DNA of 64,000 nucleotides, from assembly GCF_947496995.1 (NCBI RefSeq), contig NZ_CANMFD010000004.1:1-64000 (forward strand), given 5' to 3'. Made by a program: the position numbers and the translations under genes. Below the pieces are notes generated by a model. It ran no database searches, had not been told where the DNA came from, and worked only from the letters and a program-made list of their open reading frames with translations. How positions within the stretch are numbered: the stretch's first letter is position 1; every line of letters begins with the position of its first letter. Source of the stretch: an uncultured Roseibium sp. Its GTDB lineage: Bacteria > Pseudomonadota > Alphaproteobacteria > Rhizobiales > Stappiaceae. Shown piece after piece: positions 1-64,000 of the stretch.

Positions 1-1610
1 CCCTCGTTCCCGGGAGACACAACACTCTGCGCCTCGTCGTCAAGCTCAACGCCCGCAACAACATCCGAAGCAACAGGCGTGTCGTCATCGATGGAGACGG
101 TAAGCTTGCCGTTGGCGGTATCGCCGTCTCCGTCCGTCACGCGGAACATGAAGGTCAGGTCAAGGTCGTCGCTTTCGGTGGCATCGTCAGAACCGTGCAC
201 CAGCGGCGCAGACTGAACGAAGCTGTAGGAGCCGTCGTTACCGACTGTCAGCGTTGCGACGGTGTCGCCGCTCGCATCGCCCGTTGCCGTCCAAACCGTG
301 GTTCCAACGTTGGTCGTCTCGCTCGTCCAGGTCACCGTCTCGATGGACGCAACACCCGTGCCGGCGTCGTAGATCGCAGAGATCACCGGAAGGCTGGTCA
401 TGGTCACAGAACGCACACCGTCCGCACCGGCGCTGAACAGCGTGCCCGCTCCGCCGCTGATCTCACCGTCCGTGTCGTCGAAGTCGCCCGAAGGATCGGC
501 CGCGCCCGCATTGCTGTCAGCGGCAAAATCACCCTTGCCTTCGTCGTCTGTCTGATCCGACGCAACAACCTCATAGGCAATCGGCGTGTCGTCGTCGACG
601 GTGATGGTCAAAAAGCCAGCCGCCCCGTCGCCGTCGCCGTCGGTCACTGTGTAGCCGATGGTCAGGGACTCGTCGTCTTCCCGTGTCGAAGACCGGTCGT
701 GCGCAATCGGCGCATTCATCGTGAAGGTGTACGAACCATCAGCGTTGATCACCAGAACCGCAGCACCGCCATCGCCTTCAGTATAGTTGTCGCTCGTCGC
801 CGTCCATGTGGTCGCCCCGCCGCTGCTGCGCACGCCCCCGCTCCAGGTGACCTCTTCAATCTTCGCGAAGCCGGTGCCGTCGTCATAGACGACGGAGAAG
901 TCCGGCAGGTCCAGAGAGATCGAGCCGAGGCCGTCCGCGCCCATGGAGAACAGGGTACCGGCGCCTCCCGACACGCTCTTTTCCTCACCATCAGCATCCC
1001 GGCGTCCTCCGGGATTGGAGGGCAGGAACTCCGATTGGCCCTCGTCGTCGAGAACCGTGGAGGCCCTGACGAATTCGAGAACAGGCTCCGGCGTATCGTC
1101 GTCGATACTCACCTCAAGGCTGCCGCTCGCCGTATCCCCGTCCCCGTCCGTCACCGTGAACGAGAACGACAGCTCTTCGTTCTCCTCGACCGCCGGCAGC
1201 GCAATCCCATGCGCAATCGGGGCATTCATCGTGAACGTGTAGGAACCGTCCGCGTTGATCACCAGAACCGCAGCACCTCCATCCCCTTCAGGATAGTTGG
1301 TGCTGTAGGCCGTCCATGTCGTCGTGCCGTTCGCATCCGTGCTCCCGGCGCTCCACGAGACGGATTCCGTCTGTGCAAAGCCGTCGGCGTCCTTGTAGAC
1401 AACGTCAAAGTCAGGCGCCACATCAAGCGTGATCGATCCGAACCCATCCGCTCCCGTCGTGAACAGGCTGCCCGCATCACCGGAAACCGTCTTCACATCC
1501 GAAGAGGTATCGGTCAGTCCGAAGAAGCTGTCGCCCTCGTTCCCGGGAGACACAACACTCTGCGCCTCGTCGTCAAGCTCAACGCCCGCAACAACATCCG
1601 AAGCAACAGG
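1..1610 (-). repeat. DUF5801-like modules with a 1,533-bp higher-order period
   Basis: Positions 1-77 are identical to 1534-1610 (offset 1,533 bp, 511 codons), and the sequences then diverge abruptly. Between them lie three related modules of about 510 bp; for instance the segment at 711-780 matches 1221-1290 with an offset of 510. The perfect 77-nt match at the start of the first and fourth modules suggests that a block of three modules was duplicated as a unit. Confidence 0.8.
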
Positions 1611-3677
1611 TCCATCGTCGTTCACCGTCACCGTGAACGTGGAAGAGGCAGTATCGCCGTCGCCGTCCGTTGCGGTGAAGGCGAAGGTCAGATCAACATC
1701 GTCTTCTGTGTTGGCATCCGGATGGTCGAGATTGTCGACCAGCGTGAACGCGTAGCTGCCACTGCTCTCGGCGTCGGAAAGCGTCGCGAAGAAAACGACA
1801 CCGGAATCACCAGTGGTGGTCGGCTCAGCATCACCCGTATAGCCGACAAGTGTACCGTCGGACAGAATGGTAACAAAAACAGGTCGGTCGTTCGAAAACA
1901 GGCCTTCCAGCCCCGGCTGGACATCATCGAAGGCGACGGACCGGTCGCCGTTTCCACCGGAATTCGAATTACCGTCGTCAGCGCCCCAAGAAATCGCCAG
2001 CTCACCGGAAGACGTTATTGCGGCACCGGCCAGGTCGCCGTCGTAACCGCTGTCGACGTTGCCGCCGGCAAGGCCTTCTTCGTCAACGGAAGAGGCTTCC
2101 GCAGCACCGATCACCGGCGCATCGTCGTTCACCGTCACCGTAAATGTGGAAGAGGCCGTATCGCCGTCGCCGTCCGTTGCGGTGAAGGCGAAGGTCAGAT
2201 CAACATCGTCTTCAACGTCGGCCTCCGGATGGTCGAGATTGTCGACCAGCGTGAACGCGTAGCTGCCACTGTCTGCGTCGGAAAGTGTCGCGAAGAAAAC
2301 GACACCGGCATCGCCGGTCGCAGTGGGGACGGAATCGCCCGTGTAACCGACAAGCGTGCCGTCGGACAGAACAGCGATGGAGACTGCCGCGCCGTTGGAA
2401 CTCAGGCCTTCCAGCCCGGGCTGCGCGGTGTCGAAGACGACCGACCGGTCACCGGTGCCGCCGCCATCGGTCGGGTTGGCATCGTCGGCGCCCCAGGAAA
2501 TGGCAAGGTCGCCGGAAGACGTTATCGCGGCCCCGGCCAGATCGCCGTCGTAGCCGCTGTCAACGTTGCCGCCCAGGCCCTCTTCGTCAACGGAGCTGTC
2601 CTCAGTGTCGCCGATGACAGCGTCATCGTCGGTCACATTGACCGTAAACGCCGTGCCGATCGCGTCCCCGTCCGTATCTTCGGCAGTGACGCTGAAGGAA
2701 ACCGGCAGGATAACATCTGTCGCGGCATCGAGGTGATCGAGGTTGCCGATGAGCGTGAAGGTGTAGGTCGCGCCGGACGCACCTCCGGCAAAGACGCCCG
2801 GAACGATCGCCACGGTAACCGTGAAGACGACTTCGTCTGTGCCGTCCTTTACCGCGGTGAGCGTTTGTCCGCCGTCGGCATTGTCTACAATCGTATAGGT
2901 GAGAGCGATGCCATCCGAGGACAGAGCCAGCGCAACGCCAGAGGCATCCAGCGGAATGCCGGCGCCATCGGTGTCGAAGGTCAGGCTTGGTGTCGGGCCG
3001 GCGTTCTCGCCGAAATTGATTCCCAGGCTGCCGGTCGCGACAAGCGGCCCCTCTCCTGCTTCGTTTCCTTCAGCGAGATTGCCTTCGTCCAGAAAACCTG
3101 CATCGGCATCGGAAATGAGTGTCGGAACGGTATCCACTTCGGCATCGGCGAATTCGGCGGCTGCCCCGCCCTCGGCGCCGGGATCGCCACCGGCAAGCAG
3201 ACCGAGCGTATTCGTGCCGCCACCGAGACCATCGATTTCCGCATTCTGAAAATTCTGTCCGGAGCCCTGCGGGCCGCCCAGGGCCGTCGCCAGATTGCTG
3301 GTCTCCGCCGCAGCGGTCTGTATTTCGTCTGCTGCCTGAATGTTTGCAACCGATGTGAACTCACCGATTGAAAGAACCTGATCTTCACCGACGAGCGCCA
3401 CCTGCGAGCCGCCGTCGCCCAGAAAGAAGTCCTGAACGATAATCATGCCGCCATCGGTGAAGATCATCTGCAGGTCGTCGCCGATTTGAATGAACGAGAT
3501 GTCCTCACTGAGGATCTGCCGGAAATCAACCAGTTGCCCCGGAACCCTCAAAGAAACCACGCTTTGCTGTGCTGCTGGTCGAGAGAGCGCGAGAGCTACA
3601 GTTGCGTCACTCTGCGTTTCACTGCCGCCCGTATTAGTACCGGTGGAAGCCTGTGCGATCCGAACGAACTCATTCAT
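1..3677 (-). CDS. Giant repetitive T1SS-type adhesin, N-terminal part (C-terminus beyond window)
   Basis: Open for 1,225 codons from an ATG at 3677 and still open at the left edge, so only the N-terminus is visible. Residues 1 to about 110 form a non-repeated prefix with no Sec signal, followed by a Gly/Ala/acidic linker. From about residue 215 the protein is built of modules ending in motifs such as TDGDGDTA and VNDDGP, typical of T1SS-143/VCBS-like repeats. Two near-identical 169-residue modules are followed by three modules of about 170 residues resembling DUF5801 repeats (LDDE, TWTA, ADGSYTFTMNAPIAHG). The sequence is Asp-rich and I noticed no Cys, as in secreted Ca-binding RTX adhesins. 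The family role is cell-surface attachment or biofilm formation after type I secretion; no T1SS genes are in the window. A weak GAGTGA lies 5' of the ATG. Repeat class is an assignment from motifs, not a search. Confidence 0.85.
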   Translation of the reverse strand, partial: MNEFVRIAQASTGTNTGGSETQSDATVALALSRPAAQQSVVSLRVPGQLVDFRQILSEDISFIQIGDDLQMIFTDGGMIIVQDFFLGDGGSQVALVGEDQVLSIGEFTSVANIQAADEIQTAAAETSNLATALGGPQGSGQNFQNAEIDGLGGGTNTLGLLAGGDPGAEGGAAAEFADAEVDTVPTLISDADAGFLDEGNLAEGNEAGEGPLVATGSLGINFGENAGPTPSLTFDTDGAGIPLDASGVALALSSDGIALTYTIVDNADGGQTLTAVKDGTDEVVFTVTVAIVPGVFAGGASGATYTFTLIGNLDHLDAATDVILPVSFSVTAEDTDGDAIGTAFTVNVTDDDAVIGDTEDSSVDEEGLGGNVDSGYDGDLAGAAITSSGDLAISWGADDANPTDGGGTGDRSVVFDTAQPGLEGLSSNGAAVSIAVLSDGTLVGYTGDSVPTATGDAGVVFFATLSDADSGSYAFTLVDNLDHPEADVEDDVDLTFAFTATDGDGDTASSTFTVTVNDDAPVIGAAEASSVDEEGLAGGNVDSGYDGDLAGAAITSSGELAISWGADDGNSNSGGNGDRSVAFDDVQPGLEGLFSNDRPVFVTILSDGTLVGYTGDAEPTTTGDSGVVFFATLSDAESSGSYAFTLVDNLDHPDANTEDDVDLTFAFTATDGDGDTASSTFTVTVNDDGPVASDVVAGVELDDEAQSVVSPGNEGDSFFGLTDTSSDVKTVSGDAGSLFTTGADGFGSITLDVAPDFDVVYKDADGFAQTESVSWSAGSTDANGTTTWTAYSTNYPEGDGGAAVLVINADGSYTFTMNAPIAHGIALPAVEENEELSFSFTVTDGDGDTASGSLEVSIDDDTPEPVLEFVRASTVLDDEGQSEFLPSNPGGRRDADGEEKSVSGGAGTLFSMGADGLGSISLDLPDFSVVYDDGTGFAKIEEVTWSGGVRSSGGATTWTATSDNYTEGDGGAAVLVINADGSYTFTMNAPIAHDRSSTREDDESLTIGYTVTDGDGDGAAGFLTITVDDDTPIAYEVVASDQTDDEGKGDFAADSNAGAADPSGDFDDTDGEISGGAGTLFSAGADGVRSVTMTSLPVISAIYDAGTGVASIETVTWTSETTNVGTTVWTATGDASGDTVATLTVGNDGSYSFVQSAPLVHGSDDATESDDLDLTFMFRVTDGDGDTANGKLTVSIDDDTPVASDVVAGVELDDEAQSVVSPGNE
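1618..2631 (-). repeat. Two tandem 507-bp in-frame repeats in the adhesin
   Basis: Two copies of a 169-codon module lie head to tail with an exact 507-bp offset; for example the block starting at 1621 recurs at 2128 with only scattered third-position changes over long stretches. Both copies encode the VDEEG, SGYDGDLAGAAITSSG, VFFATLSDA and TATDGDGDTASSTFTV motifs. The codon-level similarity points to recent duplication or gene conversion. Confidence 0.9.
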
Positions 3678-4727
3678 GGCAAGTCACTCTGCGCTGTAAG
3701 TCAAAATTGCATAAAATTGTTAGTATTCATTTACCCAATTTTAACAGTGATAGAAACCCAAAGTTTGGTTTCCTTAAAAAAAGGTAAACGCACGTTGCCG
3801 AGTTAAAGAGTGTGATGTAGATCACAGGCACAGTTGAAATGCGTATTAATTTTAGTTAATTTTTAATCACACAGGAAGAATAAAGAATATTGTTAACAAA
3901 CTGAAATAAATATAACAACTCTCACTTGGATTAGTTTAATTTCACAATATAATTTTACAAATAAAATCAAAGATATGCTGAATATTCAAGCCACATACAC
4001 TGTAAATATTCAAAACCACATTTGAGATGCGCATGAAATTCTGTGCACCTCCACGCAAAGAAAATATAAACTGTGACAAACAGGCCACAATTGCATAAAT
4101 AACCTTCATTATAAAATAATTTGCAGAATTAATTGGTATTTATAGCTAGATAAATTGTATACATTAGCACTTAATAGCAATTTAAAATGACAAAATCAAA
4201 AAAATACATCATAAATACAATATACAATCTCAAATTTAATGGAAAATGGCGATATATAATAAGCTGATATAGTATATAAATAATTGAATAGAATTTAATC
4301 ATGAAAATCAAAGAATAAATCAGTCAATCGAATCACGTCCTATTGCGCCTCGATATGGGGTAAAAATGCCAATGAACAACCAGAGGTTTTATTGGCGTTG
4401 TGCGCTGATCGCGCGTCGAGTCACGTCAGGCCTCTCGTCAACGGCAAAAAGCGTGGTTCACTCGACGTATTTTACTCCCGGCGCAGTACAACCGCCCCTT
4501 TTTTAAAAGGCAGTTTCCCGCCTCGGGCGAGGGGGCGGGAGTCTCATTCGAGAACAAAAAAACACTAGAAGACAAGGCGAGCCGAAGCATCGGAACGGCC
4601 ACGATTTCAGGGGGCTGAATGCAGTGTGCCGGCCGTCACAGGCCACGACTTGATACCTGTCCTACATGTGGGCTGACCGCGATGAGAAAAGTCGCTGACA
4701 TGTCATGCCAACAGCAGGAGATGTGCC
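3678..4727. other. Long A+T-rich intergenic leader upstream of the adhesin
   Basis: No convincing gene. Roughly 3690-4330 is strikingly A+T-rich against the G+C-rich surroundings (by direct count only 12 of 60 bases are G/C in 4201-4260), after which composition returns to normal. It contains a CRP-type box near the adhesin start. A possible hairpin lies at 4518-4542 (TCCCGCCTC paired with GAGG..GGCGGGA, with a bulge); it has no U-tract and its role is unclear. Such leaders are common in front of surface or horizontally acquired genes and are typical targets of MucR/H-NS-like silencers; a MucR gene lies elsewhere in this window. Confidence 0.7.
3811..3826. promoter_or_regulatory. Near-perfect CRP (cAMP receptor protein) box
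   Basis: TGTGATGTAGATCACA matches the TGTGA-N6-TCACA consensus perfectly on both half sites and differs by one base from the ideal E. coli site. Its centre lies about 140 bp upstream of the adhesin start codon. A CRP-type regulator with a compatible recognition helix is encoded at 14.5 kb. Functional binding is inferred. Confidence 0.6.
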
Positions 4728-4943
4728 ATGTGTTCAGGCCTTCGTCCCTCTTCAACGGCGATAGCCCGTTCCCTGTGTCTCGCCGTCGGAAGCCGCCTGC
4801 AGGTTTTCGCAGCTCTCGTCCGTGCCGCAAACGCATTCCGGGCTGAATTCGACCTACTCGGATATCCCGAGACAATGACCGGTGACACCGGCTTGCGCCG
4901 GCACGATCTGCGCGGATGGTTCGATCATGACCAGACGCCGTGA
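4728..4943 (+). CDS. Small DUF1127-like protein
   Basis: A 71-residue protein with a good Shine-Dalgarno (AGGAG, 7 nt before the ATG). The C-terminal half (FDLLGYPETMTGDTGLRRHD) resembles the DUF1127 pattern in which a short basic helix is followed by LxDhxLxDIGLxRxDI. The conserved Asp-Ile is altered to Asp-Thr and the N-terminal half carries extra Cys and Ser residues, so it is a divergent member at best. Small DUF1127 proteins in alphaproteobacteria act in phosphate/RNA homeostasis or stress responses, but the role of this one is unknown. A second, clearer DUF1127 gene is at 11.25 kb. Confidence 0.5.
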   Translation: MCSGLRPSSTAIARSLCLAVGSRLQVFAALVRAANAFRAEFDLLGYPETMTGDTGLRRHDLRGWFDHDQTP

Positions 4944-5138
4944 TTGCAAAGGATCGCTCCTCATTCATCGCGAAAGAGCAAGGCATCCGATACATTCAAC
5001 AGCGGATTCAAACGCTCACGACAACGCATGATCGCTAACAAGGTTCTCGTTCCGGCCGGCAACGGCGGCCGGCGTACCCAAACGGCAGTCTCCGGCGTCT
5101 TTGTCCGTGAATGACTTGCGCACCACATGGAGACTGAA

Positions 5139-5705
5139 ATGCTGAAAAAACTGGAAAGCGGGACGCCCGCGTCTGCCGTGTCACCCCTTGCCGAACCCGC
5201 CCGTCATACGGGAGCGACCCGGATCCTGCACTGGCTTGTCGCCGCGCTCGTGCTGGCGACCTGGCCCCTCGGCTTCCTCATCGACTTCGTCAAGAACGAA
5301 GTGTCCATGGACTTCTACCTGCTGCACGAAAGCTTCGGATTCCTGGTCCTCTGGGTAATGCTTGTGCGTGTGGGAAATATGCTGATCGCCCGCAAGCCGC
5401 CGGCAGAAGGGCCGTTCATCGAACGCTTTGCCGCCACCAGCGTGCACGGTTTGCTGTATCTGTTTCTGATCATCATGCCGATCAGCGGTTTTCTGGCGAC
5501 CAATGCACACGGATTTCCGCTGACATGGTTTGGAGTTCTTCCGATCTGGAGCCCGATCGGAAAATCGCCGGACATTGCCTGGACGCTGTCCGGCATCCAC
5601 GCCTGGAGCGCCTGGATTCTCCTGGGCCTGTTCGCCCTGCATTTCGCCGCGGTGCTGTTCCACCACGTAATCAAACGCGACCAGACGCTTTACAAGATCA
5701 TCTGA
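5139..5705 (+). CDS. Cytochrome b561 family protein
   Basis: Inner-membrane di-heme b-type cytochrome of the bacterial b561/Ni-hydrogenase family, expected to pass electrons between the quinone pool and a periplasmic partner. Four hydrophobic helices are visible, with His residues in the expected places: RILHWLVAAL, LLHESFGFLVLW, SVHGLLYLFLI, and IHAWSAWILLGLFALHFAA. The C-terminus HHVIKRDQTL is typical. An ATG lies 12 nt upstream (5127), but the one at 5139 has GGAG at 6 nt spacing and is preferred (188 residues). It stands alone, followed by a terminator shared with the convergent ABC permease gene. Confidence 0.85.
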   Translation: MLKKLESGTPASAVSPLAEPARHTGATRILHWLVAALVLATWPLGFLIDFVKNEVSMDFYLLHESFGFLVLWVMLVRVGNMLIARKPPAEGPFIERFAATSVHGLLYLFLIIMPISGFLATNAHGFPLTWFGVLPIWSPIGKSPDIAWTLSGIHAWSAWILLGLFALHFAAVLFHHVIKRDQTLYKII

Positions 5706-5749
5706 CCCCCCTGCCTGCTTCAACACAGAAGCACCGATCAACTATCAGG

Positions 5750-5772
5750 CCTCCAACGAATACGGTTGGAGG
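5750..5772. terminator. Hairpin between convergent genes
   Basis: CCTCCAAC and GTTGGAGG form an 8-bp stem around a 7-nt loop, located between the 3' ends of the b561 gene (+) and the ABC-2 permease gene (-). The run of T after it is poor, so termination efficiency is uncertain. Confidence 0.55.
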
Positions 5773-5805
5773 TCTGTTGATCCGGCCGGTTTCTCTCCCT
5801 GCCAC

Positions 5806-6930
5806 CTATCTGATCGCCGCAATGCTCTTTCTGAACCTGTGCCCGGCGAGGGCAAACAGGGAAAGACCGACGACGGTCACCATCAGAAAATGCGGCCAGA
5901 CGATATCAAACCCGGCACCTCTGTAGAGAATTGCCTGGGCGAAGCTGACGAATTGCGTCGAGGGAATTAGGCGCATCACGTTCTGAAGGATGACCGGCTG
6001 GCTTTCCAGCGGCGTCTCCCCTCCCGAAAGCAGCATCATCGGCAAGATGACCAGGATGAACATCAGGCCGAATTGCGGCATGGAGTGGGTCATCGTGCCG
6101 AGCAGAATGCCCAGCGCCGAGGCAAAGAACAGATAGAGGGCCACCCCTGCCAGAAACAGGGGGATCGACCCGGCAATCGGCACGGCAAGAACGCTCTCCA
6201 CGATCACCCAGAGCGCGAAGGAAACCGCCAGGATGATGACGAGCCCGTTCGCCCAGACCTTGGCCAGCATGATCTCGAACGGCGCGACCGGCATGACCAT
6301 CAGATGTTCGAGGGTGCCGTGCTCGCGTTCGCGGATGAATGCCGCCCCGGTCAGAACCACGGTCAGCATGGTCACGTTGTTGATGATTTCCATCACGCTG
6401 GAGAACCAGGAGCTGGTCAGGTTCGGGTTGAAGGCATAGCGGGTGACGAGCGACAGGGGCACAGACACACTCTGGCCCTGCTCCGCGCCGTAGCGTTCAA
6501 TCTCCTGGGTCAGGATATTGGCGATGTAAGTCGCCCCGATCCCGGCCTGCATCGTCGCTGTGGCGTCTATGTTGACCTGGATCGCCGGAAGGTTCCCACG
6601 CAGCACATCCTTTTCGAACTCCGGCGGGATCACCAGGATGAAGGAGTAGCGGCGCGTATCCAGTCCCGGATCGATCTCATCGTAGGAAATAAACTCCGGA
6701 GTGCGGAACTCAGGCTCCAGGAAAGCCTGACTGATCCTGATGGAAAGCTGGGACCTGTCCTCGTCCACGATGGCAATTGCGGCGTTGTGCAGATCCACCG
6801 CAAATCCATTGGCGGCGACGTAGATCCCCATGCTGAAGGACCAGCCGATCAGCACAAGCAGCACCGCGTCCCTTCTGAGGCTGTAAAGTTCCTTCAAAAC
6901 AAGACGCACGATGTTCTGGAGGCTGTGCAT
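5806..6930 (-). CDS. ABC-2 type transporter permease (YhhJ/YbhR-like)
   Basis: Membrane subunit of an ABC exporter, 374 residues. An N-terminal helix (VLLVLIGWSFSMGIYVAA) is followed by a large periplasmic domain (AIAIVDEDRSQLSIRISQAF) and five or six C-terminal helices including the ABC-2 signature IREREHGTLEHLMVMPVAPFEIMLAK. It starts 1 nt after the stop of the upstream rbbA-like gene, so it is translationally linked. The order HlyD - RbbA - ABC-2 permease equals the yhiI-rbbA-yhhJ arrangement of E. coli. The substrate is not known; related systems export drugs or hydrophobic compounds. Confidence 0.87.
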   Translation of the reverse strand: MHSLQNIVRLVLKELYSLRRDAVLLVLIGWSFSMGIYVAANGFAVDLHNAAIAIVDEDRSQLSIRISQAFLEPEFRTPEFISYDEIDPGLDTRRYSFILVIPPEFEKDVLRGNLPAIQVNIDATATMQAGIGATYIANILTQEIERYGAEQGQSVSVPLSLVTRYAFNPNLTSSWFSSVMEIINNVTMLTVVLTGAAFIREREHGTLEHLMVMPVAPFEIMLAKVWANGLVIILAVSFALWVIVESVLAVPIAGSIPLFLAGVALYLFFASALGILLGTMTHSMPQFGLMFILVILPMMLLSGGETPLESQPVILQNVMRLIPSTQFVSFAQAILYRGAGFDIVWPHFLMVTVVGLSLFALAGHRFRKSIAAIR

Positions 6931-6931
6931 A

Positions 6932-9727
6932 TCAGGTCTCCTGCTTGGCCAGCAAAACGACGCTCAGGGCGATCAGGATGGGACCGGCGGGAGCAAGTGC
7001 CAGGAAACTCGCCGTCAGGTCGGAAAAGGCCAGACCCTTTGTGAACGTCCCGACGCTGATCGTCAGGAAATGGGACATGGGAAAGACCGCGCCAATGAAC
7101 GCGCCAAATCCATCGAGCGTATTGACCGGCTGCATCATTCCGGAAAACTGGATGGCCGGAAGCGTGGTTCCGATCGCGGTTGCCGCAAGAGCGGCCACCT
7201 GGGTCCGGGTGAAACTGGAAAAGAACAGCCCGAACGCCGTTGAGGCAAACACGTAGATGACCGCCCCTGCCCCGAGGGTCACCAGACTGCCTTTCACGGG
7301 CACGGCGAACACCGTGACCGCCATGACGGTCATCAGGGCGAAGTTCATGAACCCGAGCACAACATAGGGCAGCTGTTTGCCCAGCAGGAACTCAAGCTTG
7401 CTGACCGGCGTGACATAGAGATTGGTGATGGAACCCAGTTCCTTCTCACGCACCACACTGACCGCTGTCAGGATCGCCGGTATGAAGATCAGCAGGAGCG
7501 CGATGACCGAGGGAACCATGGCATAGACGCTCTTGAAGTCCTGGTTGTAGCGGAACCGGGTCTCGATCGAGGCTTCGAGCAACTCCGGACGTTCACCGTA
7601 AAGACGGCTGTACTGATCCAGAATATATTCCTGATGCATCCCCGCGACGTAGCCGGCGGTCGTCTCGGCGCGAAAAGGCATGGCGCCATCGATCGTCGCG
7701 GCAATTTCCGGGTTCTGCCCGCGCAACAGGTCGCGACCGAAATTCGGGGGGATCTCGATGGCCAGAACGATATCGCCGCTGCGCAGCCGTTTGTCCAGAT
7801 CGGCATGGTCCGCCAGGGCGGCCTGCCCGGAAAAATACCGCGAGCCGGACAGCCCTTCCAGATACTGGCGGCTTTCCAGCGAGCGGTCCTGATCGAGCAC
7901 CGCATAGTTCAGCTTCTCGACATCCGTGGTGATCCCGAAGCCGAACACCATCATGAGGATCATCGTACCGACCAGCGCAAAGGCCAGACGTATCGGATCC
8001 CGCAGCAGCTCCTTGCTCTCACGCTGCGAATAGGCGCGCATGCGGCGCAGGGAAAAACCTTTGCGCGGCGCGGCAACGGTGACAGGCCGCGGAGCGGTTC
8101 TGCCTGCATCCTCGGCCGCACCATCGGCTGCCCCGGTGTTTTCCCCGGTGTCCGTATCGGCGTCCGGCCCGGTTCCGATCGCTTCTTCCAGATAGCCGAT
8201 GAAAGCCCCTTCCAGCGTGTCCGCACCCCGGTTTTCAATCAGAACCTTAGGCGTGTCGCAGGCGAGAACCTTGCCGGCATGCATCAGCGAAATCCGGTCG
8301 CAGCGCTCCCCTTCGTTCATGAAATGGGTGCTGATGAAGATCGTCACGCCCTGATTGCGCGACAGGTCGATCAAGAGCTCCCAGAAAAGGTCCCTGGCAA
8401 CCGGATCGACGCCCGATGTCGGTTCGTCGAGGATCAGCATCTCCGGTTCGTGCACGATCGCAACCGCCAGCGAGAGACGCTGGCGCACCCCAAGCGGCAG
8501 CTTTTCCGGCAGATCGTCCACATGAGAGCCGAGGTCGAAGCGCTCGATCAGTTCCCCGATCCGCTGCTGCGCCTTTTCGGGCGGCAAGTGAAAGAGCTGC
8601 GCGTGAAGGACGAGGTTCTGGTGCACTGTCAGTTCGCCATAGAGCGAGAAGGACTGCGACATGTAGCCAACGCGCCTGCGGGTATCGACCCCTTCGCCGT
8701 CCACACTCTCCCCGAACAGCCAGGCCTGACCGCTGGTCGGCTTCAAGAGGCCGGTCAGCATCTTCATCGTTGTTGTCTTGCCGCAGCCGTTGGAGCCGAG
8801 AAATCCGAAAATCTCGCCGCGCGCTATCTCGAAGCTGACATCGTCGACGGCCGTGAAGGTGCCGAACTTCTGGACGAGGTTTCTGGCAACGATGGCCTTG
8901 TCATGGTCGGCGAAGGAAACTGGCGGTATTTCCAGCAGCCTGTGGTCCCGCCGTTGCTCCTCCGGCAACAGGCTGACAAACGCCTCTTCCAGAGTGTTCG
9001 CGCCTGCCGTCTGGAGGATCTGCGCCGGCGTTCCTTCTGCCAGAACCTTGCCGTCGTTCATCGCCACCAGCCAGTCGAAGCCGGACGCCTCGTCCATATA
9101 GGCGGTCGCCACCAGAACGCTGACATGTGGACGGTCCTGACGGATGCGCCCGACGAGCGACCAGAACTGACGGCGCGAGAGCGGATCGACACCCGTTGTC
9201 GGTTCGTCCAGAATGAGCAGGTCCGGGTCGTGGATCAGGGCGCAGCACAGCCCAAGCTTCTGTTTCATACCGCCGGAAAGCTTGCCGGCCGGGCGCGAGA
9301 GAAACGGCCTCAGGCCCGTGCTTCGGGTCAGATCGTCAATGCGCGCATGCCGCTCCACCCTGCCCTGATCGAAAAGCTGGGCGAAGAATTCCAGGTTCTC
9401 CCGGACCGTCAGGTCCATGTAGAGGTTCTTGCCGAGCCCCTGCGGCATATAGGCAATGCGCGGCAGCACATTTCTCCGGTGGCTCTTGTCCGCCATGTCG
9501 CCGCCCAGCGCCGTCACCGTGCCCGTCTGGATCTTGCGCGCCCCCGACAGCAGGGCCAGAAACGTCGACTTGCCGACACCGTCCGGCCCCAGGAAGCCAA
9601 CCATGCGGCCGGCGGGAATATCCAGGGTTACCCCGTCCAGCGCGGCTGTCCCGCCATAGATATGCCGCACCCCGGCCAGGCTTGCGACCGGACCGGCACG
9701 TCGTTCGCCCGGATGATCAGCGGACAT
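6932..9727 (-). CDS. rbbA: RbbA-type ABC protein: two ATPase domains fused to a permease
   Basis: 931 residues combining two nucleotide-binding domains and an ABC-2 permease domain, the RbbA layout (family length about 900). NBD1 (about 15-240) has Walker [10 protein letters not shown], signature LSGGMKQ and Walker [17 protein letters not shown]2 (about 270-500) has GSNGCGKTT and [12 protein letters not shown], but its signature reads LPLGVRQ rather than LSGGxxQ, a variant I also know from YbhF/RbbA-like proteins. An acidic linker (about 510-560) leads to the membrane part with a periplasmic loop ([16 protein letters not shown]) and the [22 protein letters not shown] motif. RbbA was named for ribosome-bound ATPase activity in E. 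coli; the operon with HlyD and a permease instead argues for export. Confidence 0.85.
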
Positions 9728-9749
9728 GAAACACTCCTGAGTTCACACC

Positions 9750-10739
9750 CTAGTTGGTGGAAGGCAAATGCACCGCGAGATCGTCCGGCCAGTCTGTGCC
9801 GGGCGCCATCATCACATAGGCCTCTCCCGGAAGCCCGGTGCGTACCTTCTCGATGTGTTCCTTCAGAAGTTCCGCCGGAATGCTGATCTTCATCCGGAAC
9901 ATCAGCTTCTCGCGTTCGCTCCGGGTTTCGACTTCACGAGGGGTAAACTGGGCGTCCGCCGCGACAAATGAAACATTGGCCGGAATCACGTATTCAGGCG
10001 CCGCATCGAGAACGATCCGCGCCTCCGCCCCGATGTAAACCAGCCCGACCTCCGTCGTCGGCAGAAAGATGGTCATGTAGACATTCGAAAGGTCGAGCAG
10101 GGTTATCACTCGTCCTCCTGCCGACAGCACTTCTCCCGGCTCAGCCAGCCTGTATTGCACGCGGCCGGAAATCGGCGCCCTGAGCTCCGCTTCCTCGATA
10201 AGCGTTTCGATCCGCTTCACCTCCGCACGCGCGGCATCCACCAGGCTTCCGGCATTCTTGAGCTGGGCCTGAGCCGCCTCCAGCGCGGCTTGCGCCGTTT
10301 CCCTCGCGGTTTGCCGCTGGTCGGCTTCCTGCTGGGAAATATGCCCCTTGGCCACGAGGGTTTCCGCCCTGAGCAGCTCCTGGGCGGCATATTTCAGCTC
10401 GCTTTCCCTCTGCACCGTCTGCGCCTTTATCGACGCCACGAGATCTCCGGCCGCTGCAACATTTGCCTCTGCGCCGGCGAGCGAGGCCTGGAGTTCGTCC
10501 GTGTCGATGCGGGCAAGAAGCTGGCCCTCTTCGACAAGATCCCCCTCGTCCACCAGAACCTCCAGCACACGCCCGCCGCTTTTTGTGGCCACCTGCACGG
10601 TTTCGGCTTCGATCCGGCCGTTGCCATAAGCAATGCCCTCCGGCAGCCTGTCCTGGTTCACATACCACCAGTATGCGCCCCCTCCAGCGCCCGCCAGAAC
10701 AAGCAGGATCAGGATTAAAATCCTGGATTTTACGGACAT
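9750..10739 (-). CDS. HlyD-family periplasmic adaptor (membrane fusion protein)
   Basis: 329 residues with an N-terminal membrane anchor (ILILILLVLAGAGGGAYWWY), a split biotinyl-lipoyl domain (GGRVLEVLVDEGDLVEEGQL and ELRAPISGRVQYRLAEPGEV) around a long alpha-helical hairpin rich in Ala/Glu/Gln (about 80-190), and a C-terminal beta-barrel. It should bridge the inner-membrane ABC exporter encoded directly downstream to an outer-membrane channel. First gene of the three-gene operon, 22 bp ahead of rbbA. A 19-bp palindrome lies 35 bp upstream of the start codon. Confidence 0.88.
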   Translation of the reverse strand: MSVKSRILILILLVLAGAGGGAYWWYVNQDRLPEGIAYGNGRIEAETVQVATKSGGRVLEVLVDEGDLVEEGQLLARIDTDELQASLAGAEANVAAAGDLVASIKAQTVQRESELKYAAQELLRAETLVAKGHISQQEADQRQTARETAQAALEAAQAQLKNAGSLVDAARAEVKRIETLIEEAELRAPISGRVQYRLAEPGEVLSAGGRVITLLDLSNVYMTIFLPTTEVGLVYIGAEARIVLDAAPEYVIPANVSFVAADAQFTPREVETRSEREKLMFRMKISIPAELLKEHIEKVRTGLPGEAYVMMAPGTDWPDDLAVHLPSTN

Positions 10740-11251
10740 ATTTGCATCGCCTTGAAGGTTTCAGCGCCCCGGAAGGCTTCGGACTCCGAAGCCGGACGCA
10801 GGAAGATCAGGAAGTTTGACGCACTATAGCCCGGCGATCCGCCCGGGGAGTTGAGGCATCTCAAATCTGCCGACGGGGGCATGAAATAGCGCCTTCCAGT
10901 ACCCGTGCAGGGATTTCCTGAGCCGGACCGGCCCGGCAATCCCGCGCAGTGTCGCCCGTCACACGCTTCCGGATGCAAAACGACTAAATCAGCTTGAGCG
11001 GCGATGAGGAACCTCACCGCCGACGCCCTGCAGGAGATCCAACATGTGCCGGCAGCACCGGCTGGAGGCAGGGCGGCTTCCGGAGCGCTCCCCCGGAAGC
11101 AACTCCCTTTGATCTGTCCGTTGCAGAACCGCCATCCCCGAAGCGCAGTATTTCGCGTTTTTTGTTTTGGCATGGACACCACCACGCGGTCTGCGCACCG
11201 AGTTTTCACGGGCAATCTCGAATTGCTTGTTGTCCTGGAAAGGAAGGAAAA
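10740..11251. other. Intergenic region between the export operon and DUF1127 gene
   Basis: 512 bp between divergent genes. Apart from the 19-bp palindrome near the HlyD start I see no gene, RNA or repeat. It must carry both promoters. Confidence 0.5.
10775..10793. promoter_or_regulatory. Perfect 19-bp palindrome in the leader of the export operon
   Basis: GGCTTCGGA-C-TCCGAAGCC has perfect 9-bp arms with a single central base, 36-54 bp upstream of the HlyD start. It could be an operator for a dimeric repressor or an mRNA hairpin; no regulator gene adjoins the operon. Confidence 0.45.
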
Positions 11252-11500
11252 ATGATTTCTGACGACGCCGCATCGGCCGGAAAATATTCCGTCCGTATGG
11301 ACGGCCTGACATCACACACGGCGGATCCGGCCGCCATCTGGCGGAAAATCCTCAATTTCAGGATGTTTTGCCGCAACCGGAAGGTCTACGGGGAGCTTCT
11401 GGATCTGCCGGACCACCTGCTCGATGACATCGGCCTCTCGCGCTCGGATGTCATGGCGGCCAGGTTCGAAAAGTCTCCGGTCAGACCGAAACGCCGATAG
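11252..11500 (+). CDS. DUF1127 domain small protein
   Basis: 82 residues. The open frame extends upstream to 10994, but the ATG at 11252 has a strong purine-rich Shine-Dalgarno (AAGGAAGG) and begins the conserved part, so it is chosen. Residues about 30-70 carry the DUF1127 core: basic helix RMFCRNRKVYGELLDLPDHL followed by LDDIGLSRSDVMAARF. The domain occurs in many small alphaproteobacterial proteins; some bind RNA or influence phosphate uptake and stress responses. A monocistronic unit with a hairpin about 105 bp downstream. Confidence 0.85.
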   Translation: MISDDAASAGKYSVRMDGLTSHTADPAAIWRKILNFRMFCRNRKVYGELLDLPDHLLDDIGLSRSDVMAARFEKSPVRPKRR

Positions 11501-11604
11501 CAGCACATTCAAAAACAAGCCCGGATCACTCCGGATTGGTTGTTGCAGAGGTCCTGCCGATCGGGATCCCGCGCCCCACCGCGGAACCGCCCGGCGGAAC
11601 GGGT

Positions 11605-11626
11605 GGACGGAGGTTTTCCTCCGTCC
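11605..11626. terminator. Perfect 9-bp hairpin between convergent genes
   Basis: GGACGGAGG-TTTT-CCTCCGTCC, between the 3' ends of the DUF1127 gene (+) and the cyclase gene (-). On the plus strand it is followed by ATTTCC, a weak T-run. Probably a terminator for the DUF1127 transcript. Confidence 0.5.
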
Positions 11627-11709
11627 ATTTCCTCAAGATGCCCCCAATAATGAGGACTGTTCGCACCGCCTGGCAATCAGGCTGAAATTTATTGTCTTGA
11701 AAACAGAAC

Positions 11710-13596
11710 TTAAGTCCCGCTACCCGCCGTGAAGGGGTCCAGACGGCCAGCGACACCGGATCGAGGCGCACCGGCCTGCGCCGCTGTCCACAGTGCGACC
11801 TGAACGTTCTGCCGCCTGCCGCGAATGGAGGCGGCTTCTATGCGGGGCGGAACGAAAGTGCACCGGTCCGCCACATCGAGCATGGTCACGGAAAGAGCGA
11901 GAGAAGCGTCAAAGGCCTTTCCGGTTTCCATCAGCCGGCTGGCGACATTCACGCAATCGCCCGTGGCCGCGATCTGCTGCTGGGTTTCGTGTCCGAGACG
12001 CGACAGGACCACGGGACCGTAATGGCCACCGACACGCACATCGCTGATGTCCTCGCCCAGATCCGACGAGGTGATCCACTCCTGAACAGCGGCCACGAGA
12101 TCGAAAGCACACAGGCACGCGTCTGAAGCGTCCCGCCGCCGGGCGTCGGGAATGCCGAAACAGATCATCGCGCCATCGCCCATGAAGTCCAGCACCACGC
12201 CGTGATGCCTTGCCGTTTCATTGACCACAAGCGTGTGGAAGGCTTTCAGCACGTCGCGGGTGCCGCCCGGCCCCAGGCGTTCGGTCAGTCCCGTGTAACC
12301 TGCAAGGTCGATGAACAGGATCGCCACATCCTGCTCCACGGGACGAAGCAGGAAACCGGGATCCTCCGCGATGCGCCTGGCCAGACCTGGCGCCTGAAAC
12401 CGGCTGAGGGCCTCATTGGCCACAGCGAAACGGCTGGCCTGGCGCCTGTCGAAAACTTCACGGACAATCGCGATCAGGACGAGCGGTGGCAGGCTTGCCG
12501 CCACCGGAAGCGCACCATTGAACCAGTACCCCTGCCCATAGGCGAATGTAATGACGACGAGCCAGATGCCGACGAGCAGCAAATAGAGGATTGTCGCCTG
12601 CGCCAGCGGCAGAAAAATCACTGCGCTCAGGGCGACCAGCATGATCGAGACCGAAACGACCGCGTCGATCCGCCGGATCGTGATGTTCCTGACAAGTACC
12701 GATCCGTCCAGAAGGTTGGCGATGCCGGTTGCCAGAACCTCGACACCCGGAAGGATCTGATCGAACGGCGTGCTGAACCGGTCTCCCACGCCTGTCGCCG
12801 TCGCCCCGACCAGCACCAGCCGGTCCTCGAGCGCACCGGCGGCAACATTGCCATCGAATATCGATTGCGCACTCAAGGTTCTGAAGGTGGCGCGGGGGCC
12901 GTAATAGTTGAGCGGCAGATGCCAGGCGTAGTCGAGAGGTTGCAGCCGTTCCTGCAGGCGAATTGCATTGCGCGTAAGCGTGGGATCCGAACCGAGATAG
13001 CGCCCCGTTGCCGAAAGCACGAAGGATGGAACCGGACCGTCCCTGGTGGCAAAGACGAGGGGAATATGACGCGGGGTGCCGCCTGCATCTGTCGAGACGT
13101 TGACAAGCCCCGTGGCGGCCTCGTTGCGCAACGAAGACAGGGGATTGAGCACGTTGTCAGGCTTGGGAAGATAGGAGCCGCCGCTTCGCTCGTCCATGAA
13201 CTGCCCTGCTGCCGCGATAACCGCCGGGAGCGTGCCCAGCGCGGTGGCAAGGTTTTTGGTACCGCCATCCTGGGCATTTCCCGTCAGCAGAATGTCAATC
13301 CCGAGCGACCGTGCTCCGGCCTGTCTGATCTTGTCGATCAGGCGTGCCAGATCGTCCTGTCCGAGCGGATAGCTGCCCGTGCCCGAGACGGTCTCGTCGT
13401 CGATCGCCACAATGACGATGTCATCGGAGACCTTGCGCGGCCCGTTGATCAGAATGCGCAAGTCAAGCAGAACCGTTTCAGCCCGGTCCAGCACGCTCGC
13501 GCGGCCGGAAAGATGGGTCTGCACGAGCCACCCTGTCCAGAGACAGCCGAAAAGGAGCGCAATGAGCGCAAGCCTTATCGGCAGTCTCGATTTCAT
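11710..13596 (-). CDS. CHASE2-domain class III adenylate/guanylate cyclase
   Basis: 628-residue membrane receptor cyclase. Residue 1 follows an ATGA overlap with the stop of the FecR gene; an upstream in-frame start would lie inside that gene. Layout: an N-terminal helix, an extracytoplasmic CHASE2 sensor (about 25-310, with VAIDDETV and GIDILLTG), three helices (about 320-385), and a class III cyclase domain (about 420-600). Metal-binding Asp residues are visible in FIDLAGYT and in FMGDGAMICFG, and the VNVASRL motif supplies the transition-state Asn and Arg. The position where most adenylate cyclases carry a substrate-selecting Lys is Asp here (DFMGDG), so nucleotide specificity cannot be read from sequence. 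The sensor ligand is unknown. Confidence 0.87.
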   Translation of the reverse strand: MKSRLPIRLALIALLFGCLWTGWLVQTHLSGRASVLDRAETVLLDLRILINGPRKVSDDIVIVAIDDETVSGTGSYPLGQDDLARLIDKIRQAGARSLGIDILLTGNAQDGGTKNLATALGTLPAVIAAAGQFMDERSGGSYLPKPDNVLNPLSSLRNEAATGLVNVSTDAGGTPRHIPLVFATRDGPVPSFVLSATGRYLGSDPTLTRNAIRLQERLQPLDYAWHLPLNYYGPRATFRTLSAQSIFDGNVAAGALEDRLVLVGATATGVGDRFSTPFDQILPGVEVLATGIANLLDGSVLVRNITIRRIDAVVSVSIMLVALSAVIFLPLAQATILYLLLVGIWLVVITFAYGQGYWFNGALPVAASLPPLVLIAIVREVFDRRQASRFAVANEALSRFQAPGLARRIAEDPGFLLRPVEQDVAILFIDLAGYTGLTERLGPGGTRDVLKAFHTLVVNETARHHGVVLDFMGDGAMICFGIPDARRRDASDACLCAFDLVAAVQEWITSSDLGEDISDVRVGGHYGPVVLSRLGHETQQQIAATGDCVNVASRLMETGKAFDASLALSVTMLDVADRCTFVPPRIEAASIRGRRQNVQVALWTAAQAGAPRSGVAGRLDPFTAGSGT

Positions 13597-14111
13597 CGCG
13601 CGAAACGGGCAAGCAGCCTGTCGGCTTTTTCCTGCGGCCATGTTTTCACGGTCAAGGGATCATCCTCGGTGACTTCCACACCTTCACCGTCGGACAGGGT
13701 CACCGCCTCGGAGCCGTCCGGCCGGGACACCTCCACCTGTCCGCGAACGACGAACACGGAGGTCATCTCCTGCTTCACGTCCACGACAAAGATCGTGCCC
13801 CGAACTGCGGCAATTGCATGCGGGGTGAGGATTTGAAAAGGCCCGCTGTCCGGCTCAACCTCGATGAGGACAGCATCCTCGGTCAGCTGGACCGCTCCGG
13901 GGCGAACCTGTCCCGGTGCATTTTCAACCGCAATCTCGGCGGCCGCTTCCGCTTCGAACACCAGCCCGTTCGCGCACTGGTAAACGATCCTGGGCGGATT
14001 GGGCGCATCGGTCTTGACGCAGCCGTTGACGTCCTGAGCCGCGCTTTGCACACAGGCAGCAGCCAGGAACAGGGCTGCCGTTAAAAATGTTTTTATGCGT
14101 ATAGTCGACAT
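13593..14111 (-). CDS. Secreted FecR-domain protein, partner of the CHASE2 cyclase
   Basis: 172 residues with a clean Sec signal (MSTIRIKTFLTAALFLAAAC...SAAQ) followed by a FecR-type beta-rich domain: TPHAIAAVRGTIFVVDV, TSVFVVRGQVEVS and VTLSDGEGVEV. Unlike regulatory FecR proteins of iron uptake it has no membrane-spanning anti-sigma N-terminus, so it should be periplasmic (a Cys lies close to the signal end, but the site is not a clear lipobox). The frame opens further upstream, but this ATG begins the signal peptide. Its stop overlaps the cyclase start as ATGA, indicating translational coupling and suggesting that it supplies a periplasmic signal to the CHASE2 domain. FecR/CHASE2-cyclase neighbours recur in proteobacteria. 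Confidence 0.8.
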   Translation of the reverse strand: MSTIRIKTFLTAALFLAAACVQSAAQDVNGCVKTDAPNPPRIVYQCANGLVFEAEAAAEIAVENAPGQVRPGAVQLTEDAVLIEVEPDSGPFQILTPHAIAAVRGTIFVVDVKQEMTSVFVVRGQVEVSRPDGSEAVTLSDGEGVEVTEDDPLTVKTWPQEKADRLLARFAR

Positions 14112-14504
14112 GGGTTTCTCAATACGGTTCTGGCAATTAAGTCTTTTCATCTGGCGAATTTTTGGCCTTGATAGGACCACGACCTCACAAATCAGACTGA
14201 ATTATCGCGGCAAGCGACCAGGAGACGACCGGACATGTGCCAAACGAACGTCCTGCCTGGCCCCGGAAGCATTGCCACAGCAAATCAAAACCGCTTTTAT
14301 CACGCTTTGAGAGCGGCAGGCGTTTATCCGCAAGCAGCGTTCCGGAGTGTCGGAAAACAGACCTTTTCCGGCACACGAGCGCAGCTTGTTCGGAACAAAC
14401 TCAATCCTGCCCCTTCAATCTTTTTTACAAGGGTAAGTTCTAAAACACCTGTAACGTTGTAGCCAGCGTTGTACATCGAGAAAAATGTGAAGAAAGTGGA
14501 GCGG
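14112..14504. other. Divergent control region between FecR-cyclase operon and CRP-type gene
   Basis: 393 bp without a supported gene. Two adjacent palindromes are visible: CGGAAAA-CAGACC-TTTTCCG at 14351-14370 and TTGTTC-G-GAACAA at 14386-14398, the second about 110 bp before the regulator start. Either may be an operator. A 75-codon frame from 14235 has AGGAG at a poor 11-nt spacing and no recognisable content, so it is not called. Confidence 0.45.
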
Positions 14505-15206
14505 ATGACAGCAGACGAGGCCGTAAACAAGGAAAAGCTTTTGGGAAAAAGCTTTGTCTTTGAAGCGCTTGACGAACAGAGCCGGCGGGACCTGACCGCC
14601 TTCGCCCATGTCAAACGCTATTCTGCCGGTGAAACCGTCTTCGATATGGGAACGCCCGGCCAGAGCATGATGGCCATCGCCGAAGGCACCGTGCGCGTCG
14701 CCATGCCGACGCCGAACGCTCGTGACGTGACACTGGCGGAGCTGACAACGGGGGACGTCTTCGGAGAAATAGCCCTGCTGGATGGCGGTGAACGGTCGGC
14801 CAATGTACGCGCCCTGACCAATTGCACCCTGGTGGTGCTCGAAAGACGCGCCTTGCTGGAAGTCCTGCAACGCAATCCGGCATTTTCGATCCGCATCATT
14901 GAACTTTTGTGCAAACGGGTCCGGCGCTCCGACGAGCGGATGATGGAAATCGCCTTCCTCGGATTGCCCTCGCGCCTCGCCCGGCTGCTGCTGCGCATAA
15001 CCGTGGCCGCGCCAGGAAGCGAGGAGAAACCCCTGACGAAATTGTCGCTGTCCCAGTCCGAAATGGCCTCCATGATCGGCAACACGAGGGAAAACGTGAA
15101 CCGCTGCCTGCGCAAATGGCAGAAGGCAGACCTTGTGGACCTGAAGGAAGGCTGGCTCATCCTGCGGGACCGGGAAGGCCTGGAGACAATAGCCGAGGGC
15201 GAGTAG
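14505..15206 (+). CDS. CRP/FNR-family transcription regulator (CRP-like)
   Basis: 233 residues. The N-terminal cNMP-binding beta-roll (about 25-130) keeps GDVFGEIALL and ERSANVRA, matching the GE(x)L...RSA phosphate-binding cassette of cAMP receptor proteins. There is no N-terminal Cys cluster as in FNR. The C-terminal winged helix (about 160-225) has SQSEMASMIGNTRENVNRCL, with R-E-x-V-x-R as in the CRP recognition helix that reads TGTGA. The ATG at 14505 is preceded by GGAG at a short 3-nt spacing; GTG or TTG starts slightly upstream are possible. Divergent from the FecR-cyclase operon, so it may be the receiver of that cyclase's product (inference). Confidence 0.85.
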   Translation: MTADEAVNKEKLLGKSFVFEALDEQSRRDLTAFAHVKRYSAGETVFDMGTPGQSMMAIAEGTVRVAMPTPNARDVTLAELTTGDVFGEIALLDGGERSANVRALTNCTLVVLERRALLEVLQRNPAFSIRIIELLCKRVRRSDERMMEIAFLGLPSRLARLLLRITVAAPGSEEKPLTKLSLSQSEMASMIGNTRENVNRCLRKWQKADLVDLKEGWLILRDREGLETIAEGE

Positions 15207-15408
15207 TTCGGCCCGAACCTCGGGCAGGATCGTGTGAACACGGAAAACGCGCCGGTCCTCAGGGGGCAGGCAACGGATTTCCCGGCAAGATTTTCAGGGC
15301 CTCGACCGTGTGGTGTTGCGCGTCACATGTGCTGCCAGGGGGGCAAACCTAAGTATTGGTTATCGGCGGAAACGATTTCGCCGGGACCAACACAAAGGCA
15401 AAATCCTG

Positions 15409-15753
15409 ATGTTCAAGAAAGCAATTCTCACCACTTTGGCGATCGTCGGCCTGGCGGCGGCTGTGTCCACGACCTCCGCATTCGCCGGAAGCCATGGTCA
15501 CAAAGGCGGCTACCACCACAAGAACCACGGGTATCATCACAAGAACCACGGCTACCACCACAAGAACCGCGGTTTCCGCCACAATAACTACTGGTACCGC
15601 CACAATACCTACAAGGTTCAGCGTGGCAACAACTGGCAGCAGCATGTGGCCTGGTGTTCCGACCGGTACAGATCCTACCGCGCCCAGAACAACACTTTCC
15701 AGCCATTCAAAGGCCAGCGCAGGCTGTGCAGCTCCCCCTACTTCAAGGGCTGA
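15409..15753 (+). CDS. BA14K-family secreted protein with His-rich repeats
   Basis: 114 residues: a signal peptide ([20 protein letters not shown]...AFA), a His/Lys/Asn/Tyr-rich segment with three YHHKNHG-type heptads (about residues 35-55), and the C-terminal BA14K signature [19 protein letters not shown] ending in RRLC. BA14K proteins of Brucella and relatives are immunoreactive, lectin-like envelope proteins of unclear function. The two conserved Cys probably form a disulfide. The His block suggests metal binding. The open frame extends upstream, but this ATG starts the signal peptide; the Shine-Dalgarno is weak. Followed by a strong terminator, so monocistronic. Confidence 0.85.
15511..15573 (+). 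repeat. Three tandem 21-bp repeats encoding YHHKNHG
   Basis: Units at 15511, 15532 and 15553 encode [14 protein letters not shown] and YHHKNRG, differing only at a few silent sites and one Arg. Exact tandem spacing makes copy-number variation by slippage likely. Confidence 0.85.
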
Positions 15754-15821
15754 CCCTGCCGAATAGCTGACTGCTTGGGCTCCCCCTGCCCGAGACCTCC
15801 ACCCGGTGAATGCCGGCGACA

Positions 15822-15850
15822 CCCCCGGCTGAAGCCGGGGGTTTGTTTTT
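15822..15850 (+). terminator. Rho-independent terminator after the BA14K gene
   Basis: CCCCCGGC-TGAA-GCCGGGGG followed by TTTGTTTTT: an 8-bp G+C stem, a stable tetraloop and a T-run, the best intrinsic terminator in the window. Confidence 0.92.
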
Positions 15851-15978
15851 GCGCACTGCGTTGCTCTGGAGCGTATCAGGTTCAAGCGGATTCAAGGGTT
15901 CAGGGAGACGATCGAGGGAGCGTTTGCATTGCTAATGCGTTCAGGCGATTTCCTGAATTCAATTCAACGCGGCCTGTT

Positions 15979-17550
15979 CTAAATCTCGTGTTTCTCGAGG
16001 AACGCGCCGATGGCATTCAGGCAGACCTGCCATGCAGGTTCCTGGTCAACCAGAATATGGTTGTGACTTTCCAGCGGCACGAATTGCGCGCCCGGGATGC
16101 CCGAGGCAACCGCCCGGCCCTGGTCCAGCGGGATCCGCTGGTCATGCCTTGAATGCAGAACGATGGTCGGTGCCCGTACATCCGCCAGCCGGTGGCGGAC
16201 ATCGATATGGCCGAAGGCGTCCTGAAAGCGGGCTGCATTTCGCGGCGATGTTGTCAGGCGCTGAAATTCGTCGAACCAGGCCAGCGTTTCCGCACTCGCC
16301 TCGGGCATGAAGGTCTGCGAGAAGATATGCCGGTAGGCGGGATTGTCGGTTCCCCACCCAAGCTCTGTCAGGGTCAGCACCGCTTCGCGCCTTGCCTGTT
16401 CTTCCGGGCTGGCAAGATGCCGCCAACCGGCCGCATAGCCACCAATCAGGATCAGCCCGGACACACGATGCGGATGCCGCACGGCATATTCGATCGAAAC
16501 CGCGCATCCCTGGGAAATACCGATCAGGGGAAAGCGCTCCAGTCCAAGCGTATCGGCCACTGCCTCAAGGTCCTCCACGAAGGCCTCGAAGCTCAGATCC
16601 TTCACGTCCCAGTCGGACAGGCCGCAGCCGCGCTCGTCGTAGCGGATGAAGGTGCGGCGGCGGGCTATCTCGGCGAAGCTCCGCCCCCAGATCGGGCTCG
16701 ACCAGTCGAATTCAAGGTGGTTGAGCCAGTTCGCGGCTTTCAGCACCGGCGCCCCGGAGCCGATGCTCGCAAAGGCAATCTTCGTACCGTCAGCGACCTC
16801 GCAGAAGCCGATGCGCTGCGCCCGCAAGGCCCGCGCCCGCGCCTTCCTGACCCGGTTCTGGGCATCCTGCGTTCTTGTTTCATAAATCCCGGTTTCGGCT
16901 GGCTTCGCGCGCGCCTCTCCCGATCTCTCGGAGCTCCTGGCAGCGTTCTGTCTGGCAACCGACTGCCGATGGGCGTCCGCGTCCTCGGGGTCGGCTTCCG
17001 CCCACAGCCGCATCCACTTTCTGGCCGCGATGGAGCCGGTGTCGGGATGGGTTGCCAGCCGTTTCAGAACTTCCACCTGTGCGGCCCGGGCGTCCTCCCG
17101 TTCAGCCGTCAGCCAGGCGTCGAACGTGTCGTCACCGGCACCGTCCAACCCATCAAGCAACACCTGTTCCAGCCGGTGCGCCATCTCTTCCAGGTCCTCG
17201 ACCGCGGGCGGATGGTCCCTGTCGCGCAATCTTGCATGAATATCGGTGATGTCGATGCGAATGCCGCCGGGCACGAACTGCACCCGCTCACGGTCGGCAA
17301 CGATCCTGACCTCGTCCGGACCGTCGACAGTCTTGCGCAGCTTGCTGAGCGCCCAGCGCAGCGCCGCCTTGGGATCGTCGGGAATATCCCAGAACAGTTC
17401 GCAAAGACGCTCCCTGCGATGCGGCCGCCCGGTGGCGATCAGAAAGGCCAGCAGCGCCCTCGCCTTGCGCGAAGCGGGCAAGGAGACCTCCTCGCCCGAG
17501 GACAGAACCCGCAGTTCACCCAGGAGAGAGATCTCAAGGTCCTGAGCCAT
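15979..17550 (-). CDS. SARP/BTAD-type DNA-binding regulator fused to an alpha/beta hydrolase
   Basis: 523 residues in three parts. Residues 1-95 form an OmpR/SARP-like winged helix (SLLGELRVLSSGEEVSLPAS, then LLAFLIATG and WALSKLRKTV). Residues about 100-215 are a helical region in the place of a bacterial transcriptional activation domain. After an Arg/Ala-rich linker, residues about 245-523 are an alpha/beta hydrolase: nucleophile elbow GISQG with Ser346, RYDERGCGLSDWD, an acidic residue in VLHSRHDQRIP, and a His in ESHNHIL. Thus a complete catalytic triad appears present. It may be a regulator whose hydrolase-like domain senses or processes a small ester or lactone. Target genes are unknown; it is transcribed alone. 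Confidence 0.82.
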   Translation of the reverse strand: MAQDLEISLLGELRVLSSGEEVSLPASRKARALLAFLIATGRPHRRERLCELFWDIPDDPKAALRWALSKLRKTVDGPDEVRIVADRERVQFVPGGIRIDITDIHARLRDRDHPPAVEDLEEMAHRLEQVLLDGLDGAGDDTFDAWLTAEREDARAAQVEVLKRLATHPDTGSIAARKWMRLWAEADPEDADAHRQSVARQNAARSSERSGEARAKPAETGIYETRTQDAQNRVRKARARALRAQRIGFCEVADGTKIAFASIGSGAPVLKAANWLNHLEFDWSSPIWGRSFAEIARRRTFIRYDERGCGLSDWDVKDLSFEAFVEDLEAVADTLGLERFPLIGISQGCAVSIEYAVRHPHRVSGLILIGGYAAGWRHLASPEEQARREAVLTLTELGWGTDNPAYRHIFSQTFMPEASAETLAWFDEFQRLTTSPRNAARFQDAFGHIDVRHRLADVRAPTIVLHSRHDQRIPLDQGRAVASGIPGAQFVPLESHNHILVDQEPAWQVCLNAIGAFLEKHEI

Positions 17551-17850
17551 TCATGTTTCCCGTCTGGCTGGAAGAAAACTATAAGATGAAGATAATTATC
17601 ACCTTTTTGACAACGCTGACAACAACGCTCGGCGAATAAGGACCGCCCCGCCTTGCATAGCCGTTCAATTGGTGAAAAACCGGCCCCGCCTCTGACCGGC
17701 CAAACAATGACTTGCCGCCGGCAAACCGGCAGGGATCGCACTTGTGTACATTTATCGGATGCAAGAGCGGATTCGGTCTTGCGGGTTGCGCTTCAAAAGC
17801 CCTGTCGCTATTCACCTGAATCGCTTCGCCTGAATTGCAGACGAAGTGAA
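17551..17850. other. Intergenic region before tRNA-Leu
   Basis: 300 bp between the SARP-hydrolase gene (-) and the tRNA (+). No gene or repeat is recognisable; it should contain promoters for both. Confidence 0.5.
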
Positions 17851-17936
17851 GCGGGCGTGATGGAATTGGTAGACATACCGGACTTAAAATCCGGAGGCCC
17901 TAGGCCGTGCGGGTTCGAGTCCCGCCGCCCGCACCA
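17851..17936 (+). tRNA. tRNA-Leu (anticodon TAA)
   Basis: Acceptor stem GCGGGCG pairs with CGCCCGC, then A and an encoded CCA. The anticodon arm is CCGGA-CTTAAAA-TCCGG, giving anticodon TAA. The long variable arm (GGCCCTAGGCCG region) is that of a class II leucine tRNA, and the T arm is GCGGG-TTCGAGT-CCCGC. Reads UUA codons, rare in this G+C-rich genome. Confidence 0.97.
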
Positions 17937-17994
17937 TTCCCCCGCATCCACCTCATCCGGCAAAGGCGCCGGTGGATGGCGGCACAGCGATCAG

Positions 17995-18654
17995 CTAAAG
18001 GTTCATATTGTTCCTGAACACCAGGCATTGTGTGAACTGCTTGTCATTTTCAACATTTTCCGACCAGTTCACGATAATCTCGCCCTCAAGTGTCATGACC
18101 TCCGACAGGGCCTTCCCGAGATCCCACACGAGGGTTGAAAAACGCTCATTTGTCAGATTGTCAGCCTGGACGATGACATGGGCGTCTTTTCTGAGAACCC
18201 GGCAAATTCCGGCATATATGCTTTGAACCCTTTCCAGATAGACGTCATAACCATCGTATCGGGGATCTCCGTTGTACAGGGGATTCCACTCATGCCAGTG
18301 AGGCATATACGGCGGTGACGTGAGCGAAAAATCCATTTCGGGCAAGTCGAAAGACACGATGTCTGCGCTGTCGCCGAACAAGAGGTTTTCTTTTGTCTTC
18401 ACGCGGGATTTCACCCAGTCATGCCTTTGCCGGTCAGCCTCGATTCCATAGGGGATCCTGTCTTTTTCCTCACAGACGAAGAAAGTGGTTCCCAGCCCGC
18501 AAAACGGATCGATGACCTTGTCTCCAGGCTTTGTGAACCGGTCGAGCAAGGCAGCAACCAGGGTGTCCGGGAACCTGATGTCGTCCCTGTTCTGAAAGTC
18601 AGGCAGCACACGCTTGTACCTGTATGGAACCGTCAGCAATTCGGAAATCGGCAT
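17995..18654 (-). CDS. Orphan DNA (N4-cytosine/N6-adenine) methyltransferase
   Basis: 219 residues from an ATG preceded by AGGAAAG at 6 nt; a longer frame upstream lacks such a site. The SAM-binding motif DPFCGLGTT comes first (about residue 48) and the catalytic motif TSPPY follows (about residue 102), the reverse of the common beta-class order in which SPPY precedes DPF. A target-recognition region (YMPHWHEWNPLYNGDPRYDGYD) follows. No restriction endonuclease is adjacent. It ends 58 bp from the tRNA-Leu 3' end on the opposite strand, a typical insertion neighbourhood, but I found no integrase or duplicated tRNA end. The target sequence is unknown. Confidence 0.83.
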   Translation of the reverse strand: MPISELLTVPYRYKRVLPDFQNRDDIRFPDTLVAALLDRFTKPGDKVIDPFCGLGTTFFVCEEKDRIPYGIEADRQRHDWVKSRVKTKENLLFGDSADIVSFDLPEMDFSLTSPPYMPHWHEWNPLYNGDPRYDGYDVYLERVQSIYAGICRVLRKDAHVIVQADNLTNERFSTLVWDLGKALSEVMTLEGEIIVNWSENVENDKQFTQCLVFRNNMNL

Positions 18655-18942
18655 GTTTCGCTTTCCTGTCGACACCTGACGATGAGAGCACGCCTTTTGA
18701 CTGCAATCCAACGATTTGGTGGCCAATTTGCGGAAGATTTCGACCGGCCCACCGGCAGGCGCATGCAACGATTGACGGATCGGGAGAGAGCCATTCCCGT
18801 CACTTTACCGCAAGTGGAACTGGAAATTGCCACTCCGTGACTGTATGTGATCATGTGAGACAGAAGAACAATCAATGGTGCCGGGCTGCACGACCAACCT
18901 CGTTCGGGCCGGCGCGATCCAGCTGCAAGACACGAGTACACG

Positions 18943-19773
18943 ATGGTCAGTTACATTGACGCTGCAGAAGCTCCCCTGAAGAACACCGGCCAGATCCGCC
19001 TTTATGGTCCTGCCGATTTCGAGGGCATGATGCGCGCCGGCCAGTTGACGGCCGCCTGCCTCGATGAGCTCGCCGATATCGTCAAACCCGGGACGACCAC
19101 CGAGGAAATCGACGATTTTGTCTATCAGTACGGCATGGACCACAACGCCATTCCCGCAACGCTCAACTACCGTGGCTATACCAAGTCATCCTGCACGTCG
19201 ATCAATCACGTGGTCTGCCACGGCATTCCCAACAACAAGGCGCTGCGCGAAGGCGATATCGTCAACATCGACGTCACCTTCATACTCGACGGCTGGCACG
19301 GTGATTCAAGCCGCATGTACCCGGTCGGCACGATCAAGCGCGCGGCCGAACGGCTGATCGACGTGACCTATGAATCGCTGATGCGCGGCATCGAGGCGGC
19401 CCGTCCCGGCAACACCACCGGCGATATCGGCGCGGCGATTCAGACCTTCGTGGAAGCCGAACGCTGCTCGGTAGTGCGCGATTTCTGCGGCCACGGACTG
19501 GGGCTTCTGTTTCACGATACCCCGAACATCCTACATTACGGCCGCCCCGGCGAAGGCGTCGAACTCAAGCCCGGAATGATCTTTACCATCGAGCCGATGG
19601 TCAATCTGGGGCGCCCCCATGTGAAGGTTCTGAGCGACGGCTGGACGGCCGTGACGCGCGACCGGTCGCTGTCGGCACAGTTCGAGCATTCCATCGGTAT
19701 TACCGAGGACGGATGCCAGATCTTCACCACATCGGCCAAGGGTCTTCACAAGCCCGGTCTCCCGAACGACTAG
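18943..19773 (+). CDS. map: Methionine aminopeptidase, type I
   Basis: 276 residues. Cytosolic metalloenzyme removing the N-terminal Met from nascent proteins. All five metal ligands are visible in order: Asp in VNIDVT, Asp in GWHGDSSRM, His in [10 protein letters not shown], Glu in IEPMV and Glu in QFEHSIGIT. The substrate-pocket His in CHGIPNN is also present. Length matches the type I class without the N-terminal zinc-finger extension. It is followed 11 bp later by radC on the same strand, an arrangement common in Hyphomicrobiales. Confidence 0.96.
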
Positions 19774-19784
19774 GGCCGGACGCC

Positions 19785-20462
19785 ATGGGGGCCGAGGATC
19801 ACAAGGGGCATCGCCAAAGACTGCGGGAGCGATTTCGCAACACCGGTGAACAGAGCCTCGCCGACTACGAACTTCTGGAATTCCTGTTATTCTCCGCCCT
19901 GCCCCGTCAGGACACCAAACCGATCGCCAAGGCGCTTCTCAAGCGCTTCGGGTCTTTTTCCGCCGCCCTTGCCGCCCCCAGAGCGCGCCTCAAGGAAATC
20001 GACGGTCTGTCGGACATCAGCATCGACAGTCTTCAGGCGGTTCATGCTGCCATCGCCCGCTACCATCGCTCTGAACTGAACGAACGCCGGCCGCTCGACA
20101 GCTGGCAAAAGGTCATCGACTATCTGCAGGCCTCGATGGAACATTCCGGCATCGAACAGTTCAGGGTGCTTTACCTGGACAAGAAAAACGGCCTGATCGC
20201 CGATGAAGTCCAGCAGACCGGCACCGTCGATCACACGCCGGTCTACCCGCGCGAGGTGATCCGGCGGGCCCTGGACCATTCGGCAACCGCCCTCATCATG
20301 GTCCACAATCACCCCTCCGGAGACCCCACCCCCTCGCGGGCGGATATCCAGATGACCCAAAAGATCATCGATATAGCCAACCCGCTCGGTATCGAGGTTC
20401 ATGACCATATCATCGTCGGCATGAGAACGAATGTGAGCTTCCGCAGCCTGCGACTGATCTGA
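19785..20462 (+). CDS. radC: RadC-family JAB-domain protein
   Basis: 225 residues from an ATG 11 bp after the map stop; a longer frame overlaps map and is not preferred. Helical N-terminal part with a helix-hairpin-helix-like segment ([16 protein letters not shown]), then an MPN/JAB domain with the JAMM metal motif [16 protein letters not shown]. Despite the name, a role in DNA repair is not established; relatives occur on mobile elements as well as in core genomes. Probably co-transcribed with map. Confidence 0.93.
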
Positions 20463-20666
20463 CCCGCATCCCCACCTGACGCGGGTTAATGCGCAATGGT
20501 GCGCCGGGCCGATGTTCGCCGTTGAATGCGGGAATCGCAATACCGATTGATTTCGCTGAAACTTCCGCTGCTGAACTAAGCTCTCTTTACGGTAATTTTA
20601 CTAAAAAACTAGGGGCATTCCTTAACCCCGTGAGGGCATACTGCCGCAAAATAAATCGGGCGGCAG

Positions 20667-22988
20667 ATGAACTATTCGGCAAGAAATTCAGGCGGAAAGA
20701 TTGCAGGCGCGATCATCATTCCGATGGTCGCCATCGTGCTGATCTCCGTATTCGGCATTTTCGGCGTGATGCACTGGTCCGCCCGTCTTTCCGACCGCAA
20801 CGCCGAACAGTCGCAGCACACCCTCGTTGCCGGGGCCATGCAGCTCTCTCAGAACCATCTGGTCAAACAGCAGACCGGCGTTGTGATCTGGGAGGAAGCC
20901 TACCATGTTGTCAATCAGCTGGATCCGGATAAGAGCTGGATTCACAACAACATGACGCACTGGCTGTACCAGAATCACGGCTTCACCAAATCAGTGCTGT
21001 TTGACCGCGACCTCGCGATTCAGAACGTTTATGCGCATGACCTCACCCAGATGTGGATGACAAGGGGCCTGATCGAAGATCTCCGGCCCGCAATCGCCAA
21101 GGTACGCGCCCGCTACATCGTTGCCATGAAGAAAACGCCGTCCGGTCTGTTCCGGTTCGCGCCCGAATACAACGAAACCCGCCGGTCGATCGCCGAAACC
21201 GGCGTTATCAGCATAAACGGCCGCCCTCACCTGTTCACCGCAGCGGCCGTCGTGCCGCAGATCCTGTCCATTTCCAAGAAGCGCAGTCCTCCGGTAACAC
21301 TCGTGAGCCTGATGCCGCTGAATGGCGAAAAACTGCACGATATCGCGGAGATGACGCGGCTGGACGGGTTTGTCCTGAAAAGCTTTGAGCAAGGTGCCGG
21401 GGCAGATCCCCTTCCGAACGTGAAGTCAGACCGGGACGGCGCCGGCCGGTTCGAGCTCTACTCGCCGCTTGGCAGGTTGGTCGGGGTCCTGGGCTGGAAC
21501 ACCACTCTTCCCGGCAGCCAGATGCTCGACCGCATCACTCCGTTCCTCGCCCTGGCCGCCTTCATGATCGCCGCATTGGTGATTGCGGTCATCGTCTTTA
21601 CCCGGCTGATGACCAAACGGCTGGCAAGGAGCGAGGCCAAGGCCGTTTTCGCCTCGCGCCATGACGCACTTTCAGGGCTTCCCAACAGAGCCCGGTTCCA
21701 TGCGCTTCTGAAAGAAATTCTCGAAAAGAGCACCGGAAAACAAAAGAACACCGCCGTCGTCTATATCGACCTGGATCACTTCAAGGACATCAACGATACC
21801 TTGGGCCACTCGGCCGGTGACCAGGTGATCGTGGCGGTCGCGCAACGTTTGCAGCGGGTCATTCCCGATAACGGTATTGTCGCCCGGATCAGCGGCGACG
21901 AATTCACCATGGTCATCCGGAACTGTGAAGATGACGAATGGCTGGAATACATACTGGACCAGGTACAGGACGAGATCGCCCGCCCGATCATGATCGGCAG
22001 CCGCGAGCTGTTTGCCAGCCTTTCCATAGGCGTGGCCGTCGCCCCCAGGGACGGTAACGACCCCGACGACTTGCTCCGCAAAGCCGATATCGCCCTCTAT
22101 GACGCCAAGGCCAACGGCCGCAACCGGCGTTCCTTTTTCGAAGCGAACATGGAGCACCAGGTTCAGTCGAGAGACAAGATGTCGAGAGAGCTTCGCCTGG
22201 CGCTGAAGAACGACGAACTGGACCTTGCCTATCAACCGCAATCCGACACCGGCTGTCGCCGTATCGTATCGGTCGAGGCCCTTGCCCGCTGGACCAAGGC
22301 GGACGGCACGATTGTCTCCCCGGCCCAGTTCATTCCTGTTGCCGAAGAAACCGGCCTGATCAACGAACTCGGCATCTGGGTCCTGAACAAGGCCTGCGCC
22401 AAGGCACATGACTGGCCGGGCGTGATCGTTGCGGTGAACGTCTCACCCAACCAGTTCAAGCATCCGCGTTTCGTCGAGAAGGTCATGGCGATCCTTGCCG
22501 CGAATAATCTTCCGCCTCAGCGCCTTGAGATCGAGGTCACCGAAAGCGTCTTCGCCGGGCGCAACGATTCCGTCCTCAAGGCACTGCGCCGGTTGAAAAA
22601 CCTCGGCGTGAAGGTCGCGCTCGATGACTTCGGCTCCGGGTATTCCAGCCTGAGCTACCTGCGCCGCTTCCCCTTCGATACACTCAAGATCGACCGCGAT
22701 TTCCTCTCCGGCATGAACGGCAATCCGGAGGCCGAAGCCATCCTTGTGTCGATCATTCAGCTCGGCAAGGCCCTGGGCATGACGATCGTTGCGGAAGGTA
22801 TCGAAACGCTGGAACAGCTTCGTTTCCTTCAGGCGCATGATTGCCACCGGATGCAGGGGTTTTACATTTCCAAACCGCGTTCGGAAACCGATCTGACAGC
22901 GTTTCTGGAGGACTTCAACGGCGACAGCAGCGGCGGGTTCGGAACCGATCTCAGCTTCCAGCCCCGCAAGGCCGGCGTGGGCTTCTAG
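20667..22988 (+). CDS. Membrane CHASE4-GGDEF-EAL cyclic-di-GMP protein
   Basis: 773 residues: an N-terminal helix (IAGAIIIPMVAIVLISVFGIF), a periplasmic CHASE4-like sensor (about 45-280, with VVIWEEAYHVV), a second helix (LALAAFMIAALVIAVIVF), GGDEF domain (about 325-490) with SGDEF at 409-413, and EAL domain (about 505-755). The GGDEF first Gly is Ser, a variant often still active. The EAL domain keeps EAL at 537, EVTESVF, LDDFGSGYSSL, IDRDFL and AEGIE, so phosphodiesterase activity is likely. The protein should tune c-di-GMP in response to an extracytoplasmic cue, affecting motility and attachment. Transcribed alone. Confidence 0.93.
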   Translation: MNYSARNSGGKIAGAIIIPMVAIVLISVFGIFGVMHWSARLSDRNAEQSQHTLVAGAMQLSQNHLVKQQTGVVIWEEAYHVVNQLDPDKSWIHNNMTHWLYQNHGFTKSVLFDRDLAIQNVYAHDLTQMWMTRGLIEDLRPAIAKVRARYIVAMKKTPSGLFRFAPEYNETRRSIAETGVISINGRPHLFTAAAVVPQILSISKKRSPPVTLVSLMPLNGEKLHDIAEMTRLDGFVLKSFEQGAGADPLPNVKSDRDGAGRFELYSPLGRLVGVLGWNTTLPGSQMLDRITPFLALAAFMIAALVIAVIVFTRLMTKRLARSEAKAVFASRHDALSGLPNRARFHALLKEILEKSTGKQKNTAVVYIDLDHFKDINDTLGHSAGDQVIVAVAQRLQRVIPDNGIVARISGDEFTMVIRNCEDDEWLEYILDQVQDEIARPIMIGSRELFASLSIGVAVAPRDGNDPDDLLRKADIALYDAKANGRNRRSFFEANMEHQVQSRDKMSRELRLALKNDELDLAYQPQSDTGCRRIVSVEALARWTKADGTIVSPAQFIPVAEETGLINELGIWVLNKACAKAHDWPGVIVAVNVSPNQFKHPRFVEKVMAILAANNLPPQRLEIEVTESVFAGRNDSVLKALRRLKNLGVKVALDDFGSGYSSLSYLRRFPFDTLKIDRDFLSGMNGNPEAEAILVSIIQLGKALGMTIVAEGIETLEQLRFLQAHDCHRMQGFYISKPRSETDLTAFLEDFNGDSSGGFGTDLSFQPRKAGVGF

Positions 22989-23004
22989 AGCATGTCTACC
23001 TTCG

Positions 23005-23958
23005 TCAGCCGAGCCGACGCCTGAAATCCGCTGCGAAAGATGCAAAGCTTGTAAAAGGTTCGGTTCTCGCCCTGTCCATCCGGACATCGGCCGGTGGCTG
23101 CTCGGCCAATCGAAGACCCGTCAGACCGAATTCCGTCCGCACCATGTCGCCGAACCAGGCGGCCTGCTGATCCTGCCGGCGCGGATCCAAAGTGCCGCTT
23201 TCGACCAGATGGGCGTGATGCCGGGCCGTCAGCACGGTCAGCTCCTGAATGCTCTGTCCGGTTTCGGCTGAAACCTCGCACACCGGAACCTGCCAGCCTC
23301 CCGTACCGGCCCCGCTCAGCGAGAGCGCGCCCCTGACATCCGAGGCCGCCCTGCGTGCTAAAACGCCCATATCCGCTTTGGTCACCGCCACCACATCCGG
23401 CAGTTCCATGATGCCGGCCTTCATGAATTGCAGGCTGTCACCGGACCCGGGCTGAATGCACAAGATCACCGTATCAACGGCCTGTTTCAAATCGCCTTCC
23501 GACTGGCCGATACCGACCGTCTCGACGATAACGCGGTCGCAGACGGCTCTCAGCACGACAATGGCCGCAACCGCATGGTCGGAAAGTCCTCCCAGCCGGT
23601 TACGGGCCGCCATGGATCGCACGAAGACGTTGTCATCGGACGGATCGGTCTTCAGCCGGGTGCGGTCGCCGAGCAGTGCGCCTCCCGTCAGGGCCGAAGA
23701 CGGATCGACGGCAAGGACGCCGACCTTCCTGCCCTCCGATCTATAAACCTTGATGAGAGCATCGCTCAGGCTGGATTTGCCAACGCCGGGCGGTCCCGTC
23801 AATCCGACGACCTCGGCACGCACACTGGTACAGATGCGGTCCAGGAAGGCAGCCGTCTCGGCATCTCCGGCATGTGTTTCCAGCCGGGAGAGAACCCTTG
23901 CGAGCAGCCGCTTGCCGCCCGCACGCAGGTCTTCCAGCGAAGGGAAAGCCCCGCTCAT
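23005..23958 (-). CDS. meaB: MeaB/ArgK-family GTPase (methylmalonyl-CoA mutase chaperone)
   Basis: 317 residues from an ATG preceded by AAGGACGG; a longer frame upstream is not supported. G3E-family P-loop GTPase: Walker A GPPGVGKSS, VLAVDPSS, DRTRL, the Walker B region VIVETVGIGQSE and the guanine-specificity motif VTKAD. MeaB loads and protects the adenosylcobalamin cofactor of methylmalonyl-CoA mutase in propionate metabolism. The mutase itself is not in the window. It lies 44 bp downstream of ppdK on the same strand... in transcription order it is preceded by nothing and followed by ppdK... i.e. meaB is read toward lower coordinates after ppdK, so ppdK-meaB may be one transcript. Confidence 0.9.
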   Translation of the reverse strand: MSGAFPSLEDLRAGGKRLLARVLSRLETHAGDAETAAFLDRICTSVRAEVVGLTGPPGVGKSSLSDALIKVYRSEGRKVGVLAVDPSSALTGGALLGDRTRLKTDPSDDNVFVRSMAARNRLGGLSDHAVAAIVVLRAVCDRVIVETVGIGQSEGDLKQAVDTVILCIQPGSGDSLQFMKAGIMELPDVVAVTKADMGVLARRAASDVRGALSLSGAGTGGWQVPVCEVSAETGQSIQELTVLTARHHAHLVESGTLDPRRQDQQAAWFGDMVRTEFGLTGLRLAEQPPADVRMDRARTEPFTSFASFAADFRRRLG

Positions 23959-24002
23959 TCCGTCCTTGCGGCACCGACCGCCTTTTCGCCGCACCGCATC
24001 GG

Positions 24003-26672
24003 TCAGCCCGATCTGGACTTGAGGGCCGATTGCGCGGCAGCCAGACGAGCAATCGGCACCCGGAAGGGCGAGCAGGACACATAGTCAAGTCCGACCTCTT
24101 CGCAAAATCCGATCGAGGCGGGATCGCCGCCGTGCTCGCCGCATATGCCAAGCTTGATGTCCGGACGGGTCGAGCGGCCGCGTTCCACACCGATGCGGAT
24201 AAGCTCGCCCACCCCTTCCTGATCGAGGGACACGAAAGGATCCTGTTCCAGAATGCCCTTCCTTTGATAAGTGCCGAGGAAGGATGCGGCGTCGTCACGC
24301 GAGATGCCAAAGGTGGTCTGGGTAAGATCGTTGGTCCCGAAGGAGAAGAACTCAGCGGACTGCGCAATTTCGGCTGCCTTGAGCGCCGCGCGCGGCAATT
24401 CGACCATGGTGCCGATCTGATAGGTCAGTTCCGCCCCGGTCTCTTTCTGCACGGCAGCGGCCATCGCCTCGATGCTCTGCCGGACCAGATCCAGTTCCTT
24501 CTTCAATCCGACCAGCGGCACCATGATTTCCGGAACGACCGGCGCGCCGGTCACCCGCGCAGCTTCCACGGCGGCCTCGAAGATCGCCCTGGCCTGCATT
24601 TCCGCGATCTCAGGATAGGAGACCAGCAGACGACAGCCTCGATGGCCGAGCATCGGATTGAATTCCTCCAGGGCCAAAGCTCGGTCCCGCAGCAGATCCG
24701 GATCGGCTCCCATCGCCGCAGCGACTTCGGCAAGCTCATGGTCCGTTTTCGGCAGGAACTCATGCAGCGGCGGATCGAGCAGGCGGATGGTCACCGGCAG
24801 GCCATGCATGATCTCGAAGAGCTCGATAAAATCCTGCCGTTGCATCGGCAGCAGCTTGGCAAGCGCCGTCCGCCGTCCTTCTTCTGTCTCCGCGAGGATC
24901 ATCTCGCGCACGGCAACGGTGCGTTCGCCTGCGAAGAACATATGCTCCGTCCGGCACAGGCCGATCCCCTCGGCACCGAAGTCGCGGGCAACCTTGGCAT
25001 CCTGCGGTGTTTCCGCATTGGCGCGCACGGTCATGCGCCGAACCTTGTCGGCCCAGCCCATCAGCGTGCCGAAATCGCCCGACAGCTTGGGCTGCAGCAT
25101 GCTCACCTTGCCGGAGAGAACCTGGCCGTTCGCCCCGTCGATAGTGATGATGTCGCCCTCTTTGAACTGGCGTCCGGCCGCATTCATGACACCGTTGCGG
25201 TAATCGATACGCAGCATGCCGGCGCCGGCGACACAGGGCTTGCCCATTCCCCTGGCAACCACCGCCGCGTGGCTGGTCATGCCCCCCCGGCAGGTCAGAA
25301 TGCCCTCGGCTGCATGCATGCCGTGAATGTCTTCCGGGCTTGTCTCCACCCGCACCAGAATGACTTTCCTGCCTTCGGCCTTCGCGTCTTCCGCGGCCGC
25401 CGAGGTAAAGACGATGGCTCCGGAGGCAGCGCCTGGCGATGCCGGCAAGCCGGTCGTCAGCACATCGCGTTCCGCCTTCGGATCGATGGTGGGATGCAGA
25501 AGCTGGTCAAGCGCACCCGGCTCGACACGGCCGATCGCTTCTTCTTCGCCAAGCAGACCTTCGGCGACCATGTCGACGGCGATCTTCAGCGCGGCCTTTG
25601 CCGTGCGCTTGCCGGCGCGGGTCTGTAGCATCCAGAGCTTGCCTTCCTCGATGGTGAATTCGAGGTCCTGCATGTCCGTGTAATGGGCTTCCAGCCTTGC
25701 GCAGTAGGATTGGAATTCAGCGAAGGCTGCGGGCATCAGCGCTTCCAGAGAAGGACTGGACGAACCGGCTTCCAGCCGCGCTTTTTCGGTGATGTCCTGC
25801 GGTGTACGTATCCCGGCAACGACATCCTCTCCCTGGGCATTGACCAGAAATTCGCCGTAGAGCGCGTTTTCGCCGGTGGACGGATTGCGCGTGAAGGCAA
25901 CGCCGGTGGCGGAGTTCGTCCCCATGTTGCCGAACACCATTGCCTGAACGTTGACGGCGGTTCCCCAGCTGCCGGGAATATCGTGCAGCCGCCTGTAAGT
26001 GACCGCACGCGGTGTCATCCAGGACCCGAACACCGCTCCCACGGCGCCCCAGAGCTGCTCCTGGGGATCCTGCGGAAACGGCTTTTCCAGTTCCTCTTCC
26101 ACCAGGGCCTTGAACTTTTCGATCAGACCCAGCCATGCATCGGCGTCGATATCCGTATCGAGCTTCAGCTCGTTGCGCTCCTTGTAGTCCTCGAGGATTT
26201 CCTCGAATTCATGATGATCGACCCCGAGCACCACATCGGAATACATCTGGATGAAGCGGCGGTAGCTGTCGTAGGCGAAGCGCCGGTCACCTGACTCTTG
26301 CGCCAAAGCTTCGACCGTTCGGTCGTTCAATCCGAGATTGAGCACCGTATCCATCATGCCGGGCATCGAGACGCGGGCACCGGAGCGCACCGAAACCAGA
26401 AGCGGGCGCTCCTCGCCGCCGAACGTGCGGCCCGTCGCCGCGCCGATCCTGTCCAGCGCTTCCACAACCTCGGCGACGAGCGTTTCCGGATAGGAATTGT
26501 CATGGTCGTAAAACCAGGTGCAGACTTCTGTGGTGATCGTGAAGCCTGGTGGTACGGGCAGGCCGAGGCTGCTCATTTCGGCAAGATTGGCGCCTTTGCC
26601 ACCCAGAAGGTTGCGCATGTGCGCTGCCCCTTCCGCAGACCCGTTGCCGAAACTGTAGACCCACTTGGCCAT
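24003..26672 (-). CDS. ppdK: Pyruvate, phosphate dikinase
   Basis: 889 residues, full family length. Interconverts pyruvate + ATP + Pi with PEP + AMP + PPi, feeding gluconeogenesis. N-terminal ATP-grasp domain (GGKGANLAEM, VSVRSGARVSMPGMMDT), central phospho-histidine domain with GGMTSHAAVVARGMGKPC (His468 is the phospho-acceptor), and C-terminal PEP/pyruvate barrel with GLCRTEHMFF, FGTNDLTQTTFG and GICGEHGGDP. Strong Shine-Dalgarno GAGGAGAG. The GICGEHGGDP stretch holds the expected catalytic Cys. Faces a TPR protein gene divergently. Confidence 0.97.
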   Translation of the reverse strand: MAKWVYSFGNGSAEGAAHMRNLLGGKGANLAEMSSLGLPVPPGFTITTEVCTWFYDHDNSYPETLVAEVVEALDRIGAATGRTFGGEERPLLVSVRSGARVSMPGMMDTVLNLGLNDRTVEALAQESGDRRFAYDSYRRFIQMYSDVVLGVDHHEFEEILEDYKERNELKLDTDIDADAWLGLIEKFKALVEEELEKPFPQDPQEQLWGAVGAVFGSWMTPRAVTYRRLHDIPGSWGTAVNVQAMVFGNMGTNSATGVAFTRNPSTGENALYGEFLVNAQGEDVVAGIRTPQDITEKARLEAGSSSPSLEALMPAAFAEFQSYCARLEAHYTDMQDLEFTIEEGKLWMLQTRAGKRTAKAALKIAVDMVAEGLLGEEEAIGRVEPGALDQLLHPTIDPKAERDVLTTGLPASPGAASGAIVFTSAAAEDAKAEGRKVILVRVETSPEDIHGMHAAEGILTCRGGMTSHAAVVARGMGKPCVAGAGMLRIDYRNGVMNAAGRQFKEGDIITIDGANGQVLSGKVSMLQPKLSGDFGTLMGWADKVRRMTVRANAETPQDAKVARDFGAEGIGLCRTEHMFFAGERTVAVREMILAETEEGRRTALAKLLPMQRQDFIELFEIMHGLPVTIRLLDPPLHEFLPKTDHELAEVAAAMGADPDLLRDRALALEEFNPMLGHRGCRLLVSYPEIAEMQARAIFEAAVEAARVTGAPVVPEIMVPLVGLKKELDLVRQSIEAMAAAVQKETGAELTYQIGTMVELPRAALKAAEIAQSAEFFSFGTNDLTQTTFGISRDDAASFLGTYQRKGILEQDPFVSLDQEGVGELIRIGVERGRSTRPDIKLGICGEHGGDPASIGFCEEVGLDYVSCSPFRVPIARLAAAQSALKSRSG

Positions 26673-26946
26673 GTCAACTCTCCTCGCGCCGCGCAGGGTA
26701 CGCCCGCGCTTCAGTCAATGTTGCAGGGCACATACCTGCTACGGCAGATCACCGTCATCAAGTCCTTTTAGGCCGAAATCCGCTTCCTCGCACGCCAAGC
26801 TTCGAGAATTCTGACGATCGGCAAAATTGAAAGGATTTAAACCCTCAGAAAGTTATCCCGGCTGCCTTGCCGCTCAGCCTTAAAGACGCCATTGTCGAAG
26901 GCAATAAGCAACAATCGAACCGGCTCAGCAATCGGAAGTGCGAAGA

Positions 26947-28734
26947 ATGATGACACAAGTGACCGGCGCCGTTGCCAGGATGGACCGCAGGCCTTTCAAA
27001 CTGAAGCTCCTTGCGCTGGTCAGCGCAATCGCCCTCCTGCCCGCCGCAGCCGGCGCTGAAACCAATGCGCAGGCGGACACCTTCGGCACGCCCCCCGATC
27101 TGCCGTTCACTCTGTCGGGCAGCTATCTGTCCGGACGCCTTGCCGGTTTCCAGAAGGACTACGGACAGGCGGCCGCCTTCTATGAGGAATCCCTGGCGGC
27201 CGACCCGGCCAACACCATGCTTCTGGAACGCACGTTCCTGCTGAAATTGGCCAATGGCGACGTCGAGCAGGCCGTTGTCTATGCCGATGAAATGGAAAAG
27301 AACGGGCTGGAGAATTTCCTGGCCCAGCTCACCGTGGGCGCGCAGCGCATGGTTGAAGGCAGCTACGCGGAAGCGGATGCAGCCCTGGCGAAAAGCAGAA
27401 ACGGCCCTCTCGCCCAACTGTCCGTCGGCATTTCCCGCGCATGGGCCCTTTACGGCAACGGGCAGATCGACGCAGCGGTCGAGATGATCGACTCGCTCAA
27501 CGGGCCGGACTGGTTCGAGGTCTTCAAGGCGACTCACAAGTCCCATCTTCTGTTCGCCGCCGGCCGCAATCAGGACGCCCTCGAGGCGATTGAAGGCGCC
27601 TACGAGATTGACCAGGGCGCCATTCGCGTCGTGGATGCCTACGCCCGTATTCTGGCCGCCAACGCCCGCCAGAAAGAAGCGCTCGACGTCCTCAACCAGT
27701 ATGACCAGCAGTTTCGCGGCCATCCCAAGCTCGACCAGACGAGAGCGATTCTCGAAAGCGGTGCCATCATCCCGCCGCTGGTCACCAAGCCGGCCGAAGG
27801 CATGGCGGAAATCCTTTACGGCCTGGGTGCGGTGATCGGCCGTGACGGCGGTGAGGAACTGTCGACCTCCTACCTGCAGCTGTCGCTCTATCTGGACCCG
27901 AACGCGGAATTCGCGGCGATTGCCCTCGGAGCCGTTTTCGAACGCATGGATCAGCCGGAACGGGCGATAGCTGCCCTGACGAAGGTGCCCGACGACAGCG
28001 TTCTGAAACGCGAAGCGGAGATCCAGGTCGGGCTCAATTACAACGCCCTCGACCAGCTCGAGGAGTCCCGTTCGCATTTGCAGAAACTGATCGATCAGGA
28101 TCCCTCCGATCTGGAAGCGGTCATTGCACTTGGCAATATCCTGCGATCCCACGAGATCTATGACGACGCGGAAGTCATCTACACCAAGGGTCTGGACACG
28201 ATTTCCGAGCTGGCGCCGCAGCATTGGCTGCTGCTCTATTTCCGCGGCATCAGCCGCGAACGGCTGGACAAATGGGACCTGGCGGAAGCCGATTTCCGCA
28301 AGGCGCTTGAACTCAACGAAAACCAGCCGCTGGTCCTCAACTATCTCGGCTATTCGCTGGTCGATCAGGGTCTGAAGCTCGACGAAGCTCTGAACATGAT
28401 CAAGACCGCTGTCCAGTTGCGGCCATCGGACGGCTACATCGTCGACAGTCTCGGCTGGGTCTACTATCGCCTCGGACGTTACGAGGAAGCGGTCAAGGAA
28501 CTGGAGCGTGCCATCGAGCTGCGCCCGGCCGACCCGGTCATCAACGACCATCTGGGCGATGCCTATTGGATGGTGGGCCGCCGCAACGAAGCCCGGTTCC
28601 AGTGGAACCATGCGCGGGACCTCGGACCGGACGACAAGGATCTTCCCACGATCCTGGACAAGATCGCCAACGGCATGCCGGACACGCCTGTGACGGACGC
28701 CGCGAAGGCGGAAAACGACCAGAACGGCGGCTGA
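26947..28734 (+). CDS. Secreted tetratricopeptide-repeat protein
   Basis: 595 residues. Possible starts are a GTG at 26938 and ATGs at 26947 and 26950; 26947 has GGAAG at 8 nt spacing. A Sec signal (LKLLALVSAIALLPAAAGA) precedes about 550 residues of TPR helices, the clearest being GLDTISELAPQHWLLLYFRG, WDLAEADFRKALELNENQPL and YIVDSLGWVYYRLGRYEEAV. Such proteins occur just upstream of ispE in many Hyphomicrobiales. The function is unknown; a periplasmic or outer-membrane scaffold is likely from the signal peptide and repeats. ispE starts 11 bp after its stop, so the two are probably one operon. Confidence 0.87.
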   Translation: MMTQVTGAVARMDRRPFKLKLLALVSAIALLPAAAGAETNAQADTFGTPPDLPFTLSGSYLSGRLAGFQKDYGQAAAFYEESLAADPANTMLLERTFLLKLANGDVEQAVVYADEMEKNGLENFLAQLTVGAQRMVEGSYAEADAALAKSRNGPLAQLSVGISRAWALYGNGQIDAAVEMIDSLNGPDWFEVFKATHKSHLLFAAGRNQDALEAIEGAYEIDQGAIRVVDAYARILAANARQKEALDVLNQYDQQFRGHPKLDQTRAILESGAIIPPLVTKPAEGMAEILYGLGAVIGRDGGEELSTSYLQLSLYLDPNAEFAAIALGAVFERMDQPERAIAALTKVPDDSVLKREAEIQVGLNYNALDQLEESRSHLQKLIDQDPSDLEAVIALGNILRSHEIYDDAEVIYTKGLDTISELAPQHWLLLYFRGISRERLDKWDLAEADFRKALELNENQPLVLNYLGYSLVDQGLKLDEALNMIKTAVQLRPSDGYIVDSLGWVYYRLGRYEEAVKELERAIELRPADPVINDHLGDAYWMVGRRNEARFQWNHARDLGPDDKDLPTILDKIANGMPDTPVTDAAKAENDQNGG

Positions 28735-28745
28735 CCGCGGCCGCT

Positions 28746-29627
28746 ATGTCTCTTTCCCACCCTCCCTCTCCGCGGGTGGAACTTGCCCGTGCCAAGGTCA
28801 ACCTGGCCCTGCACATTACCGGGCAACGCTCCGATGGCTACCATCTGCTGGAGTCGCTTGTCGTGTTTCCGCAGATCGGGGACCGCATCGCGCTGGAACC
28901 TTCGGAAAAGCTGGAGCTTGTTCTGGAAGGTCCCTTCGCGCGCGATCTCGAGGGACCTGACGAGGACAACCTCATCCTGAAGGCTGTCCGGTCCTTCGCG
29001 GACAGGGCGAACCTGCCCTGCCCCGACATCCGCCTTACGCTGACTAAACGGCTGCCTGTCTCTTCGGGGATCGGCGGCGGCTCCAGCGACGCGGCAACAA
29101 CACTGCGTCTTCTTGAGGATTTCACCGAAACCTATCTGCCCGAGGAAGACCTTCACGCCCTGGCGCTGTCGCTCGGCGCCGATGTTCCCGTGTGCCTCAT
29201 TCCCGAACCCCAGATCATGCGCGGTATCGGCGATGAACTGGCAACCGGGCCGGAACTACCGGCCTGCGGGATGGTTCTGGTCAATCCGAAGGCCGCCGTC
29301 TCCACTCCGGATGTCTTCCGATCGATGACCCGGCGCGACAACCCGCCGTTGCCGCCGTTACCCGAAAGCTTCGACACTCTGGCGCAACTCACCGGCTATC
29401 TGAAAAGTTGCCGAAACGACATGCAGGATGCGGCCATGCAGCTTTGCGGCGGCATCGGTGACGTGTTGTCGGTGCTTGAGGCAGACAGCCGGATCGATCT
29501 CGCCCGCATGTCCGGCTCCGGTGCCACCTGTTTCGGTCTGTGCAAACGGGAACACGCCGCGGAGATCGAGCGCAGCCTCAGAGCCGACCACCCCGAATGG
29601 TGGATCGCTTCAGGGCCCTTGTCGTAG
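28746..29627 (+). CDS. ispE: 4-diphosphocytidyl-2-C-methyl-D-erythritol kinase
   Basis: 293 residues. GHMP kinase that phosphorylates CDP-methylerythritol in the MEP isoprenoid pathway. The N-terminus ARAKVNLALHITGQRSDGYH carries the conserved Lys and the DGYH substrate motif, and the ATP-binding loop is PVSSGIGGGSSDAA (about residues 102-116). The C-terminal MSGSGATCFG motif is also present. The start at 28746 lies 11 bp after the TPR gene; in-frame starts further up would overlap that gene. A prenyl diphosphate synthase of the same general pathway lies next to it, convergently. Confidence 0.95.
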   Translation: MSLSHPPSPRVELARAKVNLALHITGQRSDGYHLLESLVVFPQIGDRIALEPSEKLELVLEGPFARDLEGPDEDNLILKAVRSFADRANLPCPDIRLTLTKRLPVSSGIGGGSSDAATTLRLLEDFTETYLPEEDLHALALSLGADVPVCLIPEPQIMRGIGDELATGPELPACGMVLVNPKAAVSTPDVFRSMTRRDNPPLPPLPESFDTLAQLTGYLKSCRNDMQDAAMQLCGGIGDVLSVLEADSRIDLARMSGSGATCFGLCKREHAAEIERSLRADHPEWWIASGPLS

Positions 29628-29709
29628 CTTCAGGAACACGACAGAACATGCCGTTTCGCGCAGCGAGCATGATCCCGTCTCTGATTTAAATATCAGCGCG
29701 TTACAGCAA

Positions 29710-30726
29710 TCAGCTCACACGTGAGATGCAGAAGGCGACAGCGTCCGCAAGAGCGTCGTTATGCGCCCCGTTAGGCAGCGGATCGAGCGCGCGGAGAGCT
29801 TTCTCGCCGTAATCGCGGGCACGTTGAACCGTATCGGAGAGGGCGTCGTATTTCCTCAGCAGCTCGATAGCCTGCTCCAGATCGCCGTCCTCGACTTCTT
29901 CGCCTTCAAGGCAACGACTCCAGAAGGTCCGCTCACCGTCCGTGCAGCGGGCAATGGCCAGCACGACCGGCAGCGTGATCTTGCCTTCGCGGAAATCATC
30001 GCCAACATCCTTGCCGAGATCAGCAGAGGAGCCGCCGTAGTCCAGCGCGTCGTCGACCAGTTGGAAGGCATAGCCGAGCTCCATGCCGTACGTGCGCGCA
30101 GCCTGTTTCATCTCATCATTCTGACCGGCGATCACCGGCCCGACTTCCGCCGCTGCCGCGAACAGGGCCGCCGTCTTGGCCTCGATCACGCGCAGATAGT
30201 CCTCTTCGCTGGTGGCGATGTTCTTGGCGGCACCGAGCTGCAAGACTTCGCCTTCCGCAATGACTGCGGACGCGGAGGCCAGGATGCGCAGAGCTTCCAG
30301 CGAGCCCACATCCACCATCATCTTGAACGCCTGCCCGAGCAGATAATCTCCCACCAGCACGCTTGCCTGGTTGCCCCAGAGCTTGCGGGCTGCCAGCTTG
30401 CCGCGGCGCATGTCGCTTTCATCGACGACATCGTCATGAAGCAGCGTTGCCGTGTGCATGAACTCGACGCTGGCCGCCAGCGTGACATGCCCGTCACCCT
30501 GGTAGCCGAACATATCCGCGCAGGCGAGCGTCAGCATCGGGCGGAGCCGTTTGCCGCCGGACGAGATCAGGTGTTTGGCGATTTCCGGAATCAGATCGAC
30601 ATTGGATCCCGCCTTGGAGAGGATCAGGTTGTTGACGCTGGTCATGCCCGGGGAAACGAGTTCCACGAGAGATTGAATGCTCGCACGGCGCGGCTGACTG
30701 TCAGTATAGGTCGCAACAAAGGCCAC
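29710..30726 (-). CDS. Long-chain polyprenyl diphosphate synthase (octaprenyl/decaprenyl type)
   Basis: 338 residues. Trans-prenyltransferase condensing IPP units into the side chain of ubiquinone. The two Asp-rich motifs are HDDVVDESD (98-105) and VDDALDYGG (224-232), with GGKRLRP and the effector-region KTAALF. The residues before the first motif (SVEFMHTATLLHDD) are mostly small or medium, consistent with a long product, but chain length cannot be fixed by eye. Members are called IspB or DdsA. Divergent from the DUF2007 gene. Confidence 0.92.
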   Translation of the reverse strand: MAFVATYTDSQPRRASIQSLVELVSPGMTSVNNLILSKAGSNVDLIPEIAKHLISSGGKRLRPMLTLACADMFGYQGDGHVTLAASVEFMHTATLLHDDVVDESDMRRGKLAARKLWGNQASVLVGDYLLGQAFKMMVDVGSLEALRILASASAVIAEGEVLQLGAAKNIATSEEDYLRVIEAKTAALFAAAAEVGPVIAGQNDEMKQAARTYGMELGYAFQLVDDALDYGGSSADLGKDVGDDFREGKITLPVVLAIARCTDGERTFWSRCLEGEEVEDGDLEQAIELLRKYDALSDTVQRARDYGEKALRALDPLPNGAHNDALADAVAFCISRVS

Positions 30727-30901
30727 TCACGGCACTCCCTGAATGTTTGAGCGGACAATATGGTGCGATTGCGCGCGGGGCAAGACGCCAATCGGCAGAC
30801 AAGCTGTTGAAATGCCACATTTGACGGGTTTTGCTGGACACCGGTGCCGGACGGTGCTTTTTCGGACCGTATCTTGGTAGGCAGCTAAAACCGGGAATCC
30901 A

Positions 30902-31138
30902 ATGGAAGAACTCGTCAGAACAAATGATCCCGTCCTGATTTCGTACCTGGAATCGATTCTGGAGGAGGCCGGCATCAAGCATTTTGTCGCAGACGGCAAC
31001 ATGAGCGTTCTGGAAGGCTCGCTCGGCATCATCCCGCGCCGACTCCTGGTTCATTCCGACCAGATCCAGAAGGCCCGCATGCTGGTGCGCGAAGCCGGCC
31101 TGGAGGGCGAGTTGCGGCCGGAAACCGGGCAGGTCTGA
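30902..31138 (+). CDS. DUF2007 small protein
   Basis: 78 residues: MEELVRTNDPVLISYLESIL, a single alpha/beta fold typical of DUF2007 (putative signal-transducing or PII-like interaction domain). In rhizobial genomes this gene commonly sits between a polyprenyl synthase and a tRNA-methyltransferase-like gene, exactly as here; the latter starts 5 bp after its stop, so they form an operon. Biochemical function unknown. Confidence 0.88.
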   Translation: MEELVRTNDPVLISYLESILEEAGIKHFVADGNMSVLEGSLGIIPRRLLVHSDQIQKARMLVREAGLEGELRPETGQV

Positions 31139-31143
31139 CACTC

Positions 31144-31947
31144 ATGAACACGCAGCTCGCCGCCAACGACACGGAGACGACACGCGACGCTTTTCTGGGC
31201 GGCAGGGTCTATGTGCATCAGCCCAGATACGGGCGTCACCGGGCCGGTCTCGACGCGGTCTACCTTGCGGCCGCGCTGCCGGAGACGACAAGCGGACATG
31301 TGGTCGACCTGGGCGCCGGTGTCGGAACCGCCGGCTTTTGCGCCGCCGCCCGTCTGGCGGACATCAGCGTCACCCTGGTCGAGCTCGATCCCACAGCGTT
31401 GTCCCTCGCAGGGCGCGGACTGGAAGATCCGCACAACGTGGCCTTTGCCGACCGGGTCACGCTGCTGGAAGCCGATATCATCGCAAAGGGAACCTTCCGC
31501 CATGCCGCGGGCCTCAAGCCCTCGATGGCCGACCACGTGATCATGAACCCGCCTTACTATGAGGCCGACAGGTTCCGGGCTTCGCCGAAGGAAGCGCGGG
31601 CCGGCGCTCACATGCTCGATGAACGCGGGCTTGAGCCCTGGGTGAAAACGGCGACGGACATTGTCCGCGACGGCGGCAGCCTCACCGTCATTTTCCGGGG
31701 AGACGGTCTTCCGGACCTGCTGAACATCCTTCAGGGCCGCTTCGGGGCGATTGACGTCATTCCCCTGCGCCCGCGCCAGGAAGCACCGGCAACCCGCATA
31801 CTCATCCGTGCCATTCGCGCCAGCAAGGCGCCCATGCGGCTGCTGCCGGGCTTTGTCCTGCACAAAGGTGAAGGGTCCGACTTCACAAGCCAGGCCCAGA
31901 CCATCATGCGCGACGGCCAAGGCCTCGGACTTTCCCTGCGCCGATAA
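31144..31947 (+). CDS. TrmN6-like N6-adenine methyltransferase
   Basis: 267 residues. Rossmann-fold SAM-dependent methyltransferase: motif I VVDLGAGVGTAGF, acidic motif II VELDP, and catalytic motif IV NPPYY, as in tRNA1(Val) A37 N6-methyltransferase. The N-terminal FLGGRVYVHQPRYGRHRAGLD is the typical family opening (GFRF/ xx HRAGxDAV). The RNA substrate in this organism is inferred from family resemblance only. Second gene of an operon with the DUF2007 gene. Confidence 0.88.
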   Translation: MNTQLAANDTETTRDAFLGGRVYVHQPRYGRHRAGLDAVYLAAALPETTSGHVVDLGAGVGTAGFCAAARLADISVTLVELDPTALSLAGRGLEDPHNVAFADRVTLLEADIIAKGTFRHAAGLKPSMADHVIMNPPYYEADRFRASPKEARAGAHMLDERGLEPWVKTATDIVRDGGSLTVIFRGDGLPDLLNILQGRFGAIDVIPLRPRQEAPATRILIRAIRASKAPMRLLPGFVLHKGEGSDFTSQAQTIMRDGQGLGLSLRR

Positions 31948-31955
31948 GGGTCTTT

Positions 31956-32228
31956 TCAGTGCATCACGATCTCGCCGTCGGCAAAGCGGAAGTCTACCGG
32001 AGTGACGAGTTTCTGATGGGCGACGCGCACAGAGTGAATTCTGCCCTCGACTTCTCTTTCCCAGAATTTCAGGAACCGGTTTAGTTCCGGAAATTTCGGA
32101 GCGAGATCCTCTGTCTGCCAGAGAAAGCTCTGAAGCAGTTTCGGATGGTCGGGAATCCGATAGAGGATTTCAGCCGTCAGCAGGCCGTAGCCGAGAAGTC
32201 GCTTTTCAAAGTCTGAGCTGGTTTTCAT
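31956..32228 (-). CDS. usg: Usg family protein
   Basis: 90 residues. LLGYGLLTAEILYRIPDHPK, WQTEDLAPKFPEL and LKFWEREVEGRIHSVRVAHQ match the Usg protein first noted beside trpF in Caulobacter; its function is unknown. A start 12 codons upstream is possible, but the ATG at 32228 has an AGGA Shine-Dalgarno and begins the family-like part. Here it is not next to trp genes. Convergent with the TrmN6-like gene, only 8 bp apart. Confidence 0.82.
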   Translation of the reverse strand: MKTSSDFEKRLLGYGLLTAEILYRIPDHPKLLQSFLWQTEDLAPKFPELNRFLKFWEREVEGRIHSVRVAHQKLVTPVDFRFADGEIVMH

Positions 32229-32365
32229 GCCGGTCCTTTCTCTGTTGCCAAGAAAGAATGTCACGAAATCAGGATAACCTGACCCGGCTCTCGATCAAAT
32301 ACTGTTTATAACCAGTACTTTGGCAGCAGCTGAACAAAGCTGCTAACAAACCGGCCTGCACGGCA

Positions 32366-32713
32366 TCAACGGGATTGAATGGAAGCCAGATACCCCAGAA
32401 AGGCGTCGATGTCATCCGGGGCGAAGGCAAATTCGGGCATGCCGTCGTGACCGGTGACGATGCCCTCGGCCAGCGGCTCCTCAAGGCTTTCCAGCGGATA
32501 GAGGTTGGAAAGATCGCGGAACGCCGGTGCTCCTGCCTGCGCACTCTCATCATCCGGCCCTACCGCGTGACAGACCGCGCAGTGGATTTCCGCCAGCTCT
32601 CGTCCGGAAGCGAGACTGGCGGCGTCAGTCGGATAGCCTCCGTCCGAAGCAGCGACATGACCGCCGGACATGGACAGGACGACAAGCCCCAGAACCGGTA
32701 CCCATTTCAACAC
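32366..32713 (-). CDS. Small secreted class I cytochrome c
   Basis: 115 residues. Sec signal (VPVLGLVVLSMSGGHVAA), heme-attachment site CAVCH with Cys45, Cys48 and His49, and a Met near residue 92 (GHDGMPEF) as the probable sixth heme ligand. A periplasmic electron carrier; the partner is unknown. The start is GTG, preceded by an excellent AAGGAGAGG at 8 nt. No other respiratory gene is adjacent. Confidence 0.9.
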   Translation of the reverse strand: MLKWVPVLGLVVLSMSGGHVAASDGGYPTDAASLASGRELAEIHCAVCHAVGPDDESAQAGAPAFRDLSNLYPLESLEEPLAEGIVTGHDGMPEFAFAPDDIDAFLGYLASIQSR

Positions 32714-32875
32714 GAATGTATCCTCTCCTTGAATCCCTCTCTGATTTATAGAGGGTCCGGAACGGGAAAGACATTAGGATGAACACGGGGATGACGCCGT
32801 ACACACACTGTGGCATGGCTTCATTGCGCATCTGGCTATATATAGTTCGAAGAACACCGATGCACTGGAGGACAC

Positions 32876-33814
32876 ATGAGCCCGACCCCGCTACCCGATT
32901 CCATCGAAGGCACTCTGAAACTGATGGACGGGGCGGGATATGTCGCGGATCGGTCCCTGGCGACCGTCCTTCATCTTGCCCTGAAAATGAAACGGCCGCT
33001 TTTTCTCGAGGGCGAGGCCGGCGTCGGCAAGACGGAAATCGCCAAGGTGCTTGCCACCACCCTCGGCCGCGACCTCATCCGGCTTCAGTGTTATGAAGGC
33101 CTTGATGTCGCCTCCGCGGTCTATGAGTGGAATTATCCGGCGCAGATGGTGGAAATCCGCGTCGCCGAAGCGTCCGGCGACCTGGACCATACCGAGCTTT
33201 CAAAGTCGATCTTCGACGAGCGCTTCCTGATCAAACGTCCTGTCCTGCAGGCTCTGGAACCGTCCCTTTCAGGTGCACCCGTCTTTCTCATCGACGAGTT
33301 GGACCGTGCCGACGAGGCATTCGAAGCCTTTCTGCTGGAAGTGCTCGCGGACAATCAGGTCACAATTCCCGAACTGGGAACCATCCGGGCGGACGAACCT
33401 CCGATCGTCATCATCACCACCAACCGCACCCGCGAAATTCACGACGCCCTGAAGCGCCGCTGTCTCTATCACTGGGTCGACTATCCGGATGCGGAGCGGG
33501 AACTGGAGATAGTCCGGCGCAAGGTGCCCGGCGCCGCACAGCGGCTTGCAGCTGAAGTTGTCGCCTTCGTTCAGAAACTGCGCGCCGAGGAGGATCTGTT
33601 CAAACAGCCGGGTGTCGCCGAAACGCTCGATTGGGCAACAGCGCTTTCCGAACTGAATGAAATCGCGCTCGACCCTGACATGGCCTCCGACACGCTGGGC
33701 GTTCTGTTGAAATACCAGGATGACATCGAACGGGTCCGCGGCTCGAAGGTGCGGCAGATGGTCGACGATATCCGCAAGGATACGCCGCACCAGCAGACGA
33801 TGCCGACGATCTAG
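32876..33814 (+). CDS. MoxR/CoxD-type AAA+ ATPase
   Basis: 312 residues with GGAGGAC before the ATG. Walker A GEAGVGKTE (about 45-53), the LQCYEGLDVASAVYEWNY motif typical of the CoxD/MoxR branch, Walker B FLIDELDRADE, and sensor 1 ITTNRTREIHDALKRRC. MoxR ATPases work with a von Willebrand A protein as chaperones that insert metals or mature enzymes; CoxD assists maturation of the Mo-Cu centre of CO dehydrogenase. The next gene encodes the VWA partner, but no coxMSL genes are in the window, so the client is unknown. Confidence 0.93.
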   Translation: MSPTPLPDSIEGTLKLMDGAGYVADRSLATVLHLALKMKRPLFLEGEAGVGKTEIAKVLATTLGRDLIRLQCYEGLDVASAVYEWNYPAQMVEIRVAEASGDLDHTELSKSIFDERFLIKRPVLQALEPSLSGAPVFLIDELDRADEAFEAFLLEVLADNQVTIPELGTIRADEPPIVIITTNRTREIHDALKRRCLYHWVDYPDAERELEIVRRKVPGAAQRLAAEVVAFVQKLRAEEDLFKQPGVAETLDWATALSELNEIALDPDMASDTLGVLLKYQDDIERVRGSKVRQMVDDIRKDTPHQQTMPTI

Positions 33815-33860
33815 ATGGCACGCACACCCCTGCCCCTATCGCGCCGAAAGGGAGGCTCCC

Positions 33861-35066
33861 ATTCAGCCTTCGCCTGAAATTCGCTCGCGCATAACGGACA
33901 ATATCGTCTATTTCGCCCGAACTCTGCGCAAGGCTGGTGTCCCGGTCGGCCCCGCATCCGTGGTCGATGCGGTTTCCGCTGTGGAAGTCTCTGGCATTGA
34001 AAACAGGGAAGACCTTTACTGGACGTTGCATGCGGTCTTCGTGCGCAAACACGAACACCGGGTGCTTTTCGACGAGGCTTTCCGGATCTACTGGCAGAGC
34101 CGCGGGCTGGTCGAGAAGATGCTGGCGATCCTGTCCCCAGTTGCCCCTGCTCGCACCGCGCCGGAAAAACCCCGGGCCGGTCAGACCCGTGTTTCGCAGG
34201 CCTTTGAGGCCAGGCGGGAGCGTATCGCGGAGGAAACCGTTCCAGAAATCGAGGTGGACGCCAAGTTCACCGTGTCCGGCAAGGAACTGCTGCAGACGAA
34301 GGATTTCGCGCAGATGACGGCCGACGAGATTGCGACGGCGAAATCCGCGCTGCGCAAGATGGCCCTGCCCGTGGACAGGATCCGGCTGCGCCGTCTCAAG
34401 CCCGCCACGAGGGGCCGTGTCGATCCGCGCCGGACGTTGCGCGCCTCCATGCAGGCCGGTGGCGGCATCATCGACCTCAAGTTCCGCAAACCCGGAGAAA
34501 AGCGCCCGCCGCTGGTCGCGCTTTGCGACATTTCCGGGTCGATGAGCCAGTATTCCCGCCTGCTGCTGCATTTCCTGCACGGGCTGACCGCCGAGCGGCG
34601 GGACGTGCATACGTTCCTGTTCGGCACGCGGCTCACCAATGTCACCCGACAGCTGAGAATGAAGGATCCGGACGAATCCCTGGAAGCCTGTTCTGAAGAC
34701 GTGAAGGACTGGTCCGGCGGCACGCGGATCGCCTCGGCACTGCACGATTTCAACCTGCACTGGTCACGCCGGGTGCTTTCCGGCCAGCCTACCGTGCTGC
34801 TGATTACCGACGGGCTGGAACGCGACACCGACGAGGATCTGGAGCGGGAGATGGACCGTCTGCACCGCTCCTGCCGCCGCCTGATCTGGCTCAATCCCCT
34901 GCTTCGCTTCGAAGGGTTCGAAGCCAAGGCCAAGGGCATCCGCGCCATACTGCCTCACGTCGATGAATTCCGCGCCGTCCACTCGCTGGATGCGGTCGCG
35001 GACCTTGTCACCGCCCTCTCCGGTGCTCCTCGCACGGCAGACGCCGATCCCCGCAGGTGGCTTTAA
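33861..35066 (+). CDS. CoxE-like VWA-domain protein, probably initiated at AUU
   Basis: 401 residues, partner of the preceding MoxR ATPase. The C-terminal VWA domain begins about residue 215, with MIDAS motif DISGSMS (Asp223), then SGGTRI and LLITDGLERDTDED. The conserved N-terminus (PSPEIRSRITDNIVYFARTL) lies directly after codon ATT at 33861, which has AAGGGAGG 5 nt upstream. No in-frame ATG, GTG or TTG exists between the MoxR stop and this point; the next GTG would delete about 30 conserved residues, while an ATG at 33720 would add a low-complexity Arg-rich tail read from inside the MoxR gene. AUU initiation is therefore the best explanation. Confidence 0.8.
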   Translation: MQPSPEIRSRITDNIVYFARTLRKAGVPVGPASVVDAVSAVEVSGIENREDLYWTLHAVFVRKHEHRVLFDEAFRIYWQSRGLVEKMLAILSPVAPARTAPEKPRAGQTRVSQAFEARRERIAEETVPEIEVDAKFTVSGKELLQTKDFAQMTADEIATAKSALRKMALPVDRIRLRRLKPATRGRVDPRRTLRASMQAGGGIIDLKFRKPGEKRPPLVALCDISGSMSQYSRLLLHFLHGLTAERRDVHTFLFGTRLTNVTRQLRMKDPDESLEACSEDVKDWSGGTRIASALHDFNLHWSRRVLSGQPTVLLITDGLERDTDEDLEREMDRLHRSCRRLIWLNPLLRFEGFEAKAKGIRAILPHVDEFRAVHSLDAVADLVTALSGAPRTADADPRRWL

Positions 35067-35169
35067 GGCTTGTGGGCAAACAGCGTCCTCACGCGGTGAT
35101 GCGTTCCTGAACAACCTGCTGCCAATGAAACTCGGAAAAAGGAATTGATCCCCGGAGGGTGGTGCATCC

Positions 35170-36084
35170 TCAGGAGAGGTGATCGCTGCCGCGATAGCTA
35201 CGGTTCGCACGACTGGCATGGCCCGGCGACTGACCCGTGTTCAGTTGCCTGAGACCCGACTGCTCCTGCTTGCGACTGTCCAGGTAGGTTCCAAGAGCCA
35301 GGGCGAGAAAGAGCAATAGCCAGCTCGTTCCGGCGAAGGCGAATTCGAACGATGTCCGGAATGCCGGCGAGACCTCGAACTTGTGCATCAGAACCGCGCC
35401 GATGATCATCGGACACAGGTAAAGTGCGAGCACGCTGAACTGAAAGTAGAACGAGGACCGCGCCGTCCGGAAGACAACGTGAAACGGCGCTTGATCTTGC
35501 AACCGGTATATCATGTCGAGACAGACAAGGATCATCGCGACCTGGGTAATAAGCGAGAGCTCGTTGCCCCACAGAAGAAATGAACAAGCCATTTCGACCA
35601 ATCCCAACGAGAGCACCGCCAGAGCGCAGGAAACCGCCAACAGCCTGACCGGCAGCTGGCGTTCCGGAGCCAGCACATATGCGAAACTGCAAATAAGGAA
35701 CAGCGCTGTTTCCACCGAAAATCGGCCATACAGACCCACCGATTCCAACGCGGCCGTAATGTACCCGTCTGTGAAGGGCGAAATATGGTTCGGGAAGAGA
35801 GCCTCAAGGACGCGCAGTCCGGAGAGCGCTATGAAAATCCACGCCAGACCGGCGCAGAGCCAGACGGGGTTCTCCCATTTCGGCCGAAAAAGAATCGCGC
35901 ATGCCAGAACGAGAAATCCGGCGGCGGTCAGGGGATGTGTCGATGGCAAAGTTCCGGAAAAAGGATCTCCGACGGAAAGAAAGACATTATGTGCAAGGCC
36001 GAATATCACCACGAGCAGCAGCGAGCAGCCAATCAGCTGGTGGAACAGGGAACTTTCAAAATCTGACAATTCGAAATCGGTCAT
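35170..36084 (-). CDS. Multi-pass membrane protein of unknown function
   Basis: 304 residues with about eight hydrophobic helices (for example LIGCSLLLVVIFGLAHNVF, LTAAGFLVLACAILF, LCAGLAWIFIALSGLRVL, LLAVSCALAVLSLGLVEMA) and a short charged, Ser/Arg/Gly-rich tail. It resembles the membrane sensor half of signalling proteins but has no cytosolic output domain. The start is uncertain: ATG 36084 is used; ATG 36135 adds 17 residues. A weak promoter-like pair lies just upstream. I do not recognise the family. Confidence 0.6.
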   Translation of the reverse strand: MTDFELSDFESSLFHQLIGCSLLLVVIFGLAHNVFLSVGDPFSGTLPSTHPLTAAGFLVLACAILFRPKWENPVWLCAGLAWIFIALSGLRVLEALFPNHISPFTDGYITAALESVGLYGRFSVETALFLICSFAYVLAPERQLPVRLLAVSCALAVLSLGLVEMACSFLLWGNELSLITQVAMILVCLDMIYRLQDQAPFHVVFRTARSSFYFQFSVLALYLCPMIIGAVLMHKFEVSPAFRTSFEFAFAGTSWLLLFLALALGTYLDSRKQEQSGLRQLNTGQSPGHASRANRSYRGSDHLS

Positions 36085-36137
36085 GTCCAGCCGGCACCAG
36101 TCACCCGGAGATCGGGAACGTTGCATTGCAAACATAA

Positions 36138-36165
36138 ACTATATGAAAACTGACAATACACGCAA
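36138..36165 (-). promoter_or_regulatory. Possible promoter of the membrane-protein gene
   Basis: On the minus strand TTGCGT and TATAGT are separated by 16 bp. Transcription from here would leave a leader of about 50 nt before ATG 36084. Weak evidence. Confidence 0.25.
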
Positions 36166-36331
36166 TAGTTGACTCAAATCTAAAATAGCCTTTTCTTGGC
36201 AAGATTTACAAAGAGTAATTCATGCTTGTAAAAATTGCCTAATAACCGAAACCGGACTCAATGGGTGTCAAACGCTCCAATTCAGAAGCAACTCGATCCA
36301 ATGCGTTTTGCGTTATCTGTAAGTGATTGAT

Positions 36332-36853
36332 CTAAGGCAGTGCGATAACCTGCGTGCTGACGCCCACCCGTTGAAACAGATCCTGAATATCGTGATTGGC
36401 CATGCGGATGCAGCCGTAGGAAACGGCACGACCGATTGATCCCGGGCGGTTGGTGCCGTGAATGGCGTAATTGCCATTCGACAGGGTCATCGCGGCAACG
36501 CCCATCGGGTTGTTGGGTGCTCCGCCCCGGATCACCGTGGGAAGATGCGGGAAGTCCCGGCGGACTTCCGGAGACGGTGCCCAGTCGGGCTTGATATATT
36601 TCGCGGTGATCAGAGCATTGCCTGTCCAGGCTTTTTGCCGTTTGCCGACGGCCACACTGTAGCGGATCGCTCTTTGCCCCCTGAGAACCAGATAGAGTCG
36701 TTTCTCGGAGTTCTTGATAACAATCGTGCCGGGCCGAAACCTGGCATCTGCAAACCCGACCACTTCGGCCGCATCTGCCGGCGGTGTCATGCCGCTGAGG
36801 ATCATGATGATTGCCAGCGGCAAGACGCCACGGAACAAGGACTTCAAATACAT
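36332..36853 (-). CDS. L,D-transpeptidase (YkuD domain)
   Basis: 173 residues from an ATG that begins a signal peptide (LKSLFRGVLPLAIIMILSGM...DAA); the open frame extends further upstream but without signal-like sequence. The YkuD catalytic motif is HGTNRPGSIGRAVSYGCIRM, with Cys148 as nucleophile. Such periplasmic enzymes form 3-3 peptidoglycan cross-links or attach proteins to peptidoglycan. No LysM domain is present. Single-gene unit. Confidence 0.92.
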   Translation of the reverse strand: MYLKSLFRGVLPLAIIMILSGMTPPADAAEVVGFADARFRPGTIVIKNSEKRLYLVLRGQRAIRYSVAVGKRQKAWTGNALITAKYIKPDWAPSPEVRRDFPHLPTVIRGGAPNNPMGVAAMTLSNGNYAIHGTNRPGSIGRAVSYGCIRMANHDIQDLFQRVGVSTQVIALP

Positions 36854-37102
36854 GGCTTTTCCCGATCGTTTCCGGGAGAATACAGCCGAGGTCCGTCGGA
36901 TTGAACGCATCCGCCATGATTTTCTTATCAAAAGGTTAATGCAGCGATAGCCGGCACAGCGCCGCGCCCTATCTGCTGTGACGCGGAGCACTATGCCCAG
37001 TGCGGTTCAAAGCGATAATTCCCTTGCAGCTTCGGTCAGGAGAGCGAGATCCCCCCGCCTTCGTCGATTGCATAGCCGAAGATCCAGTTGAAGGACTGAA
37101 AC

Positions 37103-37723
37103 ATGACCTCTTTTGATACCGCGCCGACCGCTTTCGCCGACCGCTTGAGAGCTTGCTGGAAGTTTCCGGCTCTGGCCCTCGTTCTTCTCTGCGCGTCCGT
37201 TCCCGCCCCGGCTCTGGCCGGCCCCATTTCGGGGACCTATGTGCTTTCGCCAGCCCAGATAGACACGGGCTTTTCCGTCCGCGTCCTCGGCCGGGGATCG
37301 GTGAACGGACAATTCAACAAGGTTTCAGGCAAAATGGTCCTCGACCAGAACCGGCCGGAAAAAAGCCGCGTGAGCGTGACGATCGACCTCGCAAGCGTTG
37401 AGACCGACAACGACAAGGTCACCGGTTTCCTGAAGAGCTCGGCCATGTTCGACGTCGCGAAATATCCGCTTGCCGATTTTCGCAGCACAAGGGTACGCAT
37501 CACCGGAGCGGACTCCGCCGAGGTCGAAGGCATTCTGACGCTGCGCGGCATGAAGAAACGTACCAAGCTGTCCGTGACCGTCACCGGAACCGGGTCGGAC
37601 GGACGTGTCGGTTTTGAAGTTACCGGCGGGTTCCTGAGAAGCCTTTACGGCATGGAAATCGGCCTGCCGATCTATGCCGACAAGGTCAATCTGAAGATCT
37701 CCGGCACCGGACAGCGCGGATAA
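37103..37723 (+). CDS. YceI-family periplasmic lipocalin-like protein
   Basis: 206 residues: a long signal region (FPALALVLLCASVPAPALA) and an all-beta YceI domain beginning GTYVLSPAQIDTGFSVRVLG, with VSVTIDLASVETDNDKVTGFLKS split over motifs and FRSTRVRI. YceI proteins bind polyisoprenoids and are induced by high pH or osmotic stress in some bacteria. The ligand here is inferred. Ends at a strong bidirectional terminator. Confidence 0.9.
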   Translation: MTSFDTAPTAFADRLRACWKFPALALVLLCASVPAPALAGPISGTYVLSPAQIDTGFSVRVLGRGSVNGQFNKVSGKMVLDQNRPEKSRVSVTIDLASVETDNDKVTGFLKSSAMFDVAKYPLADFRSTRVRITGADSAEVEGILTLRGMKKRTKLSVTVTGTGSDGRVGFEVTGGFLRSLYGMEIGLPIYADKVNLKISGTGQRG

Positions 37724-37741
37724 AATACTTGCACCACTTTC

Positions 37742-37781
37742 AAAAATAGCCCGTCCGGTGCGATCCGGAAGGGCTATTTTT
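37742..37781. terminator. Bidirectional terminator, YceI / LivJ-type genes
   Basis: AAAAATAGCCC and GGGCTATTTTT are perfect 11-nt arms, with an inner TCCGG/CCGGA stem. Because the outer arms end in A and T runs, it should work in both directions for the convergent genes. It overlaps the last codons of the minus-strand gene. Confidence 0.88.
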
Positions 37782-38877
37782 GCAGGATCTCGCCGTCCCG
37801 CCATTCATGCCAGACAAAGTCCGGCACATTGCTGTCACCGTTTTCATCGAAGGAAACGGTCCCGAGTACGGTCTGGAACGAACCTTCCCGCAGGGCTGCC
37901 GTAACCTGGTCTTCATCCGTGCCGCCCGCCGCTTCCGCTGCCTGCGCCCAGGCCTGAATGGCCGCATAGGTTGTCAGGGCATAGCGTTCCGCGGGTTTGC
38001 CCGCTTCTTCCAGTACGCTCACAAGATCCCCGGCAGACGGACTGTCGCGCGGGTCCTGCGGATAGCTCACGAGGGTGCCGTTACCCGCCGGTCCTGTCAC
38101 CGACCAGAATTCTTCCGTCATCAGTGCGTCGCCGGACACCATCACCGCGTCCAGTCCCTGGCGGTTCATTTCAAGCCTGATCAACCCGGCTTCCGGATAA
38201 TACCCACCCAGATAGACAACGCCGACATCTTCGAGGCCCAGCCGGGAGACAAGCGCACTGTAATCCTGGCCACCGGAATCGAACCCGTAGAACATGCTCT
38301 CCGACTTGCCCAGGCTGTTCATCTCGGCCCTGACCGCATCGGCGAGGCTTTTCCCGTAAGCGGTCTTGTCGTGGAGGATAGCGACACGCGCGTCAGCGAA
38401 TTCCTCCGCCAGAAGACGCCCGGCAAGCCTGCCCTGCCGGTCATCCCTTGGAGCCAGCCGGAAGATGCCGCCACCCGGACGCTGATCGGTATAGGCCGGC
38501 AGCGTGGTCGCCGGAGAGATCTGCACGATCCCCGCCCCGGAATAAACCTCGCTTGCCGCGATCGATCCGCTGAAACAGAAATGCCCCGCGACGAACCTGA
38601 CCCCCTTGCCGATCATCTGGTTGGCAACTGCGGTTGCCGTTTCTCCGTCACAGGCGTCATCCGCGACTTCGAGAACAAGCGGCTCGCCATTCACACCGCC
38701 GGCTGCATTGATGTCTGCGACCGCCTGTTCGGCGCCGGCCAGCATCTGTGCGCCGAATGCAGCGAACTGGCCCTTCATCGGCCCCGCGACGGCAATTGGA
38801 ATATCGGCGAGGGCCGGCCCGCTGAGGAGACCGCAAACCAGAAAGGCAATGCTGGCGGCAAGCTGCCGGTTTTTCAT
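37774..38877 (-). CDS. Periplasmic branched-chain amino-acid-type binding protein (LivJ family)
   Basis: 367 residues. Signal peptide (MKNRQLAASIAFLVCGLLSG) then a type I periplasmic fold: DIPIAVAGPMKGQFAAFGAQ, VADINAAGGVNGEPLVLEVA, DDACDGETATAVANQ and AILHDKTAYGKSLADA. Two adjacent ATGs exist; the second has GGGAG at a usable distance. No livHMGF permease or ATPase genes adjoin, so it is an orphan binding protein that may serve a distant transporter or act as a sensor. The ligand cannot be deduced; leucine/isoleucine/valine-type is the family default. Confidence 0.88.
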   Translation of the reverse strand: MKNRQLAASIAFLVCGLLSGPALADIPIAVAGPMKGQFAAFGAQMLAGAEQAVADINAAGGVNGEPLVLEVADDACDGETATAVANQMIGKGVRFVAGHFCFSGSIAASEVYSGAGIVQISPATTLPAYTDQRPGGGIFRLAPRDDRQGRLAGRLLAEEFADARVAILHDKTAYGKSLADAVRAEMNSLGKSESMFYGFDSGGQDYSALVSRLGLEDVGVVYLGGYYPEAGLIRLEMNRQGLDAVMVSGDALMTEEFWSVTGPAGNGTLVSYPQDPRDSPSAGDLVSVLEEAGKPAERYALTTYAAIQAWAQAAEAAGGTDEDQVTAALREGSFQTVLGTVSFDENGDSNVPDFVWHEWRDGEILQK

Positions 38878-39098
38878 CATTCTCCCGGAAATCCTTTTTT
38901 CAAGTCCATTACACCTAACCTGAGCGCATACCGAGCTCAATCCGGCTTGTTCAATTAGTGTTCCCCCGTTCGAATATATATTCCCGGACCTTGCCGACCG
39001 GGCCGCGACGATTGCACCTTTGATCCGGGAGCCATAAACTTCCGCCGTGCCCGGGGCCTTGCCCGATTCCATCGCCGCTGTCCCATGGAGCAGACAGA

Positions 39099-39626
39099 AT
39101 GCCCCCATCCTCATCAGATCCGGCAGATCAGACCAGGCTGCCGCTCGACATGAAGATTTTCCGGGAAGCGATGAGCCGCATTGCCGCTGCCGTCCATGTG
39201 GTGACCACCGATGGGCCGGCTGGACGGATGGGAGCAACCGTTTCCGCCGCATGTTCGGTAAGTGACGATCCGCCAAGCATCCTTATCTGTCTCAACCGAC
39301 AAACGCGCATTCATGGCGCGGTGCTGGAAAACCGCTGTTTCTGCCTCAACACACTCAGCGACGATCATGAAGCCATTTCCGATGCCTTTGCCGGGCGCGA
39401 AAACCTTGACATGCCGGACCGCTTCGCCAAGGGAGACTGGACACCGCTGGCGACGGGCTGCCCGGCACTGGACAGTGCGCGTCTCAGCGTTGATTGCGAT
39501 GTCTATGCGGTCACCGAGATGGGCACGCACTCAATTGTCATCGGCACGGTTGCGGATTTGCGCATGACGGATCCGGGCAAATCCCTGCTCTATGTCCGAA
39601 GAGGCTACAAAAGCCTCGACACATAG
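39099..39626 (+). CDS. Flavin reductase (HpaC/RutF type)
   Basis: 175 residues with GGAG 8 nt before the ATG. FMN-binding split-barrel: FREAMSRIAAAVHVVTTDGP, MGATVSAACSVSDDPPSILI and FCLNTLSDDHEAISDAFAG. These enzymes reduce FMN or FAD with NAD(P)H for a separate two-component monooxygenase, none of which is in the window. A P1-family peptidase gene follows 55 bp later. Confidence 0.88.
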   Translation: MPPSSSDPADQTRLPLDMKIFREAMSRIAAAVHVVTTDGPAGRMGATVSAACSVSDDPPSILICLNRQTRIHGAVLENRCFCLNTLSDDHEAISDAFAGRENLDMPDRFAKGDWTPLATGCPALDSARLSVDCDVYAVTEMGTHSIVIGTVADLRMTDPGKSLLYVRRGYKSLDT

Positions 39627-39681
39627 CCGGCGGACGATCACACTCTTCGTTCTGCTACGCGAATTCTGGGAAAGACCTCTT

Positions 39682-40686
39682 ATGGCCGGCTTGCGCAATC
39701 TGATTACCGATGTTCCCGGCCTGAAAATCGGCAACGCGTCCGACCAGGAGCTGAAATCCGGCGCGACCGTTCTTGTTCCCGACGAGCCTGCTGTGACCTC
39801 CGTCGCCATTCACGGCGGTGCACCGGGCACGCGCGAAATCGCGCTTCTGGAGCCGGAACAGACCGTGGAAAAGATCGATGCCATCGTGCTGGCGGGCGGG
39901 TCGGCCTTTGGTCTTGATGCCGGCGCCGGGGTCCAGGGGCGCCTAGCGGAACTGGGCTACGGCTTCGAAATCGGTCCGTTTCGGGTTCCGATCGTTCCCA
40001 CAGCCATCCTGTTCGATCTCCTCAACGGTGGCGACAAGAGCTGGGGACAGGCCGCGCCTTACCGCGATCTCGGGCGCGCCGCACTGGATGCGATCGGCCA
40101 TGATTTCCCCCTTGGCTCGATCGGTGCGGGCACCGGAGCGACAACGGCAAACCTCAAGGGCGGCCTCGGGTCCGCATCGATGGTTCTGGAAAACGGCGTT
40201 ACCGTAGGGGCAATCGTCGCCGTGAATGCCTTGGGCCGTGCAACGGTCGGCGACGGCGCACACTTCTGGGCCGCCCCTTTCGAGATCGGCGATGAATTCG
40301 GCGGCCTCGGCATGGTTCACCCCCTCCCGCAGGACGCAACTCTGGTCAGAACCAAGCTGGACGGGCTGAAAGCCGGCGCCAACACGACCATAGCCGCCGT
40401 CGCCACCGACGCGATCCTGACGAAGAGCGAAGCCAAGCGCCTCGCCGTCATGGCTCATGACGGCCTCGCCCGGGCCTTGTGGCCCGCGCATACGCCGCTA
40501 GACGGAGATCTGGTGTTCGCCATGTCTACCGGTCACCGTAAGATGGAAAACGGCCTGGAGGACATGGTGCAGCTCGGCGCAGGGGCAGCCTCCTGCCTCG
40601 CCCGCGCCATTGCCAGAGGCATCTATCATGCAACCCCGGCCACCGGAGATCCCGTTCCCACGTGGCAGCAGCGCTTCGGTTCGTAA
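39682..40686 (+). CDS. P1-family (DmpA/NylC-type) self-processing peptidase
   Basis: 334 residues. N-terminal nucleophile hydrolase family including DmpA aminopeptidase and the nylon-oligomer hydrolase NylC. The opening TDVPGLKIGNASD and LAGGSAFGLDAGAGVQGRL are typical. By comparison with NylC, autoproteolysis is predicted between Asn234 and Thr235 in the motif GANTTIAAVATDAILTKSEA, which would free Thr235 as nucleophile. The downstream AKRLAVMAHDGLARAL and DLVFAMSTG motifs are conserved. Natural substrate unknown (N-terminal amino acids or cyclic amides in relatives). The frame opens upstream, but this ATG starts the family homology. Confidence 0.88.
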   Translation: MAGLRNLITDVPGLKIGNASDQELKSGATVLVPDEPAVTSVAIHGGAPGTREIALLEPEQTVEKIDAIVLAGGSAFGLDAGAGVQGRLAELGYGFEIGPFRVPIVPTAILFDLLNGGDKSWGQAAPYRDLGRAALDAIGHDFPLGSIGAGTGATTANLKGGLGSASMVLENGVTVGAIVAVNALGRATVGDGAHFWAAPFEIGDEFGGLGMVHPLPQDATLVRTKLDGLKAGANTTIAAVATDAILTKSEAKRLAVMAHDGLARALWPAHTPLDGDLVFAMSTGHRKMENGLEDMVQLGAGAASCLARAIARGIYHATPATGDPVPTWQQRFGS

Positions 40687-40772
40687 GCGCTGCCTCTCTT
40701 GGAACCGGCGTCATGTAAGCAGCGACAGCAGGCTAATGCCGCGACCATGGAGACAGTCGGGCGCTTTGGAAT

Positions 40773-41354
40773 TCATGCGACCCTGCGACCGAGACCCCCT
40801 GCCCGCACGAGCATTTTCGCCCGCTGCTGCTCCTGCGATCCCCTGATCGGCGAAAACAGGTGATAGCCCTTTGGCTTCAGTCCGCAGAAGCCGAGGATCT
40901 GTTTTTCGATCTGCTTCCTGACGCCTGCCCCGTAGATCCAGCGGAAGTACCAGCCGGGCGTGTCCGAGGTTACCAGCACTTCGGCAGTGCGCCCCTTGAG
41001 CAGTTTTTCCGGAATGGGCTTTCCGGCAACATACCGGAACGCCTTGCCCGGCAGCAGAACCCTGTCGAAAACACCCTTCAGCTTTGCCGGCAGCCCGCCC
41101 CACCACAGCGGATGGGAAACGACGAAATGCTCGCACCAGACAATATCGTCCCACAACGCCTGGAGATCGGCTTCCAGCGACGGCGCATCCTTGAAGCTGG
41201 AGACGCCGAAATCCGGATTGAAGTCCAACGCGGAAAGATGCCGCAAGCGCACCTCATGTCCGCTCGATTCGGCATTGCTGGCATATTCCTGTGCAAGCGC
41301 ACCGCAAAATGTGCGGCTGGCCGGATGTCCGTCGAGGATCAGTATTCGTGTCAT
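40773..41354 (-). CDS. Flavodoxin-like NAD(P)H-quinone oxidoreductase
   Basis: 193 residues: MTRILILDGHPASRTFCGAL is the FMN-binding opening of the KefF/MdaB/NQO family, followed by FVVSHPLWWGGLPAKLKGVFDR split across the conserved PLxWxxxPAxLK motif and SDTPGWYFRWIYG. Reduces quinones by two electrons, limiting redox cycling and electrophile stress. An upstream in-frame start is possible, but the ATG at 41354 is canonical. It is divergent from a TetR regulator with two operator-like sites between them, so induction by a quinone-type ligand is likely. Confidence 0.9.
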   Translation of the reverse strand: MTRILILDGHPASRTFCGALAQEYASNAESSGHEVRLRHLSALDFNPDFGVSSFKDAPSLEADLQALWDDIVWCEHFVVSHPLWWGGLPAKLKGVFDRVLLPGKAFRYVAGKPIPEKLLKGRTAEVLVTSDTPGWYFRWIYGAGVRKQIEKQILGFCGLKPKGYHLFSPIRGSQEQQRAKMLVRAGGLGRRVA

Positions 41355-41385
41355 TTCAAGTCCGATTCTGGCAAAGGGTAAAAAT

Positions 41386-41397
41386 TGACCGTGGTCA
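41386..41397. promoter_or_regulatory. Operator-like site 1 (TGACCGTGGTCA)
   Basis: Half sites TGACC and GGTCA are inverted around two bases. It is the exact reverse complement of a second site 51 bp away in the same divergent TetR/quinone-reductase intergenic region. Lies about 32 bp before the reductase start codon. Confidence 0.72.
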
Positions 41398-41436
41398 TTT
41401 TTTGACATCTTCCTGTCCGTAGGTCAAGATATTTCC

Positions 41437-41448
41437 TGACCACGGTCA
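41437..41448. promoter_or_regulatory. Operator-like site 2 (TGACCACGGTCA)
   Basis: Same sequence as site 1 on the opposite strand, followed by a T-run as site 1 is (TCATTTTTT). It ends 16 bp before the TetR start codon, overlapping its leader, which fits autoregulation. Confidence 0.72.
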
Positions 41449-41464
41449 TTTTTTTGGAGAGTGC

Positions 41465-42082
41465 ATGACACGCAAGCCGCAGCAACGCAGCATTGCCACC
41501 CGGGCCCGCGTGCTGCAGGCAGCCAGGGATCTGAGCCGGAAACACGGTCTGGAACTCGTCACGGCCGATGCCGTCGCGCAGGAAGCCGGCGTCGCGAAAG
41601 GAACCGTATTTTCCCATTTCGGCGACATGGACGGGCTGCTGTCCTATGTGCTTCTGGACAGGCTCAACGCGCTGCGCGGTCCTTCACAGGACGAAGGGGA
41701 TCCCGCAGAAGACCTGTCGGATCCTGTCGGCACGCTTATGAGGCGGATGATGTCTCTTATTGCCGTGATCACCGACAACCCGACGATCCTGCGCTTGTTC
41801 CTCGACAATATCGGCGTCACGAAGCCGCATTGCGCCTCGGAATTCGTCGAAACGCTCGATGCGCTTGACGCGGATCTCGCGGCTTTCCTTCAGATCTGGC
41901 AGGACACGGCGGCCATCAAGCCGGCCTTGCGGCACGACCGGTCACCGACGGAAATGGTCGACGGTCTGGTGGCCTTCATGGTGCATGGCGCGATCCTGCT
42001 GAAAAGTCACCAGCTTACCGACCGTGGGGAACTGGAAGCCAGGCTCCGCCGTCATGTGGAAGCCTATCTGCTGGTCGCGTGA
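41465..42082 (+). CDS. TetR/AcrR-family regulator
   Basis: 205 residues. N-terminal helix-turn-helix (RARVLQAARDLSRKHGLELV, AVAQEAGVAKGTVFSHFGD) and an all-helical ligand-binding domain. GGAGAG precedes the ATG. Likely represses itself and the divergent quinone reductase through the two matching operators. Ligand unknown. Confidence 0.92.
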   Translation: MTRKPQQRSIATRARVLQAARDLSRKHGLELVTADAVAQEAGVAKGTVFSHFGDMDGLLSYVLLDRLNALRGPSQDEGDPAEDLSDPVGTLMRRMMSLIAVITDNPTILRLFLDNIGVTKPHCASEFVETLDALDADLAAFLQIWQDTAAIKPALRHDRSPTEMVDGLVAFMVHGAILLKSHQLTDRGELEARLRRHVEAYLLVA

Positions 42083-42113
42083 GGACAGCCGGATCTTCAA
42101 GACGGGGTGGCCG

Positions 42114-42593
42114 TCACCGTGCGTCGGGCACTTCCCCGGGCCAGGCGACGACATGGAATTCGTATTCTTCCAGGGCCAAACCGTCCTCCGGCACGGATTT
42201 GCCGCGCACGGAAATGCCTGCCTGGTGCACGGTTTCGGCATCTTTCGACACCAGCGGATGCCACCAGTAGAGATCCTGCCCTTCGCGAACGAGACGATAG
42301 GCGCAGGTGGGCGGCAGCCAGGTAAGCGTGCGCACCTCTTCCGGTGTAAGGCGAATGCAATCGGGGACGGTCGCCGCCCGGTGTTCGTAGTCCTTGCAGC
42401 GGCAGCTGTCGCCATCCAGCAGGGTGCAGGCGACATCGGTCCAGACGATTTCACCCGTGTCCCAGTCTTCCAGCTTGTTGAGACAGCAACGGGCGCAGCC
42501 GTCGCACAGCGATTCCCACTCCGGGCCGCTCATCTCCTCCAGCGTCTTGGTTTTCCAGAACGGGAGATGTTCCTCGATATCTGCCGGTTTCAT
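42114..42593 (-). CDS. YcgN/UPF0260 cysteine-cluster protein
   Basis: 159 residues from ATG 42593 (an ATG at 42662 would add 23 residues; Shine-Dalgarno sequences are weak for both). [20 protein letters not shown] is the family opening, followed by a cluster LCDGCARCC, then [17 protein letters not shown] and CAYRL. The Cys spacing suggests metal or Fe-S binding (YkgJ/YcgN class); function unknown. Convergent with the TetR gene. Confidence 0.88.
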
Positions 42594-42915
42594 TTTATCC
42601 GCGCCTGTCAGAGCAATCTGCCGTTTTTTCCGGTCCCGCCAGGGCGTCCGGATATCGGACATCCTGAGCGCGTTTCAGACAATACGCAGCATTCAGGTCA
42701 TCCGGGATCTCCCGGTGCGCCTAGCATGCCTGTCCACCTCCGGCAAGCGCAGCCCGGCCGCAAGCCGCGTTTGCGCAAGCAATACCGGCGGAAACCGGTA
42801 TTCATGGAGGCGCGTAAACGCACAACACTAAGGACAGCCATACGAGACCGGTTTCCACGCGGACAAAAAACCGGTAATTTGAGGTGATCCATTTTGATCC
42901 GGAGAACCCGTTCGC

Positions 42916-45114
42916 GTGGCCGACGAACAGCATTCAAACGACATGGACGGCAATGAGCCGCCGCGCAAGCGCCACCGTATTCGCCGGTTCTTTCTCGGCC
43001 TTGACGCGTTTGTCGATACCGCTCTGTGGAAGAGCGGCGCCGCCATACGGCGGACTTTCGAAGGCTATGACGCCTTCTTGCGCCGTTTCCGGGCAAAAGG
43101 CATCTGGCGGGCCCTGGCGGAGCTTTCCTCCGACGCTCTCACCTACGGTCTTGCGGGCTTCATCGTCGTTCTGGCCTTTGCCCAGCCGGCCTTCGAGGCC
43201 ACACGCTACGCCGACTGGAAAACCACCGACGACTTCGCCGTCACTTTCCTGGACAGATTCGGCAAGGAAATCGGGCGACGGGGCATCGTGCTCAACGACA
43301 GTGTGCCACTGGAGGAAATTCCGGATTCTCTCGTGAAGGCAACGCTGGCCACCGAAGACCGCCGGTTCTTCATCCACTTCGGCATCGATTTTGTCGGCAC
43401 TTTCCGGGCGATGGTTGAAAATGCCCGCGCGGGCGGCGTCGTCCAGGGCGGCTCCACCCTCACCCAGCAGCTTGCCAAGAACCTCTTCCTGAGCAACGAG
43501 CGCAGCCTGATCCGCAAGATCAAGGAAGCCTATCTGGCCCTGTGGCTGGAGGCGAACCTGTCCAAGCAGGAAATCCTGAAACTCTATCTGGACAGGGCCT
43601 ATATGGGCGGCGGGGTGTTCGGGGTGACCGCTGCGGCTGAATTCTATTTCAACAAGAACGTCCGCGAACTGACCCTTGCCGAAAGCGCCATGCTTGCCGG
43701 GCTCTACAAGGCACCGACCAAATATGCCCCGCATATCAACCTGCCCGCCGCCCGCGCCCGCGCCAACGAGGTGCTGACCAACATGGTGCAGGCCGGTTTC
43801 CTGACCGAGGGCCAGGTTATCGGCGCCCGCCGCAATCCTGCCGTCGCGGTGGATCGCTCGCAGGACCAGCTGCCGGAATATTTCCTCGACTGGGCGCTGG
43901 AGGAGGTCAAAAAACTCGCCCGCCGCAATCCCGCCCTCGCCCGCGACCGCATCGTCACTGTGCGCACGACGCTTGACCCCGCACTGCAGCGCAACGCCGA
44001 CCTGGCGGTCGAAACCGTCCTGAGGGAAAATGGCAAGCTGCGCGACGCCAACGAAGCGGCGCTGGTGTCGATGCTTCCCGATGGCGCCGTTGTCGCCATG
44101 GTGGGCGGCAGCTCCTACGGCGAAAGCCAATTCAACCGCGCGGTCAATGCCCTGCGCCAGCCGGGCTCCTCCTTCAAGCCATTCGTCTATATCACCGCGT
44201 TCATGAACGGTTACGGGCCGGAAAGCATCGTCCCCGACCGGCCGGTCTATATCGGCAACTGGACACCGCGCAACTACGGCAGAAGCTACCGCGGCCCCGT
44301 CACCCTGAGAACGGCGCTCACCAAGTCGATCAACACGATCCCGGTTCGCCTTTCCCTGGATTTCGGCCGCGAAAAGATCATCGAGACCGCCTATGCCATG
44401 GGCATCACCCACGAACTGGAAAACGGCATTTCACTTCCCATCGGCTCCTCCGAAGTGACCGTGATCGACATGGCTTCCTCCTATTCGGTTTTTGCAAATG
44501 GCGGCTTGAAGGCCTCCGCCTACGCAATCATGGAAGTCACGAACAGCGCCGGCGAAGTGCTCTACCGCCGGGATCAGGACGAACCGCCCCCCGCAAGGGT
44601 TCTGCCGGAAGACAAGGTGCATCAGATCAATGACATCCTGGTCAATGTGGTGGAGGCCGGCACCGGCCGGCGTGCCCGCATCGATGGTGTGGTGGCGGCC
44701 GGAAAGACAGGCACCACCAATGCATACAGGGATGCCTGGTTCGTCGGATATACCGGCAATTTCACCACCGCCGTCTGGTACGGCAATGACGATTTCACCT
44801 CGACCCGGCGCGTGACCGGCGGCAGCCTGCCCGCCATGACCTGGCAGAAATACATGGAATTTGCCCATAGCGGCATCGAACTGGCCGCCATGCCCGGCGT
44901 CGATGCGGAAAACCTGCCGAGGCTGGCACGTGCGAGCCCGGCCAAACCGGCAGCGCAGGACGCCGAAACCCCGCAGCCGCGCGTCCTGAAGCGGCGCACG
45001 CAGGACCTGCTGCTGCGCATCGGCAAGGATCTCCGCCTGCTGCTGGAACAGTCCAACGCCAGCGTAATTCCCTCAACGGCATCCGCCCCGACCAGCGTCG
45101 CGGCAGCGCAATGA
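42916..45114 (+). CDS. Class A penicillin-binding protein (PBP1A-type)
   Basis: 732 residues, GTG start with GGAGAA 9 nt upstream. A cytosolic Arg-rich N-terminus and one helix (LTYGLAGFIVVLAFAQPAF) precede the GT51 glycosyltransferase domain with catalytic Glu in ATEDRRFFIHFGID and GGSTLTQQLAKNLFL. The transpeptidase domain has SxxK GSSFKPF, SxN TKSINT and KTGTT (AAGKTGTTNAYRDAWFVG). Polymerises and cross-links peptidoglycan. Its stop overlaps the DUF1214 gene start (ATGA), and that gene overlaps a DUF1254 gene, forming a tightly coupled operon. Confidence 0.94.
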   Translation: MADEQHSNDMDGNEPPRKRHRIRRFFLGLDAFVDTALWKSGAAIRRTFEGYDAFLRRFRAKGIWRALAELSSDALTYGLAGFIVVLAFAQPAFEATRYADWKTTDDFAVTFLDRFGKEIGRRGIVLNDSVPLEEIPDSLVKATLATEDRRFFIHFGIDFVGTFRAMVENARAGGVVQGGSTLTQQLAKNLFLSNERSLIRKIKEAYLALWLEANLSKQEILKLYLDRAYMGGGVFGVTAAAEFYFNKNVRELTLAESAMLAGLYKAPTKYAPHINLPAARARANEVLTNMVQAGFLTEGQVIGARRNPAVAVDRSQDQLPEYFLDWALEEVKKLARRNPALARDRIVTVRTTLDPALQRNADLAVETVLRENGKLRDANEAALVSMLPDGAVVAMVGGSSYGESQFNRAVNALRQPGSSFKPFVYITAFMNGYGPESIVPDRPVYIGNWTPRNYGRSYRGPVTLRTALTKSINTIPVRLSLDFGREKIIETAYAMGITHELENGISLPIGSSEVTVIDMASSYSVFANGGLKASAYAIMEVTNSAGEVLYRRDQDEPPPARVLPEDKVHQINDILVNVVEAGTGRRARIDGVVAAGKTGTTNAYRDAWFVGYTGNFTTAVWYGNDDFTSTRRVTGGSLPAMTWQKYMEFAHSGIELAAMPGVDAENLPRLARASPAKPAAQDAETPQPRVLKRRTQDLLLRIGKDLRLLLEQSNASVIPSTASAPTSVAAAQ

Positions 45115-45797
45115 GTGAGACGTCCCTGCGGCCGCGCGTCACCAGCGGCGAAACCAACTGGTACGAGAACGAACTGCCCAGGGTCATTCGGCCCAATCGC
45201 AGCCATCCCGTGCGCACCCTGACGGCAATCTCCCTGGTTCTGGTCCTGGCCTCACTTCTGGGGATCAGTTCCGCCTATCTGGTCATTGAGCGCGAGCAGC
45301 CGCTCAATGCGGTCACGATCGGGCCATGGCAGGCCTATCCGAAGGCGGGCACGACCGAGGCGGACCCCTATTCGGTGGCCATCTATACGCGCGGTGCGGT
45401 CATTCCGCTTGCAAGCGGTGAAGGGCTGGCCCTGGTCGCGCGCGTGGACAGCAACGAACATCTCCTCGACCCGACCTGCGTTTACCGGATCGCCGGGCAG
45501 ACCCCGTCCGCACGCCTGTGGACCCTGACCGCCGTCAACGGCAGAGGCGATCTTGTTGAAACCCTGCCCGGCCAGGTGCATGTGGTCAGCCAGAACCTGC
45601 TGCGCGCCGGGGACGGCACCTTTGAGATCACCGCGGCGGCGGCCCCCCACTCCGGCAACTGGCTGCCGCTGGCCGCCGGAGCCAACGCCAGCGACGGTCT
45701 GCGTTTCGTTCTGCGGCTCTACGATGCGCCTGTCACCACGGGCGCGGCTCTGGACGGCGTCAGCATGCCGGTGATCGAAAGGACGGGCTGCCCGTGA
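45111..45797 (+). CDS. DUF1214 membrane-anchored protein
   Basis: 228 residues. One N-terminal helix (LTAISLVLVLASLLGISSAY) anchors a periplasmic domain that matches DUF1214 (GPWQAYPKAGTTEADPYSVA, NWLPLAAGANASDGLRFVLR with LY following). DUF1214 is usually the C-terminal partner of DUF1254 within one polypeptide; here it is a separate gene. Starts inside the PBP1A stop and overlaps the next gene by GTGA, so all three are translationally coupled. A role in cell-envelope work with PBP1A is inferred from this coupling only. Confidence 0.87.
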   Translation: MSETSLRPRVTSGETNWYENELPRVIRPNRSHPVRTLTAISLVLVLASLLGISSAYLVIEREQPLNAVTIGPWQAYPKAGTTEADPYSVAIYTRGAVIPLASGEGLALVARVDSNEHLLDPTCVYRIAGQTPSARLWTLTAVNGRGDLVETLPGQVHVVSQNLLRAGDGTFEITAAAAPHSGNWLPLAAGANASDGLRFVLRLYDAPVTTGAALDGVSMPVIERTGCP

Positions 45798-46354
45798 CGC
45801 TTTCCCCCCGCTTCACCCTGACGGTCGGAATTCTGGCGACGCTGTGCCTCGCGGCCGTCATCCATATTCTTGTGGTGCTCAGCATCCCGCGCAACGTGCA
45901 GCACAGCGCCTATGACAATATCGCCACCTACGGGATCGACCGGCAGTTCAATCTTCTGCCCGACGTCAAACCCGGCCAGGAAGCCCTTCCCGACCTCGAC
46001 CCGGCGATGAAACATGCCGCCTGCCGGTTCCAGCTCGCCGACGGACCCGTCCTTTTCGACGCCAGCATTCCCGTGTCCTTCTGGTCCATCGGCCTGTTCA
46101 ACGCGGCCGGTGAGGCCGTCTACAGCCTCAACAACCGCACAGCCGGCGCCGAACGCCTCTCCATGCTGGTTCTGACCACCCCGCAGCTCTCCATCCTGCG
46201 CGAGAACCCGCCGGAAAATCTTGAGGACCTTATTGTCATAGAAACCCCGGAACCAATCAGCGGCTTTGCGCTTCTGAGGGCGTATGTTCCGCACAGCTCG
46301 AAAGCGGACGAGATCGACCGGGCTCTGAGGGCTGCCCGTTGCGGGACAATCTGA
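45794..46354 (+). CDS. DUF1254 membrane-anchored protein
   Basis: 186 residues, GTG start in a GTGA overlap with the DUF1214 stop. One helix (VGILATLCLAAVIHILVVLSI) and a periplasmic domain with the DUF1254-like segment FDASIPVSFWSIGLFNAAGE. Together with the preceding gene it seems to represent the two halves of a DUF1254-DUF1214 protein, encoded in inverted order. Function unknown. Confidence 0.8.
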   Translation: MTLSPRFTLTVGILATLCLAAVIHILVVLSIPRNVQHSAYDNIATYGIDRQFNLLPDVKPGQEALPDLDPAMKHAACRFQLADGPVLFDASIPVSFWSIGLFNAAGEAVYSLNNRTAGAERLSMLVLTTPQLSILRENPPENLEDLIVIETPEPISGFALLRAYVPHSSKADEIDRALRAARCGTI

Positions 46355-46501
46355 AGCCCTTCCATTGCGCGCAGCGCTTTTTGAACAACGCGAAATCCGG
46401 GCTGCGGAAAAGATCGCAACCCAAGCGTCGCCTGCCTGAAGCAGGACAGGATCAGGATGCCATCAAACTGGAATTGGTGAAAACGTGCAGGGTCCGGTGC
46501 C

Positions 46502-47359
46502 CTACTTCACCACCGGCGCCCGCTCGACACCCCAGCCGGTAAAGATCCGCGATCTCTTGGCCGGTGCGGTGTTGAGGTAGCGGCCACCGCGTTCGCAGCT
46601 CTCTTCGGCCAGTTTCACCTGACCCTCAAGTTCACGGATGGCGTTGTTGACCTTCCACACCCGGTTCTGGGTCGGGGTCTCGATCTCCAGGCCCTCGAGC
46701 GCCTTCTTGTAGGCGATGATCCGGTAGCGCAGCGCCTGGCCGACCCATTTGGTCATCACCCGGTTCTCCCAGACCCGCGCCTTGGCGCCGTCATAGGTTT
46801 CCTCGGTGGTCACCGTCTTGTTTTGCAGAACTCTCAGCCGCTCGTCATCCGCCTTCTGAACCCGGAGCGCCACCGTGCAGAACGGCATGACCAGTTCCGC
46901 GTCGCCGGTGGCGTCGGAAGCGATCTTGTCGTAGCGGGCATCTGAAGATCTGAATTTGTCGGAGCGCAGATAGATCAGGTAGAGATCGGGCGGCACCCGG
47001 CCTTCGGTCTCCGGCATGACCCGCGTGCGCGCCAGTTCGACGATGGTTCCGCCGATCCAGTCCTTGGTCCAGGGTGGGCGGATCAGCGTCCAGCCGCGGT
47101 TGCGCAGCAGCTTTTCGTCATTGGTATAATTGAATTTCGACACCGGATCTCCGCGCAGACGCGCGGCCTCGTCACCGGCTTTCGGCATGAGATCGTCATG
47201 GATGACGGACGGTCTTGCCCGGTCGAAATCGCCGGTCGGCCGCACGCAGGCGGCCGTGGAAACGGTAACGACAAGCACAGCGCCGAGTGTCAGCACCCGC
47301 CCGAGCCTGTGTCTCCCGCCCTTCGCGGAACCGGGATGTACCGCTTCGCAATTGCCCAT
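46502..47359 (-). CDS. Predicted lipoprotein of unknown family
   Basis: 285 residues. A basic N-terminus, then a hydrophobic core (VLTLGAVLVVTVSTAAC) that ends in a lipobox-like STAAC, so outer-membrane or periplasmic lipidation is likely. The mature part is hydrophilic, rich in Arg/Lys/Glu, with recognisable patches FNYTNDEKLLRNRGWTLIRP and GKARVW-like ARVWENRVMTKWVGQALRYR. GGAG lies 9 nt before the ATG. I do not recognise the domain. The small gene upstream (69 residues) may be in the same operon, 56 bp apart. Confidence 0.75.
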   Translation of the reverse strand: MGNCEAVHPGSAKGGRHRLGRVLTLGAVLVVTVSTAACVRPTGDFDRARPSVIHDDLMPKAGDEAARLRGDPVSKFNYTNDEKLLRNRGWTLIRPPWTKDWIGGTIVELARTRVMPETEGRVPPDLYLIYLRSDKFRSSDARYDKIASDATGDAELVMPFCTVALRVQKADDERLRVLQNKTVTTEETYDGAKARVWENRVMTKWVGQALRYRIIAYKKALEGLEIETPTQNRVWKVNNAIRELEGQVKLAEESCERGGRYLNTAPAKRSRIFTGWGVERAPVVK

Positions 47360-47415
47360 AGGGCGTTTCTCCAGACCGCTCGAAAGTCAGCAACGCGGCT
47401 GGAGCGATACGACCG

Positions 47416-47625
47416 TCAGTCCTTGTCGGAACCGGCCGGTCCAGCAGCCTTCCCGATGGTCGCGATTCGTGCGGCAAGATCAAGGTCATGGTGCTCATAC
47501 CGGACACCTGGGAAGAGGATAACTTCTCCAAAGGCCTCCCGGCTGGTCGACTGCCGGCTATCGGAATGACGACCCACACGTGCAGTGGGCCGCTGTGCGG
47601 ACGCAAAGTCCAACAAATTGCCCAT
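47416..47625 (-). CDS. Small conserved hypothetical protein
   Basis: 69 residues. The Shine-Dalgarno AAGGAGGAG just before the ATG is the strongest in the neighbourhood, supporting a real gene despite the small size. The core EVILFPGVRYEHHDLDLAAR resembles a short motif I associate with small alphaproteobacterial hypothetical proteins. Cytosolic, no Cys. Probably co-transcribed with the lipoprotein gene downstream. Function unknown. Confidence 0.72.
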   Translation of the reverse strand: MGNLLDFASAQRPTARVGRHSDSRQSTSREAFGEVILFPGVRYEHHDLDLAARIATIGKAAGPAGSDKD

Positions 47626-47818
47626 CGTCTCCTCCTTCGGTTCCTGTTGTTCCGGCGGCGTATTACCGGCGGAACACGGTCAAACGGGCGACGCATTACT
47701 TCCTGCGAGCTTCATTAAGAAGTCCTCAGGGTTAACAGGATGCTAACGCTTTTAGGGCAATTTGAATGAAACAACTTCAGCCGGTGGTCCGGTCTTCTGT
47801 ATTTTGTAGACAGGTGTC

Positions 47819-48961
47819 ATGCGTCAAAGGCTTCACTCCAATCAACCCGATGAGATGTCCGCACCCGGCCGGAAAAAACCGCCGCAGGATCGTTGTGTCC
47901 TGCTCGCGGCGACAGAACTGTTCGTCGGCAAGTCCCGGCATGACATTGAAGAACAAAAGATATTTCTGGAGCTGGCGCGCAATCTCCTGCCGGCGACCAC
48001 GCTGCAGGACCGCCGCCGGATTGCTTCCATGCTCGCAGCTCATCCTGAAATCCCCGACGATCTGCTTGAAGCCCTGGCCTCCGACGAGGACGAACTGACC
48101 GCCTATCCGGCGCTCCGTTACAGTCAAAGGCTTTCTGTGGATCTCCTCTTACGCACAGTCAAGTCAGGGCGGGAGTCTCTCCGCCGGGCAATTGCAAACC
48201 GCCCCTCGCTACGCGAATCGGTGCTCAGCGCCCTGTGCGAACATGCCGGCGCGGACTCCATACGCATTCTCCTGCAACGGGACGACATCCGCCTTGCGCC
48301 TGTTCATCACGACAAGCTCAGCCGCCGAGGCGATATCGTCGCAGCTCTCGGCATGGAGCTGGCCGGCCAGGACGCTCTCAACCCCGATGGCCTCATGGGC
48401 CAGTACCTACATCTACCGGCTGCGCTGAAGGCGAAAGCCATTGCCGCCGCCGAGATGGCCAGCTTGGTAAAACAGGCCCGGACACCCGGCACCGCTCCGG
48501 TTCACCGTCAGGGCAGCGCCGGCCTTCATCTTTGCGATGCCCTGGTGGCCGAAGCACGGGCCGGCGACCGCCCCCGCTTCGCCGATCTCCTCTGCCAGGG
48601 CCTGAGCCTGCCGCAGCCGGTATGTGACCTGATGCTGCAGAGGGACCAGAGTGACGGCCTGACGATTGCTCTGAAAGCCCTTGGCATGCCCGCCGCGCCG
48701 ACCGCCACCGTGCTGATCCGGTTGTTCGGCGAACAGATGCCCTTGGCGGACCTGCGCGGTCTGCTGCGCCTCCATCGCACACTGAGCGTCGGCGCGGCCG
48801 GGGTACTGGCCGGCCAGTGGATGCTGCAGGATCAGACAACGGAAACGACACCCTCCCGGCATGTGCCCCAGTATCAGGAAGGCAGCCGCCGCAAGGAACC
48901 GGCACGGACGGTCCCAGGCAGCGCCGAAGTCAGCCCCGCGCGCCGGAAATCGGGCAGCTGA
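47819..48961 (+). CDS. DUF2336 protein (HEAT-like)
   Basis: 380 residues; ATG 47819 has only a weak AGGTG, and an in-frame ATG at 47855 is an alternative. The helical DUF2336 domain occupies about residues 40-330: FLELARNLLPATTLQDRRRI, LAAHPEIPDDLLEALASDED and AIANRPSLRESVLSAL recall HEAT repeats. The C-terminus is disordered and rich in Pro/Arg/Ser. DUF2336 proteins are alphaproteobacteria-specific with no established function. Confidence 0.83.
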   Translation: MRQRLHSNQPDEMSAPGRKKPPQDRCVLLAATELFVGKSRHDIEEQKIFLELARNLLPATTLQDRRRIASMLAAHPEIPDDLLEALASDEDELTAYPALRYSQRLSVDLLLRTVKSGRESLRRAIANRPSLRESVLSALCEHAGADSIRILLQRDDIRLAPVHHDKLSRRGDIVAALGMELAGQDALNPDGLMGQYLHLPAALKAKAIAAAEMASLVKQARTPGTAPVHRQGSAGLHLCDALVAEARAGDRPRFADLLCQGLSLPQPVCDLMLQRDQSDGLTIALKALGMPAAPTATVLIRLFGEQMPLADLRGLLRLHRTLSVGAAGVLAGQWMLQDQTTETTPSRHVPQYQEGSRRKEPARTVPGSAEVSPARRKSGS

Positions 48962-49140
48962 TCCGGCAACACCGGATCTGCAGCTCATATTTTCTCAGAG
49001 AGCTCTGACACCTGCGAATGAAGTCTTTTTGGAACACGTTGCGTCAAATTGAATTCAGTGATCGGCCAACCGCATTTGCATGGCAAAAACTATCTCGGAC
49101 CTCTTCCTGAAAGCATGAATCAGCTTGAACGCAACAGGTT

Positions 49141-49518
49141 CTAGAACCGGAACACGCCCTTGCCGGGATCGGCTTTGGGCTCATCCGTGGCGAGCGGCAG
49201 ATCCACCTGACCGTCTCGCGCTTCGATCTCCACAAGCCAGTAATCCGGATCCATCCGGCCTTCCTTTTGAAGCCGGTCGGCCAGCATGTCCCGATCGGCC
49301 TGCAGAAGGACGCGCTCAAACAGGCGCCCGTCAGGCAGGTCGCTGAACATGGATTGCGGTGCGGGGCCATAAAAATCATAGGTCCCGTCGAGCCTGTCGA
49401 CGCTGACGAAGACAGCTCCGGCCTCCGGCGCTCCCCGCCTGGAAATCGCAGCGAAGCCTCCGGCGTTGAATATCCGGCGGACAAGCGCACTGACGAAAAA
49501 ATCGGACGTGACCCGCAT
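49141..49518 (-). CDS. DUF1491 protein
   Basis: 125 residues: MRVTSDFFVSALVRRIFNAG, FAAISRRGAPEAGAVFVSVD and PDYWLVEIEARDG match the DUF1491 family, found only in alphaproteobacteria, function unknown. It is the third gene of an operon with a peptidoglycan-binding-domain protein and a degenerate histidine kinase, a grouping common in Hyphomicrobiales. Confidence 0.88.
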   Translation of the reverse strand: MRVTSDFFVSALVRRIFNAGGFAAISRRGAPEAGAVFVSVDRLDGTYDFYGPAPQSMFSDLPDGRLFERVLLQADRDMLADRLQKEGRMDPDYWLVEIEARDGQVDLPLATDEPKADPGKGVFRF

Positions 49519-49608
49519 TGATAGGTCCTCGACTGGACGCGCCAGGATGCAGCTGTGACGGAATTGCGTGGCGGCTGAAACTTCAACCGAGGTGTCTCAT
49601 ACCAGAAA

Positions 49609-50358
49609 TCAGCCGGAAAGGGAGCGCCCGCTGATCATTTCCAGTCGCTCGATCACTTTCGCACCGGGTTCGCCGGTGAGCGGCAGACCGCGGTCGAGTT
49701 CGAACCGCTTGATCGCCGTCGTGGTGTTGGCGCCCATAAGTCCGTCGGCTTTCAACGGACCGTAACCGAGTTCCGACAGCGCCCTTTGTATCTTCATCAG
49801 GCGGGGGTCCGCATCGATATCGGCCACCGTCTCGGAACCGGCTTCCTGAACGGGCGTGCCGGAGAACCCCGGTTTGGCGCGCGGGACAGGCAACTGCCCT
49901 GCAATCGGAGCATCCCCGTGCATCAGGACGAGCGCCAGCAACGCTTCGCTGGCTTCGCCCGTCTCCAGCTGTCCGGCACGGCGTTCGAAGGCGCGGATCG
50001 CGCGCTCCGTTGCCGGGCCGTTCAGCCCGTCGAGCGGCCCTTCATAGAGCCCGATCTTTCTCAGGGAGATCTGCAGATCGAGCACCAGCGTCGAGATCTC
50101 CTGGATCTGCAATTCGCCTCGGCGGTCACCCGGTTCTGGAAGCTGCAAGGCATCGGAGCGTTCACGGGTCGCAAAGAACGGTGCCGGGTGGCGGCCCGGC
50201 TGCAGCCCGACCGCATTGGCGACAATCAGGCAGGCCGTCAGCCCCATGACAACCGTACCGCCCGCAGCCACGGGGTTGTCGAGCGCCACATGGCCTGCCC
50301 GCGTCATGAATGAGTCGGGAGACTTTGCCTGTTTTTTCTTTTTGACCTGTTTCGCCAT
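49609..50358 (-). CDS. Membrane-anchored protein with two peptidoglycan-binding domains
   Basis: 249 residues. A Lys-rich cytosolic start (KQVKKKKQAK), a single helix (VAAGGTVVMGLTACLIVANA) and two PG_binding_1 three-helix domains: LVLDLQISLRKIGLYEGPLD...NGPATERAIRAFE and KIQRALSELGYGPLKADGLM...ANTTTAIKRFE. It should bind cell-wall peptidoglycan from the inner membrane. Starts 8 bp after the pseudo-kinase stop, so the two are coupled. Confidence 0.9.
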   Translation of the reverse strand: MAKQVKKKKQAKSPDSFMTRAGHVALDNPVAAGGTVVMGLTACLIVANAVGLQPGRHPAPFFATRERSDALQLPEPGDRRGELQIQEISTLVLDLQISLRKIGLYEGPLDGLNGPATERAIRAFERRAGQLETGEASEALLALVLMHGDAPIAGQLPVPRAKPGFSGTPVQEAGSETVADIDADPRLMKIQRALSELGYGPLKADGLMGANTTTAIKRFELDRGLPLTGEPGAKVIERLEMISGRSLSG

Positions 50359-50366
50359 GCCGCCGC

Positions 50367-52121
50367 CTATGCCGATTTCGCGACCGGCAGACCGGCCGGA
50401 TCCGACAGGATCTGCCCGGTGCGCATGACATGGACGGAACGGACAGGCACGCGCAGGACGACACTCTCGCCATGGCCAAGCGTGGTTTGAACCGCAAGGT
50501 TGCCGCCGGTCCCCTCCAGCAATTCCCTGGCAAATTCAAGGACCGGGCGGGAGACATCCGAACTCCAGCTCAAACTGGAATGCCGGTTTTTGACCGACAG
50601 CACGATTTCCAGATCGCCCTGGCCCGCCTGTCCGGTGACTGTGACAACCGCTCCGCTTTTGGATGTCTCAACCATATCCGACAGGACATAACACAGAGCC
50701 TGGCGAAGGCATTTCCCGTCCACGACGGCAGGCGGCAATTCGCCTGCTTCGTCGGTTTCAATCTCCACACCGCGACGCTCGGCAATCGGCGTCACCAGTT
50801 TGCGGCATTGCGCCAGACAGGCAGGGATGTCGATTGCCGCGTAGTCCGGTTCAGGAACTGCGGGCAGGTTCGGCCGGAAATCCAGAACCGCGTCGAGCTC
50901 TTCAAGCCCTGCCTCACCGGCCGCCTTCAGCCGGCCGGCAGCGGCATGTGCAACTGTTCCTGGCCCCGCTCCACCATCTGCCTGCAACACTTCTGCCTGG
51001 GCGATGATATCCGCAAAGGCCCGGCGGGCATCCATACCCGCGGTCTCAAGCAGGGTTCTGGAAATGCCGGCCGTCCGGCTTTCCTGTGGCGAAGCCGTAG
51101 CTTCAGCCTCGTCCGATGCGAGGCGGTCATCCGCTGGCCGGATCAGGAGCAGCAGTTTCCTGTCAGGAGACGGCGCATGACTGCCCTCATGCCCTTGAAG
51201 CTTGATATGCAATTGCAGCTGGCGGTATTCCGCCTGGCCGGTCTCGCCGGGCGTGCTGGCGCCGACCCGCACGCGGGCGTCGAAGACCGCCGGCGCACCA
51301 CTGTGCCGGACATCGGACAGTTTGGTCAGATAAAGCGGCCGTTCAGCCACATGAAGCCGTTGAAACAGCCAGTCCTCTCCCCCGGCGGCCGGCAGACAGC
51401 CGAAAATCTGCTTGACCGGACCTCCCAGAACCCGGATCCGGCCGCCCGGATCAAGTTCGCAGAAAACCTCGGAAGCACTCTGGCTCATCAGCTGGCGCCG
51501 GTTTTCCGATGCGACCACCGCATCGCGGGCCCGCTTGCGGTCGCCCGACAGGCGATACGCCAGAAGTCCGGCGTAGATCAGCGCAGCCAGAACGGCGATG
51601 AAATGTGCCACCAGCGGCAAAGGCTCGAACTGAAGCTGCGGAAGCGGCAGGAAGGTGATGGCGGCGAGCAGGACACCGCATAGCGCGGCGACCAGGATTG
51701 GCGTTTTCCGGCTGGTTGAAAAGGCCGCTTCCAACAGGGGGATCAGCAGCCAGATCGCAGCAAACGAGGCCTCTCCTCCGGTCAGGATGCAGATGGCAGC
51801 GACAGTACAGGCAAACAGGGACGAGGAAACGGCGATCACACGGTTCAGCTTGCCGGATTGCGAGAGATAGAGCGCCAGAGGCCACTGGCTCAGCATCCAC
51901 GCCAACACAAGAATTTCGGCAACATGCGGCGGCCCGGCAAGCGCCAGATGCAGGGGCAGAACAAACAGCGCGGCGGCGCCACTCAACATGGAGCTGATCA
52001 GGAAAGACCGGTGCAACGGTGCCAACAAGCTGTCCCCGGCGGCGTGAGGATGAATCATCCCGTCGACCCGAGAAGCCCAATGGCTCAGAAATTTCTGCAG
52101 AAAAATCAAAAGATTACGCAC
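50367..52121 (-). CDS. Degenerate membrane sensor histidine kinase (pseudo-kinase)
   Basis: 584 residues from a GTG (start uncertain; an ATG 21 codons later is possible). Five or six N-terminal helices, a PAS-like segment (about 210-330, SASEVFCELDPGGRIRVLGG), then a kinase-like core. Where HisKA domains read SHELRTPLNAIIGFAEVL this protein reads GMDARRAFADIIAQAEVL: the phospho-acceptor His is Met363. The N-box Asn is Asp482 (YVLSDMVETSKSG), and the G1 and G2 glycine-rich boxes are not recognisable. It therefore cannot be a normal autokinase and may act as a scaffold or regulator of another kinase. Heads the operon with the peptidoglycan-binding and DUF1491 proteins. Confidence 0.82.
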   Translation of the reverse strand: MRNLLIFLQKFLSHWASRVDGMIHPHAAGDSLLAPLHRSFLISSMLSGAAALFVLPLHLALAGPPHVAEILVLAWMLSQWPLALYLSQSGKLNRVIAVSSSLFACTVAAICILTGGEASFAAIWLLIPLLEAAFSTSRKTPILVAALCGVLLAAITFLPLPQLQFEPLPLVAHFIAVLAALIYAGLLAYRLSGDRKRARDAVVASENRRQLMSQSASEVFCELDPGGRIRVLGGPVKQIFGCLPAAGGEDWLFQRLHVAERPLYLTKLSDVRHSGAPAVFDARVRVGASTPGETGQAEYRQLQLHIKLQGHEGSHAPSPDRKLLLLIRPADDRLASDEAEATASPQESRTAGISRTLLETAGMDARRAFADIIAQAEVLQADGGAGPGTVAHAAAGRLKAAGEAGLEELDAVLDFRPNLPAVPEPDYAAIDIPACLAQCRKLVTPIAERRGVEIETDEAGELPPAVVDGKCLRQALCYVLSDMVETSKSGAVVTVTGQAGQGDLEIVLSVKNRHSSLSWSSDVSRPVLEFARELLEGTGGNLAVQTTLGHGESVVLRVPVRSVHVMRTGQILSDPAGLPVAKSA

Positions 52122-52447
52122 TCTACACTACCACACGACAGACGCAGGAATTCCCGCTCGCAGCTCCTGTAAAGCTATTCTGTCGCGGAGCACTTAAGGA
52201 ACGATAAAGGATGAATTCGAAACGGGGAAAAAATCCCGAAAAGTCACTATGTTCAGGCGCTTGCCGGCCATTGGCTAAAATTTGAATCAATTTTTCCGAA
52301 AAAACGATTCAAATACCTGATTTGTTTTATGAAAATTCGCGGCTCCGATTCAACCGGCCATTCTCATGTCCTTGCTATGGTGTCTCCATAACACGCGTGC
52401 TGGCAGAAAAAATGGCACGCAAGATCGACAAGACTATGGGTAGCGAC

Positions 52448-52897
52448 ATGTTTTTTCTCTTGAGGACAGCCTTCTGGCTAACCTTGGTGCTGGTTCTGAT
52501 TCCCTTCGGGTCGGATCAGGAAAACACCACCCCCACTGAAACCGTGGACCCCGTGTCCGCGTTTCTCGTGGCTCAGGCAACCGTCTCGGATATCAGCGGC
52601 TTCTGCTCTCGCAACCCGCAGGCCTGCGAGACCGGCGGAAATGCCCTGACCGTCATCGGCAGCCGGGCCCGCGACGGCGTCCGCATTGTCTATGAGTATA
52701 TCGACGCTCGGGTTGAGGACCGCCCCGAAAACGATGCGCTGGTAACAGGGTCGACCACCGCGGCGAAATCGGGACCGGTGATCGCAGTTCCTGCCGCCGC
52801 TGCCTTGTTGCAGCAGGCATCGGACACGGCCTCCTCCGCGGAGACAGACTTTGGACCGGTTCCCCGGCCCAAACCCCACTCGGGCCGAGAGACCTGA
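52448..52897 (+). CDS. DUF5330 membrane protein
   Basis: 149 residues starting MFFLLRTAFWLTLVLVLIPF, a single N-terminal helix typical of DUF5330 proteins. The frame continues upstream (ATGs at 52412 and 52436), so the start is a judgement. The rest is soluble, with FCSRNPQACETGG (two Cys) and an Ala/Pro-rich tail. In rhizobia the gene is commonly followed by sufE as here. Function unknown. Confidence 0.75.
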   Translation: MFFLLRTAFWLTLVLVLIPFGSDQENTTPTETVDPVSAFLVAQATVSDISGFCSRNPQACETGGNALTVIGSRARDGVRIVYEYIDARVEDRPENDALVTGSTTAAKSGPVIAVPAAAALLQQASDTASSAETDFGPVPRPKPHSGRET

Positions 52898-52949
52898 GTA
52901 CGCAGGCCGTTTAGGGCAATCTGCCCCCCTGACCCCGAAACGGCTGATT

Positions 52950-53067
52950 GCGCCACGCTGGCGCGGTGCTGCCTGGCAGCACCGCCAAGACAGCTTCACT
53001 TCAGCGGCTCTGTCCGCTGCGCCGCAGATGAGAAGCTGCCCACTTCATCTGCGGCGTATATTTTTTT
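52950..53067 (+). ncRNA. Candidate structured RNA or 3' UTR: four consecutive hairpins ending in a T-run
   Basis: Between the DUF5330 and sufE genes four inverted repeats follow each other: GCGCCA-CGC-TGGCGC, GGTGCTGCC-T-GGCAGCACC, CAGCGG-CTCTGT-CCGCTG, and CGCCGCAGATGA paired with TCATCTGCGGCG over a 13-nt loop. Only 18 nt between the second and third are unpaired. The last hairpin is followed by TATATTTTTTT, a good intrinsic terminator. It may be a small RNA with its own terminator or the structured end of the DUF5330 mRNA. No known family is recognised and the orientation is suggested by the T-run. Confidence 0.5.
53020..53067 (+). terminator. Intrinsic terminator downstream of DUF5330
   Basis: A perfect 12-bp stem (CGCCGCAGATGA / TCATCTGCGGCG) and a run of seven T. 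It ends about 158 bp before sufE, implying that sufE has its own promoter. Confidence 0.82.
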
Positions 53068-53224
53068 CCAAGATTCAGCACTGTTGCCGCACTCATTGTC
53101 TGCGAATTTGCACTTTGCCACCCCGGTCACAGGCTCATTGGCGAAGTGCTTTTCGATCAGATGGTTCATTTCGATCGCAAAGCGCTCTATATGAAGAACA
53201 TCAACACCTTCAAAGACGGGCGCG

Positions 53225-53656
53225 ATGACGACAGACATAAGCGAAATTCTCGAGACCTTCGAATTTCTGGACGATTGGGAAGATCGTTACAAATACCTGA
53301 TCGATATCGGCCGGGAACTTCCTGAATTATCCGCCGAGGAGCGCACGGACACCAACAAGGTCCGCGGCTGCGTTTCGCAGGTCTGGCTGATCACGACCGT
53401 CAACACCGGCACGGACGGCGTCCCTGTGCTCACGTTCAGAGGCGACAGCGACGCCCTGATCGTTCAGGGGCTGGTCGCCGTGGTCACCGCCCTCTTCAAC
53501 GGCAAGACGGCCAGGGAGATCCTCGATACGGATGTCGATGCCGTGTTCGCCCAGCTCGGCCTGCAGGACCACCTGACACCGCAGCGTTCCAACGGCCTCC
53601 GATCCATGGTCGGCCGGATCCGCGCGGACGCAGAGGCGGCCATGGCCGCAGCATAG
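53225..53656 (+). CDS. sufE: SufE-family sulfur acceptor
   Basis: 143 residues. SufE accepts persulfide sulfur from the cysteine desulfurase SufS during Fe-S cluster assembly. The conserved Cys49 lies in NKVRGCVSQVWL, and the fold markers FLDDWEDRYKYLIDIGREL and LIVQGLVAVV are present. The rest of the suf operon is not in the window. Ends at a bidirectional terminator facing mucR. Confidence 0.92.
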   Translation: MTTDISEILETFEFLDDWEDRYKYLIDIGRELPELSAEERTDTNKVRGCVSQVWLITTVNTGTDGVPVLTFRGDSDALIVQGLVAVVTALFNGKTAREILDTDVDAVFAQLGLQDHLTPQRSNGLRSMVGRIRADAEAAMAAA

Positions 53657-53720
53657 GGCCGAAATATTTGCCCTGTATCGCGCCGGCAGATCTGAAAAGA
53701 ATTGCGCCTGTAAATAAAAA

Positions 53721-53746
53721 AGAGCCGCCCAGTGGGCGGCTCTTTT
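53721..53746. terminator. Bidirectional terminator, sufE / mucR
   Basis: GAGCCGCCC-AGT-GGGCGGCTC flanked by A-run on the left and T-run on the right, so it serves both convergent genes. Confidence 0.9.
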
Positions 53747-53771
53747 TCAGTTCTGCTGGACTTGCCAGATT

Positions 53772-54188
53772 TTACTTGGAGCGCTTGCGCTGCTGGCCGA
53801 GGCCCATTTTCTTGGCCAGTTCGGACCGGGCAGCTGCGTAATTCGGAGCAACCATCGGATAATCCGTACCGAGGTCCCACTTTTCCCGGTATTCTTCCGG
53901 GGTCATGTTGTAGTGGGTCCGAAGGTGACGCTTGAGCGACTTGAACTTCTTGCCGTCTTCCAGGCAGATGATGAAGTCCGGCATAACGGATTTCTTGATC
54001 GGTACAGCAGGCTTCAACGGCTCCGGCTCCGGCTCATTGGAGGCCGTCGCGGTCTTCTGCAGAGCGCCGTAAACGTCGCTGATCAGGCTTGGCAGATCTG
54101 TCGACGCAACGGTATTGTTGCTCACATAAGCTGAGACAATGTCGGCCGTTAGGTCAATCAAATTTGCATCCACCGGACTATCAGTCAT
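53772..54188 (-). CDS. mucR: MucR/Ros-family zinc-finger transcription regulator
   Basis: 138 residues. The C-terminal Ros-type zinc finger [18 protein letters not shown] has ligands Cys, Asp, His, His, followed by [14 protein letters not shown] and [18 protein letters not shown]. The N-terminal half is the oligomerisation region. In Brucella, Sinorhizobium and relatives MucR is an H-NS-like regulator that binds A+T-rich promoters and controls exopolysaccharide, motility and surface genes. The gene stands alone, with an A+T-rich upstream region consistent with autoregulation. Confidence 0.95.
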
Positions 54189-54504
54189 ATTTCACCCGTT
54201 CTTTACTGAATTCAATTCAAATTTCGGTGCTAACCTGCAAAAACTCGGTGCCGCAAGCGTTTATAGATATTCTGTTACTTGCGAACTTTAGAAATCAACC
54301 CTGATTCTACTTTGCAGGAGATCGTCACAGCCTTATATCGCTGGTTTCCTGATACGGCAACCCCAGAAATCAAATAAAAGGCAGATAGTGTCAATAAAAA
54401 TCAAATTCTATAAATATTGACTGATTGGTATGCATATAACCAACAATGAAGTGAAAGTATTGCGGCGTGCGCAGTCTTTATCCACAGCGATGCATAATCT
54501 GTGA
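54189..54504. other. A+T-rich region upstream of mucR
   Basis: 316 bp between mucR and the 3' end of the mrp operon, both on the minus strand. Visibly A+T-rich, particularly 54340-54420. A TTGACA on the minus strand (54389-54394) could be a -35 element, but no good -10 is at the right distance. No gene or repeat seen. Confidence 0.5.
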
Positions 54505-54855
54505 TCAGTCCTGTCCCTCGGGCCGGATTGACGCAGCCAGGGCGTCTTCTTTTGTATCGGCACAGGGACGGTATCCGGCTGCATAAGCAGCTTTCGCCAA
54601 TAAATGGGCCGAAATTGGGGCGGTCAGCAAGAAGAAGACAACACCGGCTATTGCACGTGTCACAACGGCAAGATCGCTCGCATGAACAGCCATGGCCAGC
54701 AACATCACACCGGACCCGAGCGTACCCGCCTTCGACGCGGCATGCATACGCATGTAGACATCCTTCAACCGGATCAGACCGATTGACGCCACAAGCGCAA
54801 ACAACGCACCGATGATCAGCATGGTGCCGGAAATGATCTCTATGACAGCAGTCAT
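54505..54855 (-). CDS. mrpG: Mrp antiporter subunit G
   Basis: 116 residues, last gene of the mrp operon; its start overlaps the mrpF stop. Three helices, with the family motif SIGLIRLKDVYMRMHAASKA and TLGSGVMLLAMAV. MrpG is a small essential subunit of the Na+(K+)/H+ antiporter complex. Confidence 0.93.
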   Translation of the reverse strand: MTAVIEIISGTMLIIGALFALVASIGLIRLKDVYMRMHAASKAGTLGSGVMLLAMAVHASDLAVVTRAIAGVVFFLLTAPISAHLLAKAAYAAGYRPCADTKEDALAASIRPEGQD

Positions 54856-55208
54856 TGTCCCGCCTCTCTGCGTTTGATGCTTTCCTCGACTTCCGCCACG
54901 ATCGTCTTGTCGCCGGCCACTCCCCGGTTGAGGACAAAGCGCGCGAAGGCGACGGTTGCCAGAAACCCGACGAGGCCGAGAGTGATGGCGATATCGATAT
55001 AAAGGTAATAACCGGTCAGAATTCCGATGGCCGCGATAAAACCGATGCCGACGGCAACCAGCATGTCCAAAGCGACAACACGGTCCGGTAGGCTCGGCCC
55101 CTTCAGGGTGCGGAACACGATGATGACGAAGGAAACCGTCAGGATCGCCAGCGAAATCCGGACGGCGGCATCCAGAAACACCGATGCAAAGGCATCTAGA
55201 GAAGTCAT
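54852..55208 (-). CDS. mrpF: Mrp antiporter subunit F
   Basis: 118 residues with three helices and the motif RTLKGPSLPDRVVALDMLVA containing the conserved PSLPDRVVALD. Overlaps its neighbours by 4 nt on both sides (ATGA). The C-terminal KRREAGQ is charged and cytosolic. Confidence 0.94.
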   Translation of the reverse strand: MTSLDAFASVFLDAAVRISLAILTVSFVIIVFRTLKGPSLPDRVVALDMLVAVGIGFIAAIGILTGYYLYIDIAITLGLVGFLATVAFARFVLNRGVAGDKTIVAEVEESIKRREAGQ

Positions 55209-55681
55209 CTGAACACCTCCAGGATTTTGCGCTCGAAACCGTTCTTGATGTCGTCGATGGTCGCCTGCGGGTCCGGCACATCGATGCAGTGCACATAAAG
55301 GATCTTGCGGTCCTCGGAAACATCGACAGAGAGCGTGCCCGGTGTCAGCGTGATCAGATTGGCAAGCATGGTGATCTCGAAATCCCTGTCCACGGTCAGG
55401 GGAAAGGCGATGATCCCCGGCTGAAGTTCGATCCGGGGCTGAAGCACGATGACCGCAACGCGCCATGCGGACAGGACCAGTTCGTAGACGAACAGGGCCG
55501 CCAGCCCGATCCCCTTGGCGAAACGCTGGAAATAGATCGTCGTGCCGACCTGTTCACGGATGAGATAGAGTGCTCCCAGGCCGAGCACGAATCCGAAGGC
55601 AAGATTGACCTCCGAAAAGTTGCCCGTAACCGCACCCCAGGCGAGTGCCAGAAGAATGTTGACGAGGAAAAGACTTGTCAT
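55205..55681 (-). CDS. mrpE: Mrp antiporter subunit E
   Basis: 158 residues. N-terminal helices (MTSLFLVNILLALAWGAVTG, FGFVLGLGALYLIRE) then a soluble region with the MrpE motif NLITLTPGTLSVDVSEDRKI and YVHCIDV. Start overlaps the mrpD stop; the frame extends upstream but the overlap fixes the start. Confidence 0.94.
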   Translation of the reverse strand: MTSLFLVNILLALAWGAVTGNFSEVNLAFGFVLGLGALYLIREQVGTTIYFQRFAKGIGLAALFVYELVLSAWRVAVIVLQPRIELQPGIIAFPLTVDRDFEITMLANLITLTPGTLSVDVSEDRKILYVHCIDVPDPQATIDDIKNGFERKILEVFR

Positions 55682-57276
55682 CCCTGGACTCCAAAGACCG
55701 ATCTCAGGTAGCCGAGCGGTTCGACGAGACCGCTCGCGCCCTGTGTTGAAAGTTCCAGCATCCATTCAGGCTGCAGCCCGAAATAGATGACAAGCGCGGT
55801 GAGTATGCCCAGTGGCAGCCAGACCGCGCCGCCTGAAAGCTGCGCTTCCGAGACCGCCGTACCGGCGGTGACCGGAGCGGTCTGCCCGTCGGGCGTTCCT
55901 TCCGGACCGCCCCGCCAGAAGGCGAAAATCCAGATCCGGCCCATGGCGAGCGTCGTCAGGAAGCCGCTGACAAGGATAGCCGTTCCAAGCCACACCCGGC
56001 CATCGGAAAAGGCGGCATCCACCAGCATGACCTTCGGCCAGAACCCCGAGAAGGGCGGCAGACCGGACACGGCAAACGCCAGGGCCAGGAACACCGCGGC
56101 GAAAGCCGCGCTCTTCTGGTAGAGCCCGCCGAGTTTGCGAAGGTCGTAGGAGCCTCCCATCATCTCCATGACGCCGGCCGCCATGTAAAGCGCCGTCATC
56201 ACGATGATCGAGTGCACCGCGTAAAAGATAGCGCCGGAGATCGCCAGCGTCGAACCGACCGCGAGCCCGGCCAGCATCGACCCGATCCCGGCAATCACCA
56301 GATATCCCAGAAGGCGCCGGACCTCGCTTTGCGCAAGCGCGCCAAGCGCACCGGTTAGCAAGGTCCCGATCGCCACCAGGGAGATCACATCCGAGAGATA
56401 ACCGCGCGAGGCCGGCAGGATCAGGACGAAGACCCGGATCAGCGCGTAGACCCCAACCTTGGTCAAAAGCCCGGCGAAAACCGCCGAGACCACAACATTC
56501 GGCGTGTGATAGGACGCCGGGAGCCAGAAGTTGACCGGAAAGGCCGCCGCTTTCATGGCGAAGGCGAGAAAATACAGAGCCGCGACCGTCGCCAGAGTTC
56601 CGGAGGCCGGATCTTCCAGCGCGGCGACTTTCTGGGCAAGGTCGGCCATGTTGAGCGTACCGAAAATGCCGTAAAGCATACCGGTTCCGATCAGGAAAAG
56701 GTTGGTCCCCACCAGATTGAGCACGCCGTATTTGACAGCCCCGTCCAGCTGGATGCGGTCATTGCCCAGAACCAGCAACCCGTAGGACGAGATCAGGAGC
56801 ACTTCGAACCAGACATAGAGGTTGAAGATGTCGCCGGTCAGGAAGGCGCCGCACACGCCCGTCATCAGAAGCAGCAGGAACGGATAGAACCCGTAGCGAC
56901 GGCCCGTATTGTCTATGGTCGCCGCACCGAACACACCTGCGCAGAACGCCACGACGGAGCCGATGAGCGAGAGCATTGCCCCTAGCGTATCGACGGTGAA
57001 GGCGATCCCGAAGGGCGGCAGCCAGCTGCCCATCACCATGGTGATGACGCCATGATCCAGCACGCGGATCAGCAGCGCCAGGTTGGCCAGCACCAGAAGG
57101 CCAAGAAACCCGATGCCCACCTTGGGCTGCAGATCGGTGTTCTTGCGCAGCATCAGGCACAGGGACCCGCCCAATATGGTGATCAGCGACGGTGCGACCA
57201 CGAGCCAGTCACCTGCGGCGACCGGAGCGGTTGCCATAGCTTGGGAAAGATCAACGGAAACGGAAGAACCGGCCAT
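55678..57276 (-). CDS. mrpD: Mrp antiporter subunit D (NuoM/N-like)
   Basis: 532 residues with about 14 helices, homologous to the proton-channel subunits of complex I. Motifs FNLYVWFEVLLISSYGLLVL (with the conserved Glu in helix 5), KAAAFPVNFWLPASYHTPNV and LKVGVYALIRV-like TKVGVYALIRVFVLI. With MrpA it is thought to form the ion pathways of the complex. Confidence 0.95.
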   Translation of the reverse strand: MAGSSVSVDLSQAMATAPVAAGDWLVVAPSLITILGGSLCLMLRKNTDLQPKVGIGFLGLLVLANLALLIRVLDHGVITMVMGSWLPPFGIAFTVDTLGAMLSLIGSVVAFCAGVFGAATIDNTGRRYGFYPFLLLLMTGVCGAFLTGDIFNLYVWFEVLLISSYGLLVLGNDRIQLDGAVKYGVLNLVGTNLFLIGTGMLYGIFGTLNMADLAQKVAALEDPASGTLATVAALYFLAFAMKAAAFPVNFWLPASYHTPNVVVSAVFAGLLTKVGVYALIRVFVLILPASRGYLSDVISLVAIGTLLTGALGALAQSEVRRLLGYLVIAGIGSMLAGLAVGSTLAISGAIFYAVHSIIVMTALYMAAGVMEMMGGSYDLRKLGGLYQKSAAFAAVFLALAFAVSGLPPFSGFWPKVMLVDAAFSDGRVWLGTAILVSGFLTTLAMGRIWIFAFWRGGPEGTPDGQTAPVTAGTAVSEAQLSGGAVWLPLGILTALVIYFGLQPEWMLELSTQGASGLVEPLGYLRSVFGVQG

Positions 57277-57281
57277 GAAGT

Positions 57282-57659
57282 TTAGTATCCCTGCGGCGGA
57301 GTTTGGTCGTCTTCAGGTTCGGCAAGACGCATTTCATTGACACCGTCCGTTCCCAGTTCCTGATAGGCCCGGAAGGCAAGTACCAGGAGGAAGGCAAAAA
57401 ACGAGAACGAGATCACAATCGCCGTCAGCACCAGTGCCTGCGGCAACGGGTTCGCGGTGACGACATCCGGAGAATAGAGATTCTCCGGGATGAGGGGCGG
57501 CACTTCCCGGATCAGCCGTCCATTCGTGAAGATGAGCATGTTCACGGCATTGCCCAAAATGGCGATGCCGAGCAGCATGCGCACAAGCTGCTGGGAGAGC
57601 ATCAGGTAAACGGCCACGGTAAAAAACAGGCCGATCAGGATGACGACACCGGTCTCCAT
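57282..57659 (-). CDS. mrpC: Mrp antiporter subunit C (NuoK-like)
   Basis: 125 residues, three helices. MLLGIAILGNAVNMLIFTNG is the NuoK-like motif and ALVLTAIVISFSFFAFLLVL the last helix. Overlaps mrpB by one base; 5 bp separate it from mrpD. Confidence 0.94.
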   Translation of the reverse strand: METGVVILIGLFFTVAVYLMLSQQLVRMLLGIAILGNAVNMLIFTNGRLIREVPPLIPENLYSPDVVTANPLPQALVLTAIVISFSFFAFLLVLAFRAYQELGTDGVNEMRLAEPEDDQTPPQGY

Positions 57660-58078
57660 CAGTCGATCTCCCTTTCTTCAAGTGCAAGGGCGATGGAACC
57701 AATTGCTCCAACTACGACGAGATAGACGCCGATATCGAAAACCAACGGAGTCGACAGAGCGATTTCCACGCCGAAGAGGTCGAAAATCAGCCACTGGCTG
57801 GTCATGAAGGCCTGCGCCTTGAAAAAGGACAGCATTCCGGCAAGCGCTCCCAGAAACAGTCCGAAGGCGGACACGCTCATGGGATGGAAGTAAAGCGCGC
57901 GGCGCACGGAAGCGACCCCGCAGGCAATACCGAAAATCGCAAGCGCGGAAGCCGCGATCAGGCCGCCGATAAAGCCGCCGCCCGGCTCGTTATGGCCGCG
58001 CAGCAGCACGAAGACCGAGAACAGAACCATCAGCGCCGTCAGAAAGGGCGCGATGGTGCGGAAGATGATCGTACGCAT
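57659..58078 (-). CDS. mrpB: Mrp antiporter subunit B
   Basis: 139 residues, four helices: [20 protein letters not shown] followed by [20 protein letters not shown], the [10 protein letters not shown] family signature. A separate B subunit shows this is the seven-gene (group 1) layout rather than the fused A/B form found in rhizobial pha operons. Confidence 0.94.
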
Positions 58079-60462
58079 CAGCGAGCCTCCGACGCTTGGG
58101 CTTGAACGGCATCCGTCGTGGAGCCCTCAACGGTCTTGTCCGGTTTGGTCCGCACCCTGATCAATGCCAGCACGCACAAGCCCGCCAGCACCACCACCGC
58201 GATTTCACCCAGCGTATCAAAGCCGCGGAAGTCGACGATGATCACGTTGACGATGTTGCGGCCATGAGCGATCGAGCGGCTGAACTGGGCGAAGAAGTCC
58301 GACAGGCGGGTGTCGAACGGCTGCTGTGTGATGGCAAGCAGGGTCAGCGTCAGCCCGAGCCCGACGGCACAGGCGACAATCCCCGTCAGAAGCGCAGCAG
58401 GCACGGAGCGATGGTCACTCGGCATCAGGTTGAGCCGCGTCATGACGAGGGCCAGGATGACCACCGAAAGCGTTTCGACCATGAACTGGGTGAAGGAAAG
58501 GTCCGGCGCCCCGAACATCATGAAGATCAACGCCACGGCAAACCCCTGGATGCCGAGCGAGACGATGGCGGTCAGACGGGTCTTGGCGACAAGAACCGCA
58601 ATCAGTCCCAGAACCGCGATGAAGAGAATGCCCCATTCGTAAAAACGGTACTCCGGCATCTCCGGCATTGTCGGAAAACTGCCGGTCAGATAGCCCGGCA
58701 GCAGAACGGCAATCGCCGTGAAGACGAAGATCACGATCATGTAGGTCTGCATGTTGCCGGTCTGGACCAGCCGGGTGACACGGCCGGAGAAGCCGACGAC
58801 ACCGCAGACGAACTGATCGAACCCCTTGTCCGGGCCCCATCCGATGGCCGCCAGAACCGAGGCGATCAGCCCGCGCAGCCTGTCGAGCTGCGTGTACAGC
58901 GCGATGCCAAGGCCGATGGTGATCAAGGACAGGATCAGCGGCGCGTTGATCGATGTGGGCAACAGGTGAAGATCCACTTGCGTGAACTCGCCGGTCAGGG
59001 ACGACAGCGTCGGTCCGATAAACAGCTGGCCTGTCGTGTGGGCCATCAGCGCGAGGACAAGACCCGTCAGGGAAAGCACCACGGGTCCCGCGATGAGCAG
59101 AACAGGGCCTTCATGAGCGTGTTTCGGCGTTTCGACCTTCGGCCCGAGGAACGGCTTGAGCGCAACCGCGGCGGCGATCACCAGCATCAGCGCATTTCCG
59201 ACGACCGCAGTCATCGTGACCACCAGCCCCGCTCCCGGCCAGCCCCAGGTGCCGTAATAAAGGACTTCCTTGGCGATGAAACCGATGAAAGGCGGCAGCC
59301 CGGACATGGACAGCGCCGCAAGGCAGGCGGCGGCAAAGGTGATCGGCATCGCCGAACGCAGCCCGCCCAGTTTTGTAACATCCCGCGTTCCGGCTTCATG
59401 GTCGATGGTGCCGGCAATCATGAAGAGCCCGCCCTTGAAGAGCGAATGCGCCAGTAGATAAAGCACCGCTCCTTCCAGGGCCTTCTCATGACTGGTGCCG
59501 GTCAGCATGACCAGCAGGCCGAGCGAGGCCACGGTCGTATAGGCCAGCATCAGCTTCAGGTCGGTCTGGCGCACCGCAAGCACCGTCCCCACAAGCAGCG
59601 TCACCCCTCCGAAAAGCGGCAGAACGGTCGTCCAGAGCACCGTGTCACCCAGCAGCGGGTGCATGCGCATCAGCAGATAGACGCCCGCTTTCACCATTGT
59701 GGCGGAATGCAGATAGGCAGAGACCGGCGTCGGGGCTTCCATGGCGTTCGGCAGCCAGAAATGAAAGGGGAACTGGGCCGACTTTGTAAACGCCCCGCCA
59801 AGCACCAGAATGAAGATCGGCAGGTAAAGTCCCGTGTCCTTGATGATGTCCGGCGATCCCAGAAGGACGGACATTTCGATCTCGCCCGTCGCAGAGATGA
59901 TCAGGATGAAGGCCGCCAGAAGGGCCAGGCCGCCTCCCCCCGTCACCAGCAGCGCCTGCAACGCGGCGCGCCGGGACGCTGCGCGCAGGTTGTCGAAACC
60001 GATCAGCAGGAAGGATGTGATGGACGTGAGTTCCCAGAAGATGAACAGCGAGATCAGATTGTTGCCCAGCACCAGCCCGAGCATCGATCCCATGAACAGG
60101 AATAGAAACGAAAAGAAACGTCCCTGCTGCACATGGCCCTTCAGGTAGCCGCCCGCATAGAGGATGATCAGCGTGCCGATGCCGGAGATCAGCAGTGCGA
60201 ACAGTGTCGACAATCCATCCACATAGACGGAAAAGTTGACGCCGTAGCTGGGCGCCCAGGCTTTCGCCGCGACAAAGGTCTCGCCTTGGGAAACCGGCCC
60301 GATGAACCCGGTGAAATGCAGGAAGATCAGCGCAGGCACCAGCGCCAGCGGCCAGGCGGCGTTATGCTTCAACCAGCGTGTCAGTGCAGGCGCGACGACT
60401 GCTGCCGCAAAGGGCGCCAGAACGGCGAGAAGAGTGGTGTCGTCGATCACTGCTGGCGTCAT
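58078..60462 (-). CDS. mrpA: Mrp antiporter subunit A (NuoL-like)
   Basis: 794 residues and more than 20 helices, first gene of the operon. NuoL-like region with [20 protein letters not shown] (key Glu), [20 protein letters not shown] (key Lys) and [20 protein letters not shown]; the C-terminal part is NuoJ/MrpB-like ([20 protein letters not shown]). The complex exchanges cytosolic Na+ or K+ for external H+, giving tolerance to salt and alkaline pH, as expected of a marine bacterium. Confidence 0.96.
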
Positions 60463-61025
60463 ACTGATCTTTCGTCACGTTTTGCTAGAAACCGCCGATG
60501 CCGATTACTGCGAATCAACATCTTTGCGCCGGATAATAGCGGCCTTGAAATTTTATGACATGTCTTAGGATACGGACTGTTAAAATTATGCTTTCAGGTC
60601 GTTGGAAAAATGAGTGTCTCCATTGACGCGATGGCAGGAAACCTTTCCGGACCCCATGATTTCCCCACCCCGAAGACAGCCATTTTTCGAATGACCTGAA
60701 AGGACAACTTCATGTGCCCGTACCTAGGCAAATGAACCTGTCTCTTCAAGCTCCTGCGGCCCGAAATCCGGAAATGTCACAATCCGGCATCGGTGCGTTT
60801 GCCGAGGAAAGCCTTTTCCTCCGCTCTTATGGTAATGAGCGGCTGCAGCAGGTGGCTACAACGAAGGATTGCAGGCACCGGCGAATTTCCGGCCTTTTCG
60901 GGCGATCCACGGCGTCCCGAGGTCGCGTTCCTGCGGCAGGGTCATGTCTAAACATCTTGATTTCTCGACGTAAATACCGTTCAGTTTTGGTCGGGACTGC
61001 CACCGGCATTCTGAGTGAGGCAAAG
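60463..61025. other. Divergent intergenic region between mrpA and the PAS-GGDEF gene
   Basis: 563 bp. It contains a long inverted repeat (60591-60702). The reading frame of the PAS-GGDEF gene stays open upstream to 60714 but the extra residues look non-coding. Nothing else recognised. Confidence 0.5.
60591..60702. repeat. Long imperfect inverted repeat (about 30-nt arms)
   Basis: The left arm begins CTTTCAGGTCGTTGGAAAAA and the right arm, read on the other strand, begins CTTTCAGGTCATTCGAAAAA; over the first 22 nt 20 match, and matching continues through TGTCT to about 30 nt. The arms enclose about 50 nt holding a smaller GGAAA-CC-TTTCC stem. As plus-strand RNA one mismatch becomes a G-U pair. 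It could be a large mRNA hairpin, a small RNA, or the remains of a miniature mobile element. Confidence 0.65.
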
Positions 61026-62015
61026 ATGGCTTTGGACTCCAGCAAGCACATTCCCTCTGATCGACCCTCAGACCGGGAACCGTTCAGCCCGGCCGGCATC
61101 GACTTTGAGGCGCTGGTAAAACTCAGCAATGAAGCCGTTATACTTCTGGAGCTGCGCGGAAAGCCCTTTTTCATCTCACCGGCAGCGGAACGCATGTTCG
61201 GCTGGAGCGCGGAAAAGCTCGTCGGCCAGTTGGACAGTCTCGTTCATGTGACCGGATCGAATGCAAACGCGGAGCTGCTTCAGCAGATCCTTTCCGGCAA
61301 TGGCGACCCGGCCCGCCCCCTGCCCCGCGCCGACCTTCAGTTCAGATCCGCATTCGGACCGGTGATCTGGGCGGAAATCTCCACACACCTTCTGGAAGAC
61401 CACACCGGTTCACCCTATGCCTTCGCCGTCTATCTGCGCAGCATCGCAAAACGCAAGGAACTGGAAGCGCAGCTCGAGGCGGCGACCCAGACCGATCCAG
61501 TGACCGGGCTTTTCAACCGCCGTGCTTTCGAAGACACCCTGAAGCGGGAATGGGCAATTGCCCTGCGCGAAAAAACCCACACAAGCCTGATAAGGATCTC
61601 GCTCGACCGGTTCGACGCTCTGGCCGAGCACAACGGCCCGGCGGCGGCGGAAGACTGCCTCACCAAGGTTGCGGAAACCCTGAAGGATATCGCCCGGCGA
61701 CCCGCGGACATAACCGCCCGCACGGCCACCTCGGAATTTTCCATTCTGCTGCCCAGAACCCATGAACTGGGTGCGGAGACCATCAGCGCCTATATTCACC
61801 TTGCGATCCGCGATCTCGGAATTCCCAACCTGGACAATGGTCGCGGCGACGGCGTCGTAACGGCCTCCGTCGGCGCGGCCTGTGCTGTGGTTGAACAGAC
61901 CGGGGTCAACGAAAGCCCCGAGTTCATCCTATCGGCCGCGGAAAACTGCGTATTCCAGGCACGCCAGGAGGGTGGCAACCGGGTCAAGACGGTCATGAAC
62001 GTTCTGGCGCGCTGA
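61026..62015 (+). CDS. PAS-domain protein with a degenerate GGDEF domain
   Basis: 329 residues, GAGG before the ATG. A PAS domain (about 30-140, LSNEAVILLELRGKPFFISP, AERMFGWSAEKLVGQ), a linker typical of PAS-GGDEF proteins (IAKRKELEAQLEAATQTDPV then TGLFNRRAFEDTL), and a GGDEF fold (about 155-329). The signature motif is ATSEF instead of GGDEF, so the glycines and the first Asp needed for GTP and metal binding are missing: cyclase activity is unlikely. No membrane segment. It may be a c-di-GMP or GTP-binding effector or a PAS-driven interaction module. Confidence 0.85.
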   Translation: MALDSSKHIPSDRPSDREPFSPAGIDFEALVKLSNEAVILLELRGKPFFISPAAERMFGWSAEKLVGQLDSLVHVTGSNANAELLQQILSGNGDPARPLPRADLQFRSAFGPVIWAEISTHLLEDHTGSPYAFAVYLRSIAKRKELEAQLEAATQTDPVTGLFNRRAFEDTLKREWAIALREKTHTSLIRISLDRFDALAEHNGPAAAEDCLTKVAETLKDIARRPADITARTATSEFSILLPRTHELGAETISAYIHLAIRDLGIPNLDNGRGDGVVTASVGAACAVVEQTGVNESPEFILSAAENCVFQARQEGGNRVKTVMNVLAR

Positions 62016-62178
62016 TCCGACGCTGGTGCATCCATCAGGATTGCCGGCCGCATTCCTTGCTTTCCCCACTCTCACGTCGTTACCATTGCAGCGGTGAAGC
62101 GGCCTGCCTTGCCGCACACCTTGCCTCCGATGCCTCTTCTCCCTATTTCTTGGCCGAAGAGAAAACAGGAAAATCCCC

Positions 62179-62649
62179 ATGAGCGATGACACCGTCCGGC
62201 AGGACGACGATGCCCCGAAAGTCAGGAAGACCACTGCCGAATGGATGAAGCAGCTGACACCGGAGCAGTTTTACGTAACGCGGCAGTCGGGTACCGAACG
62301 CCCGTTTACAGGTCCCTACTGGGACAACAAGCTGATCGGCCGTTATGATTGCGTCTGCTGCGGGGCGCCGCTGTTCATGTCGGACACCAAATTCGATGCC
62401 GGCTGCGGCTGGCCGAGTTTCTTCCAGGCGGTCGGCCCGGACGCGATCCGGGAACTGGACGACAATTCCCATGGCATGGTGCGCACGGAAATTCGCTGCA
62501 AGTCCTGCGACGCCCATCTCGGTCACGTTTTTCCCGACGGCCCGCCGCCGACCGGTCGGCGGTACTGCATGAATGGCCATGCGATGAACTTCGTCCATGG
62601 CGGGCGCCCCCCGGCCGGTTCGGACGGCGGAGATACCGGCCGCAGCTGA
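62179..62649 (+). CDS. msrB: Peptide-methionine (R)-S-oxide reductase
   Basis: 156 residues. Repairs R-methionine sulfoxide in proteins. Zinc-binding pairs CVCCG and CKSCD, the core [10 protein letters not shown] and [20 protein letters not shown] with catalytic Cys130. The residue after the catalytic motif is Gly rather than the usual Ser (YCMNG for YCxNS). No signal peptide, so cytosolic. Confidence 0.94.
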
Positions 62650-62810
62650 CGCCCAGGACCGCAGGCACGCCCCGGCCCGCATAACCCAACGGAATTCGGA
62701 CGCAAAATCCTTTGCGGGATCAATGCCCTATCCGAAGTCCGTTTAGACTTCAGTTACTGTTACCTGCTATAAATCACAATAGCATTTGCAATAATTGTGG
62801 GAGCGGGTTC

Positions 62811-63560
62811 TTGTCTGTCTTGCAGGGAAAGGTAACGGCAGGCTTTTTGGCCATGGCGTACGCTCTCGGTTTGCTGCTGTGGCTGGCGCTGCCCGGGCAG
62901 GCGGCCGACCGCATCATCGCCTATACCGGTTATCTTCCACCGCTTTCGATCGATGAAGAGCGCAAGGGTATCTCCGTCGAACTGATGGAGCTCGTCGCCG
63001 AGGCGGCCGGGCTTGAGATCGACATTCGCTTTGCCCCCTGGAAACGCGCGCAACTGTTGGCGCAAACCACCCCTGGCGCCCTGATTTTCACCCTGGGCCA
63101 GTCACAGGAGAGACGGGAAAAGTTCGAGTACATCGCGCCCCTGCTTTATACCGAAAGCTCCCTTGTCACCCTCGATCAGCCGCTCGACAGCTTCGACAAG
63201 GCGATCGAGGCCGGCAAGCTCGTCGGCGTCCATCTCGGCAGCCTGCGGAGCCGGATCCTCAAACGGTCGGGCATAACCAATTTTGCCGAAATCCCGTCCG
63301 CCGAGCAAATGACCACCATGCTTCAGACCGGCCGGATCGATGCCTGGTACACCATGTCGTTGAGGGCCAGCTACATGTTCAGGCAGCTCGGGTACGACCC
63401 CAAGCGCCTCGTCGTTGGTGCACCTGTTACCCATGGCGTTCAGTGGCTTGCCGCAAACAAGTCAATCGAACCGCACATCCGTGCGCGTCTTACCAAAGCA
63501 GTGTCGAAAGTCTGGCGCGATCCCCGCTATTGGCAGATCGTGGACCGCTACGCCGGCTGA
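62811..63560 (+). CDS. Family 3 periplasmic solute-binding protein
   Basis: 249 residues from a TTG with GGGAG 7 nt upstream, which gives a proper signal peptide (MSVLQGKVTAGFLAMAYALG then LLLWLALPGQAAD); an ATG at 62853 gives a signal without positive charge. The mature domain has ISVELMELVAEAAGLEIDIR, FAPWKRAQLL and GALIFTLGQSQERREKFEYI, typical of amino-acid-binding SBP family 3 (more exactly the uncharacterised branch with PWKRA). No permease genes follow, so it is an orphan in this window. Confidence 0.83.
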   Translation: MSVLQGKVTAGFLAMAYALGLLLWLALPGQAADRIIAYTGYLPPLSIDEERKGISVELMELVAEAAGLEIDIRFAPWKRAQLLAQTTPGALIFTLGQSQERREKFEYIAPLLYTESSLVTLDQPLDSFDKAIEAGKLVGVHLGSLRSRILKRSGITNFAEIPSAEQMTTMLQTGRIDAWYTMSLRASYMFRQLGYDPKRLVVGAPVTHGVQWLAANKSIEPHIRARLTKAVSKVWRDPRYWQIVDRYAG

Positions 63561-63597
63561 ACGGCCCGGCGCTTTGACCCGAGCAACCGGGAAAAGG

Positions 63598-64000
63598 TCA
63601 CGCCTCGACCGGTGATTTGCCGGTCAGGATCCGGCCGATATTGATTTCGATCCAGTCGGCGAAGTCACGCACCTTCAGTGCCGCCTCGCGCCCGATCGGC
63701 GTCAGGCTGTAGTCGACACGCGGCGGCACGACCGGGTGAGAGAACCGGTTGACGAAGCCGTCGGCTTCAAGTGTCTGCAGGGTCTGGGAAAGCATCTTCT
63801 CGCTGACACCACCGACCTTCCGGCGAAGATCTGAAAACCGGTGGTCTTCTTCCAGCAACGCCATCAGCACCAGCACGCCCCACCGGCTCGTCAGATGCTT
63901 GAGGATTTCCCGGGAGGGACAATTCGTGTTGAACAGTTCTCCCCTGCGCAGGAGGGAGGACAGGGGCGTTCCGTCTTCCCAGTCCCCGTCGCGTCCGATC
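63598..64000 (-). CDS. HxlR-family transcription regulator (start beyond window)
   Basis: The frame is open to the right edge without a start codon, so the N-terminus is missing; at least 134 codons are visible. The HxlR winged helix begins CPSREILKHLTSRWGVLVLM, continues RFSDLRRKVGGVSEKMLSQT and LQTLEADGFVNR, and ends VDYSLTPIGREA. The Cys at the start of the domain is the position used for redox or electrophile sensing in HxlR/YodB relatives. About 20 extra residues precede the usual domain start. Convergent with the binding-protein gene. Confidence 0.87.
   Translation of the reverse strand, partial: IGRDGDWEDGTPLSSLLRRGELFNTNCPSREILKHLTSRWGVLVLMALLEEDHRFSDLRRKVGGVSEKMLSQTLQTLEADGFVNRFSHPVVPPRVDYSLTPIGREAALKVRDFADWIEINIGRILTGKSPVEA

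Follow-up and report, generated by a model that had tools for sequence, protein, structure and literature searches.

The window analysed here, a stretch of 64,000 nucleotides from an uncultured Roseibium sp., contains what is probably (we put it at about 0.77) a portable envelope-signalling cassette, in which a single stretch of DNA holds the sensor, the synthase, the receiver and some of the output. By their joint conservation, the genes for a FecR-domain protein, a CHASE2 cyclase and a CRP-type regulator form a real unit, and since sites that match the receiver are frequent at adjoining genes, this unit seems to come with some of its own output. Periplasmic input would be provided by the secreted FecR protein together with the CHASE2 ectodomain, the cytoplasmic class III domain, with catalytic residues recognised by alignment, would make a cyclic nucleotide, and the neighbouring CRP protein would bind it in a pocket also recognised by alignment and would activate adjoining envelope genes (BA14K, cytochrome b561, LysM) from class II-like sites. 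The predicted targets in the window are the BA14K gene and probably also a DUF1127 gene and the b561 gene, where sites and spacing were seen and where the regulator would bind and activate.

The three genes and their conservation

The cyclase gene (P0003; 11710 to 13596, minus strand) encodes a CHASE2 membrane class III nucleotidyl cyclase of 628 residues, assigned by domain matches and alignment (Pfam domain search: CHASE2, E 5.7e-44; Guanylate_cyc, E 2.9e-16). It is preceded by the gene for a secreted FecR-domain protein of 172 residues (P0001; 13593 to 14111, minus strand; FecR, E 8.9e-9), with an N terminus that is signal-like as judged by eye and with conserved Cys31 and Cys46. The coupling of these two genes by an ATGA overlap, proposed in the initial annotation, was borne out, as the overlap lies at 13593 to 13596 and is kept in 29/29 close loci, including L082, in which the cyclase frame is broken further on. 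The FecR domain alone was above the cut-off in P0001, which does not identify a FecI/FecR sigma regulator, a type with a cytoplasmic anti-sigma part, and inspection by eye of the neighbour families common to at least 6 of 27 loci revealed no fecI-type sigma gene. The regulator gene (P0002; 14505 to 15206, plus strand, with an alternative TTG start at 14469) is divergent from the fecR-cyclase pair and encodes a CRP-type protein (cNMP_binding, E 8e-23; HTH_Crp_2, E 2.6e-16). Alignment with E. coli CRP and Clr showed that it keeps the phosphate cassette G-E...R-S and the R/E/R of the E. coli CRP recognition helix, in agreement with the cAMP-cassette motif and recognition helix that had been attributed to it.

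Comparison of the family genomes showed that the close cyclase and the close CRP occur in the same 28 of 87 genomes and that they are adjacent at 27 of 29 close cyclase loci, while a FecR gene adjoins the cassette-type cyclase at all 76 loci examined (69/69 and 7/7 more); the three genes are thus co-conserved, and the unit withstood the comparative part of the refutation that the initial annotation had named. The cassette with a linked CRP was also found on plasmids and in other families, in divergent or operon forms, and the linked CRP was absent from 34 of the 73 cassettes compared. In G071, crp lies 680 kb from the cyclase, and a BA14K gene with a site stands beside each half. The earlier proposal that sensor, synthase and receiver form one unit is supported by the co-conservation, by the plasmids, the other families and both orientations, and further by the local CRP-type sites that precede neighbouring genes; its second part, the entry of the signal through FecR, is a conjecture.

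Predicted CRP sites and the shared control region

Neighbouring genes carry CRP-type sites with the core GTGTYGCGCGTCACA and a -10-like TA 21 to 22 nt downstream, and the presence of such predicted sites in front of these genes is newly found here. The CRP site of a class II promoter has its centre about 41.5 nt upstream of the transcription start. A predicted site, GGTGTTGCGCGTCACA (15312 to 15327, plus strand), with a -10-like TA 22 nt downstream, precedes the gene for a BA14K-like small secreted protein (15409 to 15753, plus strand), its predicted direct target. Past the 3' end of the cyclase gene, the predicted site AGTGTCGCCCGTCACA (10948 to 10963, plus strand) is the second-best match of the genome to the 15-base core, and the gene for a DUF1127 small protein (11252 to 11500, plus strand) is its possible target because the -10-like TAAATC is on the DUF1127 side and not on the hlyD side. 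A third predicted site, TGTGCCGGCCGTCACA (4625 to 4640, plus strand), has CTACAT at the usual spacing and lies about 490 nt before the cytochrome b561 gene (5127 to 5705, plus strand), which is about 6 kb from the cyclase, behind ABC-transporter genes, and which in many relatives is directly convergent with the cyclase.

Among the relatives, a CRP-type site was found at 17/17 close BA14K genes, centred 87 to 96 nt upstream, and at 11/21 cytochrome b561 loci, with the TA at an offset of 21 to 22 nt in 11/11; the three weaker BA14K-like genes of L075-L077 had no site of their own. A perfect TGTGA-N6-TCACA lies between crp and a LysM gene in two near-identical Leisingera plasmid loci, and a TA was seen by eye 21 to 22 nt after the 16-mer in 17 BA14K and 2 LysM promoters. 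The distant loci L084-L086 have perfect CRP-type sites on both flanks, and in 6 of 27 close loci (L057, L069, L079-L081 and L083) neither end had a site within 1.3 kb.

With at most one mismatch, the core was found at just two places in its own genome, both flanking the cassette, whereas with at most two mismatches it was hardly commoner than the reversed control (30 versus 22). The exact core was present in 16/28 genomes with the close cassette and in 4/59 others, 3 of these 59 holding a distant cassette. The scores of the BA14K sites are circular because the core and the weight matrix were shaped on them; exclusion of the core-shaping sites left 11/28 versus 4/59 (p 0.0004, not independent because the loci are related). 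A CRP-type site near the cyclase end was found in 21/39 CRP-linked and in 1/34 unlinked cassettes (p 8e-7, on loci that are likewise related, so that neither counts nor p values are independent). In cassette genomes, 10 of 27 exact core sites were away from the cassette (in G011, G030, G033 and G055, and six in G044).

Both palindromes reported in the shared control region exist (14347 to 14374 and 14383 to 14401), but they sit in a long crp-fecR spacer (390 to 656 nt) that is exclusive to the four-locus subclade of the window; the spacer is 112 to 124 nt in 21 of 27 close loci and 192 and 253 nt in two. We rejected them as CRP sites, since they occur only in the four loci with the long spacer and lack GTG-N8-CAC, which was not found anywhere in the shared control region of the window. 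A search for TGTGA-N6-TCACA within 110 nt before crp gave no site in the window, matches of 9/10 in L075-L077 only and a match of 8/10 in L059; autoregulation is not supported in the window because its crp-fecR spacer holds no canonical CRP site. A conserved block, CGTTGTANCCANCGTTGTAC (equal to CGTTGTAGCCAGCGTTGTAC; 14455 to 14474, plus strand), lies 30 nt before the crp start in 20/27 loci. It was rejected as a genome-wide regulon motif because its reversed version, used as control, gave 9 matches and the block itself a single further one, at 3 mismatches. A scan of 14000 to 14600 for sigma-70 promoters and terminators found none.

Messenger, input and receiver

The cyclase belongs to class III (Pfam, 60 bits; FIDLAGYT, GDG and GDCVNVASR conserved in alignment), the hallmark residues of which are two metal-binding Asp and the transition-state Asn/Arg. 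Its base-reading positions are D470 and A543. Asp470 was confirmed by alignment to stand, as first annotated, in place of the substrate-selecting Lys of adenylate cyclases, and its counterpart in chain 2w01, the best-matching relative of the catalytic domain with a solved structure, is Glu. Asp470 and Ala543 match neither the residues of adenylate cyclases (Lys plus Asp/Thr/Ser; the Lys is present in S. meliloti CyaD1) nor those of guanylate cyclases (Glu plus Cys/Gly/Ser). None of the 68 aligned family members has the Lys; Asp is found in 28, and the others have S, G, N, T, A, H or Q. In this alignment, the Lys is lacking throughout the subfamily, which does not single out the window cyclase, and the product may be cAMP, cGMP or both. 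At the receiving end, S142-D143 in the C-helix of the regulator correspond to T127-S128 of E. coli CRP and to T140-T141 of Clr, and the S-D pair was found in 33/33 close regulators. cGMP channels may offer a precedent for a C-helix Asp, for which our literature search found no paper.

It is possible, but on balance doubtful, that the messenger of this same cassette is cGMP or a mixture, read by the receptor through its C-helix Asp. The missing Lys, the Glu of 2w01 and the invariant S-D pair favour cGMP, yet the known guanylate cyclase residue is Glu and not Asp, the family varies widely at this position, some Lys-less cyclases make cAMP, and a carboxylate could accept the N6-amine of adenine too. 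The Asp positions of cyclase and receptor were not seen to covary, since within the S-D receptor clade the cyclase also has N at 2 loci and S at 2 loci. From what is available of the published work, Clr T141, equivalent to the receptor Asp, contacts the N2-amine of cGMP but touches cAMP as well (PMC10127613), and changing the Lys and Asp of Ma1120 to guanylate cyclase residues raised guanylate and lowered adenylate cyclase activity (PMC4215837). A cyclase domain that is degenerate altogether, its linkage being inherited synteny without cyclic-nucleotide function, is very improbable: the base-reading residues are non-canonical and the frames of L082 and L154 are interrupted, but in the alignment rows examined the two metal-binding Asp and the Asn/Arg motif are intact, and the cassette turns up again on plasmids and in further families and switches between its two forms.

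The idea that FecR serves CHASE2 as a structural or folding partner instead of being the signal input deserves somewhat more credit, while falling short of a favoured reading. The smc02177 (FecR) mutant of S. meliloti still perceived the plant signal, for which SMc02177 was reported to be dispensable in the accessible text (PMC5498481), but that gene is convergent and its product only distantly similar. A stoichiometric complex would be compatible with translational coupling on either view. No locus examined lacked a FecR gene next to the cassette cyclase, and CHASE2 proteins with other outputs have FecR neighbours as well (PMC5192318, in part); in 17 genomes, FecR genes were found at 18 of 44 CHASE2 places, 5 of these 18 belonging to the cassette cyclase family. 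We regard it as unlikely that a housekeeping CRP-like protein (at C1:1111160 in this genome), and not the cassette regulator, uses the flanking sites. CRP sites are often shared, the regulator has matches at E 1e-15 or better in 83/87 family genomes, many about 33% identical, and ten of the exact core sites are not near a cassette; however, the exact core stays enriched in cassette genomes without the shaping sites, a single one of the cassettes lacking CRP has a flanking site, and the sites adjoin crp even when it is split from the cyclase.

Within the reading that we prefer, a portable envelope-signalling cassette, a more specific proposal is put forward tentatively as rather unlikely: that it is a private, transferable non-cAMP channel, in which cGMP or another cyclic nucleotide from the Lys-less cyclase would be read by the S-D receptor without crosstalk to nine other cyclases or to the housekeeping CRP, FecR-CHASE2 would be an interchangeable envelope sensor, and outputs would be gained through one class II CRP site outside either end. 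The genome has ten class III cyclase matches, the cassette cyclase among them, and the cassette is a natural test of messenger insulation and also of whether Asp can stand in for Glu or Lys in base choice. CHASE2 is widespread, and FecR proteins beside it have rarely been studied as partners. The fixed FecR partner, the receptor of its own and the predicted reporters (BA14K, b561) make the input question testable by one promoter fusion. The ligands of CHASE2 are described as unknown in the available part of PMC5192318.

Comparison with known systems

Our literature search found no paper describing a FecR gene, a CHASE2 cyclase gene and a CRP gene as one cassette, the nearest system being that of S. 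meliloti (clr-cyaD1-smc02177-smc02178). As far as the published descriptions available go, this cluster also places a CHASE2 cyclase beside a cNMP-dependent CRP-type regulator and a FecR-domain gene, and smc02177 and smc02178 are activated via Clr and cyclases (PMC5498481, PMC13001267, PMC10127613). Orthology was rejected: CyaD1, with Lys-Thr at the base-reading positions, is about 26% identical to the window cyclase over 367 aligned residues, Clr is about 31% identical to the window regulator, and in a tree that carries a long-branch warning the close CRP proteins form a clade apart from Clr. The gene order also differs, as clr and cyaD1 run in one direction, with the FecR gene convergent and uncoupled, whereas in the window crp is divergent and fecR is coupled.

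Comparison with three other systems rests on the portions of their reports that were available. Campylobacterota have a transfer-spread cluster of a CHASE2 adenylate cyclase with a FecR-domain protein, but with PDE and TPR genes and, in those portions, no mention of an adjacent CRP (PMC9239204). In the Burkholderia BiofilmReg operon and PA4035-type FecR genes, a secreted FecR protein is encoded directly upstream of a CHASE2 membrane protein and LysM is involved, but the output is a histidine kinase with a response regulator and not a cyclase with CRP (PMC5192318). The cgrA-gcyB-gcyC cluster of Rhodospirillum centenum joins a CRP homologue to cyclase-subunit genes, and CgrA-cGMP activates the cyclase genes and cgrA itself at the site TGTGA-N6-TCACA; it differs in a messenger identified as cGMP by experiment, in a large regulon of 295 ChIP peaks and in that no FecR-CHASE2 input is mentioned there (PMC4681086). 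The kind of system is thus already known, from S. meliloti clr-cyaD1-smc02177 and R. centenum cgrA-gcyBC, and what is new, judged from the sequences compared, is the variant with predicted local targets.

The gene association and its reach

The CHASE2 cyclase gene (13596-11710, minus strand), the FecR gene (14111-13593, minus strand) and the CRP-type regulator gene (14505-15206, plus strand, with a possible earlier start at a TTG at 14469) lie where the initial annotation had placed them, as borne out by gene coordinates and by Pfam matches above the cut-offs (CHASE2 and Guanylate_cyc, FecR, and cNMP_binding and HTH_Crp_2, respectively). The FecR and cyclase genes overlap by an ATGA (13593-13596). 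The alpha/beta hydrolase encoded at 15979-17550 has an N-terminal part with a weak, below cut-off likeness to Trans_reg_C.

The cyclase was found in 31 of 87 family genomes, at 49% identity or more in 28 and at 34-35% in three of genus g3, and was not found in 56 at a threshold of E 1e-30. A comparison of the two listings showed that regulators at least 67% identical occur in the same 28 genomes that carry the close cyclase. The initial annotation had asked whether the three genes stay together across the Stappiaceae; at loci whose genes were marked with profiles built from those same loci, the regulator was the divergent neighbour of the cyclase in 27 of 29 close cases and the ATGA overlap was conserved in all 29. 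The exceptions were genome G071, with the regulator 680 kb from the cyclase, and the second cyclase copy of genome G044, with the regulator 26 kb off. Genome G030 has an additional close regulator (locus L087) that adjoins no cyclase within the 9 kb read, and the divergent order of the close loci recurs at the three distant ones of g3. The cyclase is tandemly duplicated within the cassette at L072 (8060-11857), and its frame is interrupted in otherwise normal-looking gene pairs at L082 and L154, possibly by sequencing error or decay.

Among 15 plasmid records with a cyclase match, the 10 covering at least 80% of the query had FecR upstream in 10 and CRP in 4, divergent in two Leisingera plasmids and in same-strand operons in Paroceanicella and Methylobacterium. 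At the order level 35 of 397 genomes matched, eight of them from the family itself; the 27 others had FecR upstream in every case and an adjoining CRP gene in four. At the class level 8 of 385 genomes matched (6 new), and seven loci gave FecR in 7/7 and CRP in 1/7. Because FecR lies beside a cyclase of this family at 76 of 76 loci in total and CRP at part of them, FecR-CHASE2-cyclase is the fixed core of the cyclase family and the regulator a frequent third member, divergent or in an operon. On the cyclase tree the divergent and unlinked states cluster (5 and 8 changes versus shuffled-label means of 19.8 and 20.5), unlike the four operon cases (4 versus 3.9). Clades of the regulator tree broadly match, with the Sinorhizobium meliloti regulator Clr apart and a long-branch warning from the tool.

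FecR as a partner of CHASE2

The conserved FecR cysteines are Cys31 (64/69) and Cys46 (69/69). The pairing with FecR fails for other CHASE2 cyclases, as the cyclase at L089 of the same Roseibium genome has no FecR match. This third CHASE2 protein (C2:514310-515537; L089 5679-8296) overlaps by 4 nt with an upstream, secreted-looking protein of 228 aa that has no Pfam match, and caspase-like and SEL1-like genes were seen by eye further upstream.

A FecR gene lies within 3 kb of 18 of 44 CHASE2 places in 17 genomes, 5 of the 18 being of this cyclase family, and a second FecR gene of the Roseibium genome is directly 5' of a CHASE2-GGDEF-EAL protein (C2:608050-609954; L090 4158-8216). The FecR/CHASE2 pairing is therefore wider than this cyclase family, and its output varies. 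L090 combines the same presumed FecR/CHASE2 input pair as the cassette with a c-di-GMP output. Published relatives, as excerpted, are a Campylobacterota cluster (PMC9239204) and a Burkholderia FecR/CHASE2-kinase operon (PMC5192318).

Predicted CRP-type sites around the cassette

A block of 20 nt located 27-32 nt upstream of the regulator start could be identified at 20 of the 27 close loci, with the scored clade excluded from training, a consensus-seeded search and a shuffle p of 0.02 or less each. In the window it is a near-direct repeat, CGTTGTA-N5-CGTTGTA (14455-14474, before crp), with no other exact match in the genome; at L075-L077, but not in the window, it overlaps a 9/10 CRP site. The two palindromes that had been noted in this control region are present, but they belong to a long spacer found at four loci and are not general.

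A cytochrome b561 gene is near the cassette in 20 of 27 loci, the neighbour comparison placed a small secreted BA14K-like protein after crp, and the two promoters have GTG-N8-CAC sites in common. For 14 BA14K genes this site was the best upstream canonical match (single-sequence shuffle p 0.003 to 0.06). A matrix scan of 32 loci gave a predicted site, centred 87-96 nt upstream, at 17 of 17 close BA14K genes (16 loci), none for three weaker BA14K-like genes at L075-L077, and one within 500 nt of b561 at 11 of 21 loci; the b561 gene of the window has a 9/10 site about 490 nt upstream, beyond the stretch scanned. TA follows the 16-mer by 21-22 nt at 11 of 11 b561 sites (chance 0.09 per site) and, by eye, in 17 BA14K and 2 LysM promoters, a spacing that fits class II CRP promoters. 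A perfect predicted site, itself absent from the training set, precedes a Leisingera gene annotated as LysM (Pfam just below cut-off), the two near-identical plasmid loci counting as one case. Perfect predicted sites also lie at both cassette ends in the three g3 loci, and in G071 a BA14K gene with a predicted site adjoins each of the two separated cassette halves.

In the Roseibium genome the 15-base degenerate core matched 30 places with up to two mismatches, versus 22 for the reversed control. At one mismatch or fewer just two places were left, both of them adjoining the cassette: 15313-15327, one of the sites used in shaping the core, and 10949-10963, a site not so used. A perfect TGTGA-N6-TCACA at 3811-3826 is at no obvious gene and is not tied to the cassette. 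In counts drawn from related loci with a core and a matrix shaped on BA14K sites, 16 of 28 close-cassette genomes contained the exact core, with 27 occurrences, and 4 of the 59 other genomes contained it once each (reversed control, 1). Under the same limits, the matrix had 49 hits in the close and Leisingera loci (525 kb; BA14K sites made up 17) versus 3 after shuffling, 1 in the unlinked-cassette loci (299 kb) and 28 in the rhizobial clr loci (795 kb). Excluding the core-shaping sites left 17 in 11 of 28 versus 4 in 4 of 59 (Fisher p 0.0004); of these 17, 7 are no more than 1 kb from a cassette gene. A GTG-N8-CAC site (at least 8/10) lies no more than 1.3 kb from the end of the cyclase at 21 of 39 CRP-linked and 1 of 34 unlinked cassettes (about 8% expected). 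No flanking site was found at 6 of 27 loci. Five genomes (G011, G030, G033, G055 and G044) also have exact core sites at a distance from the cassette, ten in all; G044 (C1:578679-680196) has GTGTCGCGCGTCACA in six exact copies over a stretch of about 100 kb, and none of the three with inspected surroundings precedes a BA14K gene.

Messenger, signal and known systems

Across the window and the other aligned family members, 68 in all, the base-selecting position of the cyclase is never Lys; it is Asp in 28 and Ser, Gly, Asn, Thr, Ala, His or Gln in the rest. The regulator pair S142-D143 is conserved in 33 of 33 close regulators; in Clr, the excerpt of PMC10127613 has the equivalent T140 and T141 contacting both cAMP and cGMP, T141 via the cGMP N2-amine. 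Both Asp residues would be compatible with guanine, but covariation was not seen, as cyclases with Asn or Ser also pair with S-D receptors; no product is therefore chosen, and cGMP is possible but rather unlikely. The totals for the Roseibium genome (10 Guanylate_cyc, 10 cNMP_binding and 3 CHASE2 matches) mean that a private circuit would need insulation from the others. Against FecR as the input counts the dispensability of the S. meliloti FecR protein SMc02177 for plant-signal perception, as stated in the excerpt of PMC5498481.

The cassette is genuine and mobile, a functional unit of a kind already known, and its new element would be locally encoded targets; the reading as a whole has a probability of about three in four. 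The gene association, residues and site architecture are observed, and from them we infer cyclase activity, ligand, binding and signal. The cassette differs from the S. meliloti system in sequence, gene order and base-reading residues, CyaD1 having Lys-Thr where the aligned cassette family never has Lys, and the predicted sites suggest that locally encoded targets are what it adds to this known kind of system.
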